This document shows, piece after piece, positions 1-63,765 of a stretch of DNA of 63,765 nucleotides (its first letter is position 1; the number at the start of each line of letters is the position of its first letter). A program made the translations under genes and the position numbers. The notes under the pieces were generated by a model. It searched no databases. It saw nothing but the letters and a program-made list of their open reading frames with translations, and had not been told where the DNA came from. The DNA is from Deltaproteobacteria bacterium PRO3 (lineage in GTDB: Bacteria > UBA10199 > DSSB01), in the NCBI GenBank assembly GCA_030263375.1, contig SZOV01000006.1, positions 1-63,765 on the forward strand. Reading direction: 5' to 3'.

Positions 1-1218
1 GGGCATATTTTCCAGGCGCTCGAAGCCGGTGGCGAAGACCCACCAGCGCTCGGCGCCGCCCTTGTAGGCCAGCTCGCGCAGCTTGGCGGCGAGGGCCGCG
101 ACGGCTTCCGCGCCGCGCTGGGCGACGAGGCGGTCCAGGTCGTCCCAGATCCAGACGAAGGGAAAGCGCTGCGGCGTCGATTCTTGCCGCGCGTCGAGGC
201 TGTAGCAGGGCAGGCCCTTCAGCTGCGCCATCGCCTTGATCTCGGCGGCGAGATAACCGGCGCCCAGGCCCTCCGCGCCGCGGATCGCGCCCAGGCGGCG
301 CTCGGGCGCGGCCTCGGGCGGCGTCTCGAGGAAGTATTGGATCTGGCTGAGCAGGGCCTCTTTGCCGACGGGCGCGCCGTGCTGGCGCAGGCGGTAGGCG
401 ATGTCGGCCTCGGAGAAGGCGAGCTTCTTCTCGCCCAGCAGGGGGTAGAGCTGCTGCAGGACCGCCGAGGCCGTGCTGTAGCGCTGCGAGGCCTGGGTCT
501 GCAGCAGGCCCATCAGCAGGCCGTCCCACAGGGTGCCGAGGCGCGGGTTGATCTGGGACGGGAGCTTGGGGCGCTGCGTGCCGTGGGCGACGATCAGCTC
601 GGAGAAGCTGCGCGCTTGGTAAGGCTTTTGCCGGGTGAGGCAGTGGTAGAAGGTGGCGCCCAGCGAGAAGAGGTCGCTCTTGGCGTCGGGCCGGGCCTCG
701 TCGCCGGTGAGCAGCTCGGGGGCGCAGTAGCTGGGGGTGCCGCCGATGGCCGGCGTGCCGCGCACCGCGACGTCGAAGTCGATGATCTTCAGCTCGCCCT
801 TCGAGGTGACGAGGATGTTGCCGGGCTTGAGGTCGCAGTGGAAGACGCCCTGGCGGTGCATGTAGTCGAGGGCGCGCAGGGCCTGGGCGAAGAGGCGGGC
901 GGCCTCTTCCTCGGAGGCGGTGTGCAGGACGACGTCGAGGCTGGCGCCTTGGACGTATTCGGCGACGAAGAAGTGGCGCTTGAGGCCCTCGTCGTAGCCG
1001 AAGTCCTCGGGCTGGGCGATGTGGGGGTGCTTGAGGGAGCGCAGGATGGAGAACTCTTGGCGGAACCGGGTGAGGACCGATTCGGAACATTGACTCGCCA
1101 GGCACTTGATGGCAACCTCTCGGTCTCGGGGGTCCAGGGCCAGATAGACCGTGCCGCTGTGGCCGCGGCCCAGCTCCCGCAAGACCCGATATTTTTTGTC
1201 GCTGCTCTCAATAATCAA
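1..1218 (-). CDS. Ser/Thr protein kinase with degenerate ATPase domain, 3' end outside window
   Basis: Hanks-type kinase, read from the reverse strand with a TTG start behind a GGAG ribosome site; an in-frame stop lies nine codons upstream of the TTG. The glycine loop is GRGHSGTVY (residues 17-25), the ATP lysine is in VAIK (K38), the catalytic loop reads HCDLKPGN (D129), the metal-binding motif is DFD (147-149) instead of DFG, and APE follows. After about residue 270 a second domain begins that resembles the AAA/ORC-type ATPase found behind kinases of the PknK/AfsK kind. Its P-loop is GAEGLGAGY, lacking the GKS/T lysine, while WIWDDLDRL looks like a Walker B strand. The kinase probably phosphorylates cytosolic targets; the second domain may be non-hydrolytic. 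The C-terminus is cut by the window edge. Confidence 0.85.
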   Translation of the reverse strand, partial: MIIESSDKKYRVLRELGRGHSGTVYLALDPRDREVAIKCLASQCSESVLTRFRQEFSILRSLKHPHIAQPEDFGYDEGLKRHFFVAEYVQGASLDVVLHTASEEEAARLFAQALRALDYMHRQGVFHCDLKPGNILVTSKGELKIIDFDVAVRGTPAIGGTPSYCAPELLTGDEARPDAKSDLFSLGATFYHCLTRQKPYQARSFSELIVAHGTQRPKLPSQINPRLGTLWDGLLMGLLQTQASQRYSTASAVLQQLYPLLGEKKLAFSEADIAYRLRQHGAPVGKEALLSQIQYFLETPPEAAPERRLGAIRGAEGLGAGYLAAEIKAMAQLKGLPCYSLDARQESTPQRFPFVWIWDDLDRLVAQRGAEAVAALAAKLRELAYKGGAERWWVFATGFERLENMP

Positions 1219-1231
1219 TGGAGGTTCTCCG

Positions 1232-1672
1232 ATGTCGCTTCGATCTTATCTATTGTATGCCTTCCCGGCCAATATCAAACGGATTTCCTTGGCGGCCCTG
1301 CTGGCCCTGGGTCTTGGCGGGCTGGCCGGCTGCGGCAGCGCCGGCGGGATCAACCTGCCCGCGCCGGTCGCGGACCTCGAGGGAGGCACCACGCGGGAGG
1401 CCTCGGTTTGCGACACCATCGCGGGGGCGCCGGCGGGGGCCTTTGTGCGAGTGCGTAACATCAGCGACTCGCAGGTGACGGACGTGGATGCCTTGCTGGC
1501 GTCGGACGGGTCGTTCTCTTTGCTGGTCTGCGTGGAGGTGGGGGAGACCTTGGAGATCGAGATCTTCGACGACGAGGGGGCCTCGATCAGCGGGATCCAG
1601 ACGCTGACGCGGACGGGGACCGAGATGACGACGTGCCCGACGGCGACCAATTCGCCGCCGACTTGTCCCTAA
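1232..1672 (+). CDS. small lipoprotein of unknown function
   Basis: 146-residue protein with a basic N-terminus, a hydrophobic stretch and lipobox LAGC (Cys34), so it should be exported and lipid-anchored. The mature part is Gly/Thr-rich with short acidic strands (for example EIEIFDDEG) that suggest a carboxypeptidase-regulatory-like or beta-sandwich fold; I do not recognise a family. A GGAGG ribosome site precedes the ATG. The start lies only 13 bp from the divergent kinase start. It is followed after 14 bp by the PGPGW gene, probably in one operon. Confidence 0.75.
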   Translation: MSLRSYLLYAFPANIKRISLAALLALGLGGLAGCGSAGGINLPAPVADLEGGTTREASVCDTIAGAPAGAFVRVRNISDSQVTDVDALLASDGSFSLLVCVEVGETLEIEIFDDEGASISGIQTLTRTGTEMTTCPTATNSPPTCP

Positions 1673-1686
1673 GCTAAGGATCATGC

Positions 1687-1932
1687 GTGAAATGGTTTCG
1701 CTGGATCGGCGGGGTCAGCCTCATGGCGCTGGGCGTCTTGGGGCTGTTTCTGCCGATCTTGCAGGGGTGGCTGCTGATCGCCCTGGGCGCGTTGTTGTTG
1801 GCGCGAGAGGTCCCGCTGTTTCGGCGGCTGGCGCTTTGGGTGGAAGCGAAATATCCGAGGCTCGGCGGACCGCTGCGGCGGTTTCGCCGGCGGATCGGCG
1901 GAGAGGATGAGGAGTCGCGCGATGGCGGGTAA
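1687..1932 (+). CDS. PGPGW-family small membrane protein
   Basis: 81 residues with a GTG start and an AAGGA site six bases upstream. Two closely spaced hydrophobic helices cover about residues 8-40, containing GLFLPILQGWLLIALGALLL, which matches the glycine/proline-rich pattern of the PGPGW family of putative transmembrane proteins. A basic, arginine-rich tail (RRFRRRIGG) should lie in the cytoplasm. It sits between the lipoprotein and the zinc-ribbon gene and overlaps the latter by 11 bp. The biochemical role of the family is unknown. Confidence 0.7.
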   Translation: MKWFRWIGGVSLMALGVLGLFLPILQGWLLIALGALLLAREVPLFRRLALWVEAKYPRLGGPLRRFRRRIGGEDEESRDGG

Positions 1933-2134
1933 GGTGAAGAAAGAAAAATGCCCCCGGTGCGAGAGCACGCGGTGGATGGAGCGGTTGGATGGGCATAAGG
2001 TCTGCCGAAGGTGCGGGCAGAAGTGGATTGGGAAGAGGGTGCTGGCTTCGCATGATAAACGGAAGCCGTCGAAGATTTTGGAGGGGAGGAGTTTGGGTAG
2101 GCCTAGTCGGAAGAGGCAGATGGATTTGTTTTAA
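1922..2134 (+). CDS. small zinc-ribbon protein
   Basis: 70-residue basic protein with two CxxC knuckles, CPRC near residue 9 and CRRC near residue 29, spaced as in a zinc ribbon. The tail is lysine/arginine-rich. The ATG at 1922 has an AGGAG site seven bases upstream and overlaps the preceding stop, so translation is probably coupled; an ATG at 1907 in the same frame is the alternative. The fold suggests nucleic-acid or ribosome binding, but nothing more specific can be read. Confidence 0.65.
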   Translation: MAGKVKKEKCPRCESTRWMERLDGHKVCRRCGQKWIGKRVLASHDKRKPSKILEGRSLGRPSRKRQMDLF

Positions 2135-2136
2135 AC

Positions 2137-2265
2137 CACGCTGGGTTTGAAGTCATAGACTATGACGGAAAATGGGGTAAGTATCGAATACGTCTTACCA
2201 AACATAGTTTGGCTAAAAACGAAGAAACCATCGCCGGTTTTTTGAAGATGGCAAAAGGTGAGTAA
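2137..2265 (+). pseudogene. 3' fragment of an unknown protein gene
   Basis: An open frame ending at TAA 2263-2265 encodes about 43 residues with natural protein composition (FEVIDYDGKWGKYRIRLTK, then an acidic-basic helix ending KMAKGE). It has no start codon and no ribosome site, and it is in a different frame from the zinc-ribbon gene that stops at 2134. It marks the left edge of the AT-rich patch. I read it as the C-terminal remnant of a displaced gene; the parent family is not recognised. Confidence 0.4.
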
Positions 2266-2272
2266 AGGGATG

Positions 2273-2962
2273 TTAGACGGAGCGGGCTTGCCCTTGCTTA
2301 TTATCTAATAAATTTTTTAGAGCTTTTTCAAGTTTGACCCTAAGTTCTTTGGCATTAATATAAAGACCTTTGTCTTTATAGGTGTCTTTTTGATGTGAAT
2401 AGCGGACCCCTTTGATTACAGGTCCGTTACTGCCTCCACTTGCGAAACTCCTGATCGTGATTTTTGAATCTTTGCGTTCTGAATGTTCGATTAATTTATT
2501 TCTTACTATTAGTATTCCTTCACATTCAATATTTTTTAAACCATCTAAGTTTTTTAAAATAACTAACAGTCTCCATGCAAAATAATAAAAAGCTTCGCTA
2601 AACATTTGTGATTTAAAGGAACGTTTTAATTCTCTTTCTAGCTCGTTTTGAGTGGGGGTGTTGCTGTTATCAAACGGAATTTTGGTAGGGTCTAAATTTT
2701 CTCTTTTACATTTTTCCAGATGGTCATGGAGTGGTTTTGTAGACTTTTCGAAAAAAGAAAGACTCTTTTTTTCTATTCTTTTAATTTTGCTTATTAGCCA
2801 GTTTAGTTGAGATAGTTTATCTTCGGCTTCTACAATTAAATTTTTGAAATTAATATCGGCCCCTTTTTTGTCCATTAATACATAGTATTCTCTAAGTAAT
2901 TTAATTGTGCTTTTATACATAGGTAATGATGTGGCGAGGTTGAATTCTGAATCCTGAATCAA
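2273..2962 (-). CDS. AT-rich unknown protein, possible HEPN-like
   Basis: 229 residues, largely helical and lysine-rich, with codon use far more AT-rich than the flanking genes. Heptad-like stretches lie around residues 40-75 and 180-220. The segment RNKLIEH (around residue 160) has the R-x5-H spacing of HEPN-domain ribonucleases, but I see no other family hallmark and it may be chance. An internal ATG 42 bases downstream is an alternative start. It looks horizontally acquired. No neighbouring nucleotidyltransferase or antitoxin gene is visible, so a toxin-antitoxin reading is not supported. Confidence 0.55.
   Translation of the reverse strand: MIQDSEFNLATSLPMYKSTIKLLREYYVLMDKKGADINFKNLIVEAEDKLSQLNWLISKIKRIEKKSLSFFEKSTKPLHDHLEKCKRENLDPTKIPFDNSNTPTQNELERELKRSFKSQMFSEAFYYFAWRLLVILKNLDGLKNIECEGILIVRNKLIEHSERKDSKITIRSFASGGSNGPVIKGVRYSHQKDTYKDKGLYINAKELRVKLEKALKNLLDNKQGQARSV
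2275..2288 (+). repeat. dispersed GAAGACGGAG-family repeat (partial)
   Basis: TAGACGGAGCGG resembles the class A repeat core (AAGACGGAGCA). It covers the last codons and reverse-strand stop of the 2273-2962 gene, with the core reading against that gene. Weak copy. Confidence 0.35.
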
Positions 2963-3212
2963 TGAAAATATTTAACGGAGAAGGAAATATCGAGGACAAT
3001 ATAGCTTGGAGCAGATTTCCTGTTCTTAGTTCAGGACGATGAGCAGAATCTAACGCAACACCCATGTGAAATAAGCTAGGGGCTGTTGAAGAGAGGAAAA
3101 GATAAGACAGGATAAGCATTTTTCGCATTGATTTTAACTCTGTTGTTTGTGAGTTGGGTATTAGTCATCTGTTAAGATTTTGATTCGAATTATTAATGCA
3201 TTAGGGGGGTAT
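2963..3212. other. AT-rich intergenic stretch
   Basis: No convincing gene. It contains GGAGCAGATTTCC (about 3008-3020), which repeats the 3' half of the class A element at 3476 without its AAGAC part. A 71-codon reverse-strand frame is present but overlaps the neighbouring gene and lacks protein-like composition. Confidence 0.4.
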
Positions 3213-3404
3213 ATGAAAATCAAATTGCATCTAACATGTACCTGTCAAGCGCCTAATTTTATTGAAATTGAAGATGAACAAGTAATGGAGAAGAGTAGTT
3301 GGATTGCTACTTGCCGAGATTGTAATAGAACTATTATGATAAATGTTAACAAGCTAGATAAGAATAATAAAATTATTGATTATAATGTTCAAATTAGAGA
3401 ATGA
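3213..3404 (+). CDS. small Cys-containing AT-rich protein
   Basis: 63 residues beginning MKIKLHLTC, preceded by a strong AGGGGGGT ribosome site. Cysteines occur as CTC near the N-terminus and CRDC near residue 35, which could bind one metal ion as a small zinc knuckle. The remainder is acidic and asparagine-rich. It lies in the same AT-rich patch as the 2273 gene. No family recognised. Confidence 0.5.
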   Translation: MKIKLHLTCTCQAPNFIEIEDEQVMEKSSWIATCRDCNRTIMINVNKLDKNNKIIDYNVQIRE

Positions 3405-3412
3405 GCATTTTT

Positions 3413-3466
3413 TTGAGCAGAGAAATATTGTTGAGCGGAAGAAAATATTGAGCGGAAGAAAATATG
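3413..3466 (+). repeat. degenerate tandem repeat, unit about 18-20 bp
   Basis: Three tandem copies of a unit like TTGAGCGGAAGAAAATATTG: 3413-3430 (GAGCAGAG variant), 3431-3450 and 3451-3466. A fourth partial unit runs into the class A repeat at 3476. It lies just left of the transposase gene. Confidence 0.6.
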
Positions 3467-3475
3467 AGAAAATAT

Positions 3476-3491
3476 AAGACGGAGCAGATTT
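3476..3491 (+). repeat. dispersed repeat, class A
   Basis: AAGACGGAGCAGATTT, 72 bp behind the 3404 stop and about 207 bp left of the transposase gene. It is one of the two flanking members around the RAYT gene. Confidence 0.65.
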
Positions 3492-3697
3492 CCCCTCGTT
3501 TTGCCCTTCCCCCGCTTCCCTCCAGCCCGATAACTCCCGATTATGTAATTCCCGCCTGAACTCCCAATTTTCGACGAAAATCAGCGGATCAGATTCAATT
3601 CTGTAAGAATAAATTCAAATTTATTGCGCTAAGGACGCAGCTGTTCGGTTCCGCCTACGTGTGCGGACTATTCTGGGGGGAGATGTGGTTGGTGTGT

Positions 3698-4408
3698 CTA
3701 CGGCGAGGCCGCAAATTTCTCTTTAAACCGGGTCAGCCAGCTTTTTCTCTGCAGCCTCTGAAAGATCTTCAGCTGCTCCATGCGCCCCGTGACCCAATCG
3801 GGATTTCCGATGAAGGGGATGGAAGAGTAGGGGCGTTTCTCTTTCCAGTCATTTTTCAAAATGTGCTGGATCATGGTCAGGTAGTTTTTCCGGCGCAGCC
3901 CGTCCGTGTCCCCCAAATTTAAAAAGCTCGGCGCCGGGGTGATCAGGGGGTCCTCCTTCCCGTAGGCGTAGTAGTGGAAGGACGACCATGCGTACTCCTT
4001 GGGGTGCGTGACCACGCCGGCCCGTTTGGGGTTGAGATCGATGTAAAACATGACCTGTAAATGGTTGAAATCGGTCTGAATCACGGGAGATTTGAACCGG
4101 TCCATGACCACTTGGCCCCGCCTTCTAAATCTCTTGTTATAGACCCTGGCGAAGAGGGAGTTGACGACCCGGAAAAAGTCCGAAAGGAGCTTCTTGTCCA
4201 GGCAAAATCCCGTCAAATGCGGGTGATTGGACATGAAGCAATAGGAGTAGATGGTTACTTGATAGCGATCTTTGTATTTGAGGAGCAGGTTGTAATAGAG
4301 CCTCTTGGCCCAATCGGTTTTCAGCAGCCAGTTTCGGTTATGGCACTGCCAGGTGACGTGGAAGGTGGATCGATCGGTTAAGATGGCGTATCGCGGGCGA
4401 TTGGGCAT
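3698..4408 (-). CDS. REP-associated tyrosine transposase (IS200-like, Y1 HUH)
   Basis: 236 residues of the Y1_Tnp/RAYT type, which cut and join single-stranded DNA at repeat hairpins. The HUH metal motif is SNHPHL (H62, H64) and the catalytic tyrosine is most likely Y122 in FYIDLNPKRAG, a hallmark of the family. The C-terminal basic tail is typical. There is no accessory orfB and no IS200-type ends are obvious, which is normal for domesticated RAYTs. Copies of the short dispersed repeat lie on both sides (3476 and 4481-4563) in opposite orientations, suggesting this enzyme acts on them. Confidence 0.9.
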   Translation of the reverse strand: MPNRPRYAILTDRSTFHVTWQCHNRNWLLKTDWAKRLYYNLLLKYKDRYQVTIYSYCFMSNHPHLTGFCLDKKLLSDFFRVVNSLFARVYNKRFRRRGQVVMDRFKSPVIQTDFNHLQVMFYIDLNPKRAGVVTHPKEYAWSSFHYYAYGKEDPLITPAPSFLNLGDTDGLRRKNYLTMIQHILKNDWKEKRPYSSIPFIGNPDWVTGRMEQLKIFQRLQRKSWLTRFKEKFAASP

Positions 4409-4480
4409 TTACTGGGGTTTAGCAAAGGGGATGCCAAGCTCACGAGGCTATAAATCTCTTTACAGGCCAACAATCGCACA

Positions 4481-4563
4481 AAAATCGAACGCCCCTGACC
4501 GGAAATCAAACCTTCGTCTTGAATTCTTTCTTTCTCCCGAAATCAGGCCTTCGTCTTCCTGCC
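4481..4563 (-). repeat. dispersed repeat, class B, multi-unit
   Basis: Reverse-strand units CAAGACGAAGGTTTGATTTC (4502-4521) and GGAAGACGAAGGCCTGATTT (4540-4559), followed outward by GGGGCGTTCGATTTT (4481-4495). The 4540 unit overlaps the stop codon of the 4543-6111 gene and encodes its last residues. The 4481-4521 arrangement recurs closely at 35847-35890. Confidence 0.75.
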
Positions 4564-6111
4564 TCGGATCCATAAACCCAACCCCAAGGTCGCCAAGGTT
4601 GCCCATGGAGCCATATTGACCTCCGCGGGTCCGGCTAAGGGGCTCAACTGGCAGCCCGTGCCGCTCACCAGGCCGTCCCGGCACGCCGCAAGCTGGGCGC
4701 AAGCCGCGTCATCGCAGTCGATTTGGCCATTGCCGTCGTCATCCAGTTCGTTGTCGCAATCCTCCGCCTGGGGGGCTTCTTCGCAACCCTCCGGATCCCG
4801 GCAGGGTTCGGGCCCGGGTCCCGGCCCGGGCTCCTCCGGTGGCGGCGCCACCGCTCCAAACTCATAGGCCCCCATGTCGCAAAGGGCGCCGGGCTCCGCG
4901 TCTCCGTCCACCGGACGCGCAAATCCCCTCTGGTCGGTGGGCGTGCCTCGGCAATTGAGCAATTGGTCGATCGCCGGACTGCCCGCCAGCAGGGCATGGG
5001 TGGGCGTTGGGCCGCCGTTGTCCTGCAGGTTGGAGTCGAGCAGGGGATCGTCATTAAGGTCGTTGGTCTTGGAGAATTCGCAGGTGGCGCCGTTCTCGAT
5101 ATTGTAGCCGAGGGAACCGAGAAACAGGGCCACGTTGTCCTCCAAGTTGCAGTTTTTCCCGCCCGCGTTTTCCGAGACGATGGATTTCTCGATGAAAACG
5201 GCGGCCAGGCCGGAGGTGATCAAGCCCGAGCCTTTGCCGGTAGCCGTGTTGAAGGCGAGGGTGACGTTGGAAAGCGTCCATTCGGACTTTCCAGCGGCGT
5301 AAACCCCGCCGCCGTCCGATTCGCTTTGGTTTTGGCTGATGGTGGAGTTGCTGAGGGTGACCGATCCGATGTCGCTGGAGATGCCGCCCCCTACAAGAAG
5401 ACTGTGATTGTTATCGATGGAGGTCCTAGACACCAACAGCCTGCCCGCGTGGCCGATTCCTCCCCCCGATCCGTTGGTGTCGTTGCGGGTGATGTGGGAA
5501 TCGTGGATTTCAAGGATGCCGTTGTTAAGAATTCCGCCCCCGCCTCCATCGGAAAAATTGTTGGAAATGACGCAATTTTCCACCAAAACCAGGTCGGAGG
5601 CCCCGTTATAGAGCCCGCCGCCATCGCGGCCATGTCCTCCCCTTAGGACCAAGTTTTTCAAGGTGGCCCCCGTGCCGAAGATCTGAAGCACCCTCTCTCC
5701 GGGGTTGGAGGACGAGACGAAGTCCTCCAAGGCCTCCGCATCCAGGACCGAGCGGTGAGCGGGATCGGATCCTTCGAGATTGAGGTCCTCCAGGATATCC
5801 AGGTCCCCCTCCTGGTTCAGGTCTTCGCTTTTTGGATCGGGGTCGGTGTTGCCTAGAGTAAGGGCGTAAATGCTGGCTTCGTCCAGCGTCGGCTGTAGCA
5901 GGATGGTATCGGTTCCGATGTCCCCTTTGACGCATTGATCGACCGCCGTGTTCGAATTGGCCGCCTGGATCGCTTCGCGCAGAGAACAGTCGCCGTCGTT
6001 GTTCAGTTCGTCGGCGAAGGTATTGACCTGGATGGTGGCCGCCTTGGCCTGAGTCGAACTGAAAAAAATAGCCGCTAGGCATAGCGGCAACAAAATATTA
6101 AAGAACCGCAT
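4543..6111 (-). CDS. CSLREA-domain right-handed beta-helix surface protein
   Basis: 522 residues. A signal peptide (ending near QAKA) is followed by the CSLREA N-terminal motif (DCSLREAIQAAN), then a parallel beta-helix region with repeated N-x-I/L and GGG turns (GGGLYNGASDL, GGGGGILNNG). Next comes a Pro/Gly linker and an acidic Cys module (DCDNELDDDGNGQIDCDD) that probably binds calcium. The C-terminus is GTGCQL, a hydrophobic helix and RGRKTKA, a Cys-type sorting tag. The chosen ATG follows GGGTAGGGA. The last codons are made of a dispersed repeat copy. Likely an exported, surface-anchored protein; whether it binds or cleaves polysaccharide cannot be told. Confidence 0.8.
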   Translation of the reverse strand: MRFFNILLPLCLAAIFFSSTQAKAATIQVNTFADELNNDGDCSLREAIQAANSNTAVDQCVKGDIGTDTILLQPTLDEASIYALTLGNTDPDPKSEDLNQEGDLDILEDLNLEGSDPAHRSVLDAEALEDFVSSSNPGERVLQIFGTGATLKNLVLRGGHGRDGGGLYNGASDLVLVENCVISNNFSDGGGGGILNNGILEIHDSHITRNDTNGSGGGIGHAGRLLVSRTSIDNNHSLLVGGGISSDIGSVTLSNSTISQNQSESDGGGVYAAGKSEWTLSNVTLAFNTATGKGSGLITSGLAAVFIEKSIVSENAGGKNCNLEDNVALFLGSLGYNIENGATCEFSKTNDLNDDPLLDSNLQDNGGPTPTHALLAGSPAIDQLLNCRGTPTDQRGFARPVDGDAEPGALCDMGAYEFGAVAPPPEEPGPGPGPEPCRDPEGCEEAPQAEDCDNELDDDGNGQIDCDDAACAQLAACRDGLVSGTGCQLSPLAGPAEVNMAPWATLATLGLGLWIRGRKTKA

Positions 6112-6436
6112 TTCCCTACCCCCCTTTAAACCTTGGAATATCGCGAGTTCCCGAATTATACCCCAAGGCAAGGAATTGCAAAGATCATTTTTGGGTTAAA
6201 CTCCCAGACAACCCTACATCCATGCGGCGCATCGACGAAAATCGAACCTCCGTCTTCCTTCCCCTTTGCCACAACGAAATTCAAACCTTCGTCTTCCTTT
6301 TTTCTTCCTTTTTCGTCTTCCTTTTCTTCTCCAGCGGTCCCGCCGCCGCGACGCTGGCCTCGCCCAGCCCCGAGCCCAAGGACGAGACAAAGTAGCTCAA
6401 CTTCAGGCCCATCTTCTTCAGCCTGAACAGACTGAG
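6112..6436. other. intergenic region between two reverse-strand genes
   Basis: Holds a cluster of class B repeat units (6234-6329) and a long hairpin at the 3' end of the upstream gene (6390-6442). No gene seen; open frames here are repeat-derived. Confidence 0.6.
6234..6329 (-). repeat. dispersed repeat cluster, class B, three units
   Basis: Reverse-strand units GGAAGACGGAGGTTCGATTT (6242-6261 on +), GGAAGACGAAGGTTTGAATT (6279-6298) and a short GGAAGACGAAAA (6311-6322), separated by purine-rich spacers. Lies 100-200 bp behind the stop of the 6437-8407 gene. Confidence 0.75.
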
Positions 6437-6442
6437 CTACTT
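6390..6442 (-). terminator. long two-stem hairpin at gene end (no U-tract)
   Basis: Outer arms AAGTAGCTCA (6390-6399) and TGAGCTACTT (6433-6442) pair perfectly, and inner arms TTCAGGC (6402-6408) and GCCTGAA (6421-6427) pair perfectly around a 12-nt loop. The outer arm includes the TAG stop of the 6437-8407 gene. Without a U-run it is more likely a 3' stabiliser or a weak terminator. Confidence 0.55.
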
Positions 6443-8407
6443 ATCGTTGAGAAGGGGAGCGATCGGCGCCTCGATTGTCTTCACAAGCAAGCGGGGAGGC
6501 ACATAGAGAGCTGCCGGGGCGCTTCTCCCATCGTCCGTGTGCTGGATTTTCGCGGGGAACAAGCTCGCTCCTTCTGTCTTAGGTTCCATCCAGGTTCCAT
6601 CCCGGAATTTTCCGCGTGGCCTGACGATGTGATGCAGGGCAGTCCGGGAATTTATCGCATTTGGACCTCCCAATTCCCCTGAAAAGAAATGGATATTGTT
6701 TTCAGCGTCCAGAGCCATGGCGGGGGAATCCAAAATGGGCGTCTTATCGTCTTCTTCCTGGTTAGGACGTCTTTTCCCAAACATACTTAATTGTCCCTGA
6801 CTATTTCTGAATCCCACTATATCGTAGTAGCGAACATAGTCTTCTGGGGGCTCCCCCGTACTTAACGCATCAACCGTCACGACTCCCACACGGTTCTCGG
6901 GAGACATGCTTACGAAGTTTCGATAAGTAGGAAACGTGGGATGCCCGTCATAAGCTGATTTTACCTCTCCAGATTTAACCAGCATGTTACCTAGAAAATT
7001 ATCCGAGCTAATGAAGTAGACCATAACATAAAGTCCCATCGTGTATCGTTCATTCCAAACCCAAGGAGGGATAAAGGAAGCCGTTGGTGAGCTTAAAACA
7101 GCAGGAAGTGTGGATCTCGAAAAAATTTCGCAACTCCAGAGCCCACCCATCTCCCCTCTCGCCGTCTCCAAAATAATATCATCAATTTCCGTTCTTCGCA
7201 GCGCGTTCGGATCATAATCCAAAGAAATAGGTGGAAAAATTTTCGAGACGTAAAATAGCCCATTATTCCTTGATCTCGCGAATACATGTATCTTCTGGGA
7301 GCCATCCGGGAGCGGCTCCGCAACCACTCCTGGCGAGAGTTGGATGCCGCGGTCCTCGCAATCACTTCCAACTTGGCCACTCCAGGCGCCGGTCAGGGCA
7401 TTGGTCGAGAAAGGATACCAAAAACCCATCCGGAGTCCCTTGTCTCCACCATGATAAAAATAGACTAAAATATCCTTTCCCCAACTCACCGCGGCCGGGT
7501 TGTAATGCGCTTGATCGCGCTCCAAAATGGCCTCCGCCGTGCAGTCAAAGCCATTTTTCGTAAAACCATCGAGATAGCAGCGAGTGACGTGGAGCGATCC
7601 GGCGCCTCCGATGTCGGGGGAATCGTCACGATAGGCGAGGACGTCGATGGCATTGACGGCTTTGTGATAAACAACCGTGGGCGGGCGGTCCAACTCCATG
7701 GGAATCTGGTGGAACCAATATTGACCTTCACCCCAAGGCTTGGAACCCGGCAATCCCTGCCAATGCCCTAATACTCCCTTGCCCGAGTCATCCAGAATCC
7801 GGGCAAAGACATGGATGGCGCCCTTTTCTTGAAAGCTCTTCGCGGTCAGCGGCCCGCTGCCCGTGAACACGTTCGTGCAGCTCTCCTGTGCGGCGACAAG
7901 CCCCGAAGCCCAACCGTAATCGGCGGAGTTGATTCGGCTTTGGACGGCTTCGCAGGAAAGCTCGTTGAGGCTCTTCGTACAGGAGCAATAGTTGGTGGCA
8001 TTTACCGTGGCGACGCCCTGATCGATATATCGGGCGAGAACGGCCGCTGTGGGAGCATCGGCGAATTCGCCGCCCATCGCGCTCCAGAGTTCCTTGCCTT
8101 CGTCGCCCGTCAAGCGCCAGATACATCCCGTCCGAGCGCTGGAAGCCTCTTCCGGGGGCAGACAAGCCGCCATGCGGTTGCAAAACAATCTAATGATGTC
8201 GTGAGGCGCATTTTGATCCGGCGGGGCGCAGGCGTTGACGGTGGGACCACTGGGAGTGTTGTCACCGGATGGCGCAGGGAAAGAAAGAGTCGGCGGGGAG
8301 ATGAGGGTTTTTATATCCTCCCAAAATCCCGCCCGCGCCTCGGAGAAAAAGGAAAAAGTTACGAGAAAAAAAACGAGAGCCGAACCCCCGCGCCGAATCC
8401 ACGACAT
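6437..8407 (-). CDS. large secreted protein of unknown function, propeller-like
   Basis: 656 residues with a signal peptide (ALVFFLVTFSFFSEARA). The ATG at 8407 has a GAGGTG ribosome site; the same frame stays open further upstream but crosses repeats and lacks coding character. The N-terminal third is Cys-rich. The rest contains recurring strands such as IHVFARILDD, IHVFARSRNN and HYNPAAVSWG with aromatic and Asp turns, reminiscent of a beta-propeller or sialidase-like fold. I cannot assign a family. Likely periplasmic or extracellular. Confidence 0.7.
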   Translation of the reverse strand: MSWIRRGGSALVFFLVTFSFFSEARAGFWEDIKTLISPPTLSFPAPSGDNTPSGPTVNACAPPDQNAPHDIIRLFCNRMAACLPPEEASSARTGCIWRLTGDEGKELWSAMGGEFADAPTAAVLARYIDQGVATVNATNYCSCTKSLNELSCEAVQSRINSADYGWASGLVAAQESCTNVFTGSGPLTAKSFQEKGAIHVFARILDDSGKGVLGHWQGLPGSKPWGEGQYWFHQIPMELDRPPTVVYHKAVNAIDVLAYRDDSPDIGGAGSLHVTRCYLDGFTKNGFDCTAEAILERDQAHYNPAAVSWGKDILVYFYHGGDKGLRMGFWYPFSTNALTGAWSGQVGSDCEDRGIQLSPGVVAEPLPDGSQKIHVFARSRNNGLFYVSKIFPPISLDYDPNALRRTEIDDIILETARGEMGGLWSCEIFSRSTLPAVLSSPTASFIPPWVWNERYTMGLYVMVYFISSDNFLGNMLVKSGEVKSAYDGHPTFPTYRNFVSMSPENRVGVVTVDALSTGEPPEDYVRYYDIVGFRNSQGQLSMFGKRRPNQEEDDKTPILDSPAMALDAENNIHFFSGELGGPNAINSRTALHHIVRPRGKFRDGTWMEPKTEGASLFPAKIQHTDDGRSAPAALYVPPRLLVKTIEAPIAPLLNDK

Positions 8408-8513
8408 AATGCACCTCACATTTCGATTGGCGCCCCACAGAAATTTAATGCAAAAACCATTCCCAATTGAAAAAATAAAACGCTTGAAAACATTAAGAAA
8501 AAAAATTTGGGGT

Positions 8514-8547
8514 TTTCTCGAAATGAAAAAATTTTCATTTCGAGAAA
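8514..8547. repeat. perfect 16-bp inverted repeat
   Basis: Arms TTTCTCGAAATGAAAA and TTTTCATTTCGAGAAA separated by AA form a nearly continuous palindrome about 107 bp upstream of the 8407 start. It is AT-rich, so it could be an operator. On the reverse strand a T8 run follows about ten bases later, so a weak terminator for the 8620-9285 gene is also possible. Confidence 0.6.
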
Positions 8548-8576
8548 TCAAACCAGCCGGCGTTGGGTCAGGAATT

Positions 8577-8604
8577 AGAAAATCGAACCTTCGTCTTCTT
8601 TCCC
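8577..8604 (-). repeat. dispersed repeat, class B
   Basis: Reverse strand reads GAAGACGAAGGTTCGATTTT, 16 bp behind the stop of the 8620-9285 gene. A degenerate AAATCAAACC partner lies at 8545-8554. Confidence 0.7.
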
Positions 8605-8619
8605 CTTCTTCCTTTTCAG

Positions 8620-9285
8620 TTAAAGACAATACCGCTGCAATCCTTGCGGAGGCGGGACGATCTTGGCGGGTACGCAGCCGCCATGGTCCGGGCAACATTG
8701 CGGATTGGCCTCGGTGCACAGGTTGATGTCCGCGGAGCAATCGCAGGGGTCGCAAGAAAGCGACAGCCAATGCCAGCAGGTTCCAACCGGGCCGATTTCA
8801 TTGTCGCAAACCGTGAGATCGCTCCAGGCGCAGACGTAATTCTGGTCGGGGCAGGATTCGAGTCGGATCTCGACGGCCTCGATGCTCGCCGGGAGGGCGC
8901 CGGGATCCACACCCGACACGTCAAATTGCAATTGGGCATTCGCCGAATCGTAAACCGGATTCGCCAGCAGCACGTCGATTCGTTGACGATTTGCGCCGAA
9001 TAAAATTCCCGCGGGACTGGGCGAGCCTGGGTCGAAAGGATAGGCATTGAGGAAATCGCCTGTGCTCGCGCTTTGGCTGCCGTCGCCCGACTTCGCCTTG
9101 TCTTCGATTCCCTCTAATAAAAGGCGGGTTATTCCCCCGGCATCTGGAATGAAAGTGCCCTTGCTCGCGCTCAACACGGGGGTTTCGTCGGCGGGGAGCG
9201 GCGAACCGTTGCCGCACCCCGCGAATGCGACGAAAAACAGAAGCGTTGCCAGTTTTACGCCTATGAGCTCCTTCCGCATCGTCAT
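8620..9285 (-). CDS. Cys-rich lipoprotein of unknown function
   Basis: 221 residues. Basic N-terminus, hydrophobic stretch and lipobox FAGC give an exported lipoprotein. The C-terminal third is rich in Cys and Asp (CDPCDCSADINLC, CCPDHGGC), probably a disulfide-bonded domain, ending shortly after a PPPQG linker. The ATG at 9285 was chosen because it gives a normal signal peptide; an ATG two codons later is equally possible and neither has a strong ribosome site. No family recognised. Confidence 0.65.
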   Translation of the reverse strand: MTMRKELIGVKLATLLFFVAFAGCGNGSPLPADETPVLSASKGTFIPDAGGITRLLLEGIEDKAKSGDGSQSASTGDFLNAYPFDPGSPSPAGILFGANRQRIDVLLANPVYDSANAQLQFDVSGVDPGALPASIEAVEIRLESCPDQNYVCAWSDLTVCDNEIGPVGTCWHWLSLSCDPCDCSADINLCTEANPQCCPDHGGCVPAKIVPPPQGLQRYCL

Positions 9286-9434
9286 ATGATCTAAAATTTT
9301 ATGAAAGCTCCGTTTTTTGGGCAAACAAAAAAATAATAATAGGCGAAGCATATTTCGTCATTCGTCGCGAATTGCGCTGTTTGACCGGGGGCTCACCACC
9401 GGGCCTTCCTGTGCGACAAAGCGAAATTCCAGAG

Positions 9435-9462
9435 AAAATAAAACCTTCGTCTTCCTATTTTG
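9435..9462 (-). repeat. dispersed repeat, class B
   Basis: Reverse strand reads AGGAAGACGAAGGTTTTATT, starting about five bases after the TAG stop of the 9463-10209 gene. Confidence 0.7.
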
Positions 9463-10209
9463 CTAGGGCTTGATCCCGACGACCCTCAAATTATTCGCCG
9501 CCAATTGTTTGGTCTGCTTGAGCTCTTCCGCATTATTCTCCCGAAGGGCCTTTTCGTAGAAATGGTAAGTAAGCCCTCCTCCGATGATGTAAAGCTCGTA
9601 TAGCTCTTGCTTTTCCCGGTCCGAAATATTGTTGAAGATACCCTTGTCGGTGGCATATTCCGCGACCAGGTCCCGCAATCCGACATTCTGTTCAAATGGA
9701 ATAATCGGTTTTTCCCTAGACCCATTGTAAACGAGGGAATTGAGCCCGACATAGGAGACATAGGCTAAGGCCCAATCGTTCGGCAGGCCCTTGGCGGCGG
9801 CTGCGGCCTCCCATTTTTTAAAGATATCCAGGACCAATTGCTTGAGCTCGGCCTTGTCCTGCGGGTTTATTTGAACCGAATCCAGGTATTCTTGCAGCGT
9901 GAGCCGGGTACCGGTGGATTTGAATTGGACCGCCGAGTACTTCCGATATTCCGGGACGTCCTCGATCACAGGTTGGCTGGAGTAATTAGATGATGTGGAA
10001 GCCCCCGAATTTCCTCTCCCCTTATTGGGATTCATTCCCGTGTATCTTGACATGGAAGAATTCCAAATATGATTGGAGATCAGGTTGTTCACAAAATTAT
10101 TATAATTGGGACTGGTGTAAAAATTGGCCATTTGTGCAAGGCTCTGGTGGGGGGCCGTCATTGCCAGGAGTAATGTTAAGCCAATCCAATAAAATTTAGT
10201 GGGTTTCAT
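9463..10209 (-). CDS. secreted helical protein, possibly DUF6683-like
   Basis: 248 residues starting MKPTKFYW behind an AGGAGGGTG site. A signal peptide ends near SLAQ. A low-complexity Asn/Ser/Tyr region follows, then an alpha-helical domain from about residue 95 (LTLQEYLDSV, ELKQLVLDIFKKWE, ALAYVSYVGLNSLVYNG, ELYELYIIGGGL). The order of helices recalls the DUF6683 family of secreted bacterial proteins, but I hold this loosely. Likely periplasmic. Confidence 0.65.
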   Translation of the reverse strand: MKPTKFYWIGLTLLLAMTAPHQSLAQMANFYTSPNYNNFVNNLISNHIWNSSMSRYTGMNPNKGRGNSGASTSSNYSSQPVIEDVPEYRKYSAVQFKSTGTRLTLQEYLDSVQINPQDKAELKQLVLDIFKKWEAAAAAKGLPNDWALAYVSYVGLNSLVYNGSREKPIIPFEQNVGLRDLVAEYATDKGIFNNISDREKQELYELYIIGGGLTYHFYEKALRENNAEELKQTKQLAANNLRVVGIKP

Positions 10210-10440
10210 TTTTTTCACCCTCCTTTGATGGAGCATGTCTGCATTGAAATGGATTTGATGTCCTCCGTCATCTTCTTTTTTTCATTTTCCCCTTTCTGTT
10301 CGAATTTCAATAGTCCATCGTGGTGACGGTATTGTTTTGTGAAATATCAAGACGGAATGATCGCCAAGTATGTCTTTTCGAGGGCTAGTTGGCACCTTTA
10401 AAGATAAAGCAAGAGTAGTGCCATGTTTAAGTAAAGTGCA
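10210..10440. other. intergenic
   Basis: Contains a degenerate repeat-like stretch CTCCGTCATCTTCTTTTTTT at 10263-10282 and no recognisable gene or promoter. Confidence 0.3.
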
Positions 10441-10953
10441 TTACCGGGGACGCTCGGATCGCGGTGGGAATATCCGTAAAAATTGTCGGGCGCGTTGGCG
10501 GACCGCGGGATCAGGACTGGATTGGGCGGTTTCGACTAACTGTCTTATGACAGTTTGGTCTGTCACAGCGGCTCTGAGGAAGAGGCGCTCGAGAGTTGCA
10601 GAGATTTGCATGACATTTGGGATGCGTGGTGTGATGAATGCCTCCGCCAATTGCCGAGCCAGCCAGCCGATTTCCTCGGGGCGGAGTCGGGCACGGCGCT
10701 CGAGGGCTGCGATGGCGTCGCTGGTGTAGGGTTGGCGTTCGCTTAAGATGGATAGACAGGCTTCGCTGGCGGGTTGGAAGAGGGTGGGCCGAAAACGCGT
10801 AGGCCGACCGATTGCGGTGCCTGGGAGGGCTTGCCAGATAGCGGAGATTCTTCCCGAGCTTGTGCGGGTTTCGGAGACTAGGAAGGTTCGGCCGCAGAGG
10901 GTGCGGGGTTCAGCCGTGGAGAGGGGGTGCGATTGGCGGAGAGGCGGGGTCAT
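10441..10953 (-). CDS. hypothetical helical protein, start uncertain
   Basis: 170 residues from the only ATG. The C-terminal two thirds are clearly coding and alpha-helical (DAIAALERRARLRPEEIG, TLERLFLRAAVTDQTVIR), possibly HEAT-like. The frame continues coding-like upstream to about 11023 (EYSLNFTTQAIDNTPTAAAS) with no ATG, GTG or TTG, ending at a dispersed repeat copy. The repeat may have replaced the original start, or ATC/ATT is used. No signal peptide and no recognised family. Confidence 0.5.
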   Translation of the reverse strand: MTPPLRQSHPLSTAEPRTLCGRTFLVSETRTSSGRISAIWQALPGTAIGRPTRFRPTLFQPASEACLSILSERQPYTSDAIAALERRARLRPEEIGWLARQLAEAFITPRIPNVMQISATLERLFLRAAVTDQTVIRQLVETAQSSPDPAVRQRARQFLRIFPPRSERPR

Positions 10954-11012
10954 GGGGTGCGAAGCTGCCGCCGTGGGGGTGTTATCGATCGCTTGGGTGG
11001 TGAAGTTGAGTG

Positions 11013-11041
11013 AATATTCGATTTAATCCTTCGTCTTATTT
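11013..11041 (-). repeat. dispersed repeat, class B (variant)
   Basis: Reverse strand reads AATAAGACGAAGGATTAAAT. It abuts the apparent 5' end of the 10441 coding frame. Confidence 0.55.
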
Positions 11042-11217
11042 CCTCTTTTTCTTCAAGCAAGTTCGGATTCCCTCAGATTGAGAAATGTCTCAAATTGATA
11101 AAGTTGCTGGGCGATAACTTATTGAAAATATGATCCTTTTCATTTGATTGCTTGGAATCGTTCTTGCATTTACGTTGCCATTGGATGTGAAAAGGGACTG
11201 GGGCCAAAGGAGGGCTC

Positions 11218-11691
11218 ATGCGAAATACATCTGCATTAAGGACACGTTTTGTCATGTTAACGGGGCTTGCAGTCCTTATTCCAATGTCGCTTTTCGATGT
11301 CAGCATCGGAAATGCCAGGGATGTTGCGAAAGGAATATTTCCTGCCCAAGTCTATTCCACGAGTGCAGTCAACGAGGGAGAAAAGGACGGCGTCGTTTCA
11401 AGGATATCGACCACTCCTTGCACGGGGCCTGGAGAGCCATATTACCTTGTCATGAGAGACGGAAAAGTGTGTCGCGGTACTACGGTCACTTGTTCTCAAG
11501 GAGTGGATACGTGTACCAGTTACGACGTAGTTTGTACGAAGGCCGGGGAAGCGGATGTGCCCATGCAATATACCGTATGCACGAATCGGGCCCAAAATCC
11601 AGGTTCTGGACCAAGCCAGGTAACTCCAGATTCGGGAAGGCCGCCCTCTCTGGCTCCGGCCGAGGTGGTTAACCCCTTGGAGATAAAATAG
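11218..11691 (+). CDS. secreted protein of unknown function
   Basis: 157 residues with an AGGAGGG site and a signal peptide (hydrophobic residues 13-30, cleavage near GNARD). Six cysteines in the centre (CTGPGEPYYLVMRDGKVC, CSQGVDTCTSYDVVC) should form disulfides in the periplasm or outside. The tail is Pro/Ser-rich. No family recognised. The next gene lies 73 bp downstream with a repeat in between. Confidence 0.65.
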   Translation: MRNTSALRTRFVMLTGLAVLIPMSLFDVSIGNARDVAKGIFPAQVYSTSAVNEGEKDGVVSRISTTPCTGPGEPYYLVMRDGKVCRGTTVTCSQGVDTCTSYDVVCTKAGEADVPMQYTVCTNRAQNPGSGPSQVTPDSGRPPSLAPAEVVNPLEIK

Positions 11692-11716
11692 GAAAAGGGG
11701 CATCTTCTTCAAAAAC

Positions 11717-11742
11717 CCATTTGCTCCGTCTTACTTTCCTCC
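11717..11742 (-). repeat. dispersed repeat, class A
   Basis: Reverse strand reads AGTAAGACGGAGCAAATGGG. It lies between two + strand genes, so it is antisense to both. Confidence 0.65.
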
Positions 11743-11764
11743 AACCTGCGAAAGGGGGATGAAG

Positions 11765-12604
11765 ATGTTCAAAATTCTCACGACCCTAATTTTCCTGGGG
11801 GCCCTTTCTCCGTCCGTCTTCGCCGCCGATCTGACCGTTAGCTACCAAATCAAAGAAGGCAAAAAGAAGGGGGAAAGGACCGTCTATTGGTCCGATAAAT
11901 TCAATCTGACCAAGGACTCCCTCAGCAAGGTGGATACTTTGTACGACTACGACGCCGGGATGATGTACACCATCGACCACCGCGAGAAAAAAATCGAGAC
12001 CTTCAATTTCAAGGACATGGGCGGGATGATGGGCGACGCGCAGCAAATGATGGGCGAGATGATGGGCCGCAAGGCGCCGCGCGGCGACAAGACCATCGGC
12101 CAAAGCATGGAAGAGAGCACCGCCAAATATTTCGGCGATCCCGGCAAGGTGGTCCTGCAAAAGCTGGGAACCCTGACCGTCGCCGGCCGCAGCTGCGACA
12201 ACTACAAGGTCGAAAGGAAGGGCGGGAAAATCGAGACGAGCCAGGAGGTCTGCGTCGATCCCACCCTAAGCCCTCCCCAAAACCCCAATGCCGAAGTCGC
12301 TCAGATGCACCAGGCCGCCGAGGCCATGTCGGGAACGCTGGGGAATCTCCAGTCCCCGGCTGAACGGGAGCTGGCAAACCTCAAGGGAACTCCCCTAAGG
12401 CGCATCAATAATTCCAAAACCAAGGGGATGATGTTCGGAGGAGGAAACATTCAGATGGAAGAAGAGGCGACCCTGGTGCAAGTCGGCCCCATCGATCCCG
12501 CAGTCTTTAGACTTCCCTCCGGCTACAAGCAAATCGACCAGGCCCAAATGATGCGCGATCAAATGCAGGAAATGCAAAAGATGATGGGTGAAACGGGAAA
12601 GTAG
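11765..12604 (+). CDS. secreted Met-rich protein, DUF4412-like
   Basis: 279 residues with a signal peptide ending SVFA-A. The mature protein begins with beta strands (DLTVSYQIKEG, GERTVYWSDKFNL, MMYTIDHREKKIETF), then a methionine-rich linker (MGGMMGDAQQMMGEMMG), then a second beta region with one Cys pair (RSCDNYKVERKGG ... EVCVD) and a Met/Gln helix at the end. The pattern fits periplasmic DUF4412 proteins. The methionine clusters could bind copper(I), which is inference. ATG 11765 has better ribosome-site spacing than ATG 11759. Confidence 0.65.
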   Translation: MFKILTTLIFLGALSPSVFAADLTVSYQIKEGKKKGERTVYWSDKFNLTKDSLSKVDTLYDYDAGMMYTIDHREKKIETFNFKDMGGMMGDAQQMMGEMMGRKAPRGDKTIGQSMEESTAKYFGDPGKVVLQKLGTLTVAGRSCDNYKVERKGGKIETSQEVCVDPTLSPPQNPNAEVAQMHQAAEAMSGTLGNLQSPAERELANLKGTPLRRINNSKTKGMMFGGGNIQMEEEATLVQVGPIDPAVFRLPSGYKQIDQAQMMRDQMQEMQKMMGETGK

Positions 12605-12615
12605 TCGGGCCAAAA

Positions 12616-13014
12616 TCAAATCTTCATTTTTCCATCCCGGTCGGGTGGATAGACTCGATACAGCCAGACCACGGTAAGGCTAAATATCAAATAGATTACG
12701 GTAAAATATTTCTCATCCCACTCGAAAAAGATCCACCGGCCGACCCAATGTTCCACGAAACTTTCCTCATAAGCGGGTTGCCCCGAACCAAGACGCAGCT
12801 CGACTTCCCAATCCGTGAGGGGGCAAGTGAAACCGACAACGGTTTGAACGATCAAGAAAAGAACCGCGGCCAAGTGTAGCCTGCGCCAGAGGGGGCGGCG
12901 CACCCAATGCCATCCCAGAGGGTAGCCTAGTGCGATGAACGGCACGGGAATTACCAGGCCGGCGATATACAGAAAGTGCAGGACTAAGATGGTGTCCGCA
13001 AGAAACTCCCTCAT
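12616..13014 (-). CDS. DUF2784 family membrane protein
   Basis: 132 residues with four hydrophobic helices (about 5-30, 45-65, 85-95 as part of an amphipathic loop, and 105-122). The family signatures WHWVRRPLWRRLHLAAV and TCPLTDWE match DUF2784. Inner-membrane protein of unknown activity. It converges on the 11765 gene with only 11 bp between the stops, so no terminator fits there. Confidence 0.8.
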   Translation of the reverse strand: MREFLADTILVLHFLYIAGLVIPVPFIALGYPLGWHWVRRPLWRRLHLAAVLFLIVQTVVGFTCPLTDWEVELRLGSGQPAYEESFVEHWVGRWIFFEWDEKYFTVIYLIFSLTVVWLYRVYPPDRDGKMKI

Positions 13015-13089
13015 GGAAATTACATTGTAGCCTCGCCTTGGGGGCGGTGAAAGCGGAAGAGTGAACCTACAGCCGTTCGCTTTTTTCCG

Positions 13090-13641
13090 CTAGGCGTGGT
13101 GATTGCGATTGCGGGTCTGAAGCGCCTTAATTTGCGCCACGAACTCGCATTTTTGGAAGATCAACGAGTCGCGGCGAATCTGCTCTTCGGAAATATCCGC
13201 AACCTTGGCGATGTAGGCGAGCTCTCCGGGTTCCACCTTGGGCTTGCGGCCCGTTTGGTGCGCGCGAACGGTATCCTGTGCGGCCGCCTGGTAAAAGCGC
13301 CGGTAAAGACATCTTTCGTAGCCGCGGAACTCGGACTCCGGCATGCCTTGCTCCCGGGCGATTTTTTTCAAGGCGCGATATTGCTGCAAGAAACCGTCGC
13401 CTTGCAGGGCGCCGGCGGCTTCTGACGCCGCATGGTAGTGAAGGGTGAAGGCCTCGCCGCGCTCCCGTTTCAGTATTTCCTTACCGATCAGGCCGAGGTT
13501 GCGTTCCGATGTCTGAGAGGACGATTTCGCGCCTCCAAAGCCCGGCAGTTGTTTTTCTAAGGGGGCCTTTTTGTGCAGGCTCTGTCCCTCTTGGGCTTCG
13601 ACGTTTTTAATGGGCAGACCATGTAAAATATTCGTTCTCAT
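13090..13641 (-). CDS. hypothetical cytosolic protein
   Basis: 183 residues starting MRTNILHGLP behind GAGGAA. No signal peptide. Charged and helical, with a 70-residue region rich in Arg/Lys/Glu (LKKIAREQGMPESEFRGYERCLY) and a C-terminal helix (EEQIRRDSLIFQKCEFVAQIK). No family recognised; the early Ser/Gln-rich part may be disordered. Confidence 0.55.
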   Translation of the reverse strand: MRTNILHGLPIKNVEAQEGQSLHKKAPLEKQLPGFGGAKSSSQTSERNLGLIGKEILKRERGEAFTLHYHAASEAAGALQGDGFLQQYRALKKIAREQGMPESEFRGYERCLYRRFYQAAAQDTVRAHQTGRKPKVEPGELAYIAKVADISEEQIRRDSLIFQKCEFVAQIKALQTRNRNHHA

Positions 13642-13944
13642 CTCAATTCCTCTTTCAGCGCCTTTTACGGCTAGGCTGGAGTGCCTGTTTGTCTCTAAGT
13701 TCAAGTCCAGTGCCAAGACGCAGCCTAGGGCTAGATAGGTAACTATTTGAATAATATGGGTTAATTAATGAGAGGTGGAAGAAGGCCGTTTTCTTATCAA
13801 AAATTGGGACTTTGATTTCTCAAAATTTCAAAAATTGGTGGGCTTAGTACCGAGCAAAAGAGCGACCGAAAATCGAACCTCCGTCTTCAATTCCGTCCGA
13901 GATTCGAACCTCCGTCTTCCTTCTTCTTCTTTCGAAGGTCCGAA
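13642..13944. other. intergenic with repeat pair
   Basis: Left half is unremarkable and AT-leaning; right half contains the two class B repeat units at 13868-13930. No gene seen. Confidence 0.5.
13868..13930 (-). repeat. dispersed repeat, class B, two units
   Basis: Reverse-strand units GAAGACGGAGGTTCGAATCT (13900-13919) and GAAGACGGAGGTTCGATTTT (13869-13888), 31 bp apart, behind the stop of the 13945-15135 gene. The second half GGTTCGAATC resembles a tRNA T-arm. Confidence 0.8.
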
Positions 13945-15135
13945 TCAAAAGGGCGGGGGCAAAAGCGGGAAATCGGCGGGAAACAAAACATCCGACAACA
14001 GCGTCGAACGCAAGAAGGCTTCCTGCGAAGTGTCGATAAGCAGGTCTTGCTCGCAGATTTCCGACGGTACCTCGCTTGCGGTGGAGATCCTCGCGCAGGT
14101 CGTGGGCACTTCGACATCCATCGTCTCTTCATCCAGCAAGTAGGAACCGCTCCAAAAATCGGCGTCGTCTCGAAACCGGCCGATGTATCTCTCCGAAACG
14201 ACACTGTCCTCGCCCCCGGTAAATTCCGCGTCTTCAAATCCGTTGAAGGTCGACTTCACGGACTTTTCCAAGTAGGCCGTTCCGGCCGGATCGTTGCGGC
14301 CAAGCTGTCGGATCTCGGTATTGATCTGATTGGAGAGCAAGATCGTGCCGTCGTCGCGGGTCAAATCCCTCCATAGAAAGGCCTGAGTCGATTGGTTGGA
14401 GGGACTGTCCGGATCCTTGTGGTCGTAAATCACCCCGATCAACAGTCTTTCAAGTGCGGACTCCGAGGCCTCAAAGACGTTGACGCGGAACCTTCCCTTG
14501 CCGGGATTTTCCTCGTTTTCCGGCGTGAGGGGATCGTCCTTGACCGGCAACCGCTCGAAAAACCCCGCCATGATCTTTTCAAAATTTCCAGCTGGGTCGT
14601 TTTGGATCCAAATGCGGAAACCGACCCGCCTTAAGTCTTCAAGCGGCGCCTCCTCCGGGCAGACCTGCAGGTTGCAGCCCACGGGACAGGTGCAGCCGGT
14701 AAAGCCGTCGTTGACGCCGTCTCCGTCGAAGTCGTAATCGGAAAAATCGAATTTGAACACCTGCGGCAGGGTATCCGACGCCGGCAAGGTCCCCGTGAAA
14801 TTTCGTGTCTGGGGGCTTACCGGGATTTCGAAGGTATTGAAAGGACTGAGCAGGCCTTGCAAGACGTCCTCAGTGATCGTCCTGGCAAGGTCGGGACCGA
14901 TAGGAATGACGTTGGAGAGCGGGCCGGGGCCGACCAGCGCCTTGCCGGAGACGAATCGGATCCCGCTTGGGGAACTGTTGGCCTCGGAGACGTCGATCGA
15001 AAGGTCGTTGGGAATGCTGATCACGGCGGGAATCTCGGCGAGAGGCGCGGGCACGGTGGCGCTCCCGCTGCATCCGGCCAAAAGCGCGGCCCAAAGCCAA
15101 CCCCACCACTGCCCCTTCTTCCCTCCGAAAAACAT
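13945..15135 (-). CDS. large lipoprotein of unknown function
   Basis: 396 residues. Signal peptide with lipobox LAGC (Cys22). The mature protein has strand-rich segments, a Ca-binding-like motif DFDGDGVND near residue 135, and a short Cys cluster (CTCPVGCNLQVC). A long C-terminal domain carries Trp/Phe-rich strands. Likely outer-membrane-anchored. It diverges from the 15210 gene across 74 bp. I see no known enzyme motif. Confidence 0.7.
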   Translation of the reverse strand: MFFGGKKGQWWGWLWAALLAGCSGSATVPAPLAEIPAVISIPNDLSIDVSEANSSPSGIRFVSGKALVGPGPLSNVIPIGPDLARTITEDVLQGLLSPFNTFEIPVSPQTRNFTGTLPASDTLPQVFKFDFSDYDFDGDGVNDGFTGCTCPVGCNLQVCPEEAPLEDLRRVGFRIWIQNDPAGNFEKIMAGFFERLPVKDDPLTPENEENPGKGRFRVNVFEASESALERLLIGVIYDHKDPDSPSNQSTQAFLWRDLTRDDGTILLSNQINTEIRQLGRNDPAGTAYLEKSVKSTFNGFEDAEFTGGEDSVVSERYIGRFRDDADFWSGSYLLDEETMDVEVPTTCARISTASEVPSEICEQDLLIDTSQEAFLRSTLLSDVLFPADFPLLPPPF

Positions 15136-15209
15136 CCGAAAGCCTTAGCGATTGTCAGTGGAAGACGAATCCCTTACACTTATCGTAATTTTCTTCGGAG
15201 TGCGGGGGT

Positions 15210-16043
15210 ATGCCAATAAGAAAATTGCACGTGGCGGCCGGTCTCTTGCTAGTTGCCTTGATATTCCCTGGAATTTTCGTCGAGTCCCTCCAGGGGGCCA
15301 ATGGCCCGATGGTGTCCGGCTCGGGCGGCGCATGCGGAAGAAAATCCCCGCCGCCGGTCGCCGATGCAGATGGGGACGGCTTCGAAGACGCCAAGGACAA
15401 TTGCCCCCAAGACTTCAATCCCAGCCAACTGGATGTTGACGGAGACGGTATCGGAGAGGTCTGCGAAAGCTTTCAGCCCTTGGATGGGAAGATCGATTGT
15501 GAGCTCGGGCCCTGCACGAGCAACGAATCCTGCGAAGCCGCGCTCAGCCTGCAATGTCCTGAGGATTATCAAGAACTTCAATTTTTGGGTCTTTTCCTCG
15601 CTTGCTGCGACGGAGCCTGCGTGATCGGCGACGTCGAAAGTCCCAGCGGCGGTTGTCCCGCCGGTACCTGCAATACCCCTTTTCCTCATTGCGGAGCGGA
15701 CGACGAGTGTTTCGCCGCGGGCCTCGGGCCTTGCTTGGAAGGTTGTTGCATGCCGCCCCCGCCTCTTCCCTGCGAGTGCGAGTGCCCTCCCGAGGATCCG
15801 GAATGCGAATGTCCGCCTTGCGAGATCATCTGCCCCAGCGGCTTGCCTCCCCCCGAATGCGAGTCTTCGGAAAATTGCGGCCCCGAAGAAATTTGCGCTG
15901 AGCCGGGCTGTTGCGCGCCTATCGAGCCCCCGCCGCCACCACCGCCCCCAATGGTGATATCCTTTCACTTCCTTCACTTGATCTTGGCCGGGGGCACCAC
16001 GAAGGCCGGGCTAACCTTGGGGCCCTTGTATCCGGCCGCGTAA
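15210..16043 (+). CDS. thrombospondin type-3 repeat, Cys/Pro-rich secreted protein
   Basis: 277 residues as read. Signal peptide, then two calcium-binding TSP3 repeats (DADGDGFEDAKDNCP, DVDGDGIGEVC), then a Cys-rich region with many C-x-C and CC pairs, and a run of prolines. The last 30 residues are antisense to the convergent 15974 gene and look non-native. A one-base slip in the CCN-rich run would end the protein at a TGA at 15955-15957, 16 bp short of the neighbour's stop. Function unknown; probably a cell-surface protein. Confidence 0.7.
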   Translation: MPIRKLHVAAGLLLVALIFPGIFVESLQGANGPMVSGSGGACGRKSPPPVADADGDGFEDAKDNCPQDFNPSQLDVDGDGIGEVCESFQPLDGKIDCELGPCTSNESCEAALSLQCPEDYQELQFLGLFLACCDGACVIGDVESPSGGCPAGTCNTPFPHCGADDECFAAGLGPCLEGCCMPPPPLPCECECPPEDPECECPPCEIICPSGLPPPECESSENCGPEEICAEPGCCAPIEPPPPPPPPMVISFHFLHLILAGGTTKAGLTLGPLYPAA

Positions 16044-16732
16044 TCCTCCGCCCAGGGTTCGAGGGTGAGGTAGCCGGGGCTCTGCCCCAGGGTCTTCCAA
16101 CGCAAGGTGAAGAGGCGGGTCATGAAGTCGCTGCCGATCAAGGCCAAGGTGCCGGCGTCGCCCATGATGGCGGTCTGAACCATGTGCGCCTTTTCGTGTT
16201 GGGGGGTGTCTCCGGGGGACTTGGCTGTGAAGCAGTGTCCGATGGCGCCGGAATTACCAGCCTTGGCAGCGTTGAAGATGCAGAGCTTGTGGTTGAACAC
16301 CAGCATCCCGCCGTAAAAGCCGACCTCGGCTTTAAAGCCGCTCGCCGCCTCGCCGATGACCCCTCCCCACAATAGTCCCGCGGTCGAGATGAGCGGCGTC
16401 GCGGCGTAATTGAGGGGAAAGGCGACGGCGTTGAAGAGCGGTTTTTCCTCCCACTGGTAGCGGCGGCCCAGCCAATTGGCCAGGCCGGCCCCTGATTGGG
16501 CGCCGAACCAACCCAAGGTCAAGCCCCGGGCGAGGTCGCGGTCTCGGGCGAAATGGTCGGTGACCGTGTAAATCGTGAAGGCGTTGACGGCGCCGGCCGC
16601 GCAGCCCATCAGGGCCCTGCCCCAGCCCTTCGCCGTGTCGAGCTTGGCGTCCCCGGCCACCGCGCTCCAGAAGAATCCGGTGGCGCAACCGCCGGCCGCC
16701 ATCAAGCCAGGCTCTAAGAATGTGTCCCCCAT
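15974..16732 (-). CDS. HExxH-containing protein, probable membrane-associated
   Basis: 252 residues from an ATG with an AAGGA site. Gly/Ala-rich hydrophobic stretches (about 8-27, 40-57, 70-88, 102-130) suggest membrane association. Residues 179-183 are HEKAH followed by MVQ, the H-E-x-x-H-x-x-Q pattern of small zinc-site membrane proteins; a third ligand is not identifiable. It is followed across 65 bp by no terminator and sits downstream of the 16798 beta-strand protein, so the pair is probably co-transcribed. Activity unproven. Confidence 0.6.
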   Translation of the reverse strand: MGDTFLEPGLMAAGGCATGFFWSAVAGDAKLDTAKGWGRALMGCAAGAVNAFTIYTVTDHFARDRDLARGLTLGWFGAQSGAGLANWLGRRYQWEEKPLFNAVAFPLNYAATPLISTAGLLWGGVIGEAASGFKAEVGFYGGMLVFNHKLCIFNAAKAGNSGAIGHCFTAKSPGDTPQHEKAHMVQTAIMGDAGTLALIGSDFMTRLFTLRWKTLGQSPGYLTLEPWAEDYAAGYKGPKVSPAFVVPPAKIK

Positions 16733-16797
16733 GCTGTCCTTCTTTCCCTTGGTCGATCGGATTGGCGGAGAAAATGTTGTGTTGGGCGGGAGGTCGC

Positions 16798-17469
16798 TCA
16801 GCGACGGTAGGTGAGGCGAAATGCCGTCTCCCCCATGATGCCGTAGGTCTGGCCGGCGAGCATCCGAACGGAGGCCTCGAAGGAAAGGTCGAGCGGTCCG
16901 ATCGACACTTCCGCGACCCGAAGCTGGGTCGAGCCGGTGATGAAGGCCGGCCACTTTTCCGCGACCGTCGATTGGCTGTCCTGGGTGACGTGGGTGTGGA
17001 TGAAAAGCCCGCCCACCCCCAGGCCATACTGGGGCTGGACGAGGCGCAGGTGCTTGGAGCGGTACACCGGCTCGAAAAGCGGGAAGCGCCACTCGGCCAT
17101 TAAAAAATGGCTTCGCGAGTCGCGGGTCGCGCTGAAACGGATCAATCCCGCCAGCGGATTGTCGCCCAAGGGCAGGTCGCTTTCGTCGAAGTGGTCGTCG
17201 GACCTGCCGTAATAATACATGAGAGCCAATTCGCCGAAGCGTCGCAGCTTGGGACGACCTTGGGCGTTCTTCGAGGTCTCTCGGAAATCGATGGAAAGCT
17301 CGCCCCCGTAAAGCTTGGTGCCGCTTTGCGGGTAGGGGGAGCTGAATTTCAGGAATTTTCCATCGGTGATGAAGCCGGTGCTGCGCCTCGGCGCGACCGA
17401 GAAATGGAGCTTGATTTCGGTGGGGCTGCCCATGGAAAGGGGGAGTTCCAAGATGCGTGCCAAGCCCAA
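16798..17469 (-). CDS. predicted beta-barrel-like protein
   Basis: 223 residues with alternating strand pattern throughout (ELALMYYYGRSDDHF, HFLMAEWRFPLFEPVY, FEASVRMLAGQTYGIMG) and a C-terminal strand FRLTYRR. The pattern resembles outer-membrane barrels, but no signal peptide is visible from the TTG start chosen (GGGAG site upstream) or the ATG at 17433, so the true start or export route is uncertain. Upstream partner of the HExxH gene. Confidence 0.5.
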   Translation of the reverse strand: MGLARILELPLSMGSPTEIKLHFSVAPRRSTGFITDGKFLKFSSPYPQSGTKLYGGELSIDFRETSKNAQGRPKLRRFGELALMYYYGRSDDHFDESDLPLGDNPLAGLIRFSATRDSRSHFLMAEWRFPLFEPVYRSKHLRLVQPQYGLGVGGLFIHTHVTQDSQSTVAEKWPAFITGSTQLRVAEVSIGPLDLSFEASVRMLAGQTYGIMGETAFRLTYRR

Positions 17470-17626
17470 AGTTCACGCTCCCACGAAAAGTCCCCGAAAT
17501 GACTTGCCTTCCTCGACTCGACTTCGCTCGCCCCTGGGAGCCACCGCCCTCAAAATACGCCGCGCCGAGCGAAAAGCTGACTGAATAGACGGGAGTCCCC
17601 GTCGTTGCATCCGATTTTACTTTTCG

Positions 17627-18007
17627 TTACTTCCTTTTCGGAGACAAGGTCTCCGTCCCCAGCGATCCCGGGTTTTTTGCGACGTACCACGTGCCCTTCA
17701 AGGAGCCGTCGGGTTGCAGCTGGTAGGTCACCGTGCCGACGTTTTCTTTTGAGGTGCCCCATTCCACTTGGAAGGTATTCCCCTTCAGCTTGCCGACGCC
17801 CTGATAAACCGTGCCGACCTCCCAGTGCACGCGGTAGGCATCGCCTGTTTTTACGACCGTGGCGATGCCTTGATAAGCGCCTTTCCCGCCCGGATTGGTG
17901 CCCTGCACCCAATAGGTTCCGCTGATGTCGCGCTCGGTTTGCGCCCGGACCAAGGGACTCACCGAAACCGTCATCACCACCAACAGCAAATAAAGAATTT
18001 TTCTCAT
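17627..18007 (-). CDS. small secreted beta-rich protein
   Basis: 126 residues starting MRKILYLLLV behind AGGAGG, with a clear signal peptide ending VRAQ. The mature part repeats strands of the form G-x-Y-x-V/I-x-G and G-x-A-Y-x-G-x-A (ISGTYWVQGTNPGG, YQGIATVVKTGDAYRV, GKLKGNTFQVEWG), as in small periplasmic lipocalin- or avidin-like proteins. Function unknown. Confidence 0.7.
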   Translation of the reverse strand: MRKILYLLLVVMTVSVSPLVRAQTERDISGTYWVQGTNPGGKGAYQGIATVVKTGDAYRVHWEVGTVYQGVGKLKGNTFQVEWGTSKENVGTVTYQLQPDGSLKGTWYVAKNPGSLGTETLSPKRK

Positions 18008-18186
18008 GAGCACCTCCTGCCCGCATACATACCGCCGCGACGGAACGGAGGCAAAATATTTCGGCTCTCCGCAGATTTCGAACTATGTTAGGAAGGAGGG
18101 CGAGGTCTCCGCCCTATGGCATCTCCTTCATTCATTGACTCTTCCCCGTCGATCGTGGCCTTCGTTGCCATTGGAAAGGGAGAGGC

Positions 18187-18405
18187 TTTCTTCCTCGCCG
18201 CGGCTCTCTGGATTTCGCCGTTCAAGATTTGGAACTCGCCGTTGCCCGAGCCCAAGTCGCGGGGGGTCGCTTGGAAGGGAGCATTCGGTCGCAGCCTTGG
18301 GGCCGCATCGCCAACCTGGCAGACCCCTTCGGCAACGGTTTTTGTTTTCTGGAATTCAGGGGCCGAGGCTACGACGAGCTCCCCGGCGTGATCTCCTCGT
18401 CTTGA
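18187..18405 (+). pseudogene. C-terminal remnant of a VOC (glyoxalase-like) protein
   Basis: The frame ending at TGA 18403-18405 encodes FAVQDLELAVARAQVAGG, then WGRIANLADPFGNGFCFLEF and GRGYDELPGV, which is the C-terminal half of a glyoxalase/bleomycin-resistance (VOC) domain including DPFGN and the conserved Glu. Upstream of about 18187 no frame gives the N-terminal half, and no start or ribosome site is present. A decayed gene between the 18007 and 18505 genes. Confidence 0.65.
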
Positions 18406-18504
18406 GACTTTTGGGTTCCTTCTTTCCGCTAGGCATTTTCCCCATTCTCTGGTCTCATGGGCTCATCGTCCCTTAGCCCTCATCATTCCAAAGCGGGAGG
18501 TTCC

Positions 18505-20814
18505 GTGAAACTTCAAGCGAAAATTTCTATATTTGCCCTGTCTTTCCTTCTCCTCTCATCCTCGGCCTTGGCGGTCACGATCCAAGTCGGCACGACGGCC
18601 GACGCCGACGACGGTGCCAATTGCAGTCTGCGAGACGCCATCTCCTCCCTAAACAACGGAGCCTTGCAAGGGGGCTGCGCCAACAGCAGCGGAGACGGTT
18701 TTGGTGTCAACGATACAGTGGTCCTCCCCGCGGGCAATTACACCTTGACCGTCTCAGGCAGCCCCAACGACGACAACACCAGCGGCGACTTGGATATCTT
18801 GGTCGATATGGCCATCCAGGGGGCCGACCCCAACGATCCCCTCGCCACCACCATCGACGCCGCCGGACTCAGTCCCCGCGATCGGGTCTTTGACGTCGTC
18901 GATTCGATGTCGCCCAACACAACGTTTGTCACGTTGGACGCCTTGAATATCGTCAACGGACTTGCCCCCGACAATACCACCACCGCCGATCCTAACGGCG
19001 GCGGCATCAGGATAGGGTTCGACAATAGCCTGGAAATCACCAATAGCCGCGTGGCCGACAATGCCGCCGGCAACGGCACTTCTTCCGCCAACTCTTTCAC
19101 GGCCACTGGAGGTTTTGGCGGCGGTATTTATCAAGCGGGTCCCTCCGCCTTGCAGTCCGTTTCTCTGCGGGTATTTCGCACCCTCATCGAGGGCAACCGA
19201 ACCGGAAACGCGGTCGTTCCCAACACCACCCCCACGGCCGGGAATAGCGGTGGTTATGGCGGCGGCATTTTCGCGGTCAGCGAATTGACGGTCGAAGAAA
19301 GCGTGGTCCGCAATAACGGCACCGGCAACGGGGCCCTAGGCAATACAGCTGGCGGACCGGGAGGCCGTGGCGGCGGCATCGCCTACGATGATTTTAACGG
19401 GACCGCCTTGCTCGTCAGCCGCTCCACCGTCAGCGGCAATACCACCGGCAACGGTGGAGACGCGGTCAACACCTCCGGAGGAGCGGGCGGTCACGGCGGA
19501 GGCCTATTTGTCTCCGGCGGTTCCGATGTGCAAATCACCCATTCCACGATCAGCGGAAACAACACCGGCAACGGCGGCTTCGCCGGCAGCACCATCGGCG
19601 GGACGGGCGGGCTTGGCGGCGGGATATACTTTGAAGTGCGAATTCCGCGAGCCAGCCTCGCCCCGGCCGGGCTCAGCAACATTTTCGCCCTTCTGGAAAA
19701 CAACACGGTTTCCGGCAATACCACCGGCAACGGAGGCGGTGCCGGAGTCTTCGGCGGCAGCGGCGGCGGTGGCGGCGGAGTCTATGTTTCCGCGGACGAA
19801 AGCGATGACGGGTCCGTTCTGCTCAACAATAATACCATTGTGTTAAACCAAACCGGAATCGGCGGCGTGGGGCCCAATTCGGTCGGCCAGGGAGGCGACG
19901 GCGGCGGCATCCATGTGCCGAATTTCTTTACGGAGGGGAACGGGCCCCTCTTTTCGGTCAATCTTGCTAACAATATTGTCGCCAATAATCAGGTAGGAAC
20001 CGACGGAGCGGGCGTCAATTGCGACGGCAACAGCCTTGTCGATGACGGCTTTAATTTGGAAAGCGAGACCGACTGCAATTTCACTAACAACGGTTTGCAA
20101 AACACCGACCCAATGTTGGGGCCTCTGGCCGCCAACGGAGGGCCGACCCAAACCCATGCGCTGCTGCTGGGCTCTGCGGCCATGGATGCCGGCAATCCGG
20201 GAGCGGCGGGATCCGGTTTTCCCAACTGCGCCTCCGACGACCAGCGGGGTGTGACCCGGCCCCAAGGCATCCGGTGCGATATCGGTGCCTACGAGGCCCA
20301 GATCGCGGATCTGGCGGTGCTCAAGACCGTGGCTGCCACTCCGGTGGAGGTCAACGAGACCATCACCTTTACCGTCACAGTCACCAACAACGGCCCCACG
20401 GCCGCGGATCTTGTCACCTTGGAAGATACGCTTCCCGCAGGGGTGAATTTTATCTCCGCGGCTCCCGACCAAGGGACTTGTTTGGTTACCGGTCAGACCC
20501 TCGCCTGTGATCTGGGCACTGTCGCCGGCGGCGACGCCGTTGTGATCCTTATTGAGGCCAGTAGCGCTACGCCCGGCGATTATGTGAACACGGCGACGGC
20601 CGCTTCGACGGCACTGGATCCCGATCCCAGCAACAATACCAGCTCTGTCGCTTTCACGGTCCTTGCCTCGGGGGGCGGCGCCTTGATCGAAGGCGGAGGT
20701 TGCCAATTGGGCACAGGAGAGGCGCGTTTCCCCTCGGGGGCCTCGGTCGCTATGCTATTTGCCCTTGCCCTGGTCCTCTGGAGATTCAGGGGGATTCCCG
20801 TTGGCCGGAAGTAA
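18505..20814 (+). CDS. CSLREA beta-helix protein with DUF11 domain
   Basis: 769 residues. GTG start behind GGGAGG; signal peptide ends SALA. The CSLREA-type motif NCSLRDAI is followed by about 450 residues of glycine-rich parallel beta-helix with recurring N-N/T-T-G-N-G and G-G-G-I turns. A DUF11 (Ig-like) domain at about 620-730 contains TFTVTVTNNGPTAADLV and DPDPSNNTSSV. The end is GGGCQL, a hydrophobic helix and a basic tail. Likely surface-anchored adhesin or matrix protein. A class A repeat begins 15 bp after the stop. Confidence 0.85.
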   Translation: MKLQAKISIFALSFLLLSSSALAVTIQVGTTADADDGANCSLRDAISSLNNGALQGGCANSSGDGFGVNDTVVLPAGNYTLTVSGSPNDDNTSGDLDILVDMAIQGADPNDPLATTIDAAGLSPRDRVFDVVDSMSPNTTFVTLDALNIVNGLAPDNTTTADPNGGGIRIGFDNSLEITNSRVADNAAGNGTSSANSFTATGGFGGGIYQAGPSALQSVSLRVFRTLIEGNRTGNAVVPNTTPTAGNSGGYGGGIFAVSELTVEESVVRNNGTGNGALGNTAGGPGGRGGGIAYDDFNGTALLVSRSTVSGNTTGNGGDAVNTSGGAGGHGGGLFVSGGSDVQITHSTISGNNTGNGGFAGSTIGGTGGLGGGIYFEVRIPRASLAPAGLSNIFALLENNTVSGNTTGNGGGAGVFGGSGGGGGGVYVSADESDDGSVLLNNNTIVLNQTGIGGVGPNSVGQGGDGGGIHVPNFFTEGNGPLFSVNLANNIVANNQVGTDGAGVNCDGNSLVDDGFNLESETDCNFTNNGLQNTDPMLGPLAANGGPTQTHALLLGSAAMDAGNPGAAGSGFPNCASDDQRGVTRPQGIRCDIGAYEAQIADLAVLKTVAATPVEVNETITFTVTVTNNGPTAADLVTLEDTLPAGVNFISAAPDQGTCLVTGQTLACDLGTVAGGDAVVILIEASSATPGDYVNTATAASTALDPDPSNNTSSVAFTVLASGGGALIEGGGCQLGTGEARFPSGASVAMLFALALVLWRFRGIPVGRK

Positions 20815-20828
20815 AAAAAGGAAAAAAA

Positions 20829-20845
20829 GGAAGACGGAGCAAATT
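20829..20845 (+). repeat. dispersed repeat, class A
   Basis: GGAAGACGGAGCAAATT, just behind the 20814 stop and nine bases before the next start codon. Confidence 0.75.
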
Positions 20846-20853
20846 ATAACTTT

Positions 20854-21189
20854 ATGAAATTACATATAAAAAGACTCATCACCACCAGTGCCCTATCTTT
20901 CTTCGCATTCACTCCCCTGGCCCTTGCCGCAACGGCAGCCCCCGGCGAGCTGGCGGGTAAATACGGCTTCGACTGGCTTCGTCCCGAAAAGGCCAAGTGC
21001 GCCCCCGTCACCGCCAAAACCCTGACCGGGGCCTCCTGCAAGCATCATGGGACGGGAGATACGGGATCCTTTACGGGCAAGGCCGATTTTTATTCCTGCA
21101 AGGTCGGCCCGAAGAGCGAGTACCTGATCTACTCCAGCCAGGCCCGCTGTGCCGAAGAGCTGGAGACCATGCAGGCCAACGCGCCTTGA
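20854..21189 (+). CDS. small secreted protein with disulfides
   Basis: 111 residues. Signal peptide ends LALAA. The mature part has four or five cysteines (AKCAPVTAKTLTGASCKHHG, YSCKVG, ARCAEELE). No ribosome site stands out because the repeat sits directly upstream. Converges on the 21237 gene. No family recognised. Confidence 0.65.
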   Translation: MKLHIKRLITTSALSFFAFTPLALAATAAPGELAGKYGFDWLRPEKAKCAPVTAKTLTGASCKHHGTGDTGSFTGKADFYSCKVGPKSEYLIYSSQARCAEELETMQANAP

Positions 21190-21236
21190 TTTACTGCCTT
21201 AGGCCGTGGACGTAGATTTCTTTGTCCATGGAGTTT

Positions 21237-21650
21237 TTAGCGCAGCCCCCTCAGCACCTCCAAGGTCGCGCCCCGAGCCTCGCGAATCCCCGCCAGGATC
21301 CGCTCCGTCGGCGCCTCTTCCTCGCCGATCCCGTCGAAATTTCTCTGCCAGGCCTGGAAGAGCCGCTGCGTGCTGCTTGGCATCGGTTCGGGAAGCACCA
21401 TCGCCAAATCCTGGATCAGCAACACTCGGCCCCACCCGCCGATCGGGTTTCCGGCTTTCGGGTCCTTGTCGTAGTGCGCGTAATGAACGAGAGTCTGCAG
21501 CTCGCCCAAATTTTTCAGCACCTCGAAGCAAGCGACGCGGATGTTCCGGTTCCGCTCGCTTTGCTCGTTGCGATAGGCGCCGTAGCTCAAGGCCCCGACG
21601 GCGACGACCAGGCTCAGCAGGGCGATCAAGTTTTTGCGCAAGGCTTCCAT
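21237..21650 (-). CDS. single-helix membrane protein of unknown function
   Basis: 137 residues. One N-terminal transmembrane helix (about 8-25) followed by a soluble domain with NIRVACFEVLKNLGELQ and HYAHYDKDPKAGNPIGGWGRV, a pattern seen in small conserved proteobacterial proteins annotated as hypothetical. The soluble domain is probably periplasmic. An AGGAAT-type site precedes the ATG. Confidence 0.7.
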   Translation of the reverse strand: MEALRKNLIALLSLVVAVGALSYGAYRNEQSERNRNIRVACFEVLKNLGELQTLVHYAHYDKDPKAGNPIGGWGRVLLIQDLAMVLPEPMPSSTQRLFQAWQRNFDGIGEEEAPTERILAGIREARGATLEVLRGLR

Positions 21651-21673
21651 CGCAATTCCTCCCTTGAAAATTG

Positions 21674-21707
21674 AAAAAACGGCGGGGTCCTTCGCAAGAC
21701 CCCGCCG
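21674..21707 (-). terminator. intrinsic terminator for the 22445-21725 operon
   Basis: On the reverse strand a perfect 10-bp stem CGGCGGGGTC/GACCCCGCCG with an 8-nt loop is followed by T6. It lies 18 bp behind the Spondin_N gene stop. Confidence 0.85.
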
Positions 21708-21724
21708 CCTTTTGCGCCCCGTTC

Positions 21725-22429
21725 TTACAGTTTGGTGAAGGTCAGCGTCCCCACCGGGATCAACTGCCCGTTCTTGACGAAGTGCGGGTCTTTGGCGAGT
21801 CGCGTTGCCTGCTTGGGATTAGCATCCATGTCGGGCGCCTTGTAGGTCGCGCCCGTGTCGCCGCCCGAGTCGTAGCCGTAGAGCGTCACCGTCCTGCTCC
21901 GCACCCATTGCCCGTTTTCCATGAGGTTGAGATTGCGGACGCCGGCAAACCAGTCGGGGCTCGGGGCGATCATCGCCACTGCCGAGACCTGTGGGTGGCG
22001 CTCGTCGATGCGGAAACGGGCGCTCACGCCTTGCGAAAAGTCCCGCAGGGGATCGGTCTCGAAGAGCGCGCCCACGTTTCCGGCCGCGATCGCCGCCTGG
22101 ATCTCCCGATTGAGAGGGTCGTGCTTGCCTTCCTCGCTCAGACGCTCCAGGCCGGGAGTGGGCGTTTTTCCTTCCGCGAAGATCTCGTATTGGCCGTCGT
22201 GCGTGGCGCCGATCAAGCCCGAGAAGTGGGGCCCGGTCAGGACGCCCGCCTCCGGATACTCGAAGGGATGGTTGGACTGGGTCCAGGTGCTGCGCAGCGT
22301 CACCTCGTACTCCGCCATCTGCGGATCGGCATTGCCGACGGTGACGCCTCCCGCGCTTTGGCAGGCGGCCAGGCCGATGAGGCCGATCAGGGCGATGGGT
22401 TTCAGGATTTGGGTGATGATGGGAAACAT
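21725..22429 (-). CDS. Spondin_N domain lipoprotein
   Basis: 234 residues. Lipobox LAAC (Cys23) gives a lipoprotein. The mature protein is one Spondin_N domain: YEVTLRSTWTQSNHPFEYP, HFSGLIGATHDGQYEIFAEG, SAVAMIAPSPDWFAGVRNL and VTLYGYDSGGDTGATY are all hallmark strands. In animals these domains bind matrix proteins; bacterial forms are exported and of unknown role. Second gene of a two-gene operon, 15 bp behind the propeller gene. Confidence 0.9.
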   Translation of the reverse strand: MFPIITQILKPIALIGLIGLAACQSAGGVTVGNADPQMAEYEVTLRSTWTQSNHPFEYPEAGVLTGPHFSGLIGATHDGQYEIFAEGKTPTPGLERLSEEGKHDPLNREIQAAIAAGNVGALFETDPLRDFSQGVSARFRIDERHPQVSAVAMIAPSPDWFAGVRNLNLMENGQWVRSRTVTLYGYDSGGDTGATYKAPDMDANPKQATRLAKDPHFVKNGQLIPVGTLTFTKL

Positions 22430-22444
22430 GGTTCCTCCTTTAGG

Positions 22445-23479
22445 TTAGCGTTGAAAAAACAAGACTCCGCCTTCTTGGGTCGCCACCGCGACGCGATCGG
22501 AGCCGATCGCGACGCCCGTGGGCCTGGATCCCTCCGGGAGCGAAAGGCGGCGCATCCGCCGCGGCGTGCCGTCCTCGCCCAGTTCGAAAAGCACCAGGAG
22601 CTCGCGGGGAAAGGAGCCGACGGCCGCGACGAGGTCTTCCGCAACGTCGACGTTCACCGGATGGACGCCGAGGTCCAGGCGGCGCTGCAGATTCGGGCGC
22701 GACAGGTCGGAGAGGTCGACGACGGCCAGCGTATCCCCTTGCGCGAGCAGGAGCGATTTGCCGGCCCAGGCCCCTTCGATAGGGAAATTCGCCGGCTTGC
22801 TGCCGCCTTCGGTGAATCCGGCCTCGGGTAGGGGCAGGGTGCCGGCGAGCCGCGGTTCGGTTCCGCGGAGATCGAGCGTGGTCAATCCGAATTCCGGCCC
22901 GGTGAAATGCGTCGAGACGGCGGCCGCGCGCCCATCCGGACGCAGGAGCACGTCGGGCTGGCCGCGGCCCAAGTCCGTCGCCGTGAATTCCGTCGAGAGG
23001 TTTCCTTGCGGGTCATAGTGGCGCAGCGTCAGGCGCGAGGTGCCGCCGGAGACGATCACCCGTCCGGCCGCGGCCGAGACTCCCGAAAAGGGGCCGACCT
23101 CGACCGGTACCGGGCCCGCGACCTGGCGTGGTTTCTTCGGATCGCCAAGCGAATAAACCGTGAGCGCGCCGGGGATTCGGGCGTCCAATGCGAACAGCAG
23201 GCCGCCCGAGACGTCGAGATCGTCGACGCTGCCACCCGCCTCCGCCGGAGACAGCGTTCCGACGAGTCGTCCCGATTCGAGCTCATAGATGCCGATTCCT
23301 CTCTCGGCCAGAGCGACGTAGGCATAATCGTTCCGAACCACGATGTTGCAGGCCTGCCCGGGAGCGGTCACCGGATAGCCCAAGGCCCGGTAGCCCAAGA
23401 CGAGCCAATCGCTGAAGACGAGGGCGGCGAGCAGGGCGGCGACGAAGACGGATTTCCAAAGCAGGTTGCGGCGTTTCAT
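22445..23479 (-). CDS. membrane-anchored beta-propeller protein
   Basis: 344 residues starting MKRRNLLWKS. An N-terminal hydrophobic helix (about 8-30) serves as anchor or signal. It is followed by blade-like repeats of the LVIVD/NHL kind (NDYAYVALAERGIGIYELE, GDTLAVVDLSDLSRPNL, GSDRVAVATQEGGVLFFQ). The protein is probably periplasmic. It precedes the Spondin_N gene and diverges from the ECF sigma gene, which makes it a plausible target of that sigma factor. Confidence 0.7.
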   Translation of the reverse strand: MKRRNLLWKSVFVAALLAALVFSDWLVLGYRALGYPVTAPGQACNIVVRNDYAYVALAERGIGIYELESGRLVGTLSPAEAGGSVDDLDVSGGLLFALDARIPGALTVYSLGDPKKPRQVAGPVPVEVGPFSGVSAAAGRVIVSGGTSRLTLRHYDPQGNLSTEFTATDLGRGQPDVLLRPDGRAAAVSTHFTGPEFGLTTLDLRGTEPRLAGTLPLPEAGFTEGGSKPANFPIEGAWAGKSLLLAQGDTLAVVDLSDLSRPNLQRRLDLGVHPVNVDVAEDLVAAVGSFPRELLVLFELGEDGTPRRMRRLSLPEGSRPTGVAIGSDRVAVATQEGGVLFFQR

Positions 23480-23619
23480 GTTCTCTCCCGTGAAGGCGGT
23501 TGACGCGTTTGGGCTTAGGATGTGGCGCGCGCGGAAAAGTAACGGCGGGAGAGAAATAACCGATAAACCCAATCATATTGCTGGGCTAATCCGAAGGGCG
23601 GAGTATAATCGAAGGCGGC

Positions 23620-24252
23620 ATGGCCGAGCCGGGAAAAATATTTGCGGGCTCCGGTAATCTTTCTCCTGACTCCGCATCCAAAGCCGAAGAAGACTTCGTC
23701 CTGGGCTTGGTTCGCCGCGAAGAATCGGCCTTTCGCGCCTTGATCGCCGATTATTCCCAAAAGCTCTACGGGGTCGCGTATCGCTTCCTGCGGCACGAGG
23801 AGGAAGCGCGCGAGGTCTTACAGGAGGTGTTTCGCAAGGTGCTCGAGAAGATCGACACGTTCAAGGGCGAGGCCAAGTTCTCCACCTGGATTTACCGCGT
23901 GACGGTCAACGAGGCCCTGATGCGGATCCGCTCCAAGCGCGGCGAGGCGACGGTTTCGTGGGAAGAGGTGCTGCCCCGCTATGAGGACGGCGTTGCCGTC
24001 GATCCCAATCGCGATTGGCACCGGCTGCCGGAGGCGGCGCTTTTAGAAAGCGAGGCGCGCGCCTATCTCAAAGAGTGCATCGGCCTCCTGCCCGAAGATT
24101 ACCGGGCGCCTTATGTCCTTAAAGACGTCGAGGAACTTTCCGAGAACGAAGTTTGCGCGATTCTCGGCCTAGACAAAGGCGTGATGAAGGTGCGGGTACA
24201 CCGGGCGCGGATGTTTTTGCGCAAGAAGCTTGAGGAGAAGTATGTCGATTAA
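23620..24252 (+). CDS. ECF RNA polymerase sigma factor (RpoE-like)
   Basis: 210 residues with sigma region 2 (AYRFLRHEEEAREVLQEVF, KFSTWIYRVTVNEAL) and region 4 (LPEDYRAPYVLKDVEELSEN, HRARMFLRKKL). Directs RNA polymerase to stress promoters. The downstream gene overlaps its stop and encodes a zinc-binding anti-sigma factor, so activity is controlled by protein sequestration. A 30-residue N-terminal extension precedes region 2. Confidence 0.92.
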   Translation: MAEPGKIFAGSGNLSPDSASKAEEDFVLGLVRREESAFRALIADYSQKLYGVAYRFLRHEEEAREVLQEVFRKVLEKIDTFKGEAKFSTWIYRVTVNEALMRIRSKRGEATVSWEEVLPRYEDGVAVDPNRDWHRLPEAALLESEARAYLKECIGLLPEDYRAPYVLKDVEELSENEVCAILGLDKGVMKVRVHRARMFLRKKLEEKYVD

Positions 24253-24523
24253 GAGCAAGCTCAGCCGTTGGATCGATCGGGCCCTGCGCATGCCCACCTG
24301 CGAGGAGATCGAGGCCCTCGCCTACGATTTCCTCGAGAAGAACCTGGACGCCAAGACCGAAAAGCGGATGCTGAGGCATTTCCGCTTGTGCCCGCCCTGC
24401 ATGCGCTTCATCGAGGCCTACCGCCGCACCCGAGAGGCCGGCCGCGGGCTGCCGGCCCCGAAGCTGGACCCCGCCTTCCAGGAGCACCTGATGAAGCTGT
24501 TCCGGAAAGACGAAAATCCCTAG
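24242..24523 (+). CDS. zinc-binding (ZAS-type) anti-sigma factor
   Basis: 93 residues. The ATG at 24242 overlaps the sigma gene stop and has a GAGGAG site. The motif HFRLCPPC gives H-x3-C-x2-C of the zf-HC2/ZAS domain. There is no membrane helix, so this is a soluble anti-sigma factor, consistent with cytosolic signal sensing. Its stop overlaps the convergent methyltransferase stop in the tetranucleotide CTAG. Confidence 0.85.
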   Translation: MSIKSKLSRWIDRALRMPTCEEIEALAYDFLEKNLDAKTEKRMLRHFRLCPPCMRFIEAYRRTREAGRGLPAPKLDPAFQEHLMKLFRKDENP

Positions 24524-25578
24524 CGCTTCCTCATCACGAAAAAGGAATTTTGAAAGTCGTGCGCCAGGTTGTGCACCTGCACGTCGCTGAATCCGGCGGC
24601 GGCCAGCATCTCGCGGGCCTTCTCCTCGCCCCAGACCGCGCCGAGGCCCGCGCCGCCCTGGGCCAGCGAGACGGTCATGCAGTGCAGGCAGGAGACCGTG
24701 TAGAGGAAGGGCGCGCTGGGGTGGTCGAGATTGTTCTCGAGGCGGCTGGAGGCGCGGATGTCCTGCATCAGGAAGATCCCGCCGGGCCGCAGGGCGGAAT
24801 GGATGGCGCTCAAGACCCGGTCGGGGGCCTTTTGGTCGTGAATCGCGTCGAGCGCGGTGATGAAATCGTAGTTGGGCCCTTCGCGCCATTCGGTGAGGTC
24901 CTTGGCGGCGAAACACAGGTTTTTCAATCCTCGTTGTGCGGCTTCCTCGCGCGCCCTTGAGACGGCGGTCTCGGAGAGGTCGTAGCCCGTGAAGCGGCTC
25001 TTGGGAAAAAGCTCGGCCAGGCGCAGCAGGGCGCGGCCGCGGCCGCAGCCGACGTCCAGCGCGTCGATGCCGTCGCGCAGGCGGGCGGCCAGCTCGGGCA
25101 CCAGGGGCAGGACATGATCTTCGATGGCGCTCACGACAGTCTGCTCGCTGTCCTCGGCCATCACGTCGTGGAAGCGGGCGAAGGCGTCGTAGGGGACGCC
25201 GCCGCCCTTGTCGAAGCAGTCGAGGATGCGGTCTTCCACCGAGCCCATCATCGGGATGTATTGAAAGAAGGGGGCCATGTTGTTGGGCGCCGCCTTGCGG
25301 ATTAGGGCCGCGGCGTGTTCCGGAGGAAGGCGGTAGCGCCGGGAGGCGGGGTCGTACTCGACGATGCGGCCGACCGTCATCGCGCCGAGCCATTCGCGGA
25401 CGTAGCGTTCGTTCTTTTCGGCGCGACGGGCGATCTCCTCGCTGGTCGCCCAATCCATTTCGGCCATGACGTCGAAGAGCCTCGCGCGGTGGCCCACTGA
25501 GAGCATCAGGGCAAGCGAGGCGGAATTGAGGATGTCCAGCAAGCGATCCGGGAAAGGAAGAGTTATCGTCTGAGTCAT
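24520..25578 (-). CDS. SAM-dependent methyltransferase with winged-helix N-terminus
   Basis: 352 residues. The N-terminal 90 residues form a winged-helix dimerisation domain (ATSEEIARRAEKNERYVREW). A class I Rossmann domain follows with motif I ALDVGCGRGRAL, motif II TGYDLSETA and motif IV ITALDAIHD. The layout matches the Rv2258c-like transcription-regulator/methyltransferase group. Substrate unknown. ATG chosen over one nine codons upstream. Confidence 0.85.
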   Translation of the reverse strand: MTQTITLPFPDRLLDILNSASLALMLSVGHRARLFDVMAEMDWATSEEIARRAEKNERYVREWLGAMTVGRIVEYDPASRRYRLPPEHAAALIRKAAPNNMAPFFQYIPMMGSVEDRILDCFDKGGGVPYDAFARFHDVMAEDSEQTVVSAIEDHVLPLVPELAARLRDGIDALDVGCGRGRALLRLAELFPKSRFTGYDLSETAVSRAREEAAQRGLKNLCFAAKDLTEWREGPNYDFITALDAIHDQKAPDRVLSAIHSALRPGGIFLMQDIRASSRLENNLDHPSAPFLYTVSCLHCMTVSLAQGGAGLGAVWGEEKAREMLAAAGFSDVQVHNLAHDFQNSFFVMRKR

Positions 25579-25591
25579 GGGGTCAAACCTC

Positions 25592-26005
25592 TCATTTTCT
25601 CTCAAAAGACAAACTATACAACATGCAGCCCCAATACTCCCAAGGCCCTAGCTCGGCTATCATAGTCTCAAGGTCCCAAGTCAGTTCCGGCCAGTCAGGA
25701 TGTCTGCCTTCGGAAACTCGTTTCGGTTTACCGAGGGCGGCCGACAATTTTTTGTGGACCTCATGATAAAATCCAGCCTGATCACTAGTAAGCGTAACTT
25801 TTTTGAGTTTTCCTTCAACGAAATGAACTCTACAGGAAGATTCTATGCCGGAGAGAAATTTACAATTAAAGAGATGTTCAAATATCAACCCAGGGGGTCC
25901 TTTTACCAAACCTAGCTGAGTACAGAAATCAGTTTGACTCATTTCTAAATTCAAAAGCAGTTTGGGATTATCAATTGGAATACCGTCTCGAAAAATAGAG
26001 GTCAT
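25592..26005 (-). CDS. hypothetical small cytosolic protein
   Basis: 137 residues with no signal peptide. Strand-helix pattern (SCRVHFVEGKLKKVTLTS, HKKLSAALGKP) and a Trp-rich end (WPELTWDLE, GPWEYWGCMLYSL). The composition is closer to the AT-richer genes than to its neighbours. It resembles small immunity-type proteins in size and fold pattern, but no toxin gene is adjacent. An AGGAAAT site precedes the ATG and a repeat copy sits just upstream. Confidence 0.55.
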   Translation of the reverse strand: MTSIFRDGIPIDNPKLLLNLEMSQTDFCTQLGLVKGPPGLIFEHLFNCKFLSGIESSCRVHFVEGKLKKVTLTSDQAGFYHEVHKKLSAALGKPKRVSEGRHPDWPELTWDLETMIAELGPWEYWGCMLYSLSFERK

Positions 26006-26022
26006 AAGGTATTTCCTATTTC

Positions 26023-26046
26023 GAAAATCGAACTTCCGTCTTCCTA
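26023..26046 (-). repeat. dispersed repeat, class B
   Basis: Reverse strand reads TAGGAAGACGGAAGTTCGAT, where TAG is the stop codon of the 26044-27585 gene. The TTCGATTTTCGAA end is a small palindrome. Confidence 0.8.
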
Positions 26047-27585
26047 CGGGCAGCTCAGATCCGGGACCGCCGGGTATTTCAGCACCAGGTCGCCCTTCGT
26101 CAGGTAGTTTTCCGTATGATAGATGCCGAAATATCCGTTGCCGACGTTGGTCTCGCCGGAGCAGCCCGGCAGGCAGCCTCCGGCGGGGCAGGCGTCGACG
26201 TAATCGAAGAAAAACAAGGGAATGTTATTTTGGCAGGCCAGCGACACCATCTCGGGGAAGAAGCTCTCGGCCACGGCGAGGTGATTGGCCTCGTCGGAAC
26301 CCCCGGGACAACCGGTGTTATAGCCGGTCTCGCCGATGAAGACGTGGTCCGCCCCGCAGGGCGTAACCGCCACCTCTTGAAAGATCGACAGCACCTGGTC
26401 GGCGCAGGCCTTCGCCGCTTGCGCCGGGGTGTTCCCCGATTCGAAGGGCCAAGTCGGCGGGACGCTCGCAACGTTGTTGCAGTAGGGATGCGAGGCGATG
26501 CCGTCGATGTTCGGTAAGGGCGCCCCGTTCGTACAGAGGTCCTTTTCCAGTCCCGCCACCGACGAGACGATCACCGGAATCCCCGTATAGCCCCGCTGGT
26601 TGAGTCCGTTGCGCAAGGTCGTCGCGGCGGCCTGAACCTGCGCGGGCGTCAGCGTCGCGCCGTTGACCGGCGAGGATAATATTTCGTTGCCCAGCTGCAC
26701 TCCGACCACGGTTCCATCGTCGAAAAACGGCTTCAAGGCGGGAATGTAGGTCCCCGCCGTGCAGAAGGTCTGCGGCGCCCAAGGCGTCGTCGCGCCGCAG
26801 GCCCCGTCGACCAAGCTGGCCACCACGCCGTCCCCGCAAAGCGCCGGAAAACCGGCGAAGGTGCAGTCCGTCTTTCCGTCGTTCGTTTTCGTGAGGGCCA
26901 AGACCGAGTCGTTGAAGAGCCCCAACAAGACCTTCAGTCCCTGGGCCTGCGCGGCCTTAAGGATGTAATAGTTGGGCTGGTAGACCGTGATCGTGCCGAC
27001 CTGAAGATTGCTCTTCAAGGCGGCGAGGTCCTGATCGAAGCAGCTCTGGCAGCGGTCGGGACAGCCGCTCAAATTCTGGAAGGGATCCCCCGGCGGCGGG
27101 GCGGGACAGGTGAAGGAAAGCTGCGGCGAGCAGGCCACCGGCGTGTTGGTCGTCCAATTGTCGTCGCTGCAGCGGGCCTCGGGATCGTAGTCCATCGCGA
27201 TGCCCTGAAAGGGCAGCGGGACCAAGGCCTGGATCTCGACGGTGTCGGCCTGGGAGGCCTCCTGGACCGGGTTGCCGTCGTCGACGACGAGACGGGCCCG
27301 ATAAAGGCCCGGCACGTCGGGAGTGAAGCTGCTGCGGAATTCCTTAGGCGCAGCGTGGCTGGCCTGGCTCGCCGTGGGCATCGTCTCGAATTCCCAGAGC
27401 GGCGCCAAGGCGTCGCCCTCCGGATCGCTCGACCCGCTCCCGTCGAGTTGAACCGTCTCGCCCACGAAGACCACCTGATCTTCTCCGGCATCGGCGATCG
27501 GCGCTTGATTGCCGCCGTTGCTGCAGGCGACCGTACACCAAAAGAGGAAGAGCGCAAGGGAGAGGCTGCGAACCTGTGGGGACAT
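26044..27585 (-). CDS. PKD-domain lipoprotein with GH17-like glucanase domain
   Basis: 513 residues. Lipobox VACS; a PKD domain (IADAGEDQVVFVGETVQLDG) covers about 30-125. A TIM-barrel-like region follows with GVQLGNEIL (acid/base Glu) and VFIGETGYN (nucleophile Glu), the pair expected of glycoside hydrolase family 17 beta-1,3-glucanases. Several Cys pairs suggest extracellular use. AAAGGAG site before the ATG. Likely degrades or remodels a beta-glucan at the cell surface; substrate is inference. Confidence 0.75.
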   Translation of the reverse strand: MSPQVRSLSLALFLFWCTVACSNGGNQAPIADAGEDQVVFVGETVQLDGSGSSDPEGDALAPLWEFETMPTASQASHAAPKEFRSSFTPDVPGLYRARLVVDDGNPVQEASQADTVEIQALVPLPFQGIAMDYDPEARCSDDNWTTNTPVACSPQLSFTCPAPPPGDPFQNLSGCPDRCQSCFDQDLAALKSNLQVGTITVYQPNYYILKAAQAQGLKVLLGLFNDSVLALTKTNDGKTDCTFAGFPALCGDGVVASLVDGACGATTPWAPQTFCTAGTYIPALKPFFDDGTVVGVQLGNEILSSPVNGATLTPAQVQAAATTLRNGLNQRGYTGIPVIVSSVAGLEKDLCTNGAPLPNIDGIASHPYCNNVASVPPTWPFESGNTPAQAAKACADQVLSIFQEVAVTPCGADHVFIGETGYNTGCPGGSDEANHLAVAESFFPEMVSLACQNNIPLFFFDYVDACPAGGCLPGCSGETNVGNGYFGIYHTENYLTKGDLVLKYPAVPDLSCP

Positions 27586-27698
27586 GGGCGGCTCCTTTAT
27601 GGGTGATTTAGGGGCGGCCCGGATTGTTCCGTAATCGCGCGGCAAAGTAAATTGGAAAGACGACGACGCAAAGACTCTGAGAGGGGCCTAGGACCTGC

Positions 27699-29513
27699 TT
27701 ACCGCCGGCCCCGGCCGCCGCCTCCGCCATGGAAGGACGGGGATCGCGATCTACCGGAGCCTCCTCCGAATGAGCCGCCGAAAGAGCTGCGCTCCCGGAA
27801 GCCCGAAGGAGAGCCTCCGCCCCAGGAGGAGCGGCTGCGTCCCGAGCCGAAGGAGGAACTGTTGTCGGAGTCGCGAAAGCCGTAGGATCCGCCGCCGCGT
27901 TCCGGGGCGCGATTCGCCGGCGGCGCGAAGCCGGAGCGATTCGAGACGCCGGACGAACCAGGAGACGCTTTGTCGGCGGGTAGATTGTCGCGGCTCCGGG
28001 CGTTGACGTTGGGACGGCCGCGGGGATTTTCCCGAGCTTCGCCCGGCTGGAAACCGCTCGGATCGGAGCCGCCGCGGTCGATCTTGGGGCGCCCGCCGCG
28101 GCGATTCGCCTCGGTGGAACTGCCTTGGCCCGGCGCCGCGCCGTCTTGGAAGCGGCCCCGATAGCGGCCCGAAGCGGGCGTCGCGTCGTCTCCGCCAGGC
28201 TTGCCTCGCGGCGCGCCTTTCACGAAGTCGGGTTTACCCTTGCCGTCGCGGTCCGGCTTGTCCCGCCAGTAAGGTTGGTAGCCGGCCGAGGTGGGCGTGT
28301 AACGGCGGCGTTGCACTTCCTGTCGCTCTCCGTAATCGCGCCAGCGCTGCGCGCTGCCCGAGTCGCCGCGATACAGGGTGATCGGCGCGCGGTACCCGTA
28401 GCGGTTGTACCAGCCGTTCACGCCCCGATAGAAGCCGTTGTAATAGTAGGGATTCCCGCGCCAGCGGTAATAGTAATTGCCATAACAGCTCGACAGATAT
28501 GGATAGCGGTAGAAGTGGCGCGGGTAGCCGTAGAACCAAGACGTGTAATAGTAGGAGGGGAATCCCCACACATAGAAGCCGCTGTCCCAGCCCCAGAAGC
28601 CCGTCCAATACCAGAGCGGATAAGGCCGCCAAACCGGCACGCTGTACCAATAGGGATAGCCGAACCAGTAGGGGTAGGGATTGATATTGATGTTCACCAC
28701 CGTCTGGCTCGAGGACGTTTGCGGCGGAGGATAATAATCGTCGTAGTCGTCGTAACCGTTCTCCTTGGCGAAGGCCTTGGCGGACTTTTTCAGGTCCTCG
28801 CGGGCCTTGGGGTCATTCGCGAGCGTCTGGCGATAGTCGCTCAGCGCCTCTTCTTGCTGCCGCGCGACTTGGGTGCTGAACTCGTCGAGCTTGACCTTCG
28901 CTTGAGTGGGATTGGCGCGGTAGGCGTCTCCCATGGCCAAGGTCAGATCGCGGTCGTCGGAGAGGGCGCGGAGGATCTCGGGGTGGCCCAAGAGCTTGCG
29001 GTAGGCCTGGCGGCTCGACTCCGGGATATCTTGCAGGGAGTTTTCGAGATCGCGGTCGGATTGGAGGTTGAGATTGCGGATGTCGCGGAGCAGGGCGTAT
29101 TCCTTAGTGCCCAATTCTTTGGCCGCGTCTTGTATGCCCTTGGGGAGTTGGCGGGTCATTGCCTTGATTTGGTCTTTCGACTTGGGACCGCCTTCCACCA
29201 AATCTTCGACGAGGTTCGGGTAGCGCACGAGGTCGTAGATCTTTTCTTGGGTCTTGCGGGGGTAGGGGGCGATCAGTCGCTGGAACTGCTCGCTGGAGCG
29301 CTTTTGCTGGCGGTCCATTTCCCAAAGGACGTTCGGGTAGGCGGCGGCCTCCAAGGCGGCCTGGCGCAGCTCGTCCGAGCTAGTCGCCAAGGTCTCGACG
29401 GACTGGGACTGGCTTTGCAGCTCTTGGTTGAGGCGCTCGAGGGGGGTGGTGGCTTGGGCGGGGAGGGCTAACAGCCCCGTCGCGAACATCACCAAAAAAT
29501 ACAATAATTTCAT
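27699..29513 (-). CDS. secreted Tyr/Trp-rich and Gly/Ser/Arg-rich low-complexity protein
   Basis: 604 residues. Signal peptide ends PAQA. A helical domain (about 20-255) contains repeated hydrophobic-proline signatures (YPNVLWEMDRQQ, RYPNLVEDL, GHPEILRAL). Then comes a 130-residue block exceptionally rich in Tyr and Trp (PYPYWFGYPYWYS, WYWTGFWGWDSGFYVWGF), and finally a 230-residue disordered tail of Gly, Ser, Arg, Pro and Asp ending GGGGGRGRR. The layout recalls DUF3300-type proteins and phase-separating low-complexity proteins. Role unknown; surface coat or matrix is a guess. Confidence 0.75.
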   Translation of the reverse strand: MKLLYFLVMFATGLLALPAQATTPLERLNQELQSQSQSVETLATSSDELRQAALEAAAYPNVLWEMDRQQKRSSEQFQRLIAPYPRKTQEKIYDLVRYPNLVEDLVEGGPKSKDQIKAMTRQLPKGIQDAAKELGTKEYALLRDIRNLNLQSDRDLENSLQDIPESSRQAYRKLLGHPEILRALSDDRDLTLAMGDAYRANPTQAKVKLDEFSTQVARQQEEALSDYRQTLANDPKAREDLKKSAKAFAKENGYDDYDDYYPPPQTSSSQTVVNININPYPYWFGYPYWYSVPVWRPYPLWYWTGFWGWDSGFYVWGFPSYYYTSWFYGYPRHFYRYPYLSSCYGNYYYRWRGNPYYYNGFYRGVNGWYNRYGYRAPITLYRGDSGSAQRWRDYGERQEVQRRRYTPTSAGYQPYWRDKPDRDGKGKPDFVKGAPRGKPGGDDATPASGRYRGRFQDGAAPGQGSSTEANRRGGRPKIDRGGSDPSGFQPGEARENPRGRPNVNARSRDNLPADKASPGSSGVSNRSGFAPPANRAPERGGGSYGFRDSDNSSSFGSGRSRSSWGGGSPSGFRERSSFGGSFGGGSGRSRSPSFHGGGGGRGRR

Positions 29514-29660
29514 AAAGATTCCTTCGGAATGCCCTGGCATTCGCGGGATAACATCCGAGCCCTTCGGAAAAATGCGTGATAAATTAATGACTTGGCCGGT
29601 GGGGCCGGATGTTAAATCTATTTTAGGAGAAATCTTTGGGCGAGGAAATGGCGGCGGTGG

Positions 29661-29676
29661 GATTTGCTCCGTCTTC
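29661..29676 (-). repeat. dispersed repeat, class A
   Basis: Reverse strand reads GAAGACGGAGCAAATC directly after the TAG stop of the 29677-29934 gene. Confidence 0.8.
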
Positions 29677-29934
29677 CTATCTCCGCCCGCGCAGTAGCCG
29701 GTAGCCCAGCAACAGGACCATGGCTCCGCCCACCGCGACGAGGAAGCTGCGCAGGTCGAAGTTGGTGACCCCGCCGCCTATCCCCAGGGTGGAGGCGATG
29801 AAGCCGCCGATCACCGCGCCGGCCACGCCCAGCAGGATGGTCATGATGCAGCCGCCGGGGTCGTCGCCCGGCATCAGGAATTTGGCGATGGCGCCGGCGA
29901 TCAGGCCGAAGACGATCCAGGAGAGAATGCCCAT
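29677..29934 (-). CDS. GlsB/YeaQ/YmgE-type small membrane stress protein
   Basis: 85 residues of the transglycosylase-associated family. Three hydrophobic helices carry the family glycines (MGILSWIVFGLIAGAIAKFL, GDDPGGCIMTILLGVAGAVIGG) and end RLLRGRR. Found in the inner membrane, usually induced by stress; no catalytic activity is established. Confidence 0.9.
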   Translation of the reverse strand: MGILSWIVFGLIAGAIAKFLMPGDDPGGCIMTILLGVAGAVIGGFIASTLGIGGGVTNFDLRSFLVAVGGAMVLLLGYRLLRGRR

Positions 29935-30034
29935 AACAAAACCTCCGCGTCGAGATCGCTTACCCTTCGATGGAAAGGATCGCCGATTTTCCCCGGACGA
30001 AGAAAGGAAAAAAAACTCTTGGCTCGAGTGCAGC

Positions 30035-31990
30035 TTATTCTTCGTCGGCTTTGGCTAAGACGGGCAGGATCGAGGTCGGCCGCTGCGTCCCGAGGAAGTC
30101 GAGGCGTTCCTCGGCCCGGGTCACGGCGACGTAGAGCAGGTTGCACTCCTCCTCGTTGTCGGGATGGTAGTTTTCCTCGGAGGGCTCGACGATGAGGACG
30201 TTGCGAAACTCCAGGCCCTTCACCTGCTGGACGTTGGTGATCGTGACGCCCGGCGAGAAATCGAATTGCTCGCGGTGTCCCAGGCGCACCGCCGGGTAGC
30301 CGATCTTGCGCAGCTCCTCGGTCAGGGCCGCCGCCTGCTTGGGCCAGCGGCAGATGACGGCCGACAGCGCCTTCTTGCTGTCCTGCTGTCGGGCGGCGAT
30401 CCAGTGGCCGATGCGGTGGGCGAGCAGGGTGGGGTTCTCGACGCGGCGGAAGGAGGGAATGGGGCCGCGCCGGCCGCTGGCGGCGTTCTCCTTCGAGCCG
30501 AACTTTTCGCCGCGCAGGTGTTCGGCGATCTCCATGACCTCGACGGTGGAACGGAACGAAACGGTCAACGAGATCGGCATCGTGTCGGTGAAGCCGGCCT
30601 CCTTCAGCAATTGGTTCCAGCCGCCGAAATCGCGGCCGCCGACGATCTTCTGCGCGACGTCGCCGACGATCGTGACGGTGCGGTCGCGGTCGAGGGCGTT
30701 GAGCAGTCCGCGGATCTCGACGCTGCCGAAGTCCTGCGCCTCGTCGATCACGATGTGGTCGCAGACGCCCAGGCTCTTCGCGGATTTCGCCGGATAGTAG
30801 CCGTGCTCGGCGTATACCAGGTGCAGCAGGATGGCGTCGTCTTGCGCGTCACAGACGCGCTTGGCGACCTGTTCCTTGAGCTGGGATTGCACCAAGCTCC
30901 ACTTCCGCCAGATCATGTCCTGACGGCTCAGCCAGTCGTAGAAGTCGAAGAGATCGTCGACGAAGCTGCGCTCGGGGCGGTGCGGGTGCTGCGAGACGTA
31001 TTGCATCAGCATGTCGAGGCACTGTCCGGAGGATTTCAACAGCTCGAGGTCGCGGCCCTTTTCGAAGGAGCCGCTTGGGCGCGGGCCGACCAAGTCGTTG
31101 GCCAGGGCGCCGCACCACTGCGAATAGGTGCGGATGGGCACGTTGGGGATCTTCAGTTCGGGCATCGTCGTCTCGACGTAGGCCTTCAGGGAGCGGTTGA
31201 ACATGACTACGAGGCATCGCTCCGGGCGCGCGTCGCTGTTGTCCTCGTGGAGCAGCCAGGCCAGGCGGTGCAGGGCCACCGTGGTTTTTCCGCTGCCGGC
31301 GATGCCCTGGATGACCATGGGCTTCTGCGGGTTTTGCGTGATGAGACGGAATTGCTCCGCGGTGATCAGCGAGAGGATCGGCGGAAGGTGGCCGTCGTGC
31401 TCCTCGCCGCGCGAGAGTGCGGGATGCAGGGATTGCACCTTCCAGCCTTCGTCGGTGCGGACGATGACGCCTTCCTTGGTTTCGATGCGTTGGAGATGGT
31501 TTTCGAGGCCCTGGTAGGAGCGTCGCAGCTGGATGACGCCCTCGTGCTCTTGGCCCTGGATGGTCTCGCAGAATTCTTCCCCCTCGCGGTAGTCGTAATA
31601 GAGCTTGCTGATCGGCGCCTTCCGCCAGTCGACGATGCGTTGCTCGGGAAAGCTGGCCGTCCCCAGTTTGAATTCGATGCGTCGGTCGCCCTCGAGGGTG
31701 ACGACGCGGGCGAAGTAGGGCTGCTCGGCCAAGGCCTCGAGGTCGGAGGACTTGTTTTTGCGCAGCTTGGCCAGGCCGTGGGCCACGGCCTCGTCGCTGG
31801 CCAGGGCGGCCTTATCCTCGTCGCGGCGCGTGGCGACGATCTGGCTGGTCAGGTCGCGGGCGGTGCGGCGGTCGGCCTCGAAGTCGCTGCGCGTCTGGCG
31901 CATCTCGCTTAGGATTGAGCTGTGGACTTTCTGCCAAAGCTCTTCTTCGCTTTTGCCCAGCTCCTGGGCCTCGGTTTCGTTCAAGGACAT
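30035..31990 (-). CDS. UvrD/HelD-like superfamily 1 helicase
   Basis: 651 residues. The N-terminal 60 residues are a coiled coil, followed by a domain like that of HelD (WRKAPISKLYYDY). Walker A is IQGIAGSGKTTVAL (229-240), Walker B HIVIDEAQDFG, and C-terminal motifs VQQVKGLEFRNVLIVE and YVAVTRAEERLDFL are typical of SF1A. HelD proteins free stalled RNA polymerase; others repair DNA. It is transcribed alone. Confidence 0.88.
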   Translation of the reverse strand: MSLNETEAQELGKSEEELWQKVHSSILSEMRQTRSDFEADRRTARDLTSQIVATRRDEDKAALASDEAVAHGLAKLRKNKSSDLEALAEQPYFARVVTLEGDRRIEFKLGTASFPEQRIVDWRKAPISKLYYDYREGEEFCETIQGQEHEGVIQLRRSYQGLENHLQRIETKEGVIVRTDEGWKVQSLHPALSRGEEHDGHLPPILSLITAEQFRLITQNPQKPMVIQGIAGSGKTTVALHRLAWLLHEDNSDARPERCLVVMFNRSLKAYVETTMPELKIPNVPIRTYSQWCGALANDLVGPRPSGSFEKGRDLELLKSSGQCLDMLMQYVSQHPHRPERSFVDDLFDFYDWLSRQDMIWRKWSLVQSQLKEQVAKRVCDAQDDAILLHLVYAEHGYYPAKSAKSLGVCDHIVIDEAQDFGSVEIRGLLNALDRDRTVTIVGDVAQKIVGGRDFGGWNQLLKEAGFTDTMPISLTVSFRSTVEVMEIAEHLRGEKFGSKENAASGRRGPIPSFRRVENPTLLAHRIGHWIAARQQDSKKALSAVICRWPKQAAALTEELRKIGYPAVRLGHREQFDFSPGVTITNVQQVKGLEFRNVLIVEPSEENYHPDNEEECNLLYVAVTRAEERLDFLGTQRPTSILPVLAKADEE

Positions 31991-32088
31991 GACGGAATCT
32001 CGGGGAGGTGAAAAGGGACGCCCCTTTCACCAAATCTGCTAAGCACTTGTCAAGAGTGGGGTTTTTTGAAGGGGCTGGGTCGGAGTCT

Positions 32089-32124
32089 TTTGCTCCGTCT
32101 TACTTTTCCCCGTCTTACTTTTCT
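32089..32124 (-). repeat. dispersed repeat, class A, two units
   Basis: Reverse-strand units AGTAAGACGGAGCAAAAG (32089-32106) and AAGTAAGACGGGGAAAAG (32103-32120) overlap. No gene ends just upstream of them on that strand. Confidence 0.7.
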
Positions 32125-32282
32125 TACCTTCTCCCGCCATCTCCAAATTTTATAAATTCTGGCCTAATAATTTAAAATTTGAATTTAATTTTTATATTTC
32201 ATACAGATAAAATTAAAAATAAAATTCCTGTTAAACTAAATAATTTTAATAATTTCATTTAGTTATTTGAATTCACCAAAAC

Positions 32283-32298
32283 TGGCACAAAGCCTGCA
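32283..32298 (+). promoter_or_regulatory. sigma54 (RpoN) -24/-12 promoter
   Basis: TGGCACAAAGCCTGCA (starting at 32283) has GG at 32284-32285 and GC at 32296-32297 with exactly ten bases between, and agrees with TGGCAC-N5-TGCA. The upstream AT-rich tract would suit enhancer looping. The predicted start is 32309. Confidence 0.75.
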
Positions 32299-32308
32299 AT
32301 CTAGTATT

Positions 32309-32425
32309 GGCGTGCGTCGAAAGACGCCGCCGAGGAAAGAAAAACTCCTCGGAAAAAAACAAAATTTATAAAGTGTGCCCCCGGGTCGGAGCGGATAGAG
32401 AAATCTTCTGCTCCGATCTTTTTTT
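32309..32425 (+). ncRNA. candidate sigma54-dependent small RNA, about 117 nt
   Basis: The predicted 5' end is G32309, the first base of a hairpin GGCG-U-GCGUC-GAAA-GACGC-CGCC (9 bp, single U bulge, GNRA loop, 32309-32331). A second hairpin CCGAGGA/UCCUCGG (32330-32352) shares two bases with the first, so the two may alternate. An A-rich single strand follows (32353-32372), then the terminator hairpin (32383-32419) and U7. GGA triplets occur in and beside the stems. No known RNA family is recognised. It could also act as a 5' leader attenuator for the cyclopropane synthase, but that gene has its own -10 box beyond the terminator. Confidence 0.65.
32383..32425 (+). terminator. strong intrinsic terminator of the candidate sRNA
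   Basis: Stem of 9 bp (GGUCGGAGC with GCUCCGAUC, one GU) continues inward as GGA/UCU, a one-base U bulge, and AGA-GAAA-UCU. The total is about 15 bp with a GNRA loop, followed by T7 (32419-32425). Confidence 0.85.
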
Positions 32426-32447
32426 ATTCGCCCATCCCCATTCGCGC

Positions 32448-32453
32448 TATACT
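32448..32453 (+). promoter_or_regulatory. -10 box for the cyclopropane synthase gene
   Basis: TATACT, 29 bp upstream of the start codon and just after the sRNA terminator. No good -35 hexamer is seen at 17 bp, so activation or a weak promoter is possible. Confidence 0.4.
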
Positions 32454-32482
32454 CGCCTTGGTCCCGGATTTTGGGGGTGCCT

Positions 32483-33658
32483 ATGAAGGCCGCTTCAAAT
32501 TTTGCGCCCTGGCTCGGCGAAATCGCCGGCCGTCCCGGTCTCGGCCGCGCCGTGGGCGGGAAGGCCTCCGTCGCCCGACTTCTGGCCAAGGCGGGCATCC
32601 GGATCAACGGCCGCCGGCCCTGGGACATCCAAGTTCACAACGAAAAATTCTACGACCGCCTCCTGGCCGACGGCTCCCTCGGTGTCGGCGAATCTTACGT
32701 CGAGGGTTGGTGGGACGCCGAGCGCGTCGACGAGGTCGCCTGCCGCGTCTTTCGCGCGAAGGTCGACCGCGAGATGCCTTCTTGGGCGCTGGTGTTGGAT
32801 ACCCTGCGCGCCAAGATCTTCAACCTGCAACGCAAGTCCCGGGCCTTCTTCAACGCGGGCAGCCACTACGACATCGGGAACGACCTCTACGAGGCCATGC
32901 TGGACCGCCGCATGGTCTACTCCTGCGGCTACTGGAAAGGCGCCGCCGACTTGGAGGAGGCCCAAGAGCAGAAGCTGGAGCTGTGCTGCAAGAAACTCGG
33001 GCTCAAGCCCGGCATGAGGGTGCTGGACATCGGCTGCGGCTGGGGCGCCTTCGCGAAGTATGCCGCCCAGCGACACGGAGCGCGCGTCGTCGGAATCACG
33101 GTTTCGAAAAATCAATACGCCTACGCCCGCAAGCACAACGAGGCGCCCGGCGTGGCGTATCGCCTGCAGGATTACCGCGACCTGAAGAGCGAACGATTCG
33201 ACCGCGTCGTCTCGATCGGGATGTTCGAGCACGTCGGCTACAAGAATTACCGGCATTACATGGAGATCGTCGCCGAGCGCTGCCTTGCCGACGACGGCCT
33301 GTTTTTGCTGCACACCATCGGAGGCAATGTTTCCACCACGCACATCGATCCTTGGATCGACCGCTACATCTTTCCCAACGCCATGCTGCCCTCGATCGCC
33401 CAGATCGGCGCCGCCATCGAGGGGCTGTTCGTGATGGAGGACTGGCACAATATCGGTCCCGATTACGACAAGACGCTCATGGCCTGGTTCGCGAATTTCC
33501 ACCGTCACTGGGATAAATTGCAGGCCAAATATTCGAAGAAGTTCTACCGGATGTGGAAGTTCTACCTGCTGGCCTGCGCCGGGGCCTTCCGCGCGCGGGA
33601 GATGCAAGTCTGGCAGATACTGCTGTCCAAGGGCGCCGCGGCGGCGCGAGTGAGATAA
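32483..33658 (+). CDS. cfa: cyclopropane-fatty-acyl-phospholipid synthase
   Basis: 391 residues. Transfers a methylene from SAM to the double bond of unsaturated membrane phospholipids. The family motif HYDIGNDLYEAMLD (128-141), the SAM site LDIGCGWGAF (181-190), SIGMFEHVGYKNY and the C-terminal FHRHWDKLQAKYSKKFYRMW match Cfa well, and the length equals E. coli Cfa. ATG 32483 chosen; in-frame TTG and GTG codons lie up to 12 bases upstream. Peripheral inner-membrane enzyme. The gene follows the predicted sigma54 RNA. Confidence 0.93.
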   Translation: MKAASNFAPWLGEIAGRPGLGRAVGGKASVARLLAKAGIRINGRRPWDIQVHNEKFYDRLLADGSLGVGESYVEGWWDAERVDEVACRVFRAKVDREMPSWALVLDTLRAKIFNLQRKSRAFFNAGSHYDIGNDLYEAMLDRRMVYSCGYWKGAADLEEAQEQKLELCCKKLGLKPGMRVLDIGCGWGAFAKYAAQRHGARVVGITVSKNQYAYARKHNEAPGVAYRLQDYRDLKSERFDRVVSIGMFEHVGYKNYRHYMEIVAERCLADDGLFLLHTIGGNVSTTHIDPWIDRYIFPNAMLPSIAQIGAAIEGLFVMEDWHNIGPDYDKTLMAWFANFHRHWDKLQAKYSKKFYRMWKFYLLACAGAFRAREMQVWQILLSKGAAAARVR

Positions 33659-33709
33659 GGCCCTCGATTGGCGCTTGGAGGTCGGGGGGTAATCGAGTAA
33701 TTTCGAATC

Positions 33710-34105
33710 ATGAGCCTACCTCGACTCCGATCTTCGTTAATCTTTCTCTTTATACTCGTCACCTGCATCGCTTGGGGCCTTCCCCGCGCGGCTTCCGCCG
33801 CGAGCGACTTAGAGGCCCAGGCCGAGCTTCGGCTTAGGACCCATCTCAAAAAACAACTGCCGCCGCGCGGCCTCTCCTTGGACTGCGTAGACCTGTTCCT
33901 CGAGGCATCGACTCCAAAGTATTATGAGTATGCCGTCCGCGAGCGGCACGGCGGAAAATGCGGCGGCGACCCCGAGGTCGCTCCGATCGTCGATCGCTTT
34001 CGCGTTCCGAAGCGCGGGGGGAAGATTTTAAAATACGACCCTGTTGAGGACCGCTGGCTCGTTACCGCCGGAGCAAGGGCCCATTCTAGTCCGCCTCAAG
34101 TTTAA
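33710..34105 (+). CDS. small secreted protein
   Basis: 131 residues. Signal peptide with hydrophobic residues 9-23 and cleavage near ASA-A. The mature part holds one Cys pair (LDCVDLFLEAS, GGKCGGDPEVAP) and ends in a strand pattern FRVPKRGGKILKYDPVEDRW. Similar short periplasmic proteins exist but no family is certain. Its stop overlaps the convergent antiporter stop (TTAA). Confidence 0.7.
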   Translation: MSLPRLRSSLIFLFILVTCIAWGLPRAASAASDLEAQAELRLRTHLKKQLPPRGLSLDCVDLFLEASTPKYYEYAVRERHGGKCGGDPEVAPIVDRFRVPKRGGKILKYDPVEDRWLVTAGARAHSSPPQV

Positions 34106-35805
34106 AAAAAATCGGCGCTGCCGAATTCCCTGGCCTTGCGGAGGACCCGCGCCACCTCCTCGGCGGGCAGACCCAGCTGCAGCAGGCAGTAACGCGCCAT
34201 CTCGAATCCCCCCTCCAGCTCCTCCGAGATCACCACGTCGGCGCCGGCCGCGTAGAGCTTATCCACCTCGTTGCGGAATTTCGCCCGGGTGACGATGGGG
34301 ATCTCCGGGTTGATCTTCCGGGCCTGGCGGATGATGGCTCCGGCGTTGAGAAAGTCGGGGACCGTGATCGCGAGCAGCTTGGCCCTCTCGAGGCCCGCCT
34401 CGAAGAGCAGTTCCTCCGAGGCGCCGTCGCCGAAAAAGGCGGGGCGGTTTTTTCGTTTCACCTTCTCAATCGTGTCGGGGTTCAGTTCGAGCACCACGAA
34501 GGGAATATTGTGCGCGTGCAGGACGCCGCCGAAGGTCTGCCCCAACGGGCCGAAACCGCAGATGACGACGTGGCCCTTCAGCTCGCGGGATTTTTCAACC
34601 AAGGCCGATTCGTCTCCGCCTTGCAGGCGGCGCAAAGGGCCCAGGCGCGAGGCCAGGGCCGCGATCCGCGGGGCCCATTTTATCATCAAAGGGGTGAGCA
34701 TCATGGCCAAGATGGCGGTGGCGATGATTATTTGAAAGAAGGAGTGACCGATCAATCCCAGCTTCTCGCCGTTGGAGGCCACCAAGAAGGAAAATTCCCC
34801 GATCTGCCCCAGGTAAATGCCCGTCGTGAGCGACACGCGCAGGGGAAGGCGGGCCGTCATCAAGACTCCTGTGGTCACGAGGGTCTTCAGCAGGGGCAGG
34901 AGCACCACCAGCCCCAGCAGCAGCCGGAAGTTTTCCCGCAGGACTTCGAAGTCGAGCAACATCCCGATGGATACGAAGAACAGACTCAAGAAGCAGAAGC
35001 GAAAGGGCTGGATTTCCGCCAGGGCTTGGAGGCGGAAGGGCGTGCTGCCCAGGACCAAGCCCGCCAAAAAGGCGCCGAGGGCGAAGCTGAAGCCCAGGCG
35101 GCTGGTAATCCAGGAGAGTCCCAGGGCCAGGGCGATCACCGCGATGACGAAGATCTCCCGGCTGCGGGTTCGCGCGACGTGGAGGAAGAAGGGCTGGGCC
35201 AGGTATTTCGCGAAGAGGTAAACGGCGAGGACGAGGCCGCCCGCCTCCAATCCCTCGCGGCCCATTTCCATCCACAGCGGGACCTCGCCTTTGCGTTCCA
35301 ACCAGGGGATGAGGACCAAGAGGGGGATGAAGGCCAGGTCCTGCAGGATCAGGATGGCCGTCGAGACCCTGCCCGGGATGGATTCCAGGGAGCGTTGGCC
35401 GGCCAGTGATGAGAGGACGACTGCCGTGCTGGAGAGGGAGAGGATGAAGCCGAACAGCAGGCTCTTGGCGTGGCCCCAACCTAGGAGGACTCCGATGCCC
35501 CAGCCCGCGAGGATGGTCACGAGGATCTGCAAAATGCCGCCTTGGATGCTGGCCCGCTTCATCTTGAGGAAGACGTCGAAGGAGAATTCCATCCCGATGA
35601 AGAAGAGTAGGAGGGTGATGCCCAGTTCCGCCAGGATCTGGACCTGCTCGCGGTCTTGAATCCAGGCCAATCCTTCGGGACCGATCAGGGCCCCGGTGAC
35701 CAGGAAGCCCAGGGTGACCGGTAATCGAACCTTCAAGAAGAGAAAGGCGACCGGAAGCGAGCAAAGAAAGATGATCAGGATGTCTTGAAAAACCAAGGTT
35801 CCCAT
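34102..35805 (-). CDS. Kef/RosB-type K+/H+ antiporter (CPA2) with TrkA-N domain
   Basis: 567 residues. Twelve or so transmembrane helices in the first 390 residues carry the CPA2 signatures LPVTLGFLVTGALIGP, ELGITLLLFFIGMEF and ILSLSSTAVVLSSL. The C-terminal RCK/TrkA-N domain has the Rossmann motif VVICGFGPLGQTFG. It lacks a C-terminal TrkA-C domain. Exports K+ in exchange for protons, controlled by nucleotide binding. Stands alone; the repeat at 35847 sits in its promoter region. Confidence 0.9.
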   Translation of the reverse strand: MGTLVFQDILIIFLCSLPVAFLFLKVRLPVTLGFLVTGALIGPEGLAWIQDREQVQILAELGITLLLFFIGMEFSFDVFLKMKRASIQGGILQILVTILAGWGIGVLLGWGHAKSLLFGFILSLSSTAVVLSSLAGQRSLESIPGRVSTAILILQDLAFIPLLVLIPWLERKGEVPLWMEMGREGLEAGGLVLAVYLFAKYLAQPFFLHVARTRSREIFVIAVIALALGLSWITSRLGFSFALGAFLAGLVLGSTPFRLQALAEIQPFRFCFLSLFFVSIGMLLDFEVLRENFRLLLGLVVLLPLLKTLVTTGVLMTARLPLRVSLTTGIYLGQIGEFSFLVASNGEKLGLIGHSFFQIIIATAILAMMLTPLMIKWAPRIAALASRLGPLRRLQGGDESALVEKSRELKGHVVICGFGPLGQTFGGVLHAHNIPFVVLELNPDTIEKVKRKNRPAFFGDGASEELLFEAGLERAKLLAITVPDFLNAGAIIRQARKINPEIPIVTRAKFRNEVDKLYAAGADVVISEELEGGFEMARYCLLQLGLPAEEVARVLRKAREFGSADFF

Positions 35806-35846
35806 GGGCTTGGGGAATTATAAGGCAGCTGTGGTCCGGAGGCTCC

Positions 35847-35893
35847 GAAAATCGAACGCCCCCGTCCGAAAATCGTACCTCCGTCTTCCTTTC
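35847..35893 (-). repeat. dispersed repeat, class B, long form
   Basis: Reverse strand: AAAGGAAGACGGAGGTACGA, then TTTTCGGACGGGGGCGTTCG and ATTTTC. The outer half matches 4481-4495. It lies in the divergent region between the antiporter and the VOC gene. Confidence 0.75.
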
Positions 35894-35935
35894 GCTGCTA
35901 AAATTTGGCCCGCACGCCATTGGAAGGAGGCACAT

Positions 35936-36322
35936 ATGCATGACATGTTCTTGAAACCGGGAGCCATCAGCTGGACCGAACTCAGCACCACCGACGTCGA
36001 GGCGGCAAAGAAGTTCTACGGCGCCTTGTTCGGGTGGACCTTTCAGGAGTTTCCAATGCCCGACACGGTCTATCACGTCGTCAAGACCGCCGATCGGGAG
36101 ATCGGGGGCATCATGAAGACCCCGAAGGAGGCTGCCAGCATGCCGCCGTTTTGGATGACCTACGTCACCGTGGAAAACGTCGACCAAACGGTCAAAAATG
36201 CGAAGGAGACCGGCGGCAAGTCCCTGCTGGATCCCATGGACATCCCCGAAGTGGGTCGCCTGGCCGTCCTGCAAGACCCGCAAGGCGCGGTCTTCGCGGT
36301 GATCAGCTACCTCAAGAAATAG
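35936..36322 (+). CDS. VOC family protein (glyoxalase-like)
   Basis: 128 residues, one VOC module: an N-terminal beta-alpha-beta-beta-beta unit (ISWTELSTTDVEAAKKFYGALFGW) and a C-terminal unit (GRLAVLQDPQGAVFAVISY). Such proteins bind a metal at His/Glu residues or act as binding proteins. Here H-bearing strand 1 is replaced by W-T-E, so a metal site is doubtful. GGAGG site before the ATG. Soluble; substrate unknown. Confidence 0.88.
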   Translation: MHDMFLKPGAISWTELSTTDVEAAKKFYGALFGWTFQEFPMPDTVYHVVKTADREIGGIMKTPKEAASMPPFWMTYVTVENVDQTVKNAKETGGKSLLDPMDIPEVGRLAVLQDPQGAVFAVISYLKK

Positions 36323-36328
36323 TCCGGA

Positions 36329-37087
36329 GTGCGCTTGCCGACGCTGGCTCGATGCTGCCTTCTCACTTTATTCTGCCTGACCTTCCCCGGTGGGAGGCTT
36401 TGGGCGCAGTCGCCTCTGCGCCCGGGCGATCTCTTGGCTAATCCCAACGCCATTTTCGGTCGCAGCGTCGAGGTGGAAATCGTCGAGCCGCTGGAGGGTC
36501 CGCGCAGCGCTGCCGCCCTGGCAGCGGCGGAATACGGCCAGATCCGCGTCTGGATCCCGGATGGGATCGGCGTGGATTTCTCACTCGTCCCGGCCTCCTT
36601 CCGGATGGAAGATCCCCAGCGCTACCGGCGAAAGTTCGACCGCGTGATCGCGGGCCCGGTGCGGGCGCGCGGCGAGCTGCTGAGTGATGCGGAACTCTCC
36701 AAGGGGCTTGGCCGTCCGGTTTACGTCTTTCGCGTGGCCTCGCTGGAATCCTTGCCGCCCGGACCCGCCGTGACCGTTTCCTCTCTCGCCGAGCTCCAGG
36801 CGCGCTCCGCCGAATTGGACCGCCGGCGCATCGTTTATGAAGGAATCTATCGCAGCGGATTCGAGGTTTCCGCCCTGGACGGCGTTCTTTGGCTCGCCAT
36901 GGCGTCGGACACCGAGATCCTCGGGACGAAGCCGTCGTGGGAAGAAGGGAGAAAACCCCAACGGATGCGCGTGACCGGCACCCTGTTCTCCAAACCGGGG
37001 GCCCGCTATGGGCATTTGGGAGGCTATCCGATGCAGATCCAGGCATCCAAGGTGGAATACTTGGGCGAGGCGGGCGCCCCGAGATAG
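36329..37087 (+). CDS. secreted protein of unknown function
   Basis: 252 residues. GTG start; signal peptide with CCLLTLFCLTF, cleavage near LWAQ. The mature part has two similar halves with strands like RSVEVEIVEPLEG and RRIVYEGIYRSGFEV, each followed by a G-x-L-W/V segment, so it may be an internal duplication of an OB-like fold. Lies six bases behind the VOC gene in the same direction. Confidence 0.65.
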   Translation: MRLPTLARCCLLTLFCLTFPGGRLWAQSPLRPGDLLANPNAIFGRSVEVEIVEPLEGPRSAAALAAAEYGQIRVWIPDGIGVDFSLVPASFRMEDPQRYRRKFDRVIAGPVRARGELLSDAELSKGLGRPVYVFRVASLESLPPGPAVTVSSLAELQARSAELDRRRIVYEGIYRSGFEVSALDGVLWLAMASDTEILGTKPSWEEGRKPQRMRVTGTLFSKPGARYGHLGGYPMQIQASKVEYLGEAGAPR

Positions 37088-37130
37088 ATTTCAATCGAAG
37101 ATTCAAGCCTCCCTCCAGAAAGGCCGTGGC

Positions 37131-37478
37131 GTGATTCAAATCAAAAGAGTCTACGAGTCGCCCCTTAAGAAGGACGGCTACCGGGTATTGGTGGACCGGC
37201 TCTGGCCTCGAGGGCTTTCCAAGCAAGCCGCCAAAGTGGACCTCTGGCTGAAGGAGGTCGCGCCCAGCGATAGCTTGCGCAAGTGGTACTCCCACGATGT
37301 GGAAAAATGGCAGGGCTTCGTGAAAAAATACTCCGCCGAGCTCCGGGGCAAGTCCCCGTCACTTGCTCAGATCAAGGCATTGGAAAAACAGCAGGGCACG
37401 GTGACCCTGCTGTTCGGGGCCAGGGACCCAGAACACAACCAAGCCGTGGTTTTGCTTCGGGTGTTAAAGAAAAAGTAG
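37131..37478 (+). CDS. DUF488 family protein
   Basis: 115 residues from a GTG start. The family motifs RVYESPLKKDGYRVLVDRLW, PRGLSKQAAKVD, WLKEVAPSDSLRKWYSHD and LLFGARDPEHNQAVVL are all present, as in E. coli YeaO. Cytosolic, role undefined. The TAG stop is the first part of a repeat copy. Confidence 0.9.
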   Translation: MIQIKRVYESPLKKDGYRVLVDRLWPRGLSKQAAKVDLWLKEVAPSDSLRKWYSHDVEKWQGFVKKYSAELRGKSPSLAQIKALEKQQGTVTLLFGARDPEHNQAVVLLRVLKKK

Positions 37479-37507
37479 GAAGACAAAAGTAGGAAGACGG
37501 AGCAACG
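37474..37507 (+). repeat. dispersed repeat, class A, two units
   Basis: AGTAGGAAGACAAAAGTAGG and AAGACGGAGCAACG in tandem; the first TAG is the stop codon of the DUF488 gene. Confidence 0.75.
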
Positions 37508-37676
37508 TCCTTTTCAGCCGCCTTCAAGCCACTCTTGCCATCAACTAGTTGAAATTATTAATTTAATTTAAGTCCATCTTCGGCGACTTGGGGCGCACCT
37601 TTTGGCGATTCCAGTCGATAATTCCTATACCCGGGCCCGGCTAGGGTCTTAAGCCCGGCAAAGGATCTAAGAACCC

Positions 37677-39164
37677 ATGAGGCTGATAACCCTGCTCCGC
37701 AAGTTGGCCCTGTCTTTGCTGCTGATGGCTTCCCTCGGCGCCTGCTCCCGTTACATCGAGGGCGACGTCTTCCTCGACAAAAACGCCAACAACGTCAAAG
37801 ACCACGACGAGCCGGCCATCGCGGGCATGCCTTTTACGGTCACCCGCGACGACGCCACCCTGCAGACCGCCGAGACCGACTCGGACGGGCATTTCCTGGT
37901 GGCGACCAGCATCAACGACGTCGATGTGAATTTCTGCGTGAAGGTCCGCGCCGAAGACGTCTCCGCATTTCAGGCCGCCGATCCCGAGGCCCCCAAGGCG
38001 CTCAAGGCGCTGGAGGCCTCCCCCGAGGCGAGCTCCGAGGCCTGCCCCCTCATCGTCGGCAAGCCGGACTGCAACAACAAGAATTGCTGCGACCAAGCGC
38101 TTTGCGAGGATGCCGAAGTTTGCGAGGAAGAGGAGGGCGCCTGCTCCAAGAAATCCGACGGCAAGCCCGATTGCAGCGACCCCGACTGCTGCGACGATTC
38201 CGCCTGCAGCGAAGACTCCGCTTGCGAAGGAGAAGACGAGGCCGCCTGCCCGAAAGACAAGAGCGGCAACCCCGACTGCGACGACAGCCGCTGCTCCGCC
38301 GAAGCCGCCTGCAACACCTACAGCGTCCAGCCGATGCAGGCCTGCGACAAGACCAAGGCCTCGCAATTAAAGATGCGCTTGAACGTCCCGGTGGCCGTGG
38401 ACTACGCCACCCGCGTCGGCCAACTGAACGAAGTTCGCACCGGCCCCGTCGCCGTCGGCGACAAATTCGGGATCGAGATCACCTATCCTTCCTCCTGCAG
38501 CTTCGAGCCCTACGCCTTGCCCAAGGCCTTCGCGCCGATCGGGCTGGACAAGGCCTTCGATGCCGCGACCCGCGAGCTGCGGCTCAGCGAGGCGATCCTC
38601 GCGCAGCCTTCCCAAGTGATCCGTCGGGATGCGCCGCCCTTCGGCCACGACAAGCTTCACACCTACGTGCTTCGCCTCGAGGTGGTGGGCGAGGAGGGCC
38701 AGAAGGACGGGGAGATCAAGATTCAACCCACGGTTTCCTGCCCCGACGGAAAGAAGATTCCGGCGAGCGCCAACGTCGTCACTTTTTCCTCGGCCCCGCC
38801 TGCCGCGGCCTTCTCGCTGGACGCGGGGCTCGTGCCAGGCTGTCCGGAATTGGGCGAGATTGCGACGCTCAAGACCTTGATCGAGGCCCAAGACCCCGGG
38901 ACCTATGCCGCCGCCACCTATACCGTCTTCCTCGGGGGCGAGAGCCACCTCACCATCGATTCGATGCCCAGCCAGTGCCAGGATAAGGGCACTTCGATCG
39001 AATGCGCCATGGACACCCTGCACCTCGGGACCAAGTCCGAATTTTCGATCAAATTCAAAATGGCGGAATCGGTTGCCGACCCGACGACGGTTTCCTTCAC
39101 CTCGCAAATCGAAGCGGACGGGGTTCAAGTCACCGATACCGCTATCCTCTGCAATTACCCTTGA
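37677..39164 (+). CDS. lipoprotein with SdrD-B-like and Asp/Cys repeats
   Basis: 495 residues. Lipobox LGAC (Cys23). Residues 26-95 resemble a Cna-B/SdrD-B domain (GDVFLDKNANNVKDHDEPAI, ETDSDGHFLV). Three acidic Cys repeats follow, of the form GKPDC-N/S-x-x-x-C-C-D-x-x-x-C (about 120-215), probably calcium-binding. Two Ig-like beta regions with few Cys make up the rest. Outer-surface lipoprotein; no enzyme motif. Confidence 0.75.
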   Translation: MRLITLLRKLALSLLLMASLGACSRYIEGDVFLDKNANNVKDHDEPAIAGMPFTVTRDDATLQTAETDSDGHFLVATSINDVDVNFCVKVRAEDVSAFQAADPEAPKALKALEASPEASSEACPLIVGKPDCNNKNCCDQALCEDAEVCEEEEGACSKKSDGKPDCSDPDCCDDSACSEDSACEGEDEAACPKDKSGNPDCDDSRCSAEAACNTYSVQPMQACDKTKASQLKMRLNVPVAVDYATRVGQLNEVRTGPVAVGDKFGIEITYPSSCSFEPYALPKAFAPIGLDKAFDAATRELRLSEAILAQPSQVIRRDAPPFGHDKLHTYVLRLEVVGEEGQKDGEIKIQPTVSCPDGKKIPASANVVTFSSAPPAAAFSLDAGLVPGCPELGEIATLKTLIEAQDPGTYAAATYTVFLGGESHLTIDSMPSQCQDKGTSIECAMDTLHLGTKSEFSIKFKMAESVADPTTVSFTSQIEADGVQVTDTAILCNYP

Positions 39165-39234
39165 GCGCTCTCTCCCCCTATATTTAAATGTTGCGAAATC
39201 GGGGGCCGGAGGGAAGAAGAAAAGAATGAAGAAA

Positions 39235-39251
39235 AGTAAGACGGACCAAAA
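39235..39251 (+). repeat. dispersed repeat, class A (variant)
   Basis: AGTAAGACGGACCAAAA, 70 bp behind the 39164 stop. Confidence 0.6.
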
Positions 39252-39326
39252 TCCCCCGACGTTCGATCTTAAGCATAATCATTGATTTTTCTTGAAGTTA
39301 TTCATTTTTCCGACCAAGAATATTCC

Positions 39327-41342
39327 ATGCCTTTTCGCCTTCCCTCCCTGCCCAAATGGTTGCCGATGGCCCTGAGTTGTCTTGGCCTCTTGGTCGCCTC
39401 GGCTAGCCCCGGGTTCGGCAGCGAAGGGGAGGGGACCGCTGTCGGCCAGGAGGCCCTGCTCAAATTCAGCAAACGGCTTAGTCCCGCCGAGGTCCAAAGT
39501 CTCTTGCAGGCCGAGGGAGCGACAGTTCTGCACTACTTCCCCCTCACCCGCATCTACCACGTCGCCCTGCCCCTCGGCGCGGAGGTCCCCCGAAGGCTCA
39601 AGGCCCTCCGCGAAAGGCCGGGCGTCTTGATCGCCGTCCCCAACCAGCGCGTCTCCGCCCAGGCCCTACCCGACGACCCTCAATTCGGCCTGCAATGGGC
39701 GCTGAAAAATTCCGGCCAAGGAGGTGGGGCGGTGGGCAACGATATCGGCATCGAGACCGTCTGGGACGAATTCCAAGACACGGGCAGCATCGTCGTCGCG
39801 GTGATCGACACCGGCGTCGACTTCGAGCATCCCGACCTGGCCGCCAATATGTGGATCAACCCGGGGGAGATCCCCGACAACCAGATCGACGACGACAACA
39901 ACGGTTTCGTCGACGACGTGCACGGCTACGACTTCGTCAATGACGACGGCGAACCGATGGACGACAACTCGCACGGCACCCACGTCGCGGGCATCCTGGG
40001 CGCGGTCGGCGACAACGCCGTCGGCGTGAGCGGCGTCGCCTGGCAGGCCAAGATCATGGCCCTGAAATTCTTAGACGAGGGTGCGACCGGCACCACCTCC
40101 GGCGCCATCCCGGCCATCGAGTACGCCCTCGCCCAGGGAGCCAAGATCCTGGTCAACAGCTGGGGCGACTCCAACTTCAACCCGGCTCTCTTCGATGCGA
40201 TCCTCGCCGCCGACTCCCAGGGCGCCCTGTTCTTCGCCGCGGCCGGAAACCAAGGCCGCGACACCGATGAGGAACCCTTTTATCCCGCCGGCTACGACGC
40301 GCCCAATGTAGTGAGCCTCGCCTCGATCGACGCAGACGACAGCCTTTCCTCCTTCTCCAACTTTGGGCGCCTCAGCGTCGACCTCGCCGCTCCTGGCGGC
40401 GAGATCCTCAGCACCAAACCCAACGGGACCTACGGCTATATTTCCGGCACCTCGATGGCTACGCCCTGCGCGGCCGGCGCCGCGGCCGTCCTTTGGAGCC
40501 GCTTCCCCGACTTAAGCCACCGCCAGGCCCGCAACCTCTTGCTGCAGGGCGCCGCGCCACGGGCCTACCTCGAAAACAAGACATTGATGGGCGCGACGCT
40601 CGACGTCTCCGGCGCGCTCGCGGTGGCGCGCGACGACGAAAACCAGGCGCCCATCGCCAACGCCGGTCCCGACCAAACGCTGGAGCTGGGCTCGCGTATC
40701 ATGCTGCAAGGCGGCGCCACCGATCCCGACGGCGACCAGCCCTTGATCTACGAGTGGGAGCTCGGCGTGCCGCCGGGCTCGCTCAGCCGCCTGGATTCCC
40801 CCTTTGTTCCCCGGCCCAGCTTCGTGCCGGATCGCGAAGGGGATTACGTCGCCACGCTTCACGTCGCCGACAGTCTCAGCGAGGCCATCCCCGACTCCGC
40901 GACGATTACGATCGCGGGCGGCGTGCTGCCTCCGCCGGTTCCGGTGCTGAAGGCCAAGTATCGCTTCGAGGGGAATAGCAACGCGGTAAGCTCGGACGGC
41001 GGCGTTCCGGCCGGCGCCGTCGTCACGGTGGACGCCTTGGACAGTCAGTCGCTCTTTCCGGAAAATTTCCTCTACGAATGGACCCTGATCGAAAAGCCCT
41101 CCGGCAGCGCGGCGCAGCTCTCGTCGGCTTCGAACGCGGTCGTGCAATTCACCGCGGACTCGGCCGGTGTCTACACCCTCCGTCTCCACCTCGAGGACGG
41201 CTACAATGAAAACCACGCCGAGCTCTCCCTCAGCGCCCTGGCTGCCGAGGCACCCGCGCCTCAGCCTCCCGCCCCGGCGCCGCAAGATCCCGCGGCTCCG
41301 CCCGGGGCCGGCGGCTGCTCCCTGCGGCCATCCCTGCCTTGA
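39327..41342 (+). CDS. subtilisin-like serine protease (S8) with PKD domains and truncated sorting tag
   Basis: 671 residues. Signal peptide; an I9-like propeptide (about 35-110) with LLKFSKRLSPAEVQSLL. The catalytic triad is D161 (VIDTGVDFEHPD), H216 (NSHGTHVAGI) and S376 (GTSMATP), with oxyanion N308 (AAAGNQG). A calcium-site insert DDDNNGFVDD is typical of bacterial S8 enzymes. Two PKD-like domains follow, then a Pro/Ala linker and GAGGCSLRPSLP. The Cys tag lacks the hydrophobic helix and basic end. Secreted protease; the ATG has no strong ribosome site. Confidence 0.9.
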   Translation: MPFRLPSLPKWLPMALSCLGLLVASASPGFGSEGEGTAVGQEALLKFSKRLSPAEVQSLLQAEGATVLHYFPLTRIYHVALPLGAEVPRRLKALRERPGVLIAVPNQRVSAQALPDDPQFGLQWALKNSGQGGGAVGNDIGIETVWDEFQDTGSIVVAVIDTGVDFEHPDLAANMWINPGEIPDNQIDDDNNGFVDDVHGYDFVNDDGEPMDDNSHGTHVAGILGAVGDNAVGVSGVAWQAKIMALKFLDEGATGTTSGAIPAIEYALAQGAKILVNSWGDSNFNPALFDAILAADSQGALFFAAAGNQGRDTDEEPFYPAGYDAPNVVSLASIDADDSLSSFSNFGRLSVDLAAPGGEILSTKPNGTYGYISGTSMATPCAAGAAAVLWSRFPDLSHRQARNLLLQGAAPRAYLENKTLMGATLDVSGALAVARDDENQAPIANAGPDQTLELGSRIMLQGGATDPDGDQPLIYEWELGVPPGSLSRLDSPFVPRPSFVPDREGDYVATLHVADSLSEAIPDSATITIAGGVLPPPVPVLKAKYRFEGNSNAVSSDGGVPAGAVVTVDALDSQSLFPENFLYEWTLIEKPSGSAAQLSSASNAVVQFTADSAGVYTLRLHLEDGYNENHAELSLSALAAEAPAPQPPAPAPQDPAAPPGAGGCSLRPSLP

Positions 41343-41366
41343 GAGCGGAGATTTAAGAAACATTGT

Positions 41367-41395
41367 TTGACAATCCGCTGAAATATCCATTAAAT
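41367..41395 (+). promoter_or_regulatory. sigma70 promoter of the 41454 gene
   Basis: TTGACA (41367-41372) and TTAAAT (41390-41395) separated by 17 bp; expected start near 41402, giving a leader of about 50 nt. Confidence 0.7.
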
Positions 41396-41453
41396 ACGAA
41401 GCCTTAAACGGTTCCACACCAACCCCACATTCTATCTTCCTGAAGGAGCTCCT

Positions 41454-43121
41454 ATGGCATTTCATCTCTCCAGGCTGGTGACGGCGTCTTCCGTCGCGGC
41501 CTTGCTCTCCCTGCCTCTCGCGGCGGGTGCGGCGACGATTACCGTCACCGAGACCGCGGATTCTTTCGACAACACCGGATGTTCGCTGCGCGAGGCGATC
41601 CAAGAGGTCAATACGCTCGGCGCCTACGCCACCGACTGCGTGGTCTCGGGTGGCTTCGGCAGCGACGACACCCTCAATCTTACCGCGACCCAGCCCTACG
41701 TGCTCAGCCTGGACGGTCCCAATGAGGACGGTAATGCCACGGGCGACCTCGACGTGTTTACTTCGATCAATATCGTCGGCCTCGGCTCCGGACAGACGAC
41801 GATCACGGCCTCAGGATTCACCGCCGGCCAGACCGACCGTGTCCTGCACTTCGTCGAATTGCTCGGCGGGGTCACCCCCGTCACCGTCAATTTGCAAGGC
41901 TTGACAGTTCGCGACGGCAATTCCACGCCCAGCGGCTCCGGCGGAGGGATTCGAGCCGATATTCCCGACCTTATCCTTAATCTGACCGACGTGACCGTGA
42001 CCGAAAACCTCTCCGAGGAAGACGCGGGCGGCATCGATTTTAATTCAGACGGCGGGCGGCTGAACCTGACGAGCAGCTCGGTTTCCAACAACACCGTTCC
42101 CGACGACGCGGGCGGCATCGACATCACCTCCAATGCCGTGGCGGTCCTGATGGATTCCACGGTCGACGGAAACGACGGCACCGATAACGGCGGTGGTATC
42201 CGCAACAGCGGCGGCCTGCTGCTGATCAACTCGACCGTCAGCCGGAACACCGTCGTCTTCACCGAGGACGGCGATAACGGGGACGGCGGCGGCATTTACA
42301 ACAGCGGCGAGATGGCCTTGATCAACTCCACGATCAGCGGCAACCTCGCTCGGGTCAACGGCGGCGGCATTTACTCCGTCGACGGACGGGCCCTCGGGGG
42401 AGACTTGGACAACGTCCAGGCCCTCCTGTTCAATGTCACGATCGCCGACAATACCGCGGAAATCGGCTTCGGCGGCGGCATTTGCAACAATTGCGAGATT
42501 CAGCCCCAAGGGCTGGTCTTGGAATTCCGGGTCGCCAACACCCTGATCGCCCAAAACCAGGCCGGCATCGCCATGCCCGACTGCGGCGGACAGGATCCCT
42601 TCGTCTCCGGCGGCTACAACCTCATCGGCGACGCCACCGACTGTAACGGCTTCACCGTCACCGGCGACCAGACCAACGTCGCGGCCGGCATCGGGGCCCT
42701 GCAAAACAACGGCGGTCCCACCGAGACCCATGCGCTGCTGACCGGCAGCCTAGCCATCGATCGGGGCAACGACGTCGAAGGTTGCCAAGGGCCGGTGATC
42801 GCCGATCTGTTGAACGGCACCTTGACCCTGCAAACCCTGACCGAGGACCAACGCGGCTTCGGCTTCACCCGCCCGGTGGCGATCCTCGATCCGGCGGTGG
42901 CGATCTGCGACATCGGCGCCTACGAACTGCAAGTCGAAGAGCCGACTCCGTCGCCGACGGCCACGCCCGTGCCTCCCCCGGGCCCACAGCTGCTCGAGGG
43001 CAGCGGCATCAGCTGCTCGCTGGGCTTCGGCGGCTCCTCGGCCGGCGCGGCCAGCCTCTTCCTCTTCGGCGCGGTCGCCCTCGTCGCCGCCTGGCGCGGC
43101 GTAGGCCTGAGCCGGAAGTAA
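41454..43121 (+). CDS. CSLREA beta-helix surface protein
   Basis: 555 residues. Signal peptide ends GAAT; CSLREA motif (GCSLREAIQEVN); a parallel beta-helix with repeated G-G-G-I and N-S-T-V/I-S turns (DGGGIYNSGEMALINSTISG). Near residue 425 comes the NGGPTETHALL segment that these proteins share just before the Cys-rich QRGF block. A Pro/Thr linker leads to ISCSLGF, a hydrophobic helix and LSRK. Strong promoter and terminator frame it as a single-gene unit. Confidence 0.85.
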   Translation: MAFHLSRLVTASSVAALLSLPLAAGAATITVTETADSFDNTGCSLREAIQEVNTLGAYATDCVVSGGFGSDDTLNLTATQPYVLSLDGPNEDGNATGDLDVFTSINIVGLGSGQTTITASGFTAGQTDRVLHFVELLGGVTPVTVNLQGLTVRDGNSTPSGSGGGIRADIPDLILNLTDVTVTENLSEEDAGGIDFNSDGGRLNLTSSSVSNNTVPDDAGGIDITSNAVAVLMDSTVDGNDGTDNGGGIRNSGGLLLINSTVSRNTVVFTEDGDNGDGGGIYNSGEMALINSTISGNLARVNGGGIYSVDGRALGGDLDNVQALLFNVTIADNTAEIGFGGGICNNCEIQPQGLVLEFRVANTLIAQNQAGIAMPDCGGQDPFVSGGYNLIGDATDCNGFTVTGDQTNVAAGIGALQNNGGPTETHALLTGSLAIDRGNDVEGCQGPVIADLLNGTLTLQTLTEDQRGFGFTRPVAILDPAVAICDIGAYELQVEEPTPSPTATPVPPPGPQLLEGSGISCSLGFGGSSAGAASLFLFGAVALVAAWRGVGLSRK

Positions 43122-43143
43122 TCGTGGAACGCTGATATTTCCG

Positions 43144-43182
43144 CCCCCGTCGCGGCGTCCGACGCCGCGACGGGGGTTTTTT
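43144..43182 (+). terminator. intrinsic terminator
   Basis: Perfect 15-bp GC-rich stem CCCCCGTCGCGGCGT/ACGCCGCGACGGGGG with a 3-nt loop and T6, 22 bp behind the 43121 stop. Confidence 0.95.
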
Positions 43183-43236
43183 ATTTGCAAGCCTCGCCGC
43201 GCGGGATGTGCTTATATTCCGCGGAGCAGGGAGCTC

Positions 43237-45054
43237 ATGGACAGCGTCCTCTTCAACGTCTTCGTCTTTCTCGCCGCGGCCTGCCTGGTGGTGCCGCTGG
43301 CCAGCCGCTTCCAGTTGGGCTCGGTCCTGGGTTACATGCTGGCCGGCGTCCTGATCGGACCCTACGGCCTGGGCCTGATCGGCGATCCGGAGAAGATCCT
43401 GCACTTCGCCGAGTTCGGCGTGGTGATGATGCTCTTCGTGATCGGCCTCGAGCTGGAGCCCTCGCGGCTTTGGCGGATGCGCAGGTCCATCGTCGGCCTG
43501 GGCGGCCTGCAGGTGGCGACCGCCTCCCTGGCCTTCGCCGCCGTCGGCGTCGCGCTGGGACACGATTGGCGGGCTAGCCTCGCGGTCGGGATGGCGCTGT
43601 CGCTTTCCTCGACGGCCCTTGTCCTGCAAATCCTCCAAGAAAAGAATCTTTTGCGGACGCCGGCGGGAGAGAACGCCTTTTCGGTCCTCCTCTTTCAGGA
43701 CATCGCCGTGATCCCCATCCTGGTGCTGATGCCCTTGCTGGCATCCGGCGGCGGCGCGGCGGCGGTCGGCGCGGCCGCCGGCCCGATAGCCCGGCTGCCC
43801 GGCTGGGCGCAGGCCCTGGCGGTGGCGGGGGCCATCGTCGCCGTGATCTTCGCGGGGCGCCACCTCTCGCCGCACCTGTTCCGGCTGATCGCCAAGACGC
43901 GGCTGCGCGAGGTCTTCACCGCCAATTCCCTAGCCTTGGTGGTGGGCATCACCCTGCTGATGCAGTGGATAGGCGTCTCGCCCGCGCTGGGCGCCTTCCT
44001 CGCCGGCGTGGTGTTGGCCAACTCCGAATACCGCCGCACCCTCGAGACCGACATCGAGCCCTTCAAGGGTCTGTTACTGGGGCTCTTCTTCATCTCGATC
44101 GGGATGGGGATGGACTTCGCCCTGGTCGCTGCGGAGCCGTGGCGGTTGCTGGGCGCCGTGGCGCTGGTCATGGCCTTGAAGGCGCTGCTTTTGTTCGGGC
44201 TGGGGAAGGTCTTCGGTTTGAATCCGCTGCAGAACGCCGGCTTCTCCCTCGCCCTCTGCCAAGGCGGCGAGTTCGCCTTCGTCCTCTTCCAGTTCGCCGG
44301 CGGCCTGCGCATCCTGGCGCCGGAGCAGGCGGAATTCTTGACCATGACGGTCGCCGTGTCGATGGCCTGCACGCCAGTCCTGATGTATCTCTACAGCAGC
44401 CGGCTGGTGCCCCGCTTCATGAGCCTGCTGCCGGAGCGCGACTACGACGCGATTCACGAGAAAAACGCCGTCATCCTCGCGGGCTTCGGCCGCTTCGGTC
44501 AGGTGATCGGCCGTTTCCTCGCCGGCAACGGCGTCCCGGTGACGGTGCTCGAGAGCGACCCCGACCAGATCGATCTGTTGCGGAAGTTCGGATACAAGGC
44601 GCATTTCGGCGACGCCTCGCGTCTCGACATCCTGCGCGCGGCGGGCGCCGAGGCGGCGAGTTGGCTGATCGTCGCGGTGGACGACCCGGAAGTCGGCCTC
44701 GGCATCGTCCGGCTGGCGAGGGAGGAGTTTCCTCGGCTTCGAATCTTCGCCCGGGCTCGAAACCGTCGGCACGCCTACGAGCTGCACAAGCTGGGGGTGG
44801 CGGACTTCCGGCGCGAGACCTTCGATTCCGCCCTGGGACTGGCCCGGGAAATCCTGATCCGAATGGGCCGCCCCGAGCCGGAGGTTAGCCGCAAGGCGGC
44901 GCGGTTTCAGGACCACGACGAGGCCAGCCTGCGCAAGTCCTTCGAATTTTTTGACAACGAGCCCGAGCTGGTCAATTTCGCGCGCCTGAGCCGGGAGGAA
45001 CTCGACCGGCTGTTGCAGTCCGACGCCCGGGAAGGCGAGGGGGCCTCATCTTAG
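43237..45054 (+). CDS. kefC: Kef-type glutathione-regulated K+ efflux antiporter
   Basis: 605 residues. CPA2 transport domain (about 1-380: GSVLGYMLAGVLIGPYGLGL, EFGVVMMLFVIGLELEP, AMALSLSSTALVLQILQE-like, ALGAFLAGVVLANSEYR). A TrkA-N/RCK domain follows with AVILAGFGRFGQVIGRFL (412-430 region) and the KefB/C C-terminal stretch RRETFDSALGLAREIL. Length and order match KefB/KefC, which exchange K+ for H+ on exposure to electrophiles. No KefF/G partner is adjacent, so B versus C is not settled. Confidence 0.9.
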   Translation: MDSVLFNVFVFLAAACLVVPLASRFQLGSVLGYMLAGVLIGPYGLGLIGDPEKILHFAEFGVVMMLFVIGLELEPSRLWRMRRSIVGLGGLQVATASLAFAAVGVALGHDWRASLAVGMALSLSSTALVLQILQEKNLLRTPAGENAFSVLLFQDIAVIPILVLMPLLASGGGAAAVGAAAGPIARLPGWAQALAVAGAIVAVIFAGRHLSPHLFRLIAKTRLREVFTANSLALVVGITLLMQWIGVSPALGAFLAGVVLANSEYRRTLETDIEPFKGLLLGLFFISIGMGMDFALVAAEPWRLLGAVALVMALKALLLFGLGKVFGLNPLQNAGFSLALCQGGEFAFVLFQFAGGLRILAPEQAEFLTMTVAVSMACTPVLMYLYSSRLVPRFMSLLPERDYDAIHEKNAVILAGFGRFGQVIGRFLAGNGVPVTVLESDPDQIDLLRKFGYKAHFGDASRLDILRAAGAEAASWLIVAVDDPEVGLGIVRLAREEFPRLRIFARARNRRHAYELHKLGVADFRRETFDSALGLAREILIRMGRPEPEVSRKAARFQDHDEASLRKSFEFFDNEPELVNFARLSREELDRLLQSDAREGEGASS

Positions 45055-45102
45055 CGTTTGATTTCGCGCCTGCCCCGCACTAGTAAAGATGGGGTGTCCG
45101 CC

Positions 45103-46016
<914 letters not shown>

Positions 46017-46020
<4 letters not shown>

Positions 46021-46778
46021 ATTTTCACGCGATTCGAGCCATCTATAAGTTTGAGATGTCGCGTACCCGCCGGACCCTGCTGCAGAGCATCGTCTCGCCG
46101 GTGCTCTCGACCTCGTTGTACTTCGTGGTCTTCGGCTCGGCGATCGGCTCTCGGATCACCGACATCGACGGCGTCACCTACGGGGCCTTCATCGTGCCCG
46201 GTCTCATCATGCTGTCGACCCTGACCACCAGCATCTCCAACGCCTCTTTCGCCATCTACTTTCCCAAGTTCACCGGGACGATCTACGAGTTGCTCTCCGC
46301 GCCGGTCTCTTACTTCGAGATCGTCGTCAGCTACGTGGGCGCCGCCGCGACCAAGTCGATAATCCTTGGCCTGCTGATCCTGGGCACGGCCCATTTCTTC
46401 GTCCCGCTCAAGATCGCGCACCCCGTCTGGATGCTGGCCTTCCTCGTCTTGACCGCCGTGACCTTCTCGCTGTTCGGCTTCATGATCGGCATCTGGGCGG
46501 ACGGCTTCGAGAAGCTGCAGATGGTGCCTTTGCTGATCGTCACCCCGCTGACCTTCCTGGGTGGGAGCTTCTATTCCATCCACATGCTGCCGCCCTTTTG
46601 GCAAAAGGTCACGCTGTTCAATCCGGTGGTCTACCTGGTCAGCGCCTTCCGCTGGAGCTTCTTTGAGAGGGCGGACGTGAACGTCGGGGTGAGCCTGGGG
46701 ATGACCTTCGGTTTTTTGCTGCTCTGTCTGGCGGTGTTGCGCTGGATCTTCAAGACGGGCTATCGCCTGAAGGTATAG
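46017..46778 (+). CDS. ABC-2 type exporter permease (YadH-like)
   Basis: 253 residues, six transmembrane helices, with the ABC-2 signatures [18 protein letters not shown] and [21 protein letters not shown], as in YadH. Start overlaps the ATPase stop in GATGA, indicating translational coupling. The pair is expected to export a small hydrophobic molecule or drug; substrate unknown. Confidence 0.92.
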
Positions 46779-46795
46779 GTCGGGCAGACGGCGCC

Positions 46796-47431
46796 TTACT
46801 TCGAACGTTGGACACCGACCTTCGGGCAGAGCGGATTCAAGGCGCACTGCGAGCAGAGCGGGGTTGGCGCCTTGCACAGCGTGCGGCCGTGGCTGCTGAG
46901 TTGGTGGGAGAACAGCGTCCAGCGCGGCTTTGGCACGAGCTTCATTAAATCCATCTCGATCTTTTCCGGCTTTTTCTCCCGCGTCAGCCCCAGGCGGAAG
47001 GCGACGCGGATCACGTGGGTGTCGACGATGATCCCCGGAACCCCATAACTGTTGCCCAGGACCATGTTGGCGGTCTTGCGGCCCACGCCGGGCAGCTCGA
47101 CCATCTCTTCCAGGGTCTTCGGGACCTCCCCGCCGAACTTCTCCAATAGCATTCGGCAGCAGGCCTGGATGCTGCGCGCCTTGTTGCGGTAGAAGTTGAT
47201 GCTGCGGATGTCGTTCTGCAGCGTCGTCAGGGGGACCCGCGCGTAGTCCTCGGCCTTACGGTATTTGCGGAACAGCTCCGGCGTGACCTGGTTGACGCGG
47301 GTGTCGGTGCATTGGGCCGCCAGGATGGCCGCGATCAGGGCCTGGAGCTGCGTCCTGAAGTCGAGGGCGCTCCTCGCCCGGGGGTAAAGGCGCTGCAGGC
47401 GGGCGAGGATTTTTCCGGAAGAGTTCGCCAT
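46796..47431 (-). CDS. nth: endonuclease III
   Basis: 211 residues. DNA glycosylase/AP lyase that removes oxidised pyrimidines. Helix-hairpin-helix LPGVGRKTANMVLG (113-126) carries the catalytic Lys119, Asp137 lies in VDTHVIRVAFRLGL, and the 4Fe-4S ligands follow C-x6-C-x2-C-x5-C (CKAPTPLCSQCALNPLC). Starts one base behind the sigma gene stop, so it is the last gene of the ECF42 transcript. Converges on yadH-like with 17 bp between. Confidence 0.95.
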   Translation of the reverse strand: MANSSGKILARLQRLYPRARSALDFRTQLQALIAAILAAQCTDTRVNQVTPELFRKYRKAEDYARVPLTTLQNDIRSINFYRNKARSIQACCRMLLEKFGGEVPKTLEEMVELPGVGRKTANMVLGNSYGVPGIIVDTHVIRVAFRLGLTREKKPEKIEMDLMKLVPKPRWTLFSHQLSSHGRTLCKAPTPLCSQCALNPLCPKVGVQRSK

Positions 47432-47432
47432 C

Positions 47433-48695
47433 CTAGTCTTTTCCCAACTCCTGCAGCCGGCGCTTGAGATAGCGCCGCTCGACCCTGTTGGTCGTGAGCT
47501 CGAGTGCGCGTCCGTAGGCGGCGGCCGCCGCTTCGGCACGATTCAGGCGGCGCAGCAGGTCCGCGCGCGCGGCGTGATACAGGTAGTAGTCCTCCAGCCG
47601 GCCCGAGGCCCCCGCCGCTTCCACCTGGGCCAGGCCCTTCTCATAACCCTCGCTCATGGCCACCGCCGCGGCGCGGTTCAAGGCGACGATGGGGGAGGGG
47701 TGGATCTGTAGCAGGCGGTCGTAGAGCCGGACGATGCCGGCCCAATCGGTCTCGGCGGCGGTCTTCGCTCCGGCGTGGGTCGCCGCGATGGCGGCCTGCA
47801 GCTGGTAGGCGCCGACGCGGTCGAAGCGCAGGGCGCGCGCCAGGAGCTCCTTTCCCTCGGCGATCTCGGCCGCATTCCAACGCGAGCGATCCTGTTCCTC
47901 CAAGGTGACGAGGTCACCTTGGCCGTCCGTGCGGGTCAGGCGGCGGGAATCCTGCAGGAGCATGAGGGCGAGCAGGCCGAGGTTCTCGGGTTCCGCGGGC
48001 AGCAGCTCGCAGAGGACGCGGGCCAGGCGGATCGCCTCCGCGCAGAGCTCGGCGCGGACCAAGGCCTCGCCCTCCGTCGCGGCGTAACCCTCGTTGAAAA
48101 TCAGGTAGAGAGCCGTCTGCACCGCCTCGAGGCGCTCGGGTAAGGCCTCGAGCTTCGGCACCTCGTAGGGGATGCGGGCCTGGCGGATCTTGTTCTTGGC
48201 GCGGACCAGGCGCTGCGCCATGGTTGCCTCGGGGACGAGGAAGGCGCGGGCGATCTCGGCGGTGGCGAGGCCGCCCAAGGTGCGGAGGGTGAGGGCCACC
48301 TGGGCCTCGCGGTTGAGCGCGGGGTGGCAGCAGGTGAAGATGAGCCGAAGGCGTTCGTCCGGATATTCCATGGACTCCTCCGAGGGCGGGGAGGAGGGCG
48401 GCGCCGCGGCGCCTTGCGCCCGCTCCGCCTCCTGCCTAAGCTCGGGTTCCTTCGCGCTGCGCGTCTTGGCGCGGCGCAGGGCGTCGAGGAGCTTGCGGTG
48501 CGCCACGGTCGTCAGCCAGGCGCCCGGGTTGCGCGGTGGGCCCTGCCGCTCCCAATCGGGCAGCGCGGCGGCGAAGGCCTCTTGCAGCGACTCTTCGGCC
48601 AGATCGAAGGAGCCGGAGATCCGGATCAGGCCGGCGATGATGCGGCCGTACTCTTCTCGAAAGACCCGCTCGAGGGTTTCCTTGGCTTGTCCAGT
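47433..48695 (-). CDS. ECF42-group RNA polymerase sigma factor with long TPR-like C-terminus (DUF6596)
   Basis: 420 residues, more than twice the usual ECF length. Region 2 ([38 protein letters not shown]), region 4 ([44 protein letters not shown]) and then a helical C-terminal domain of about 220 residues ([36 protein letters not shown]) typical of ECF42. This C-terminal part replaces an anti-sigma factor in control. It lies in an operon with YCII/DGPF genes, the known ECF42 context. GTG start. Confidence 0.92.
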
Positions 48696-48755
48696 CACAA
48701 GGCGAAAATGCCACACCGAGGCTCGGTCTAGCAAGCCTCTGCGAGCAAACCGGAG

Positions 48756-49550
48756 CTAGATCTTTCCCGCCGACACGGCGCCTTCGGGTGCGCGGTAGCC
48801 CGCTTTCGGATCGACGACATCATTGTCGTCGTAGCGGTCATGGTGCCGGACCCAGGCCATGGAAAAGGCCAGGCCGTCCTCGTCGCGTCCCTTGGGGACT
48901 AGGTCGAGGAAGTTGTAGGTGCCCAGCAGGTTCTCGAGTCCCCGCGCGTAGCTGGAGTAGGTGTGAAAAATCTCGCCCTTCGAGTCTTTATAGAACACGC
49001 TGAGGCCGGGAGCCTCTTCGACCGGGAACGTCGTTTTTTGGTAGTTATAATAGACTTCCCCCTTCGCGATCGCTTCCGGGGTGAAGGAGACGTGGAAGTC
49101 GAAGTTAAAGTTGTCCCCAAAGGACGAATACCAGGGAAATCTCCACCCCATCCGTTTTTGAAAGGCCTGGAGCTTGAAGTAGGGAGCCCGCGATACCGCG
49201 ATTAGGGTCGTGTCGCGCGCCCGCAAGTGGGGGAGTGTAGCATCCATATGGTCGCCGATGAAGGAGCAGCTGGGGCAGCCTTCCTCCCATTGCGGGCCGA
49301 ACATGAAGTGATACACAATCAACTGTCTACGGCCCGCGAAGAGGTCGGAGAGGGACTGCCTGCCGTGGGGGCCCTCGAAGACGTAGTCCTTTTCGATCTT
49401 GACCCAGGGCAGCCGGCGTCGCGCGGCGGTGAGGGCGTCGCGCTGGCGGGTCAACCGCTTTTCTTTTGCCAGCAGGGCCTTGCGCGCCTTCAACCAAGCC
49501 GCGCGGGAAACGATCTTGGGTTTCGGCTCTTTTTTCGCGGATTTTTTCAT
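48756..49550 (-). CDS. DUF899 family thioredoxin-like protein
   Basis: 264 residues. The N-terminal 60 residues are basic and helical (RAAWLKARKALLAKEKRLTR). The thioredoxin-like core has MFGPQWEEGCPSCSFIGDHM with a C-x2-C pair, VSRAPYFKLQAFQKRMGW and WYSSFGDNFNFDFHVSFT. Such proteins are frequent in YCII/ECF42 operons. Soluble; redox partner unknown. The start overlaps the stop of the 39-codon gene upstream (ATGA). Confidence 0.9.
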   Translation of the reverse strand: MKKSAKKEPKPKIVSRAAWLKARKALLAKEKRLTRQRDALTAARRRLPWVKIEKDYVFEGPHGRQSLSDLFAGRRQLIVYHFMFGPQWEEGCPSCSFIGDHMDATLPHLRARDTTLIAVSRAPYFKLQAFQKRMGWRFPWYSSFGDNFNFDFHVSFTPEAIAKGEVYYNYQKTTFPVEEAPGLSVFYKDSKGEIFHTYSSYARGLENLLGTYNFLDLVPKGRDEDGLAFSMAWVRHHDRYDDNDVVDPKAGYRAPEGAVSAGKI

Positions 49551-49666
49551 CGTCTTTTCTCCTTCTTTTTGGCGCGCAATTTCTTGACCGCGAGGGCGGC
49601 GACGCCGCCCGCGGAGGCCGTTCCGGCCGCGATCCAAGCCAGGGTGGCGATACAGGCGGGGCACAT
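49547..49666 (-). CDS. 39-residue membrane peptide in the ECF42 operon
   Basis: MCPACIATLAWIAAGTASAG followed by a hydrophobic stretch and a basic end (KKLRAKKKEKRR). One transmembrane helix with an N-terminal C-x2-C motif. It is preceded by AAAGGAA and overlaps the DUF899 start by ATGA. Similar short genes occur beside DUF899 and SRPBCC genes in other genomes. Function unknown; possibly anchors or modulates a neighbour. Confidence 0.75.
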   Translation of the reverse strand: MCPACIATLAWIAAGTASAGGVAALAVKKLRAKKKEKRR

Positions 49667-49693
49667 GGCGGGATTCCTTTCGGAAGCGGGACG

Positions 49694-50230
49694 TTATTTC
49701 GGTGCCGCTTCCACCACCGACTTCATCTGGGCCAATCCCTTTTCGAACTGGCCTCCGATCATTTCGTCGCAGTTCATGAAGAGGCCCATAGCCTTGGCGA
49801 TGAAGTTGTTTTTTCCGAACATGCTCCAAGTGACCGAGGTTTGGCCCGCCTCGGGACGGAAGGTGAACTCCGCGGTGCTGGTGCCGGCCATGGGTTTGAG
49901 GAAATCCAGTTGGATGAGGATCCGCTCGCCGGGCTTGGATTCGAGAATGGTCATGGCGCCTTCGCCGACCTCGTTGTTTCCGGCCCACCGGAAGATGGCT
50001 CCGGGGCCCGAGGCCGGACCGGAATACGAGAATTGGGCGTTCGGATCCAGCTTGGCCCAGGGCGACCAGGCCTGCCATTGGTGAAAGTCGTTCACCTGGG
50101 CGAAGACCGTTTCCGGCGGCGCGGCCATCTTGGCCGAGCGCGAGACGCGGAAGTCGGAGGGCTGCAGGGCGACCACGACGGCGAAGCCGGCGGCCAGGAT
50201 CAAGAGCGCGAGGAGGGTTTTTTTCAACAT
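49694..50230 (-). CDS. SRPBCC family protein with membrane anchor
   Basis: 178 residues. One N-terminal hydrophobic helix, then a polyketide-cyclase/START-like fold (VSRSAKMAAPPETVFAQVND, FHQWQAWSPWAKLDPN, GPGAIFRWAGNNEVGEG). These bind hydrophobic ligands in a helix-grip cavity. Third gene of the operon, 15 bp behind the second YCII gene. Confidence 0.88.
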   Translation of the reverse strand: MLKKTLLALLILAAGFAVVVALQPSDFRVSRSAKMAAPPETVFAQVNDFHQWQAWSPWAKLDPNAQFSYSGPASGPGAIFRWAGNNEVGEGAMTILESKPGERILIQLDFLKPMAGTSTAEFTFRPEAGQTSVTWSMFGKNNFIAKAMGLFMNCDEMIGGQFEKGLAQMKSVVEAAPK

Positions 50231-50245
50231 GGCGGTATTTCCCTT

Positions 50246-50662
50246 TTATTTTGCCAGGCTGGTTTCCAGCTCGCGGAAGCGGGTGATCGCATCGCTGGGC
50301 TCGAAATCGTCCAGGGTGAAAAGTTGCCGCACCTCGATTTCGGCCGCCTTGCCGTTCCCTGCGGGATTTGGAAAACGTCGCGTCCATTCTAGGGCCTCTT
50401 CCCGAGACTTGGCTTCAATCAAGGTGTAGCCGGCGATCAGTTCCTTGGTCTCCGCAAAGGGACCGTCGATAAGGGTGCGGTCGCTACCCTGGTAGCGGAT
50501 ACGCCATCCTTTCGAGGTCGGTTGCAGGCCCGAGGCGTCGAGCAGCATCCCGGCCTTGGCGAGCGCTTCGTGGTATTCGGCCATTTCGGCGATGAGTTTT
50601 TCTTCCGGCATGGCGCCGGCTTCGGAATCGGGCGTTGCTTTGACAATGATCATGAATTTCAT
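50246..50662 (-). CDS. YCII/DGPF family protein
   Basis: 138 residues with the DGPF motif in RTLIDGPFAETKELIAGY and the C-terminal ferredoxin-like strands. CAGGAGG site before the ATG. Forms with its paralogue upstream the standard pair in ECF42 operons; biochemical role unknown, though YCII domains resemble muconolactone isomerase folds. Confidence 0.92.
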   Translation of the reverse strand: MKFMIIVKATPDSEAGAMPEEKLIAEMAEYHEALAKAGMLLDASGLQPTSKGWRIRYQGSDRTLIDGPFAETKELIAGYTLIEAKSREEALEWTRRFPNPAGNGKAAEIEVRQLFTLDDFEPSDAITRFRELETSLAK

Positions 50663-50703
50663 GGGAACCTCCTGAAAAATAGCCAGCAATAAATCTCTCG
50701 CGG

Positions 50704-51063
50704 TTAAGGTTGTTGTTCGTGTTCCATGACCGGGCGGATCTCGACGGTGCCCAGCTGCCCGGAGGGGAGGTGCGAGGCGATCTCGATGGCCTCGTCCAAA
50801 TCCTTGGCCTCGATCAGGCAGTAACCGCCCAGCTGCTCGCGCGTCTCGGCGAAGGGGCCGTCTGTGACTAGCCGTTTGCCGTCCTGGGCGCGGACGCAGG
50901 TGGCGGTTGTGGTGGGGTAGAGGCGGTTGCCGCCGAGGAATTTTCCCTGGGCCTCGAGCTGCTCGGTGTGTTGCAGACACTCCCGCTCGACTTTGGAATC
51001 GTACTCCTTGCCGGCTCGCTCGAGCGCCTTTTCGTCGTAATAGATGAGAAGCAGGTATTTCAT
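50704..51063 (-). CDS. YCII/DGPF family protein, first gene of the ECF42 operon
   Basis: 119 residues starting MKYLLLIYYDEKAL, with RLVTDGPFAETREQLGGYCL. Closely related in layout to the 50246 and 54431 proteins. It leads the operon and sits 33 bp behind a predicted ECF42 promoter. Confidence 0.92.
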   Translation of the reverse strand: MKYLLLIYYDEKALERAGKEYDSKVERECLQHTEQLEAQGKFLGGNRLYPTTTATCVRAQDGKRLVTDGPFAETREQLGGYCLIEAKDLDEAIEIASHLPSGQLGTVEIRPVMEHEQQP

Positions 51064-51095
51064 TTTGGACTCCTATGGGTTGTCTTCGACCTGTC

Positions 51096-51121
51096 GACGG
51101 TCGAACCGCGGTGGATCGACA
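51096..51121 (-). promoter_or_regulatory. ECF42-type promoter of the YCII-sigma operon
   Basis: On the reverse strand TGTCGA (51121-51116), 16 bases, CGTC (51099-51096). This agrees with the reported ECF42 -35 TGTCGA and -10 CG(A/T)C. Leader of about 25 nt. A palindrome TTCGACC-N7-GGTCGAA (51085-51105) overlaps the -10 and start region. Confidence 0.7.
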
Positions 51122-51470
51122 TTTTCCTTCGGAAAAAATTCTCTGGGAAAGAAAATCTTTTTTCACTTTGCGGAATATGGGTTTAACCTATTAAAATTAT
51201 TTAATATTTCTTGGGATGACGGCTAGTGAGTCGTTGGAGTTGGCGACAACGCCTCCGTCGCACCTGCAAAGGATGTCGGTGAGAGTCACGTCGTCATCAG
51301 AAGGATCGACGGCGATCTCGGAAACATGGAATTGGATTTCATCGCATTCCTTCTCAGAAATGAAGGAGCGGGTATCTGAAACTGGATTTGTTTTGCCGGA
51401 AAAATGGAGCTCCGGCGAGATCAGTGTCAGAGAAATAACTCTGGCCAAACCAGGGGCTGAGGGCGATAAA

Positions 51471-51485
51471 TGGGAACGGTTCCCA
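51471..51485. promoter_or_regulatory. perfect palindrome upstream of DoxX gene
   Basis: TGGGAACGGTTCCCA, a 15-bp perfect palindrome with a central G, 33 bp before the DoxX start codon. Position fits a repressor operator near the transcription start. Confidence 0.55.
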
Positions 51486-51517
51486 ACGTCACCAAACGTT
51501 TCTATGAAGGAGGCCCC

Positions 51518-51961
51518 ATGACTCGAGGCGAACAATGCAAGGCGAACGGATTCCGGTGCTGCGCGCTCTCCCTGGTGCGCGTGGCCTTGGGCTTCATTTT
51601 CTTCATGCACGGGGCGCACAAGGCCCTGGGCTGGTTCGGCGGGCCGGGACTTGAGGCGATGGTCGGGATGATGACCAAGAACGGCCTGCCCGCGGCGCTG
51701 GCCTATATGGTGATTTTCGGCGAGCTGTTGGGCGGCATCGCGCTGATGGCGGGGTTTTTGAGCCGACTCGCCGCGCTGGGCATCGGGATCATCATGGCGG
51801 GCGCCATCTTCACCGTGCACGGGAAGAACGGCTTTTTCCTCCAGAACCAGGGTTTCGAGTACAACCTGGCCTTGATCTCGATGGCGCTGGCCGTGATGGT
51901 GGGAGGCGGAGGCTGTCTCGCGCTGGACAGCTTTTTTTGCCGGAAGAAAGAGGCGGCCTAA
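51518..51961 (+). CDS. DoxX family membrane protein
   Basis: 147 residues, four transmembrane helices. Family signatures SLVRVALGFIFFMHGAHKAL, VIFGELLGGIALMAGF and AIFTVHGKNGFFLQNQGFEYN. DoxX proteins take part in thiosulfate oxidation or membrane oxidoreductase complexes. AAGGAGG site. The stop overlaps the convergent neighbour (CTAA). Confidence 0.92.
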   Translation: MTRGEQCKANGFRCCALSLVRVALGFIFFMHGAHKALGWFGGPGLEAMVGMMTKNGLPAALAYMVIFGELLGGIALMAGFLSRLAALGIGIIMAGAIFTVHGKNGFFLQNQGFEYNLALISMALAVMVGGGGCLALDSFFCRKKEAA

Positions 51962-52275
51962 CGATTGGCGTTGATGTCGAGGATCAACGAGTCCACCGCG
52001 CCGTTGTAGCTGCTGGCGGGATTTTTCACGCAGTAGGCGTCGATCCAGGCCAGCACCGTCGCGGGGTCTTTGCCGCGGGTCATGTCGAAGTTCTTCATCG
52101 CGTTGATGCCGGAGATATAGCCCTGCCCCCAATACTTGAAGGCGTCTTTGTCGGCCCCGGTGCTCTGGTTGTACTTGGCGCAGCTCATGCCTCCCGGGCC
52201 GTAGATGTTGACGGCGGCGTGGGCGGCGGAGGTTAGCAGGAAGGTGAGTATCAGGGCGAGCGGGGCGTGTTTCAT
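51958..52275 (-). CDS. small periplasmic protein, HdeA/Rap1a-like
   Basis: 105 residues. Signal peptide ends AHAA. Two cysteines (GGMSCAKYNQS, DAYCVKNP) should pair in the periplasm. The pattern YWGQGYISGINAMKN, AWIDAYCVKNP and DSLILDI resembles small helical proteins of the HdeA/Rap1a-Tai type, which act as acid chaperones or immunity proteins. Assignment is by pattern only. Confidence 0.6.
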   Translation of the reverse strand: MKHAPLALILTFLLTSAAHAAVNIYGPGGMSCAKYNQSTGADKDAFKYWGQGYISGINAMKNFDMTRGKDPATVLAWIDAYCVKNPASSYNGAVDSLILDINANR

Positions 52276-52348
52276 AAGGAATTCCTTTTTGTGCGATATA
52301 GTAGGGGCTGCGCCAAGCGCCGTCAAACCCAATATGGGGCCTGAACCT

Positions 52349-53038
52349 ATGAAGTCCAAAGATCCGAAGTCGAATCCTGCTCCCATTCCCTTGTTTCAAG
52401 CCCATCCCTGGCACGGCGTGCCGCCGAGCGCCGGGGACGGCATCTACCATGCCTTCATCGAAATCGTCCCCACCGACGTCGTGAAATACGAGCTCGACAA
52501 GTCTTCCGGGCAACTGCGTTTGGATCGTCCACATAGGTTTTCCAGCCTATGTCCGACGCTATATGGATTCATCCCCCAAACTTATTGCGGGGACCAAGTG
52601 GCGGCGCGTTGTGTCGCCCGGGTCGGCGGCACCGCCGTCGAGGGAGACGGGGATCCCCTGGACGTCTGTGTCCTGACCGAAAAGACCATCGCGCACGGCG
52701 GATTTGTGGCGAGGATGAAGCCCATCGGCGGTCTTCGGATGATCGACGGAAATCAGGCGGACGACAAGATCGTGGCCGTGCTGGATTCCGACTTGTCCTA
52801 TGGGAATTGGCAGGATATTTCCGAATGTCCGGCGGGGCTTCTGGACCGACTGAAGCATTACTTCTTGAGCTATAAGCGGGACCCCGGTGCCGCCGACCAT
52901 CCGGTGAGGATCGCCGAGGTCTACGACCGGGCGGAGGCGCTCAAGGTCCTTGAGCTGAGCCTGGCGGATTACCGGGCGAAATTCGGAAATCCGGAGGATC
53001 ATTTCGAGAGGTTTCGGAAGGGCCTTGGTTGGAACTAA
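52349..53038 (+). CDS. ppa: inorganic pyrophosphatase, family I
   Basis: 229 residues. Hydrolyses pyrophosphate to phosphate with Mg2+. Motifs LYGFIPQTYCGDQ, GDGDPLDVCVL (99-109) and ADDKIVAVLDSD carry the metal-binding aspartates. Slightly longer than typical bacterial enzymes because of an N-terminal extension and an insert after YELDKSSG. ATG 52349 is preferred, with GGGG upstream; ATG 52334 is an alternative. Confidence 0.93.
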   Translation: MKSKDPKSNPAPIPLFQAHPWHGVPPSAGDGIYHAFIEIVPTDVVKYELDKSSGQLRLDRPHRFSSLCPTLYGFIPQTYCGDQVAARCVARVGGTAVEGDGDPLDVCVLTEKTIAHGGFVARMKPIGGLRMIDGNQADDKIVAVLDSDLSYGNWQDISECPAGLLDRLKHYFLSYKRDPGAADHPVRIAEVYDRAEALKVLELSLADYRAKFGNPEDHFERFRKGLGWN

Positions 53039-53859
53039 GGCCGCCGCGGTTCCCAACGGTAAGATACCAGGCGCGGAGGATTCTCGATCGCGGCGAAGTT
53101 GTCGGCGAAGTCGTGATCGCTTCCGAAAATGAGCGCCACTCTTTCTTCGGGGTGGGAGCTTAAAAATTCCGTCACGCGGCGCGCCGCGTAGGTTTCGCGG
53201 GATTCGTCGAAGGCCTCCAAGGCGGCCGCGATGTCCTCGCCCCGGCGATGGCGTGCCATCAATTCTTGCATTCGGGTCACGTTTTCCTCGCGATGGTTCG
53301 GCGTGGCCGCGCCGTGCAAATGCACATTGTCATGAAGGATTAAGTAAATCTGCTCGGCGCCGTAATTGAACAGGGCCAGGCGTTGCTCCAGATTCAGGTC
53401 TTCAAAGCGACTTGGTATGCGGCGAAACAGCTCACGGTATTCCCTTCCGTCGGGCCCCCGGGCGGCGCGGACGGCTTCGACCTCCTCGGCCGCGCTAAAA
53501 CCTTCCACAAAAAGATGGGTGATGCCCTCGTTCTCCAGGGTCTGGAGCGCGGCGAATTGGTTCCGGGCGGTGGCTTCGATGTATGCCAGGCGCTGCACCG
53601 GATCCCGGGGCATGTGCTCCTCCATGGCTTCGGGAAGGGCATGTTGCTGGCCCAGCCATAGGACCGTGCCGGCGCGCGGCGTTCCTTCCAGCTGCGTCTC
53701 GCGGCGCAGTTCCAGGGGAGGGGTCAGGTTGGGGATCTCCTCCGTTTCCGATTCGGATTCCGACGCTTGCCGCGAGCTTGAACTGCTGCAACCCGCGGGG
53801 AGTAGGAATAAGGCACCTCCGAAGAGGAGGGGGCCAAGGTGGCGAAGGGCCTGCGTCAT
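53035..53859 (-). CDS. lipoprotein, possibly ChaN/Tiki-like
   Basis: 274 residues. Lipobox PAGC. The mature part has VLWLGQQHALPEAMEEHM near the N-terminus, THLFVEGFSAAEEVEAV in the middle and VALIFGSDHDFADNF near the end, an order of G-E/Q-x-H, E-G and G-x-x-H seen in ChaN/Tiki/TraB hydrolase-like proteins. The catalytic nature is not secure because the GEXH motif reads GQQH. The ATG chosen gives a sound signal peptide though its ribosome site is weak. The stop overlaps ppa (CTAA). Confidence 0.6.
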   Translation of the reverse strand: MTQALRHLGPLLFGGALFLLPAGCSSSSSRQASESESETEEIPNLTPPLELRRETQLEGTPRAGTVLWLGQQHALPEAMEEHMPRDPVQRLAYIEATARNQFAALQTLENEGITHLFVEGFSAAEEVEAVRAARGPDGREYRELFRRIPSRFEDLNLEQRLALFNYGAEQIYLILHDNVHLHGAATPNHREENVTRMQELMARHRRGEDIAAALEAFDESRETYAARRVTEFLSSHPEERVALIFGSDHDFADNFAAIENPPRLVSYRWEPRRP

Positions 53860-54244
53860 GCCGTGGGTCCAGGAAACCGGATTTTCTCTCTCGACGTTTT
53901 CCCCGGCCATTTCCGCCCGCGGTCCGCGGCTCCACAGCATGGAGGTTTGCGCGGAAAATCTCCCCAACAGGGATGCCAGGCAATCCCCTTGAGATCTCCA
54001 CCGCTCCACGGAGGACTCGTTAAATGCGGGTGGTGCGGACTCCGCCGTCGATTCACAAGTGAGAGAAGGGGAAGAGTGCGTTACGGGACGGCAAAGGCTG
54101 GGAGGGCTCATGGGGAAACCTCGCTGGAGGTGCCCCTGGAAATTTATAAGTTACGAACGCCGGATTATCGAATTTCTTTTAAAAAGGTTGTGGGCGGCCG
54201 GGAAAGGCTAAGTAATCCATGGCGAATAAGAACAAGAATTGAAC

Positions 54245-54261
54245 AAGTAAGACGGGGCAAG
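54245..54261 (+). repeat. dispersed repeat, class A (variant)
   Basis: AAGTAAGACGGGGCAAG; not adjacent to any stop codon. Confidence 0.5.
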
Positions 54262-54365
54262 TTATATCTATTTGATAATATTGAATTTATTCGACGGACC
54301 CCGCCTTGTTTGGCAGCGCCCCTCATAGCTTCCCCGGCCGACGGCTTTAAAAAAATGTAAGGCCC

Positions 54366-54391
54366 TGTCGAGGATCCGATGGTCATCCGTC
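54366..54391 (+). promoter_or_regulatory. second ECF42-type promoter
   Basis: TGTCGA (54366-54371), 16 bases, CGTC (54388-54391): same boxes and identical spacing as the promoter of the sigma operon. Leader of about 30 nt before the YCII gene. Confidence 0.7.
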
Positions 54392-54430
54392 GTCAGGTTA
54401 GGTTGAATGACCGCCTATAAGGAGACGCCC

Positions 54431-54820
54431 ATGAAATTCATCTGCCTCGGATACATCGAAGAGGGCAAATTCGAATCGCTGCCCGACGACCAACGCGACG
54501 CCATGATCGACGAGTGTTTCAACTACGACGACTTCTTGCGGAAGAACGGGCACTTCGTCGGCGGCGAGGCCCTGCAGGGCCCCCGCACCGGCGTCACCCT
54601 GCGTTGGCAGGATGGGAAGGCGACGGTCACCGACGGCCCTTACGCCGAGACCAAGGAGCAGCTGGGCGGCATCCTATTGCTCGAGGCCCGGGACCTGAAG
54701 CACGCGATCGAGCTGATGTCGAAACATCCCGGCGTGAAGGCCGGTCCCTTCGAGATCCGCCCGGCCGGCGACCTCACCGGCATGATTCGCGACAGCGAAA
54801 AACGCCGCGGGATAAAATAA
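54431..54820 (+). CDS. YCII/DGPF family protein
   Basis: 129 residues with the variant motif [18 protein letters not shown] (Tyr for Phe in DGPF). ATAAGGAG site. Two-gene unit with the PhnB-like gene, 3 kb from the ECF42 operon and under a matching promoter, so it is a probable second target of that sigma factor. Confidence 0.92.
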
Positions 54821-54855
54821 TATTCATCTGCAATACCGACAATACGGAGGAAATC

Positions 54856-55281
54856 ATGAGCCCAACGACCGACACCCCAGCGATCGAACCCTATCTCTTT
54901 TTCGACGGCTGCTGCGAGGAGGCCCTCGAGTTCTACCGCAAGGCCCTCGGCGCCGAAGTGGAGATGTTGATGCGATTCAAGGAAAATCCCGAGCCCGCCA
55001 TGAACCCGCCGGGCTCCACGGAGAAGATCATGCACGCGAGCTTCCGCATCGGCAAGGCCCGCGTGATGGCCTCGGATGGCAATTGCGCGGGGAAAGCCAG
55101 CTTCCAGGGATTCTCCCTTTCCTTGTCCGTCGCGAACGCCGCGGAGGCCGATCGCTATTTCGCCGCGCTGGCCGAGGGAGGTCAGGTGCAGATGCCCCTG
55201 GCGAAGACCTTCTTCTCCCCGCGCTTCGGGATGGTGGCCGACCGCTTCGGGGTGTCGTGGATGGTGATCGTGCCGGCCTAA
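54856..55281 (+). CDS. PhnB-like VOC family protein
   Basis: 141 residues. Single VOC module of the PhnB/3-demethylubiquinone type: IEPYLFFDGCCEEALEFYRK, GKARVMASDG, and the C-terminal FGMVADRFGVSWMVIVP. Soluble; ligand unknown. ACGGAGG site. Its last 50 bp are duplicated at 56105. Confidence 0.9.
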   Translation: MSPTTDTPAIEPYLFFDGCCEEALEFYRKALGAEVEMLMRFKENPEPAMNPPGSTEKIMHASFRIGKARVMASDGNCAGKASFQGFSLSLSVANAAEADRYFAALAEGGQVQMPLAKTFFSPRFGMVADRFGVSWMVIVPA

Positions 55282-55328
55282 GGCCGGATCGGTTTGGCAT
55301 GAGTGGTTTGGATCTCGAGGCCGAAGCC

Positions 55329-56012
55329 TTATAGGTAGGAATATATCAAATAAAAGTGACTGGCCGCGCCCGCAACGACGAAGCAATGCCAAACTTCGTG
55401 AAAACCGAATTTCCCGGGTAGGAGGTTGGGTTTTTCAAAGACGTAGATCAAACCGCCTACCGTGTAGAAGAGGCCGCCTAAGAGCAAGAAGGAAAAACCT
55501 TGCCAGTGGATGGCCTGGTATAAGGGCTTCATGATCCATAGGCCCATCCAGCCCATCCCGATAAAAAGAGAGGTCATGAGCCAGCGCGGCACGTGCGGAA
55601 AGAAACCCTTCAGCACTATCCCCAGGACGGCCAGCGCCCAAATGAGTCCCAGCACGGTCCAGCCCATGGCGTTCTTCATCACGATCACGCAGAAGGGAGT
55701 GAAGGTGCCGGCGATCATCAATGAGATCGAAAAGTAATCGTATAGCCAAAGACGGTGATTGGTCTTCGGAGAGCCGTGGATTCCGTGGTGAAGGGCGCTC
55801 GAGAGGAACATGTTGACCAGGCCAAACCCGTAAATAGCCAGAGCCCATACGTGCGAGGTCGGCTCGGTTGCCTTGGCGCGCACAATCATCAGCACAACGC
55901 CGACGAGGGAGAGCAAGGCGCCCACGGAGGAGATGATCGTGTTCCAGACCTCGTCGGTGACATGGAGGCTGCCGTCTTTGCTGCGCGGGGAAGCCGTCAT
56001 TGAATGGCTCAT
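55329..56012 (-). CDS. hemolysin III family (YqfA/HlyIII) membrane protein
   Basis: 227 residues, seven transmembrane helices. PAQR/HlyIII signatures SSALHHGIHGSPKTNHRLWLYDYFSIS (with SxxxH and D), GTFTPFCVIV and the C-terminal HEVWHCFVVAGAASHFYLIY with conserved histidines that bind zinc in this superfamily. Function in bacteria unknown, possibly lipid hydrolase or membrane stress. No ribosome site is outstanding. Confidence 0.92.
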   Translation of the reverse strand: MSHSMTASPRSKDGSLHVTDEVWNTIISSVGALLSLVGVVLMIVRAKATEPTSHVWALAIYGFGLVNMFLSSALHHGIHGSPKTNHRLWLYDYFSISLMIAGTFTPFCVIVMKNAMGWTVLGLIWALAVLGIVLKGFFPHVPRWLMTSLFIGMGWMGLWIMKPLYQAIHWQGFSFLLLGGLFYTVGGLIYVFEKPNLLPGKFGFHEVWHCFVVAGAASHFYLIYSYL

Positions 56013-56104
56013 CCCCCGCCTGTAGTGTATCGGAAAGCAAAGGTCTAGCCCAAATCCCTACTTCATGGCCGGGCCGCGGCGGAATGATTCCGAATAAATA
56101 ACCG

Positions 56105-56162
56105 TGCTTCGGGATGGTGGCCGACCGCTTCGGCGTTTCGTGGATGGTGATCGTTCGCGCCG
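56105..56162 (+). pseudogene. duplicated 3' fragment of the PhnB-like gene
   Basis: 56105-56154 matches 55223-55272 with two mismatches and encodes FGMVADRFGVSWMVIV. No start, no ribosome site, and the frame then runs into unrelated sequence. It flanks the hlyIII gene on the far side from the intact copy. Confidence 0.8.
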
Positions 56163-56189
56163 GAGTCGCGTCGTTGAACGGCCTACCGA

Positions 56190-56774
56190 TTACCGTGCCG
56201 ATCTCCAGGCCTCGAAGCCCCGTTGGGCGGCCCGATGGAGCAAGTCGAATTGGTCGCGCCAACTCTGCATCAAATTCTCGGCGGCGACGCGGCGCTGGTC
56301 CATCTCGCGTTCCCATTCCTTCATGCGTTCGAGGGCCGCGGCGCGGCGCGCCTCGAAGTCCTGCGCCCAGTCTTTTTCCCGGGTCTCGGCGGCAAGGCGG
56401 CGGGCTTCGTTGTCCTGTTTCCAGTCGGCTTCCCGCCGGGCCGCCGCCGCGCTCCGTGTCTCGAATTCCCGCTCCCATTGCTCCTGTTTCGCCTCTGCGG
56501 CGCGCCGTCGTTGCGCCTCGTCCGGTCTGGGCGCCTGCGCTCGCGCGTCGGGCGCTTCGTTCCTGTCCTCAACGTCCGCGTGCGGTATCAAGGAAATGGA
56601 CGTGCCTTGAAGCCGCGCGGCGGTCCTTCGATAGTCCTCCTCCGTCATGGTCACCGTGCGAAAGTATTGGCCGCCGTGGTGGATGTCGAAGGTGACGTTC
56701 TTGGCCTCGGCGATGCCGAGACCGGAGGCACAAAACAGGAGAAACAGCAGGCAAAAAAACCGAGGCTTGGACAT
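56190..56774 (-). CDS. secreted coiled-coil protein
   Basis: 194 residues. AGGAGG site; signal peptide with FFCLLFLLFCASGLG, cleavage near AEA-K. After 40 residues (VTFDIHHGGQYFRTVTMTEED) an Arg/Glu/Ala-rich coiled coil with about 22-residue repeats (RRAAEAKQEQWEREFETR, RREADWKQDNEARRLAAE, REKDWAQDFEARRAAALE) fills the rest. Periplasmic structural protein of unknown role. Confidence 0.65.
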   Translation of the reverse strand: MSKPRFFCLLFLLFCASGLGIAEAKNVTFDIHHGGQYFRTVTMTEEDYRRTAARLQGTSISLIPHADVEDRNEAPDARAQAPRPDEAQRRRAAEAKQEQWEREFETRSAAAARREADWKQDNEARRLAAETREKDWAQDFEARRAAALERMKEWEREMDQRRVAAENLMQSWRDQFDLLHRAAQRGFEAWRSAR

Positions 56775-57089
56775 AGACCCTCCTGGGGAAAAGACTGGAT
56801 GCGCTAAAAAAATAGCAAGAGGGGTGCCAGAAGAGCTTAATCGATAACTTGCTGGAATAATTGTGTTATTTAAAAACAGCTCCGGGCGCCTGTGCTCAGA
56901 AAACAAAATTAAAATATTCATTTTACAATTTTTTAACGGGCGGGAACCGGTGGTCAGGCAAATCCTGGAGAACGCGACCGGTAGAGGGTCGGCGAGTCGG
57001 GGGGTCGCGGCGGACCGAAATCGAGAATGCTTGTGGTTTTTCGAAAAAGAGAGAAAAATCTTCAGAACTTATTTTCATCCGGAGGGTCT
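56775..57089. other. divergent promoter region
   Basis: 315 bp between two secreted-protein genes, AT-rich in its left half; no gene, hairpin or clear promoter pair seen. Confidence 0.4.
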
Positions 57090-57332
57090 ATGCCGAAGAA
57101 AATCGTCCTGTTCGCAGCCTTGCTGACGCTTGCCGCGCCTTCTCTGAGTTTCGCCCTGGGGGAATGCCGGGAAGATCGCAAGAAATTCTGCCCGGGTGCC
57201 GGCTTGAACGAGGACAAGATCAAGGCCTGCTTGAAGTCCAACTACGCCAGCCTGTCCGAGCCTTGCAAGCAGATGATCAACGAGAAAATCGAGGAAAAGA
57301 TCGAGAAGAAGCTGGAGAGCCAAAGCAAATAA
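57090..57332 (+). CDS. small secreted cysteine-rich-repeat protein
   Basis: 80 residues starting MPKKIVLFAA behind GGAGG. Signal peptide ends SFAL. The mature part CREDRKKFCPG ... KIKACLKSNYASLSEPCKQ is one unit of the cysteine-rich (Golgi-type) repeat family, common in small proteobacterial periplasmic proteins, and ends in a Lys/Glu helix. A repeat copy follows the stop directly. Confidence 0.85.
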   Translation: MPKKIVLFAALLTLAAPSLSFALGECREDRKKFCPGAGLNEDKIKACLKSNYASLSEPCKQMINEKIEEKIEKKLESQSK

Positions 57333-57342
57333 AAAAGACGGC
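57325..57342 (+). repeat. dispersed repeat, class A (degenerate)
   Basis: GCAAATAAAAAAGACGGC, overlapping the TAA stop of the 57090 gene. Confidence 0.45.
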
Positions 57343-57400
57343 TCAGGGTGCGTCGAGACGGGTGGCAGTGGGGAGCAGAAAAGTCCTCCGGCTCGTTCTT

Positions 57401-58474
57401 CTATTTGGCGAGGTCTTGCATCTTCGCCTTCAACCTCAAGCTCACCACCTGCTGATCCTGTCTGACATACTGCAAATCCAAAAAGGTTTCGAAGAGACTG
57501 GGCGATTCCCGGCGATAGGCCGCGGGATCGACTTGGTTCAGGCGGGAGAGGAGGGCGTTGAGCTCTTGCTCCAACCCGTCTCGCTTATCGGCGAGCGAGG
57601 AACGGCCGGCGGGATTTTTCAGGACTTGGAGGGCCATGTCGAAGGCCTCGGCGTTGAGAGACTTTAAGCGCTGGAGGAGGGCGGGCTTCGATTCCGCAGG
57701 CGCCGCGGCAGCGGGAATCGCCGGCGATGAGCTGGCGGCGGCATTGGGAGCCGGTTGCTTGGCGGCAATTGCGGGCGCGGAGGTTTCTTTGGAGGGAGCG
57801 GTCGTGGGCGTCTCGGCCTGTGCGCTCGCGGCGCTTGCGGAGGTCTCTTCCGGGCTCCTGGGATAAAGATCAGCCTCCGGAATCCAGCCCTTGGGCTTTT
57901 GGTCCGCCTGGACCTGGGCCCAGCCTCCCTGCCAAGCCGAGACGGTGAGCACGGTGCCTCGCTTCGCGGAGCCGCGCGCGGGCGCGGCGGGATCCGGATT
58001 TTGGAAATAATGCGCCTTGGGATTTTGGACGATCCGAACCTCGGTCCAGGACCCGCCCTTGCTTTTGTCTAGCAGGGCGCCTGCTTCCTTCGCCAGCTTG
58101 GGGTTGAGCTGGGTGCAATCCCGTCTGAGCTTGTCCAGCTTGAGGAGCACGCTGGGATAGTTGGGGTTTGCCGTATAAAAGGTCAGCTGGCCCGAGGTCG
58201 CCTTGGCTTTTTTCTCCCCAGGCAGCCAAGCCGTGACGGAGTATTTGTCGCCCGTCTTTTTTCCGTAGAGGTAGAAACGGCATTCGCTGCTCGCCAGGTT
58301 GGGCGGTTCGTAAATGTCGTCGTAATAACCGGTGACGAACTCTTGGGACGGATCCACGCCCAAGGTCAATTTTTGATAGATGCCGGAGACGGGGGGATTG
58401 GGCTGGGCCTGCGCCATGGCCCCATCCGCGCCGCAGGCGCCCATCGCCAGCGCCAGGAGAAGGAATTTTTTCAT
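57401..58474 (-). CDS. secreted protein with SH3-like domain
   Basis: 357 residues. Signal peptide ends AMAQ. N-terminal domain (about 25-135) with one Cys pair (SECRFYLYG, RRDCTQLN); an SH3b-like domain (about 140-205: VRIVQNPKAHYFQNP, GWAQVQADQKPKGWIPEADLY); an Ala/Pro-rich linker; a C-terminal helical domain (LLQRLKSLNAEAFDMALQVL). SH3b domains usually bind peptidoglycan, so a periplasmic wall-binding role is likely. Confidence 0.75.
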   Translation of the reverse strand: MKKFLLLALAMGACGADGAMAQAQPNPPVSGIYQKLTLGVDPSQEFVTGYYDDIYEPPNLASSECRFYLYGKKTGDKYSVTAWLPGEKKAKATSGQLTFYTANPNYPSVLLKLDKLRRDCTQLNPKLAKEAGALLDKSKGGSWTEVRIVQNPKAHYFQNPDPAAPARGSAKRGTVLTVSAWQGGWAQVQADQKPKGWIPEADLYPRSPEETSASAASAQAETPTTAPSKETSAPAIAAKQPAPNAAASSSPAIPAAAAPAESKPALLQRLKSLNAEAFDMALQVLKNPAGRSSLADKRDGLEQELNALLSRLNQVDPAAYRRESPSLFETFLDLQYVRQDQQVVSLRLKAKMQDLAK

Positions 58475-58546
58475 GGGGGGATTTATGGCACGAAGGCGCC
58501 GGCGGAAGGAAATAAAATCCTCATGCGCCTTTTCCCCCCAGCTCCC

Positions 58547-58750
58547 TTACTCCCGAAAGCTACGGATGTAGTCTTCCAATTCATATTCATGATTGAAGAA
58601 GGCGAATTCCTCCTGCGGCGTTTGCTGCAAGTTGGTCTGCAGGGCCGAGCTGCGGGAATCGGTTTCGGCCTGGAAGAATTTTCGCAGCGTGGTCCAAAGA
58701 CCGACTTGGTGTTTGGAAAAGGTGACGTGGTTTAGCGCGATGCTTTTCAT
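58547..58750 (-). CDS. short cytosolic protein of unknown function
   Basis: 67 residues starting MKSIALNHVT behind AAGGAG. Amphipathic and acidic towards the end (EEFAFFNHEYELEDYIRSF). No family recognised. Separated from the next gene by a 340-bp region with two kinds of repeated motif that may be regulatory. Confidence 0.55.
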   Translation of the reverse strand: MKSIALNHVTFSKHQVGLWTTLRKFFQAETDSRSSALQTNLQQTPQEEFAFFNHEYELEDYIRSFRE

Positions 58751-59092
58751 GCGAGTTCTCCTTAGCCTTGTTTGTTTCCGAGCGATCATCGCTCTTGCCG
58801 AAACATAAGCAATCCCGGCGCCAAGTCAGGTACCATATATAAACGCAGATTTTTTCGGAGGATAAGCTCGGTGACGGTGGATGAGCCCCGATGCGAGACG
58901 GCGATTATCATTTTTAAAATGATAATCTGCCAAAATAATGACGGAATCTGCCAAGCCAATATCGCGTCATTTCCACGTCCCGTTGGCCACCCGCCTCAGG
59001 TGTTCTTCGTGGCTGATGCTGCTGGAGTCGGAAGACGGAAAGGACGTCGACGGCGATTGAGGAAGGCGATGGGTTGCAGGATCGATTAAAGT
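58751..59092. other. regulatory-looking intergenic region
   Basis: Holds a 25-bp palindrome (58903-58927), direct repeats AATCTGCCAA at 58924 and 58945 (21 bp apart), and a repeat-like GGAAGACGGAAAGG near 59032. The reading frame of the 59093 gene continues open past its TAA to 58967 (ending HEEHLRRVANGTWK), of doubtful meaning. Confidence 0.45.
58903..58927. promoter_or_regulatory. 25-bp perfect palindrome, Fur-box-like
   Basis: Arms GATTATCATTTT and AAAATGATAATC around a central T. The ATGATAATC halves resemble Fur boxes (GATAATGATAATCATTATC type) but spacing differs. It lies 153 bp upstream of the 58750 start. Confidence 0.5.
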
Positions 59093-59908
59093 TTAAGGCG
59101 AGACGCTATAGATTACCGAGGTTCCGCCGGGCAAGGCGCCGTCGGCGCCGACCGTGAGGGTTCCGCTGAGGGCCCCTGGCATGGCTTGGCCGACGAAATC
59201 GACCTGAACGTCGGGGAAACCGGCCACCGTGCCGCTTCCGCTGCAGGTGAAACTGCCGTTGTTTTGGATCGTCCCCTCGACCGTCACCCAGGGCGGATCC
59301 CCGAACATGCTGATGGCGTTGCCAGCGATGGCGACCTCGAGGAAGGGCGGGAATGCGCCGATAAAGGGCGCGTGGCCGCCGGGGTCGGAAACGACGGCGG
59401 TCGATATTTCGAAGGGCCCGCCCGAGCCCAATTGCCCCAGGATATCCTCATCGCCGCCGCAGATATCCGGGAGGCTGGGATCGCTGATCAAGGCTCGAAA
59501 GCCCAACTCGGCGAATGCGTCGAAGTCGACGATCTTCGTTTCGGACGGGGGCAGGTTTTCCGCCTCGGTGTAGGAGGGTCGCAGGATATAGTCTCCATTG
59601 GCCTGCTCTTCGTAGAGGAAGGCGGCATGAGGCGGCATCATGTCTTGGAGCAGGGTCAGGACTTGCCCGACGTTAAGGTCCAGCAGCACCGGCAAGTCGA
59701 CGGCTTGGGCGTCGAGCCGGGCCTGCAATTCGGGGTCGATGGAAAAATTGAGGCCGGAGAGCTTGGAGACGTCGAGCGCCACTTGCTGGAGCGTGGCGCC
59801 CGCGGCGAGATCGTAGGGCGAATCCCGCCAGTCCGAGGATCCGCCGCCGCAAGCGGCCAGGCAAGCCCAAAGCAATACCGCGCATGATTTCATCTTTCGA
59901 AGAATCAT
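59093..59908 (-). CDS. lipoprotein with STN-like N-terminal domain
   Basis: 271 residues. Lipobox LAAC. Residues 30-125 resemble the STN/secretin N domain (GATLQQVALDVSKLSGLNFS, VDLPVLLDLNVGQVLTLLQD), usually found in TonB-dependent and secretin proteins. The rest is strand-rich with one disulfide candidate. ATG 59908 has GGAGG and overlaps the stop of the protease gene (ATGA), so the two are translationally coupled. Confidence 0.7.
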   Translation of the reverse strand: MILRKMKSCAVLLWACLAACGGGSSDWRDSPYDLAAGATLQQVALDVSKLSGLNFSIDPELQARLDAQAVDLPVLLDLNVGQVLTLLQDMMPPHAAFLYEEQANGDYILRPSYTEAENLPPSETKIVDFDAFAELGFRALISDPSLPDICGGDEDILGQLGSGGPFEISTAVVSDPGGHAPFIGAFPPFLEVAIAGNAISMFGDPPWVTVEGTIQNNGSFTCSGSGTVAGFPDVQVDFVGQAMPGALSGTLTVGADGALPGGTSVIYSVSP

Positions 59909-60681
59909 TTGGGCGCCTCCGGCTGGATTTCGCTGTTGTTGGCCGTGAATATTTCTTTGTAGGCGTCGTATTGGGCGTCGGTGATGCCGTTTTGGGCCGC
60001 GATTTTCCGCGCCAATTTTTGGTCCTTCATCCGCAGGCAGGTCTTCATTGTGGCCCGGCGCGCGACCTCGGCGCGATCGGGATCGCCCGCGTTGGTGAAG
60101 ATGATGGTGGTGATGTGGTAGGCCAGTACCGTCTCGTTTTCGCCGCGTCCCATCAGGTTTTGACGGGTCGGCCCGCCATTGTATTGGTATTCTTCGCCCA
60201 GGCCCATCGAATGCCCGAGCTCATGGGCGAAATTCTTCGAAGTGGTTTCCTCGATCCAGAGATTTTCGGTGTCTGCCTTCTTTCGCGATTCGGGCGGCGG
60301 CTTGCCGAGATGAACCTTGATGCGTTTCCGATCGGGATCGCGCTCTTGGTCGCAGTCTTCGATCACCTGGATGTCGAAGATGAAGCGCACCGGCTTGGGG
60401 GGTTGTCCCTTGCCCATCCGGAAGGTCCGGGTGCAGGCGTTCCAGATTCGGTGGAGGTTTTCTAGATGGGCTTCGAGGAATTGTTGGACTTGCTCGACGG
60501 TGGGCCCTTCGGCCTCCGGGGTGTCGGGATTGTCCTTGGGGTCGGGGCAAAGGTCGGCCCGCATCGTGATGACAATTTCTTCCGCGGCGTCTTCAACCGA
60601 GACGTCGTTGGCCCAGAGGGATAAGGGGAGGAGAAGAAGGAAGAGACCTGAGATTAGGGTGGACCTAATTTTGGCCGGCAT
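59905..60681 (-). CDS. metzincin-like zinc metalloprotease, secreted
   Basis: 258 residues. Signal peptide ends LWAN. The zinc motif HELGHSMGLGEEY (153-165) supplies HExxHxxG and a third ligand that may be Glu, and NLMGRGE gives a Met-turn (Met177), together the metzincin hallmark. It resembles M64-type peptidases loosely. First gene of a two-gene unit with the STN-like lipoprotein. Periplasmic or secreted; substrate unknown. Confidence 0.75.
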   Translation of the reverse strand: MPAKIRSTLISGLFLLLLPLSLWANDVSVEDAAEEIVITMRADLCPDPKDNPDTPEAEGPTVEQVQQFLEAHLENLHRIWNACTRTFRMGKGQPPKPVRFIFDIQVIEDCDQERDPDRKRIKVHLGKPPPESRKKADTENLWIEETTSKNFAHELGHSMGLGEEYQYNGGPTRQNLMGRGENETVLAYHITTIIFTNAGDPDRAEVARRATMKTCLRMKDQKLARKIAAQNGITDAQYDAYKEIFTANNSEIQPEAPK

Positions 60682-60757
60682 TGTTGAGGGATAGCATGGT
60701 GGGGGGATTCTAGGAATTAAAAAATAGGGGGCCCTGGTAAGACATCTTGTTCGCAGC

Positions 60758-60770
60758 AAGGAAGACGGAA
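60758..60770 (+). repeat. dispersed repeat, class A (degenerate)
   Basis: AAGGAAGACGGAA upstream of the 60681 gene, in opposite orientation to both neighbours. Confidence 0.45.
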
Positions 60771-60833
60771 TTTGGAGGATGGAAGGCATTCTTTTTATAG
60801 ACTTAATAATATGTCTCCGCCTTCGCGGCCGCG

Positions 60834-61607
60834 TTAGTTTTGGATATTTCGCAATATGGCCTTTCCGCCCCTGCTGTTCAGCGACAGAGAGGCGCCCCGC
60901 GATTCGTGGTTGCGATAGACGATCACCTGACTTTCCTCCCGCAATTTCCAAAAATTGTTACCTCGAAGGACGATGATCTGAATTTTCTCCTTGCGCGCCT
61001 TGGGTAGAAGGTCGTCATGAACAAAATCCATGGCCAGACTGGAGGAGGCAAGTTTCGACACCATAGACCCGGCTTGAAAGGAGGCCGAATGGTAGGGAAC
61101 CAGCTGAACGCAGGCCAATCGGCGAGATAAGAGGCTCAAGGCCTCTTGATAGGTGCATTGCCGTTTCGTCATCAACGTCCTTAGGATGGGAGCGAGCTTC
61201 CCGGTCCAATATCGGTAACCGCCGTCCCAACAGTGGCGTGGGTTGAGGAAGACGTTGGGATAGCGTTTGTCCAAGTTCTTTTGCCGGAGGTTGTTTAAGA
61301 GCATCTTGCGGCAGGCGGGGATCTTGTATTCAGAATAGTAATTCAGGTGGCCGAGTCCGGGATTTAGCATCAAGAGGAATATTTTGGCACGCTGCAAATC
61401 GCCCCAGTAGGGGAGCGGGAGAAGTCCCAGGTGGAGCTTGGAGCTTTTCCCTTCTAGTTGTTCGCTTCGGCAATATTCGGAGAAGTTTTTGAGGAGGGAT
61501 ATTTTTTGGCGGTGCTTTGGATGCAATAAGAATTCGTCTCCGGGGAATAGGAAGGGGGGAGAGGTTAAAGGGAGTTTTTGCCAAGCGGTGATTATGGGTG
61601 GGGGCAT
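60834..61607 (-). CDS. hypothetical protein, possibly uracil-DNA-glycosylase-fold
   Basis: 257 residues, no signal peptide. The segment AKIFLLMLNPGLGHLNYYSE resembles the first motif (LxxNPG) of uracil-DNA-glycosylase superfamily proteins of unknown activity, and YPNVFLNPRHCWDGGYRYW may be its substrate-side loop. The catalytic residues of true UDGs are not clear. Borders the AT-rich island. Confidence 0.5.
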   Translation of the reverse strand: MPPPIITAWQKLPLTSPPFLFPGDEFLLHPKHRQKISLLKNFSEYCRSEQLEGKSSKLHLGLLPLPYWGDLQRAKIFLLMLNPGLGHLNYYSEYKIPACRKMLLNNLRQKNLDKRYPNVFLNPRHCWDGGYRYWTGKLAPILRTLMTKRQCTYQEALSLLSRRLACVQLVPYHSASFQAGSMVSKLASSSLAMDFVHDDLLPKARKEKIQIIVLRGNNFWKLREESQVIVYRNHESRGASLSLNSRGGKAILRNIQN

Positions 61608-61916
61608 GGGGTTATTAATTATGCGTATTTAATGGAAGGGGTATGGAAAATTAGTCATTGGAGGTGGGGACGACCTTCTGTTTCCAAATTCGATTTGGAA
61701 TTTCCCGCAAAACCTTTTGGAAGTAAACAACTGATAAATTATTAACGACTTTTCATAAAGTTGTTTCCTTGGTGGAAAAGACATTATGAGGTCATTATTG
61801 GGTCAGTTTCGCCTATTTTGTGGGAGTATTGTGGGAAAATTTGCCTTTGCTTGAAGGGAGAGAGCCTTTTCCTATTACAATAGGTTTTACCCTAAAATTT
61901 CTATTGGAGAATGTGG
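61608..61916. other. intergenic, AT-rich, with imperfect hairpin
   Basis: AACGACTTT-TCAT-AAAGTTGTT near 61744-61766 is an inverted repeat with one mismatch, about 150 bp before the DUF2971 start. No gene seen. Confidence 0.35.
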
Positions 61917-63344
61917 ATGCCGGAATTTTTATATAGATTTAGGTCTTTGAATTCTTTGTTGGGCAAACGTCAAGAGCTTGAAAATCAGGAAATATTCTTT
62001 GCGGCTCCATACCAGCTCAATGACCCTATTGAAGGGTTTAAGGATATTTTTTGGTGTGGAGATGAGATAGTTTGGAAAAATTTATTAAAACACTATTTGT
62101 TATGCCTGGAAAGAGTGTGCACACTTCTGATCCTTAGCAGGGAAACGGATGAGATACGTGCTTTAGATATTCCTGTTTTTAATACTGAGAGAGATCTTCC
62201 AACTGAAAAATATAAAGAATCTTTTAAGGCCATATGTAAAAAATTTTTCGAGAATAAAGCAACTGCGCAATATGCTAATATGTTGTCCTTACTAAAAAGA
62301 CCAGTACGGCGAGATGAGTTAATATGGCATTTGCGACAGTTACATTGCTACGCTTTATGTTCCATCTTCACCTATTATGAGAATCAGAGGTTTATTAGAA
62401 AAAGTGATGGAAATATTCCATTTCGCAAATTAATCGAGAAAATTCTAATCGATCCTCAAACACGAAAGGGATTTAATAAAATAATCCAAAATCCATCGGT
62501 TGATGGAAAGATCTCAGATCAAATTTGGGCAACCATAAATAATTTTCATTACCAACTTCACTTAATTAACAAATACAATCAAGCGTCTACTCCTCTTCCT
62601 CAGAATAAGGAAATGGTATTTTTTCTGTTTCCTGAACATTATGTTAGGGAGCTCGAAAAAATCGTTCATCCAAATTGGTTTACAGCATGCTTTTTAGTAA
62701 ACATTAACAATCCGGCCATATGGGGGCATTATGGGGATAGACATAGAGGTGTTTGCTTAAAATTTAAGCCACGATCATTAAATGGCAAACCTATTATTAA
62801 GCTAAAAGGCGTAGAGAGCCAGTCCGCGAGAAGTAGAAAGGAAGTCAGTTTCCAGTTTCATAAAGTAACCTATTCAAAGGATTATCCTCAAATTGATTTT
62901 TTTAGATCTCTTGGAAGGCTCCCGATCCCTGCTTTACAATCTTTTTGGTACAAAAATGAATTTGGAGAAGAAAGTATTTGCAGCGATGAAATTTTTAGAA
63001 ATGAAGATCGATGGCGTAAAAAATATTGGGAAGATTTTTATGGTGGAATAACAACTAAGTTAAATGACTGGTCTTATGAAGATGAGTACAGGCTAATACT
63101 TAGCGAAGTTGCGACAGATTTTACTTTGGAAGAGCATCGAAAATATCAATATTCGTTGGACGATCTGGATGGAATTATTTTCGGAATTAATACCCCTATT
63201 GAAGATAAAATGCGCATCTTCAAAATTATTGAAGATAAATGTCGCAAAAATGGACGCGATCGCTTTAAATTTTATCAAGCTTTTTACTCGAGGGGGGAGA
63301 GTCAAATTTCAATTTTTGAAATGAACTTATTGAAATTCAAATAG
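61917..63344 (+). CDS. DUF2971 family protein, horizontally acquired
   Basis: 475 residues, strongly AT-rich. N-terminal PEFLYRFRSLNS and IFFAAPYQLNDPIEG plus INNPAIWGHYGDRHRGVCLKF and DEYRLILSE are the hallmark segments of DUF2971, a family seen in accessory regions and suspected of anti-phage roles. The central 200 residues are an insertion compared with the usual 250-300 residue members. ATG 61917 has GGAGA six bases upstream; the ATG at 61911 is too close. No partner gene nearby. Confidence 0.85.
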   Translation: MPEFLYRFRSLNSLLGKRQELENQEIFFAAPYQLNDPIEGFKDIFWCGDEIVWKNLLKHYLLCLERVCTLLILSRETDEIRALDIPVFNTERDLPTEKYKESFKAICKKFFENKATAQYANMLSLLKRPVRRDELIWHLRQLHCYALCSIFTYYENQRFIRKSDGNIPFRKLIEKILIDPQTRKGFNKIIQNPSVDGKISDQIWATINNFHYQLHLINKYNQASTPLPQNKEMVFFLFPEHYVRELEKIVHPNWFTACFLVNINNPAIWGHYGDRHRGVCLKFKPRSLNGKPIIKLKGVESQSARSRKEVSFQFHKVTYSKDYPQIDFFRSLGRLPIPALQSFWYKNEFGEESICSDEIFRNEDRWRKKYWEDFYGGITTKLNDWSYEDEYRLILSEVATDFTLEEHRKYQYSLDDLDGIIFGINTPIEDKMRIFKIIEDKCRKNGRDRFKFYQAFYSRGESQISIFEMNLLKFK

Positions 63345-63370
63345 AAGAGCGAGATAAAAATTAATTTGGC

Positions 63371-63601
63371 CTACTTTAAATATGCATGGCTCCAAAAATG
63401 GAGAGGTGAGGTTAGACGATCTAGAAGTTGGTCTGAGAGGGCTTTCCAGGTAAAGGCGTCATAAAATAGGAGGCCATGCTTTAGATGTAATAAATTGAAA
63501 AGCCTGTTAAAAACGGTTTTGTCAGGGGTTATGCAAATAAAAGTTTCAAATTGTTTATCTCTAGTCAAAGCGAGATTTTCCGGCTTGGTTTTCCAATTCA
63601 A
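63371..63601 (-). CDS. short AT-rich hypothetical protein
   Basis: 76 codons. Plausible helix-rich sequence (TVFNRLFNLLHLKHGLLFYDAF, ALSDQLLDRL) but the start lies at the GC boundary, so the true 5' end may have been lost. Converges with the DUF2971 gene. Confidence 0.4.
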   Translation of the reverse strand: MNWKTKPENLALTRDKQFETFICITPDKTVFNRLFNLLHLKHGLLFYDAFTWKALSDQLLDRLTSPLHFWSHAYLK

Positions 63602-63604
63602 ATA

Positions 63605-63765
63605 GAGTCGCCCGGGGCCTGTCTCAAGCCGCTCTGGCCGAGCGCGCCGGGATATTCCGCCCCAATCTCATCGACCTGGAGTCCGGGAAAAGAGATTGCA
63701 CGCTCAAGACGCTGGAGCGTTTGGCTCGGGCGCTGGATATTTCTCCTGGACGACTGCTCGACTCA
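63605..63765 (+). pseudogene. XRE-family helix-turn-helix regulator, 5'-truncated and open at window end
   Basis: From about 63605 the frame encodes RVARGLSQAALAERAGIFRP, then NLIDLESGKRDCTLKTLERL and ARALDISPGRLL, a standard XRE/Cro DNA-binding domain. Upstream the frame runs into AT-rich sequence with a stop at 63562 and no ATG, GTG or TTG. The GC content changes at the same point, so the AT-rich island has replaced the start of this gene. It may continue intact beyond the window. Confidence 0.7.

Follow-up and report, generated by a model that had tools for sequence, protein, structure and literature searches.

Locus and promoter architecture

Does the segment at positions 32283–32426 of the window (the whole 63,765-nucleotide stretch of DNA that was analysed) encode a small RNA, and on what would such an RNA act? 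The initial annotation had read it as a sigma54-dependent regulatory sRNA. We are highly confident that the segment is a real small-RNA gene, and its parts are listed below.

32145–32282, plus strand: AT-rich upstream tract, presumed enhancer or bending region
32253–32265, plus strand: IHF-like box TTTCATTTAGTTA, a weak match to the consensus WATCARNNNNTTR
32283–32298, plus strand: sigma54 −24/−12 promoter TGGCACAAAGCCTGCA
32309–32426, plus strand: predicted sRNA, copy 'a' of three in its own genome (fold, homologues, covariation)
32309–32331, plus strand: hairpin 1, beginning at the predicted +1 (fold, covariation)
32330–32352, plus strand: hairpin 2, optional
32353–32370, plus strand: A-rich single-stranded linker (predicted fold, homologue alignment)
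32371–32382, plus strand: invariant unpaired AAGTGTGCCCCC, unchanged in all family copies
32373–32382, plus strand: proposed seed GTGTGCCCCC (unique peak of leader complementarity)
32383–32426, plus strand: intrinsic terminator, with a hairpin at 32383–32419 and a T-run to 32426

The promoter is the sole TGGCAC-N6-TGCA within the window, where 0.03 would be expected, and it departs from TGGCAC-N5-TTGCW by one mismatch (CTGCA for TTGCA). Its GG-N10-GC elements are suitably spaced from the RNA start; as the initial annotation had claimed, this spacing places the predicted +1 at 32309, exactly where hairpin 1 begins. TGGCA-N7-TGCA is present in every homologue, and the spacing between promoter and hairpin 1 is preserved among them. 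The genome also contains rpoN (Sigma54_DBD, E = 2.4e-65), on whose presence the sigma54 reading depended, together with about 20 strong Sigma54_activat (AAA+) domains, none of them on the sRNA contigs 6, 73 and 107.

The tract 5' of the promoter is indeed very AT-rich (about 25% G+C vs about 62% in the neighbourhood), and most homologues have such a tract. A motif search without prior detected a box resembling the IHF consensus in most copies, mostly 31 nt 5' of the −24 box. Eight of its nine positions were reached in 10 of 14 copies, vs none of 14 in the shifted control, the window copy's own box being a weaker match than most. A possible activator-binding site in the AT-rich tract, the palindrome ATACGTAT, is exact in only three copies; its distance from the −24 box is about 80–100 nt in L013 and L015 and greater in L030, in each case on the 5' side.

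Three further near-consensus sigma54 promoters were seen in the window, at 4420–4436, 10407–10423 and 56813–56829 (minus strand). That at 4420 is directly 5' of a REP-type transposase-like gene, as are two others in the genome (G000:C5). Separately, a terminator-like hairpin at 32078–32110, GGGTCGGAGTCTTTTGCTCCGTCTTACTTTT, resembles the sRNA terminator stem; it is perhaps left over from a second copy, or marks where an older unit ended.

Structure and covariation of the predicted RNA

The predicted transcript, about 118 nt in length, folds at −47.4 kcal/mol vs −29.3 ± 3.5 kcal/mol in shuffles (z = −5.1; 0 of 200 shuffles as low). Hairpin 1 has the 9 bp, GAAA loop and bulged U that had been described for it. 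In the terminator the claimed GAAA loop, bulged U and T-run were all found, with one bulged U within a stem of 16 pairs rather than 15 and an end at 32426 rather than 32425. The GNRA caps and bulged U's hold for the window copy and fail as a general feature, as the homologues do not keep them. The segment encodes no protein, in line with the initial annotation, and combines its own promoter, an intrinsic terminator and a conserved structure. It also has no match in Rfam: no family reached the gathering score in the window and nothing credible appeared at E ≤ 10.

Supporting the fold, compensatory changes were detected in 15 of the 27 base pairs across 13 sequences, including 9 of 14 in the terminator and 3 of 5 in hairpin 2 where it is present. 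In total, 96.8% of pair cells were standard and 34 were double-change cells, where shuffles gave 9.9. These counts lean towards the covariance model, to which the alignment had been fitted. When the structure was slid as a control, about 40% of cells were paired and 0–4 pairs were compensatory. The covariation anticipated for homologous regions is thus present. In G007, compensatory changes give hairpin 1 a new stem (GUGUUC GAAA GAACAC), and the terminator differs in sequence, yet both still fold. The most conserved segment of the RNA is the predicted unpaired AAGUGUGCCCCC, whose counterpart in G007 is AGUGUGCCCC.

Hairpin 2 is missing in G003:C249, and G007 has a different A/U-rich stretch instead. 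The initial annotation had suggested that the two upstream hairpins share bases and may switch. Sharing was confirmed at two bases (32330–32331); since hairpins 1 and 2 have only these in common, a two-state switch has little support, and with hairpin 2 missing in some homologues we rejected it. A TGGCAC/GUGUGCC pairing proposed by RNAalifold was also dropped, TGGCAC being promoter DNA and not transcript.

Copies, distribution and genomic contexts

A search of its own genome found two further copies, on contigs 107 and 73, bringing the total to three, and four relatives carry one to three copies each; the unit thus recurs in related genera. Blast alignments start at the −24 box and end at the T-run or near it; promoter, RNA and terminator thus travel as a unit, and the flanks do not. 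With the covariance model, G003 gained a second copy, and another was detected in G007, a member of a different family in the same order. No copy beyond these relatives was found in a 46-genome set of the phylum, in which a weak match in G006 proved to be a different sigma54 RNA, and searches of the class and phylum confined the distribution to one order. A pattern scan of ~85,000 species genomes returned only this group (metagenome assemblies labelled Deltaproteobacteria) and two matches, in Sericytochromatia and Spirochaetales, that were rejected as chance coding matches. Plasmids and viral contigs gave no match.

By their neighbours the copies fall into three groups: 'a' with a cyclopropane-fatty-acid synthase gene (cfa), 'b' with epimerase-like and CoA-transferase-like genes, and 'c' with genes that we take, from sequence inspection, to be FIST-like and lipoprotein-like. 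The neighbours of copy 'a' are a minus-strand gene, presumably helicase-like as judged by inspecting its sequence, and the plus-strand cfa (PF02353, E = 3.7e-89). The epimerase-like gene also adjoins the G003 and G007 copies, and this locus therefore looks orthologous across two families.

The order of copy 'a' then cfa recurs in G002, and the terminator ends about 57 nt 5' of the cfa start codon, as might be expected of a cis-acting leader or attenuator of that gene. We regard such a role as very improbable, since the other copies adjoin unrelated genes with unit boundaries unchanged and no alternative antiterminator was conserved in the covariation analysis of 13 sequences. That the unit is a dispersed repeat of mobile or REP-like type, or arose by chance, and has no function as an RNA gene is barely credible. 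Several copies do occur in different places of one genome, but they are few (one to three per genome), two families share an orthologous site next to one and the same epimerase-like gene, the paired positions covary, and the promoter is conserved along with the RNA. On the genomic contexts of the copies, both the cfa attenuator and the mobile repeat were rejected.

Seed matches in sigma54-dependent leaders

On what, then, would the RNA act? The complement of the conserved unpaired segment, GGGGGCACAC, also occurs outside the sRNAs in a number of 5' regions; examples are 'tttGGGGGCACACctATG' (G000:C132) and 'tttGGGGGCACACtATG' (G003:C108). Across eight genomes, a sigma54 promoter followed by GGGGGCA within 75 nt was matched 16 times vs 3 times in the reversed control, and these matches include several orthologous sets with the motif shortly 5' of the ribosome-binding site. 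A less biased leader set comprised all 50 TGGCAY-N5-TTGCTW sites of its own genome with 120-nt leaders (reversed control, 0). GGGGGCA was present in five of the 50 vs 0.33 expected from local background (P about 2e-5), a count reached by 1 of 500 shuffles. The wobble complement of GUGUGCCCCC was likewise found in 5/50 leaders vs 0.2 expected, the single peak when every 10-nt window of the sRNA is compared. In G004, GGGGGCA occurred in 4 of 30 leaders vs 0.37 expected (0/500 shuffles); some of these sites are orthologous to those of G000, and the two sets are thus not independent. The full site is absent from 45 of the 50 sigma54 leaders of its own genome, G007 shows no GGGGGCA excess in such leaders, and among leader 7-mers GGGGGCA ranks only 90th in G000 and 13th in G004.

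Alignments of orthologous leaders showed that GGGGGCAU is retained and nearby leader sequence changed, and several of the sites, located at the ribosome-binding site or shortly 5' of it, persist from one genus to another. The site variants (GGGGGCACAC, -CACGC, -CAUGC, -CAUAC and -UAUGC) each form 10 pairs when G-U is counted. The proposal of a regulatory sRNA is thus supported, as far as sequence goes, by the conservation of the seed and by its matches in sigma54-dependent leaders, and pairing through this seed is the likely mode of action. The target proteins tested gave no Pfam family above cut-off. Several candidate target leaders that are not behind sigma54 (upstream regions L083, L082, L064, L072 and L073) have in common the box CAACTTT-N-CCGA(TAA), which may be a promoter of ECF or sigma28 type.

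We hold repression, as opposed to activation, with somewhat less confidence than pairing itself. An activating sRNA would open a leader structure that hides the ribosome-binding site. Compatible with this, leaders of set 2 retain GCACACUU and GUGUG(U) stretches with the potential to pair together, and those of set 1 can form, by eye, a small UGCC-GGG-GGCA hairpin. In G000:C132, G003:C108 and G007:C42, however, the sites end 1–3 nt from the ATG, which fits blocked ribosome entry, and activation seems improbable to us.

An anti-seed RNA and further sigma54 RNAs

G000:C142 (L091 2711–2949, minus strand) has a sigma54 promoter and an IHF-like box, followed by a predicted RNA, about 240 nt long, that ends in a terminator of its own. 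This RNA carries CCCGGGGGCACACcGGGGGCA, a 13-nt perfect complement of GUGUGCCCCCGGG. It is kept in G002 (L094) with CCCGGGGCACAC, one G fewer; in G004 (L124) the terminator and CCGGGGGCACA are kept and most of the remainder has changed. Both relatives retain a shorter complement, and the anti-seed RNA, with promoter and terminator, is represented in two genera. RNAs of this type contain the seed complement once or twice, and their terminator loop AACCCCGAGCCCTCTGG is conserved between genera. Judged by this complementarity, the C142 RNA is probably a sponge for the sRNA; alternatively, it may be an independent sRNA.

A separate sigma54 RNA family, seen in L127 (G000:C2:74008), L175 (G004:C38:1216) and L031 (G006:C34), shares GUGCCCC with the sRNA seed and has a conserved 3' hairpin, GTCGAGGTGTATGGAGTGCCCCTYGAT, within a long terminator. 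In addition, short terminated units with sigma54 promoters and no obvious ORF were observed at L191 1501 (G004:C75) and L156 926, minus strand (G000:C57). The former consists of a GAAA-capped hairpin, AGCCCCCGG and a terminator, and both are possible additional sigma54 sRNAs.

The anti-seed RNA also bears on another reading of the conserved linker, in which a real sigma54 sRNA family would bind a protein and titrate it in the manner of CrcZ or CsrB, the leader matches being incidental or sites for the same protein. Some sigma54 RNAs with several copies per genome do titrate a regulator, CrcZ being one, the linker is unusually invariant across 12 nt, and the match is found in only a minority of leaders. 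Against titration, the leaders carry the complement and not the same sequence, the site variants sit where G-U preserves the pair, and a separate conserved RNA also has the full complement. We therefore consider titration unlikely, and favour base pairing.

Proposed mechanism

The likeliest explanation, which we judge to be probably right, is that three sibling sigma54-dependent sRNAs act in trans by base pairing and repress sigma54-dependent mRNAs, possibly buffered by a sponge. An enhancer-binding protein would activate sigma54 RNA polymerase at the −24/−12 promoter, probably with the aid of DNA bent at the IHF-like box, and we infer a transcript that starts at 32309 and ends with the terminator at 32426. 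Its 5' end would be covered by hairpin 1, and the unpaired linker would present the seed GUGUGCCCCC for pairing with GGGGG-Y-A-Y-R-C elements that other sigma54-dependent mRNAs carry in their 5' leaders. Pairing at or just 5' of the ribosome-binding site would lower translation. As this 10-letter stretch matches the start regions of other sigma54 messages, the sRNA probably fine-tunes them, and the net circuit would be an incoherent feed-forward loop that governs a portion of the sigma54 regulon. The sigma54-dependent C142 RNA, with its exact anti-seed, would probably sponge the sRNA.

No Hfq domain was found in the sRNA's own genome, which is rated 100% complete; another chaperone, or none, must therefore serve the sRNA. 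More tentatively, and with some doubt on our part, the sibling sRNAs, some targets, the sponge and the GUGCCCC family (G000:C2, G004:C38, G006:C34) might form a closed Hfq-less RNA circuit, all driven by sigma54; several of its proposed members have IHF-like boxes. Were this true, one signal would switch the regulon on and set its translational ceiling. The named seed, target leaders and candidate sponge make the proposal testable with reporters.

Comparison with known systems

CrcZ/CrcX/CrcY and GlmY/GlmZ are sigma54-dependent small RNAs with several siblings per genome; CrcZ titrates Hfq/Crc via repeated CA motifs, and GlmY/GlmZ act through RapZ. The present family resembles them in sigma54 dependence and in the number of siblings, but no Rfam match to any of them was found here. 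RsaE/RoxS-type sRNAs of Firmicutes aim an unpaired C-run at G-rich ribosome-binding regions. That likeness, compared by Rfam only, is offset by differences in control, lineage and sequence, and by a specific 10-nt seed here in place of a bare C-run.

Pxr of Myxococcus xanthus and relatives is an sRNA of about 108 nt with a predicted sigma54 promoter, hairpins and a terminator; it has paralogues in some species and a C-run, and its host is without hfq (PMC5568312, PMC5684412). In all these respects, including size class, our family is similar. However, Pxr lies 3' of the activator gene nla19/pxrR and its paralogues are in tandem, whereas the copies here are dispersed with no activator gene alongside. 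Within the published Pxr positions 13–33 and 48–111, compared by eye, there is no GUGUGCCCC and the terminator differs; the C-run of this published part is in the first stem-loop region, unlike the seed here. Homology with Pxr is unsupported by this comparison, though conceivable.

The Qrr sRNAs are sigma54-dependent. In Vibrio cholerae, the siblings Qrr1–4 have one shared pairing region and a separate complementary sponge, QrrX, which is driven by QrrT (PMC9732341). The likeness to our family extends to several siblings, one shared pairing region, sigma54 control and a separate complementary sponge RNA. The family is not a Qrr member: the window gave no Rfam match at gathering score and no Qrr match at E ≤ 10, and the lineage is another one. 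Moreover, Qrr sRNAs are Hfq-dependent, whereas Hfq was not found here; the seed here adjoins the terminator; and sigma54 promoters also precede the targets and the sponge candidate. Found from sequence alone, the family is a new structured, multicopy group of probably sigma54-dependent sRNAs in a poorly known uncultured lineage. If our reading is right, it would represent control in the style of Qrr/QrrX or Pxr where no Hfq is found, and its targets would belong to the same sigma54 regulon.
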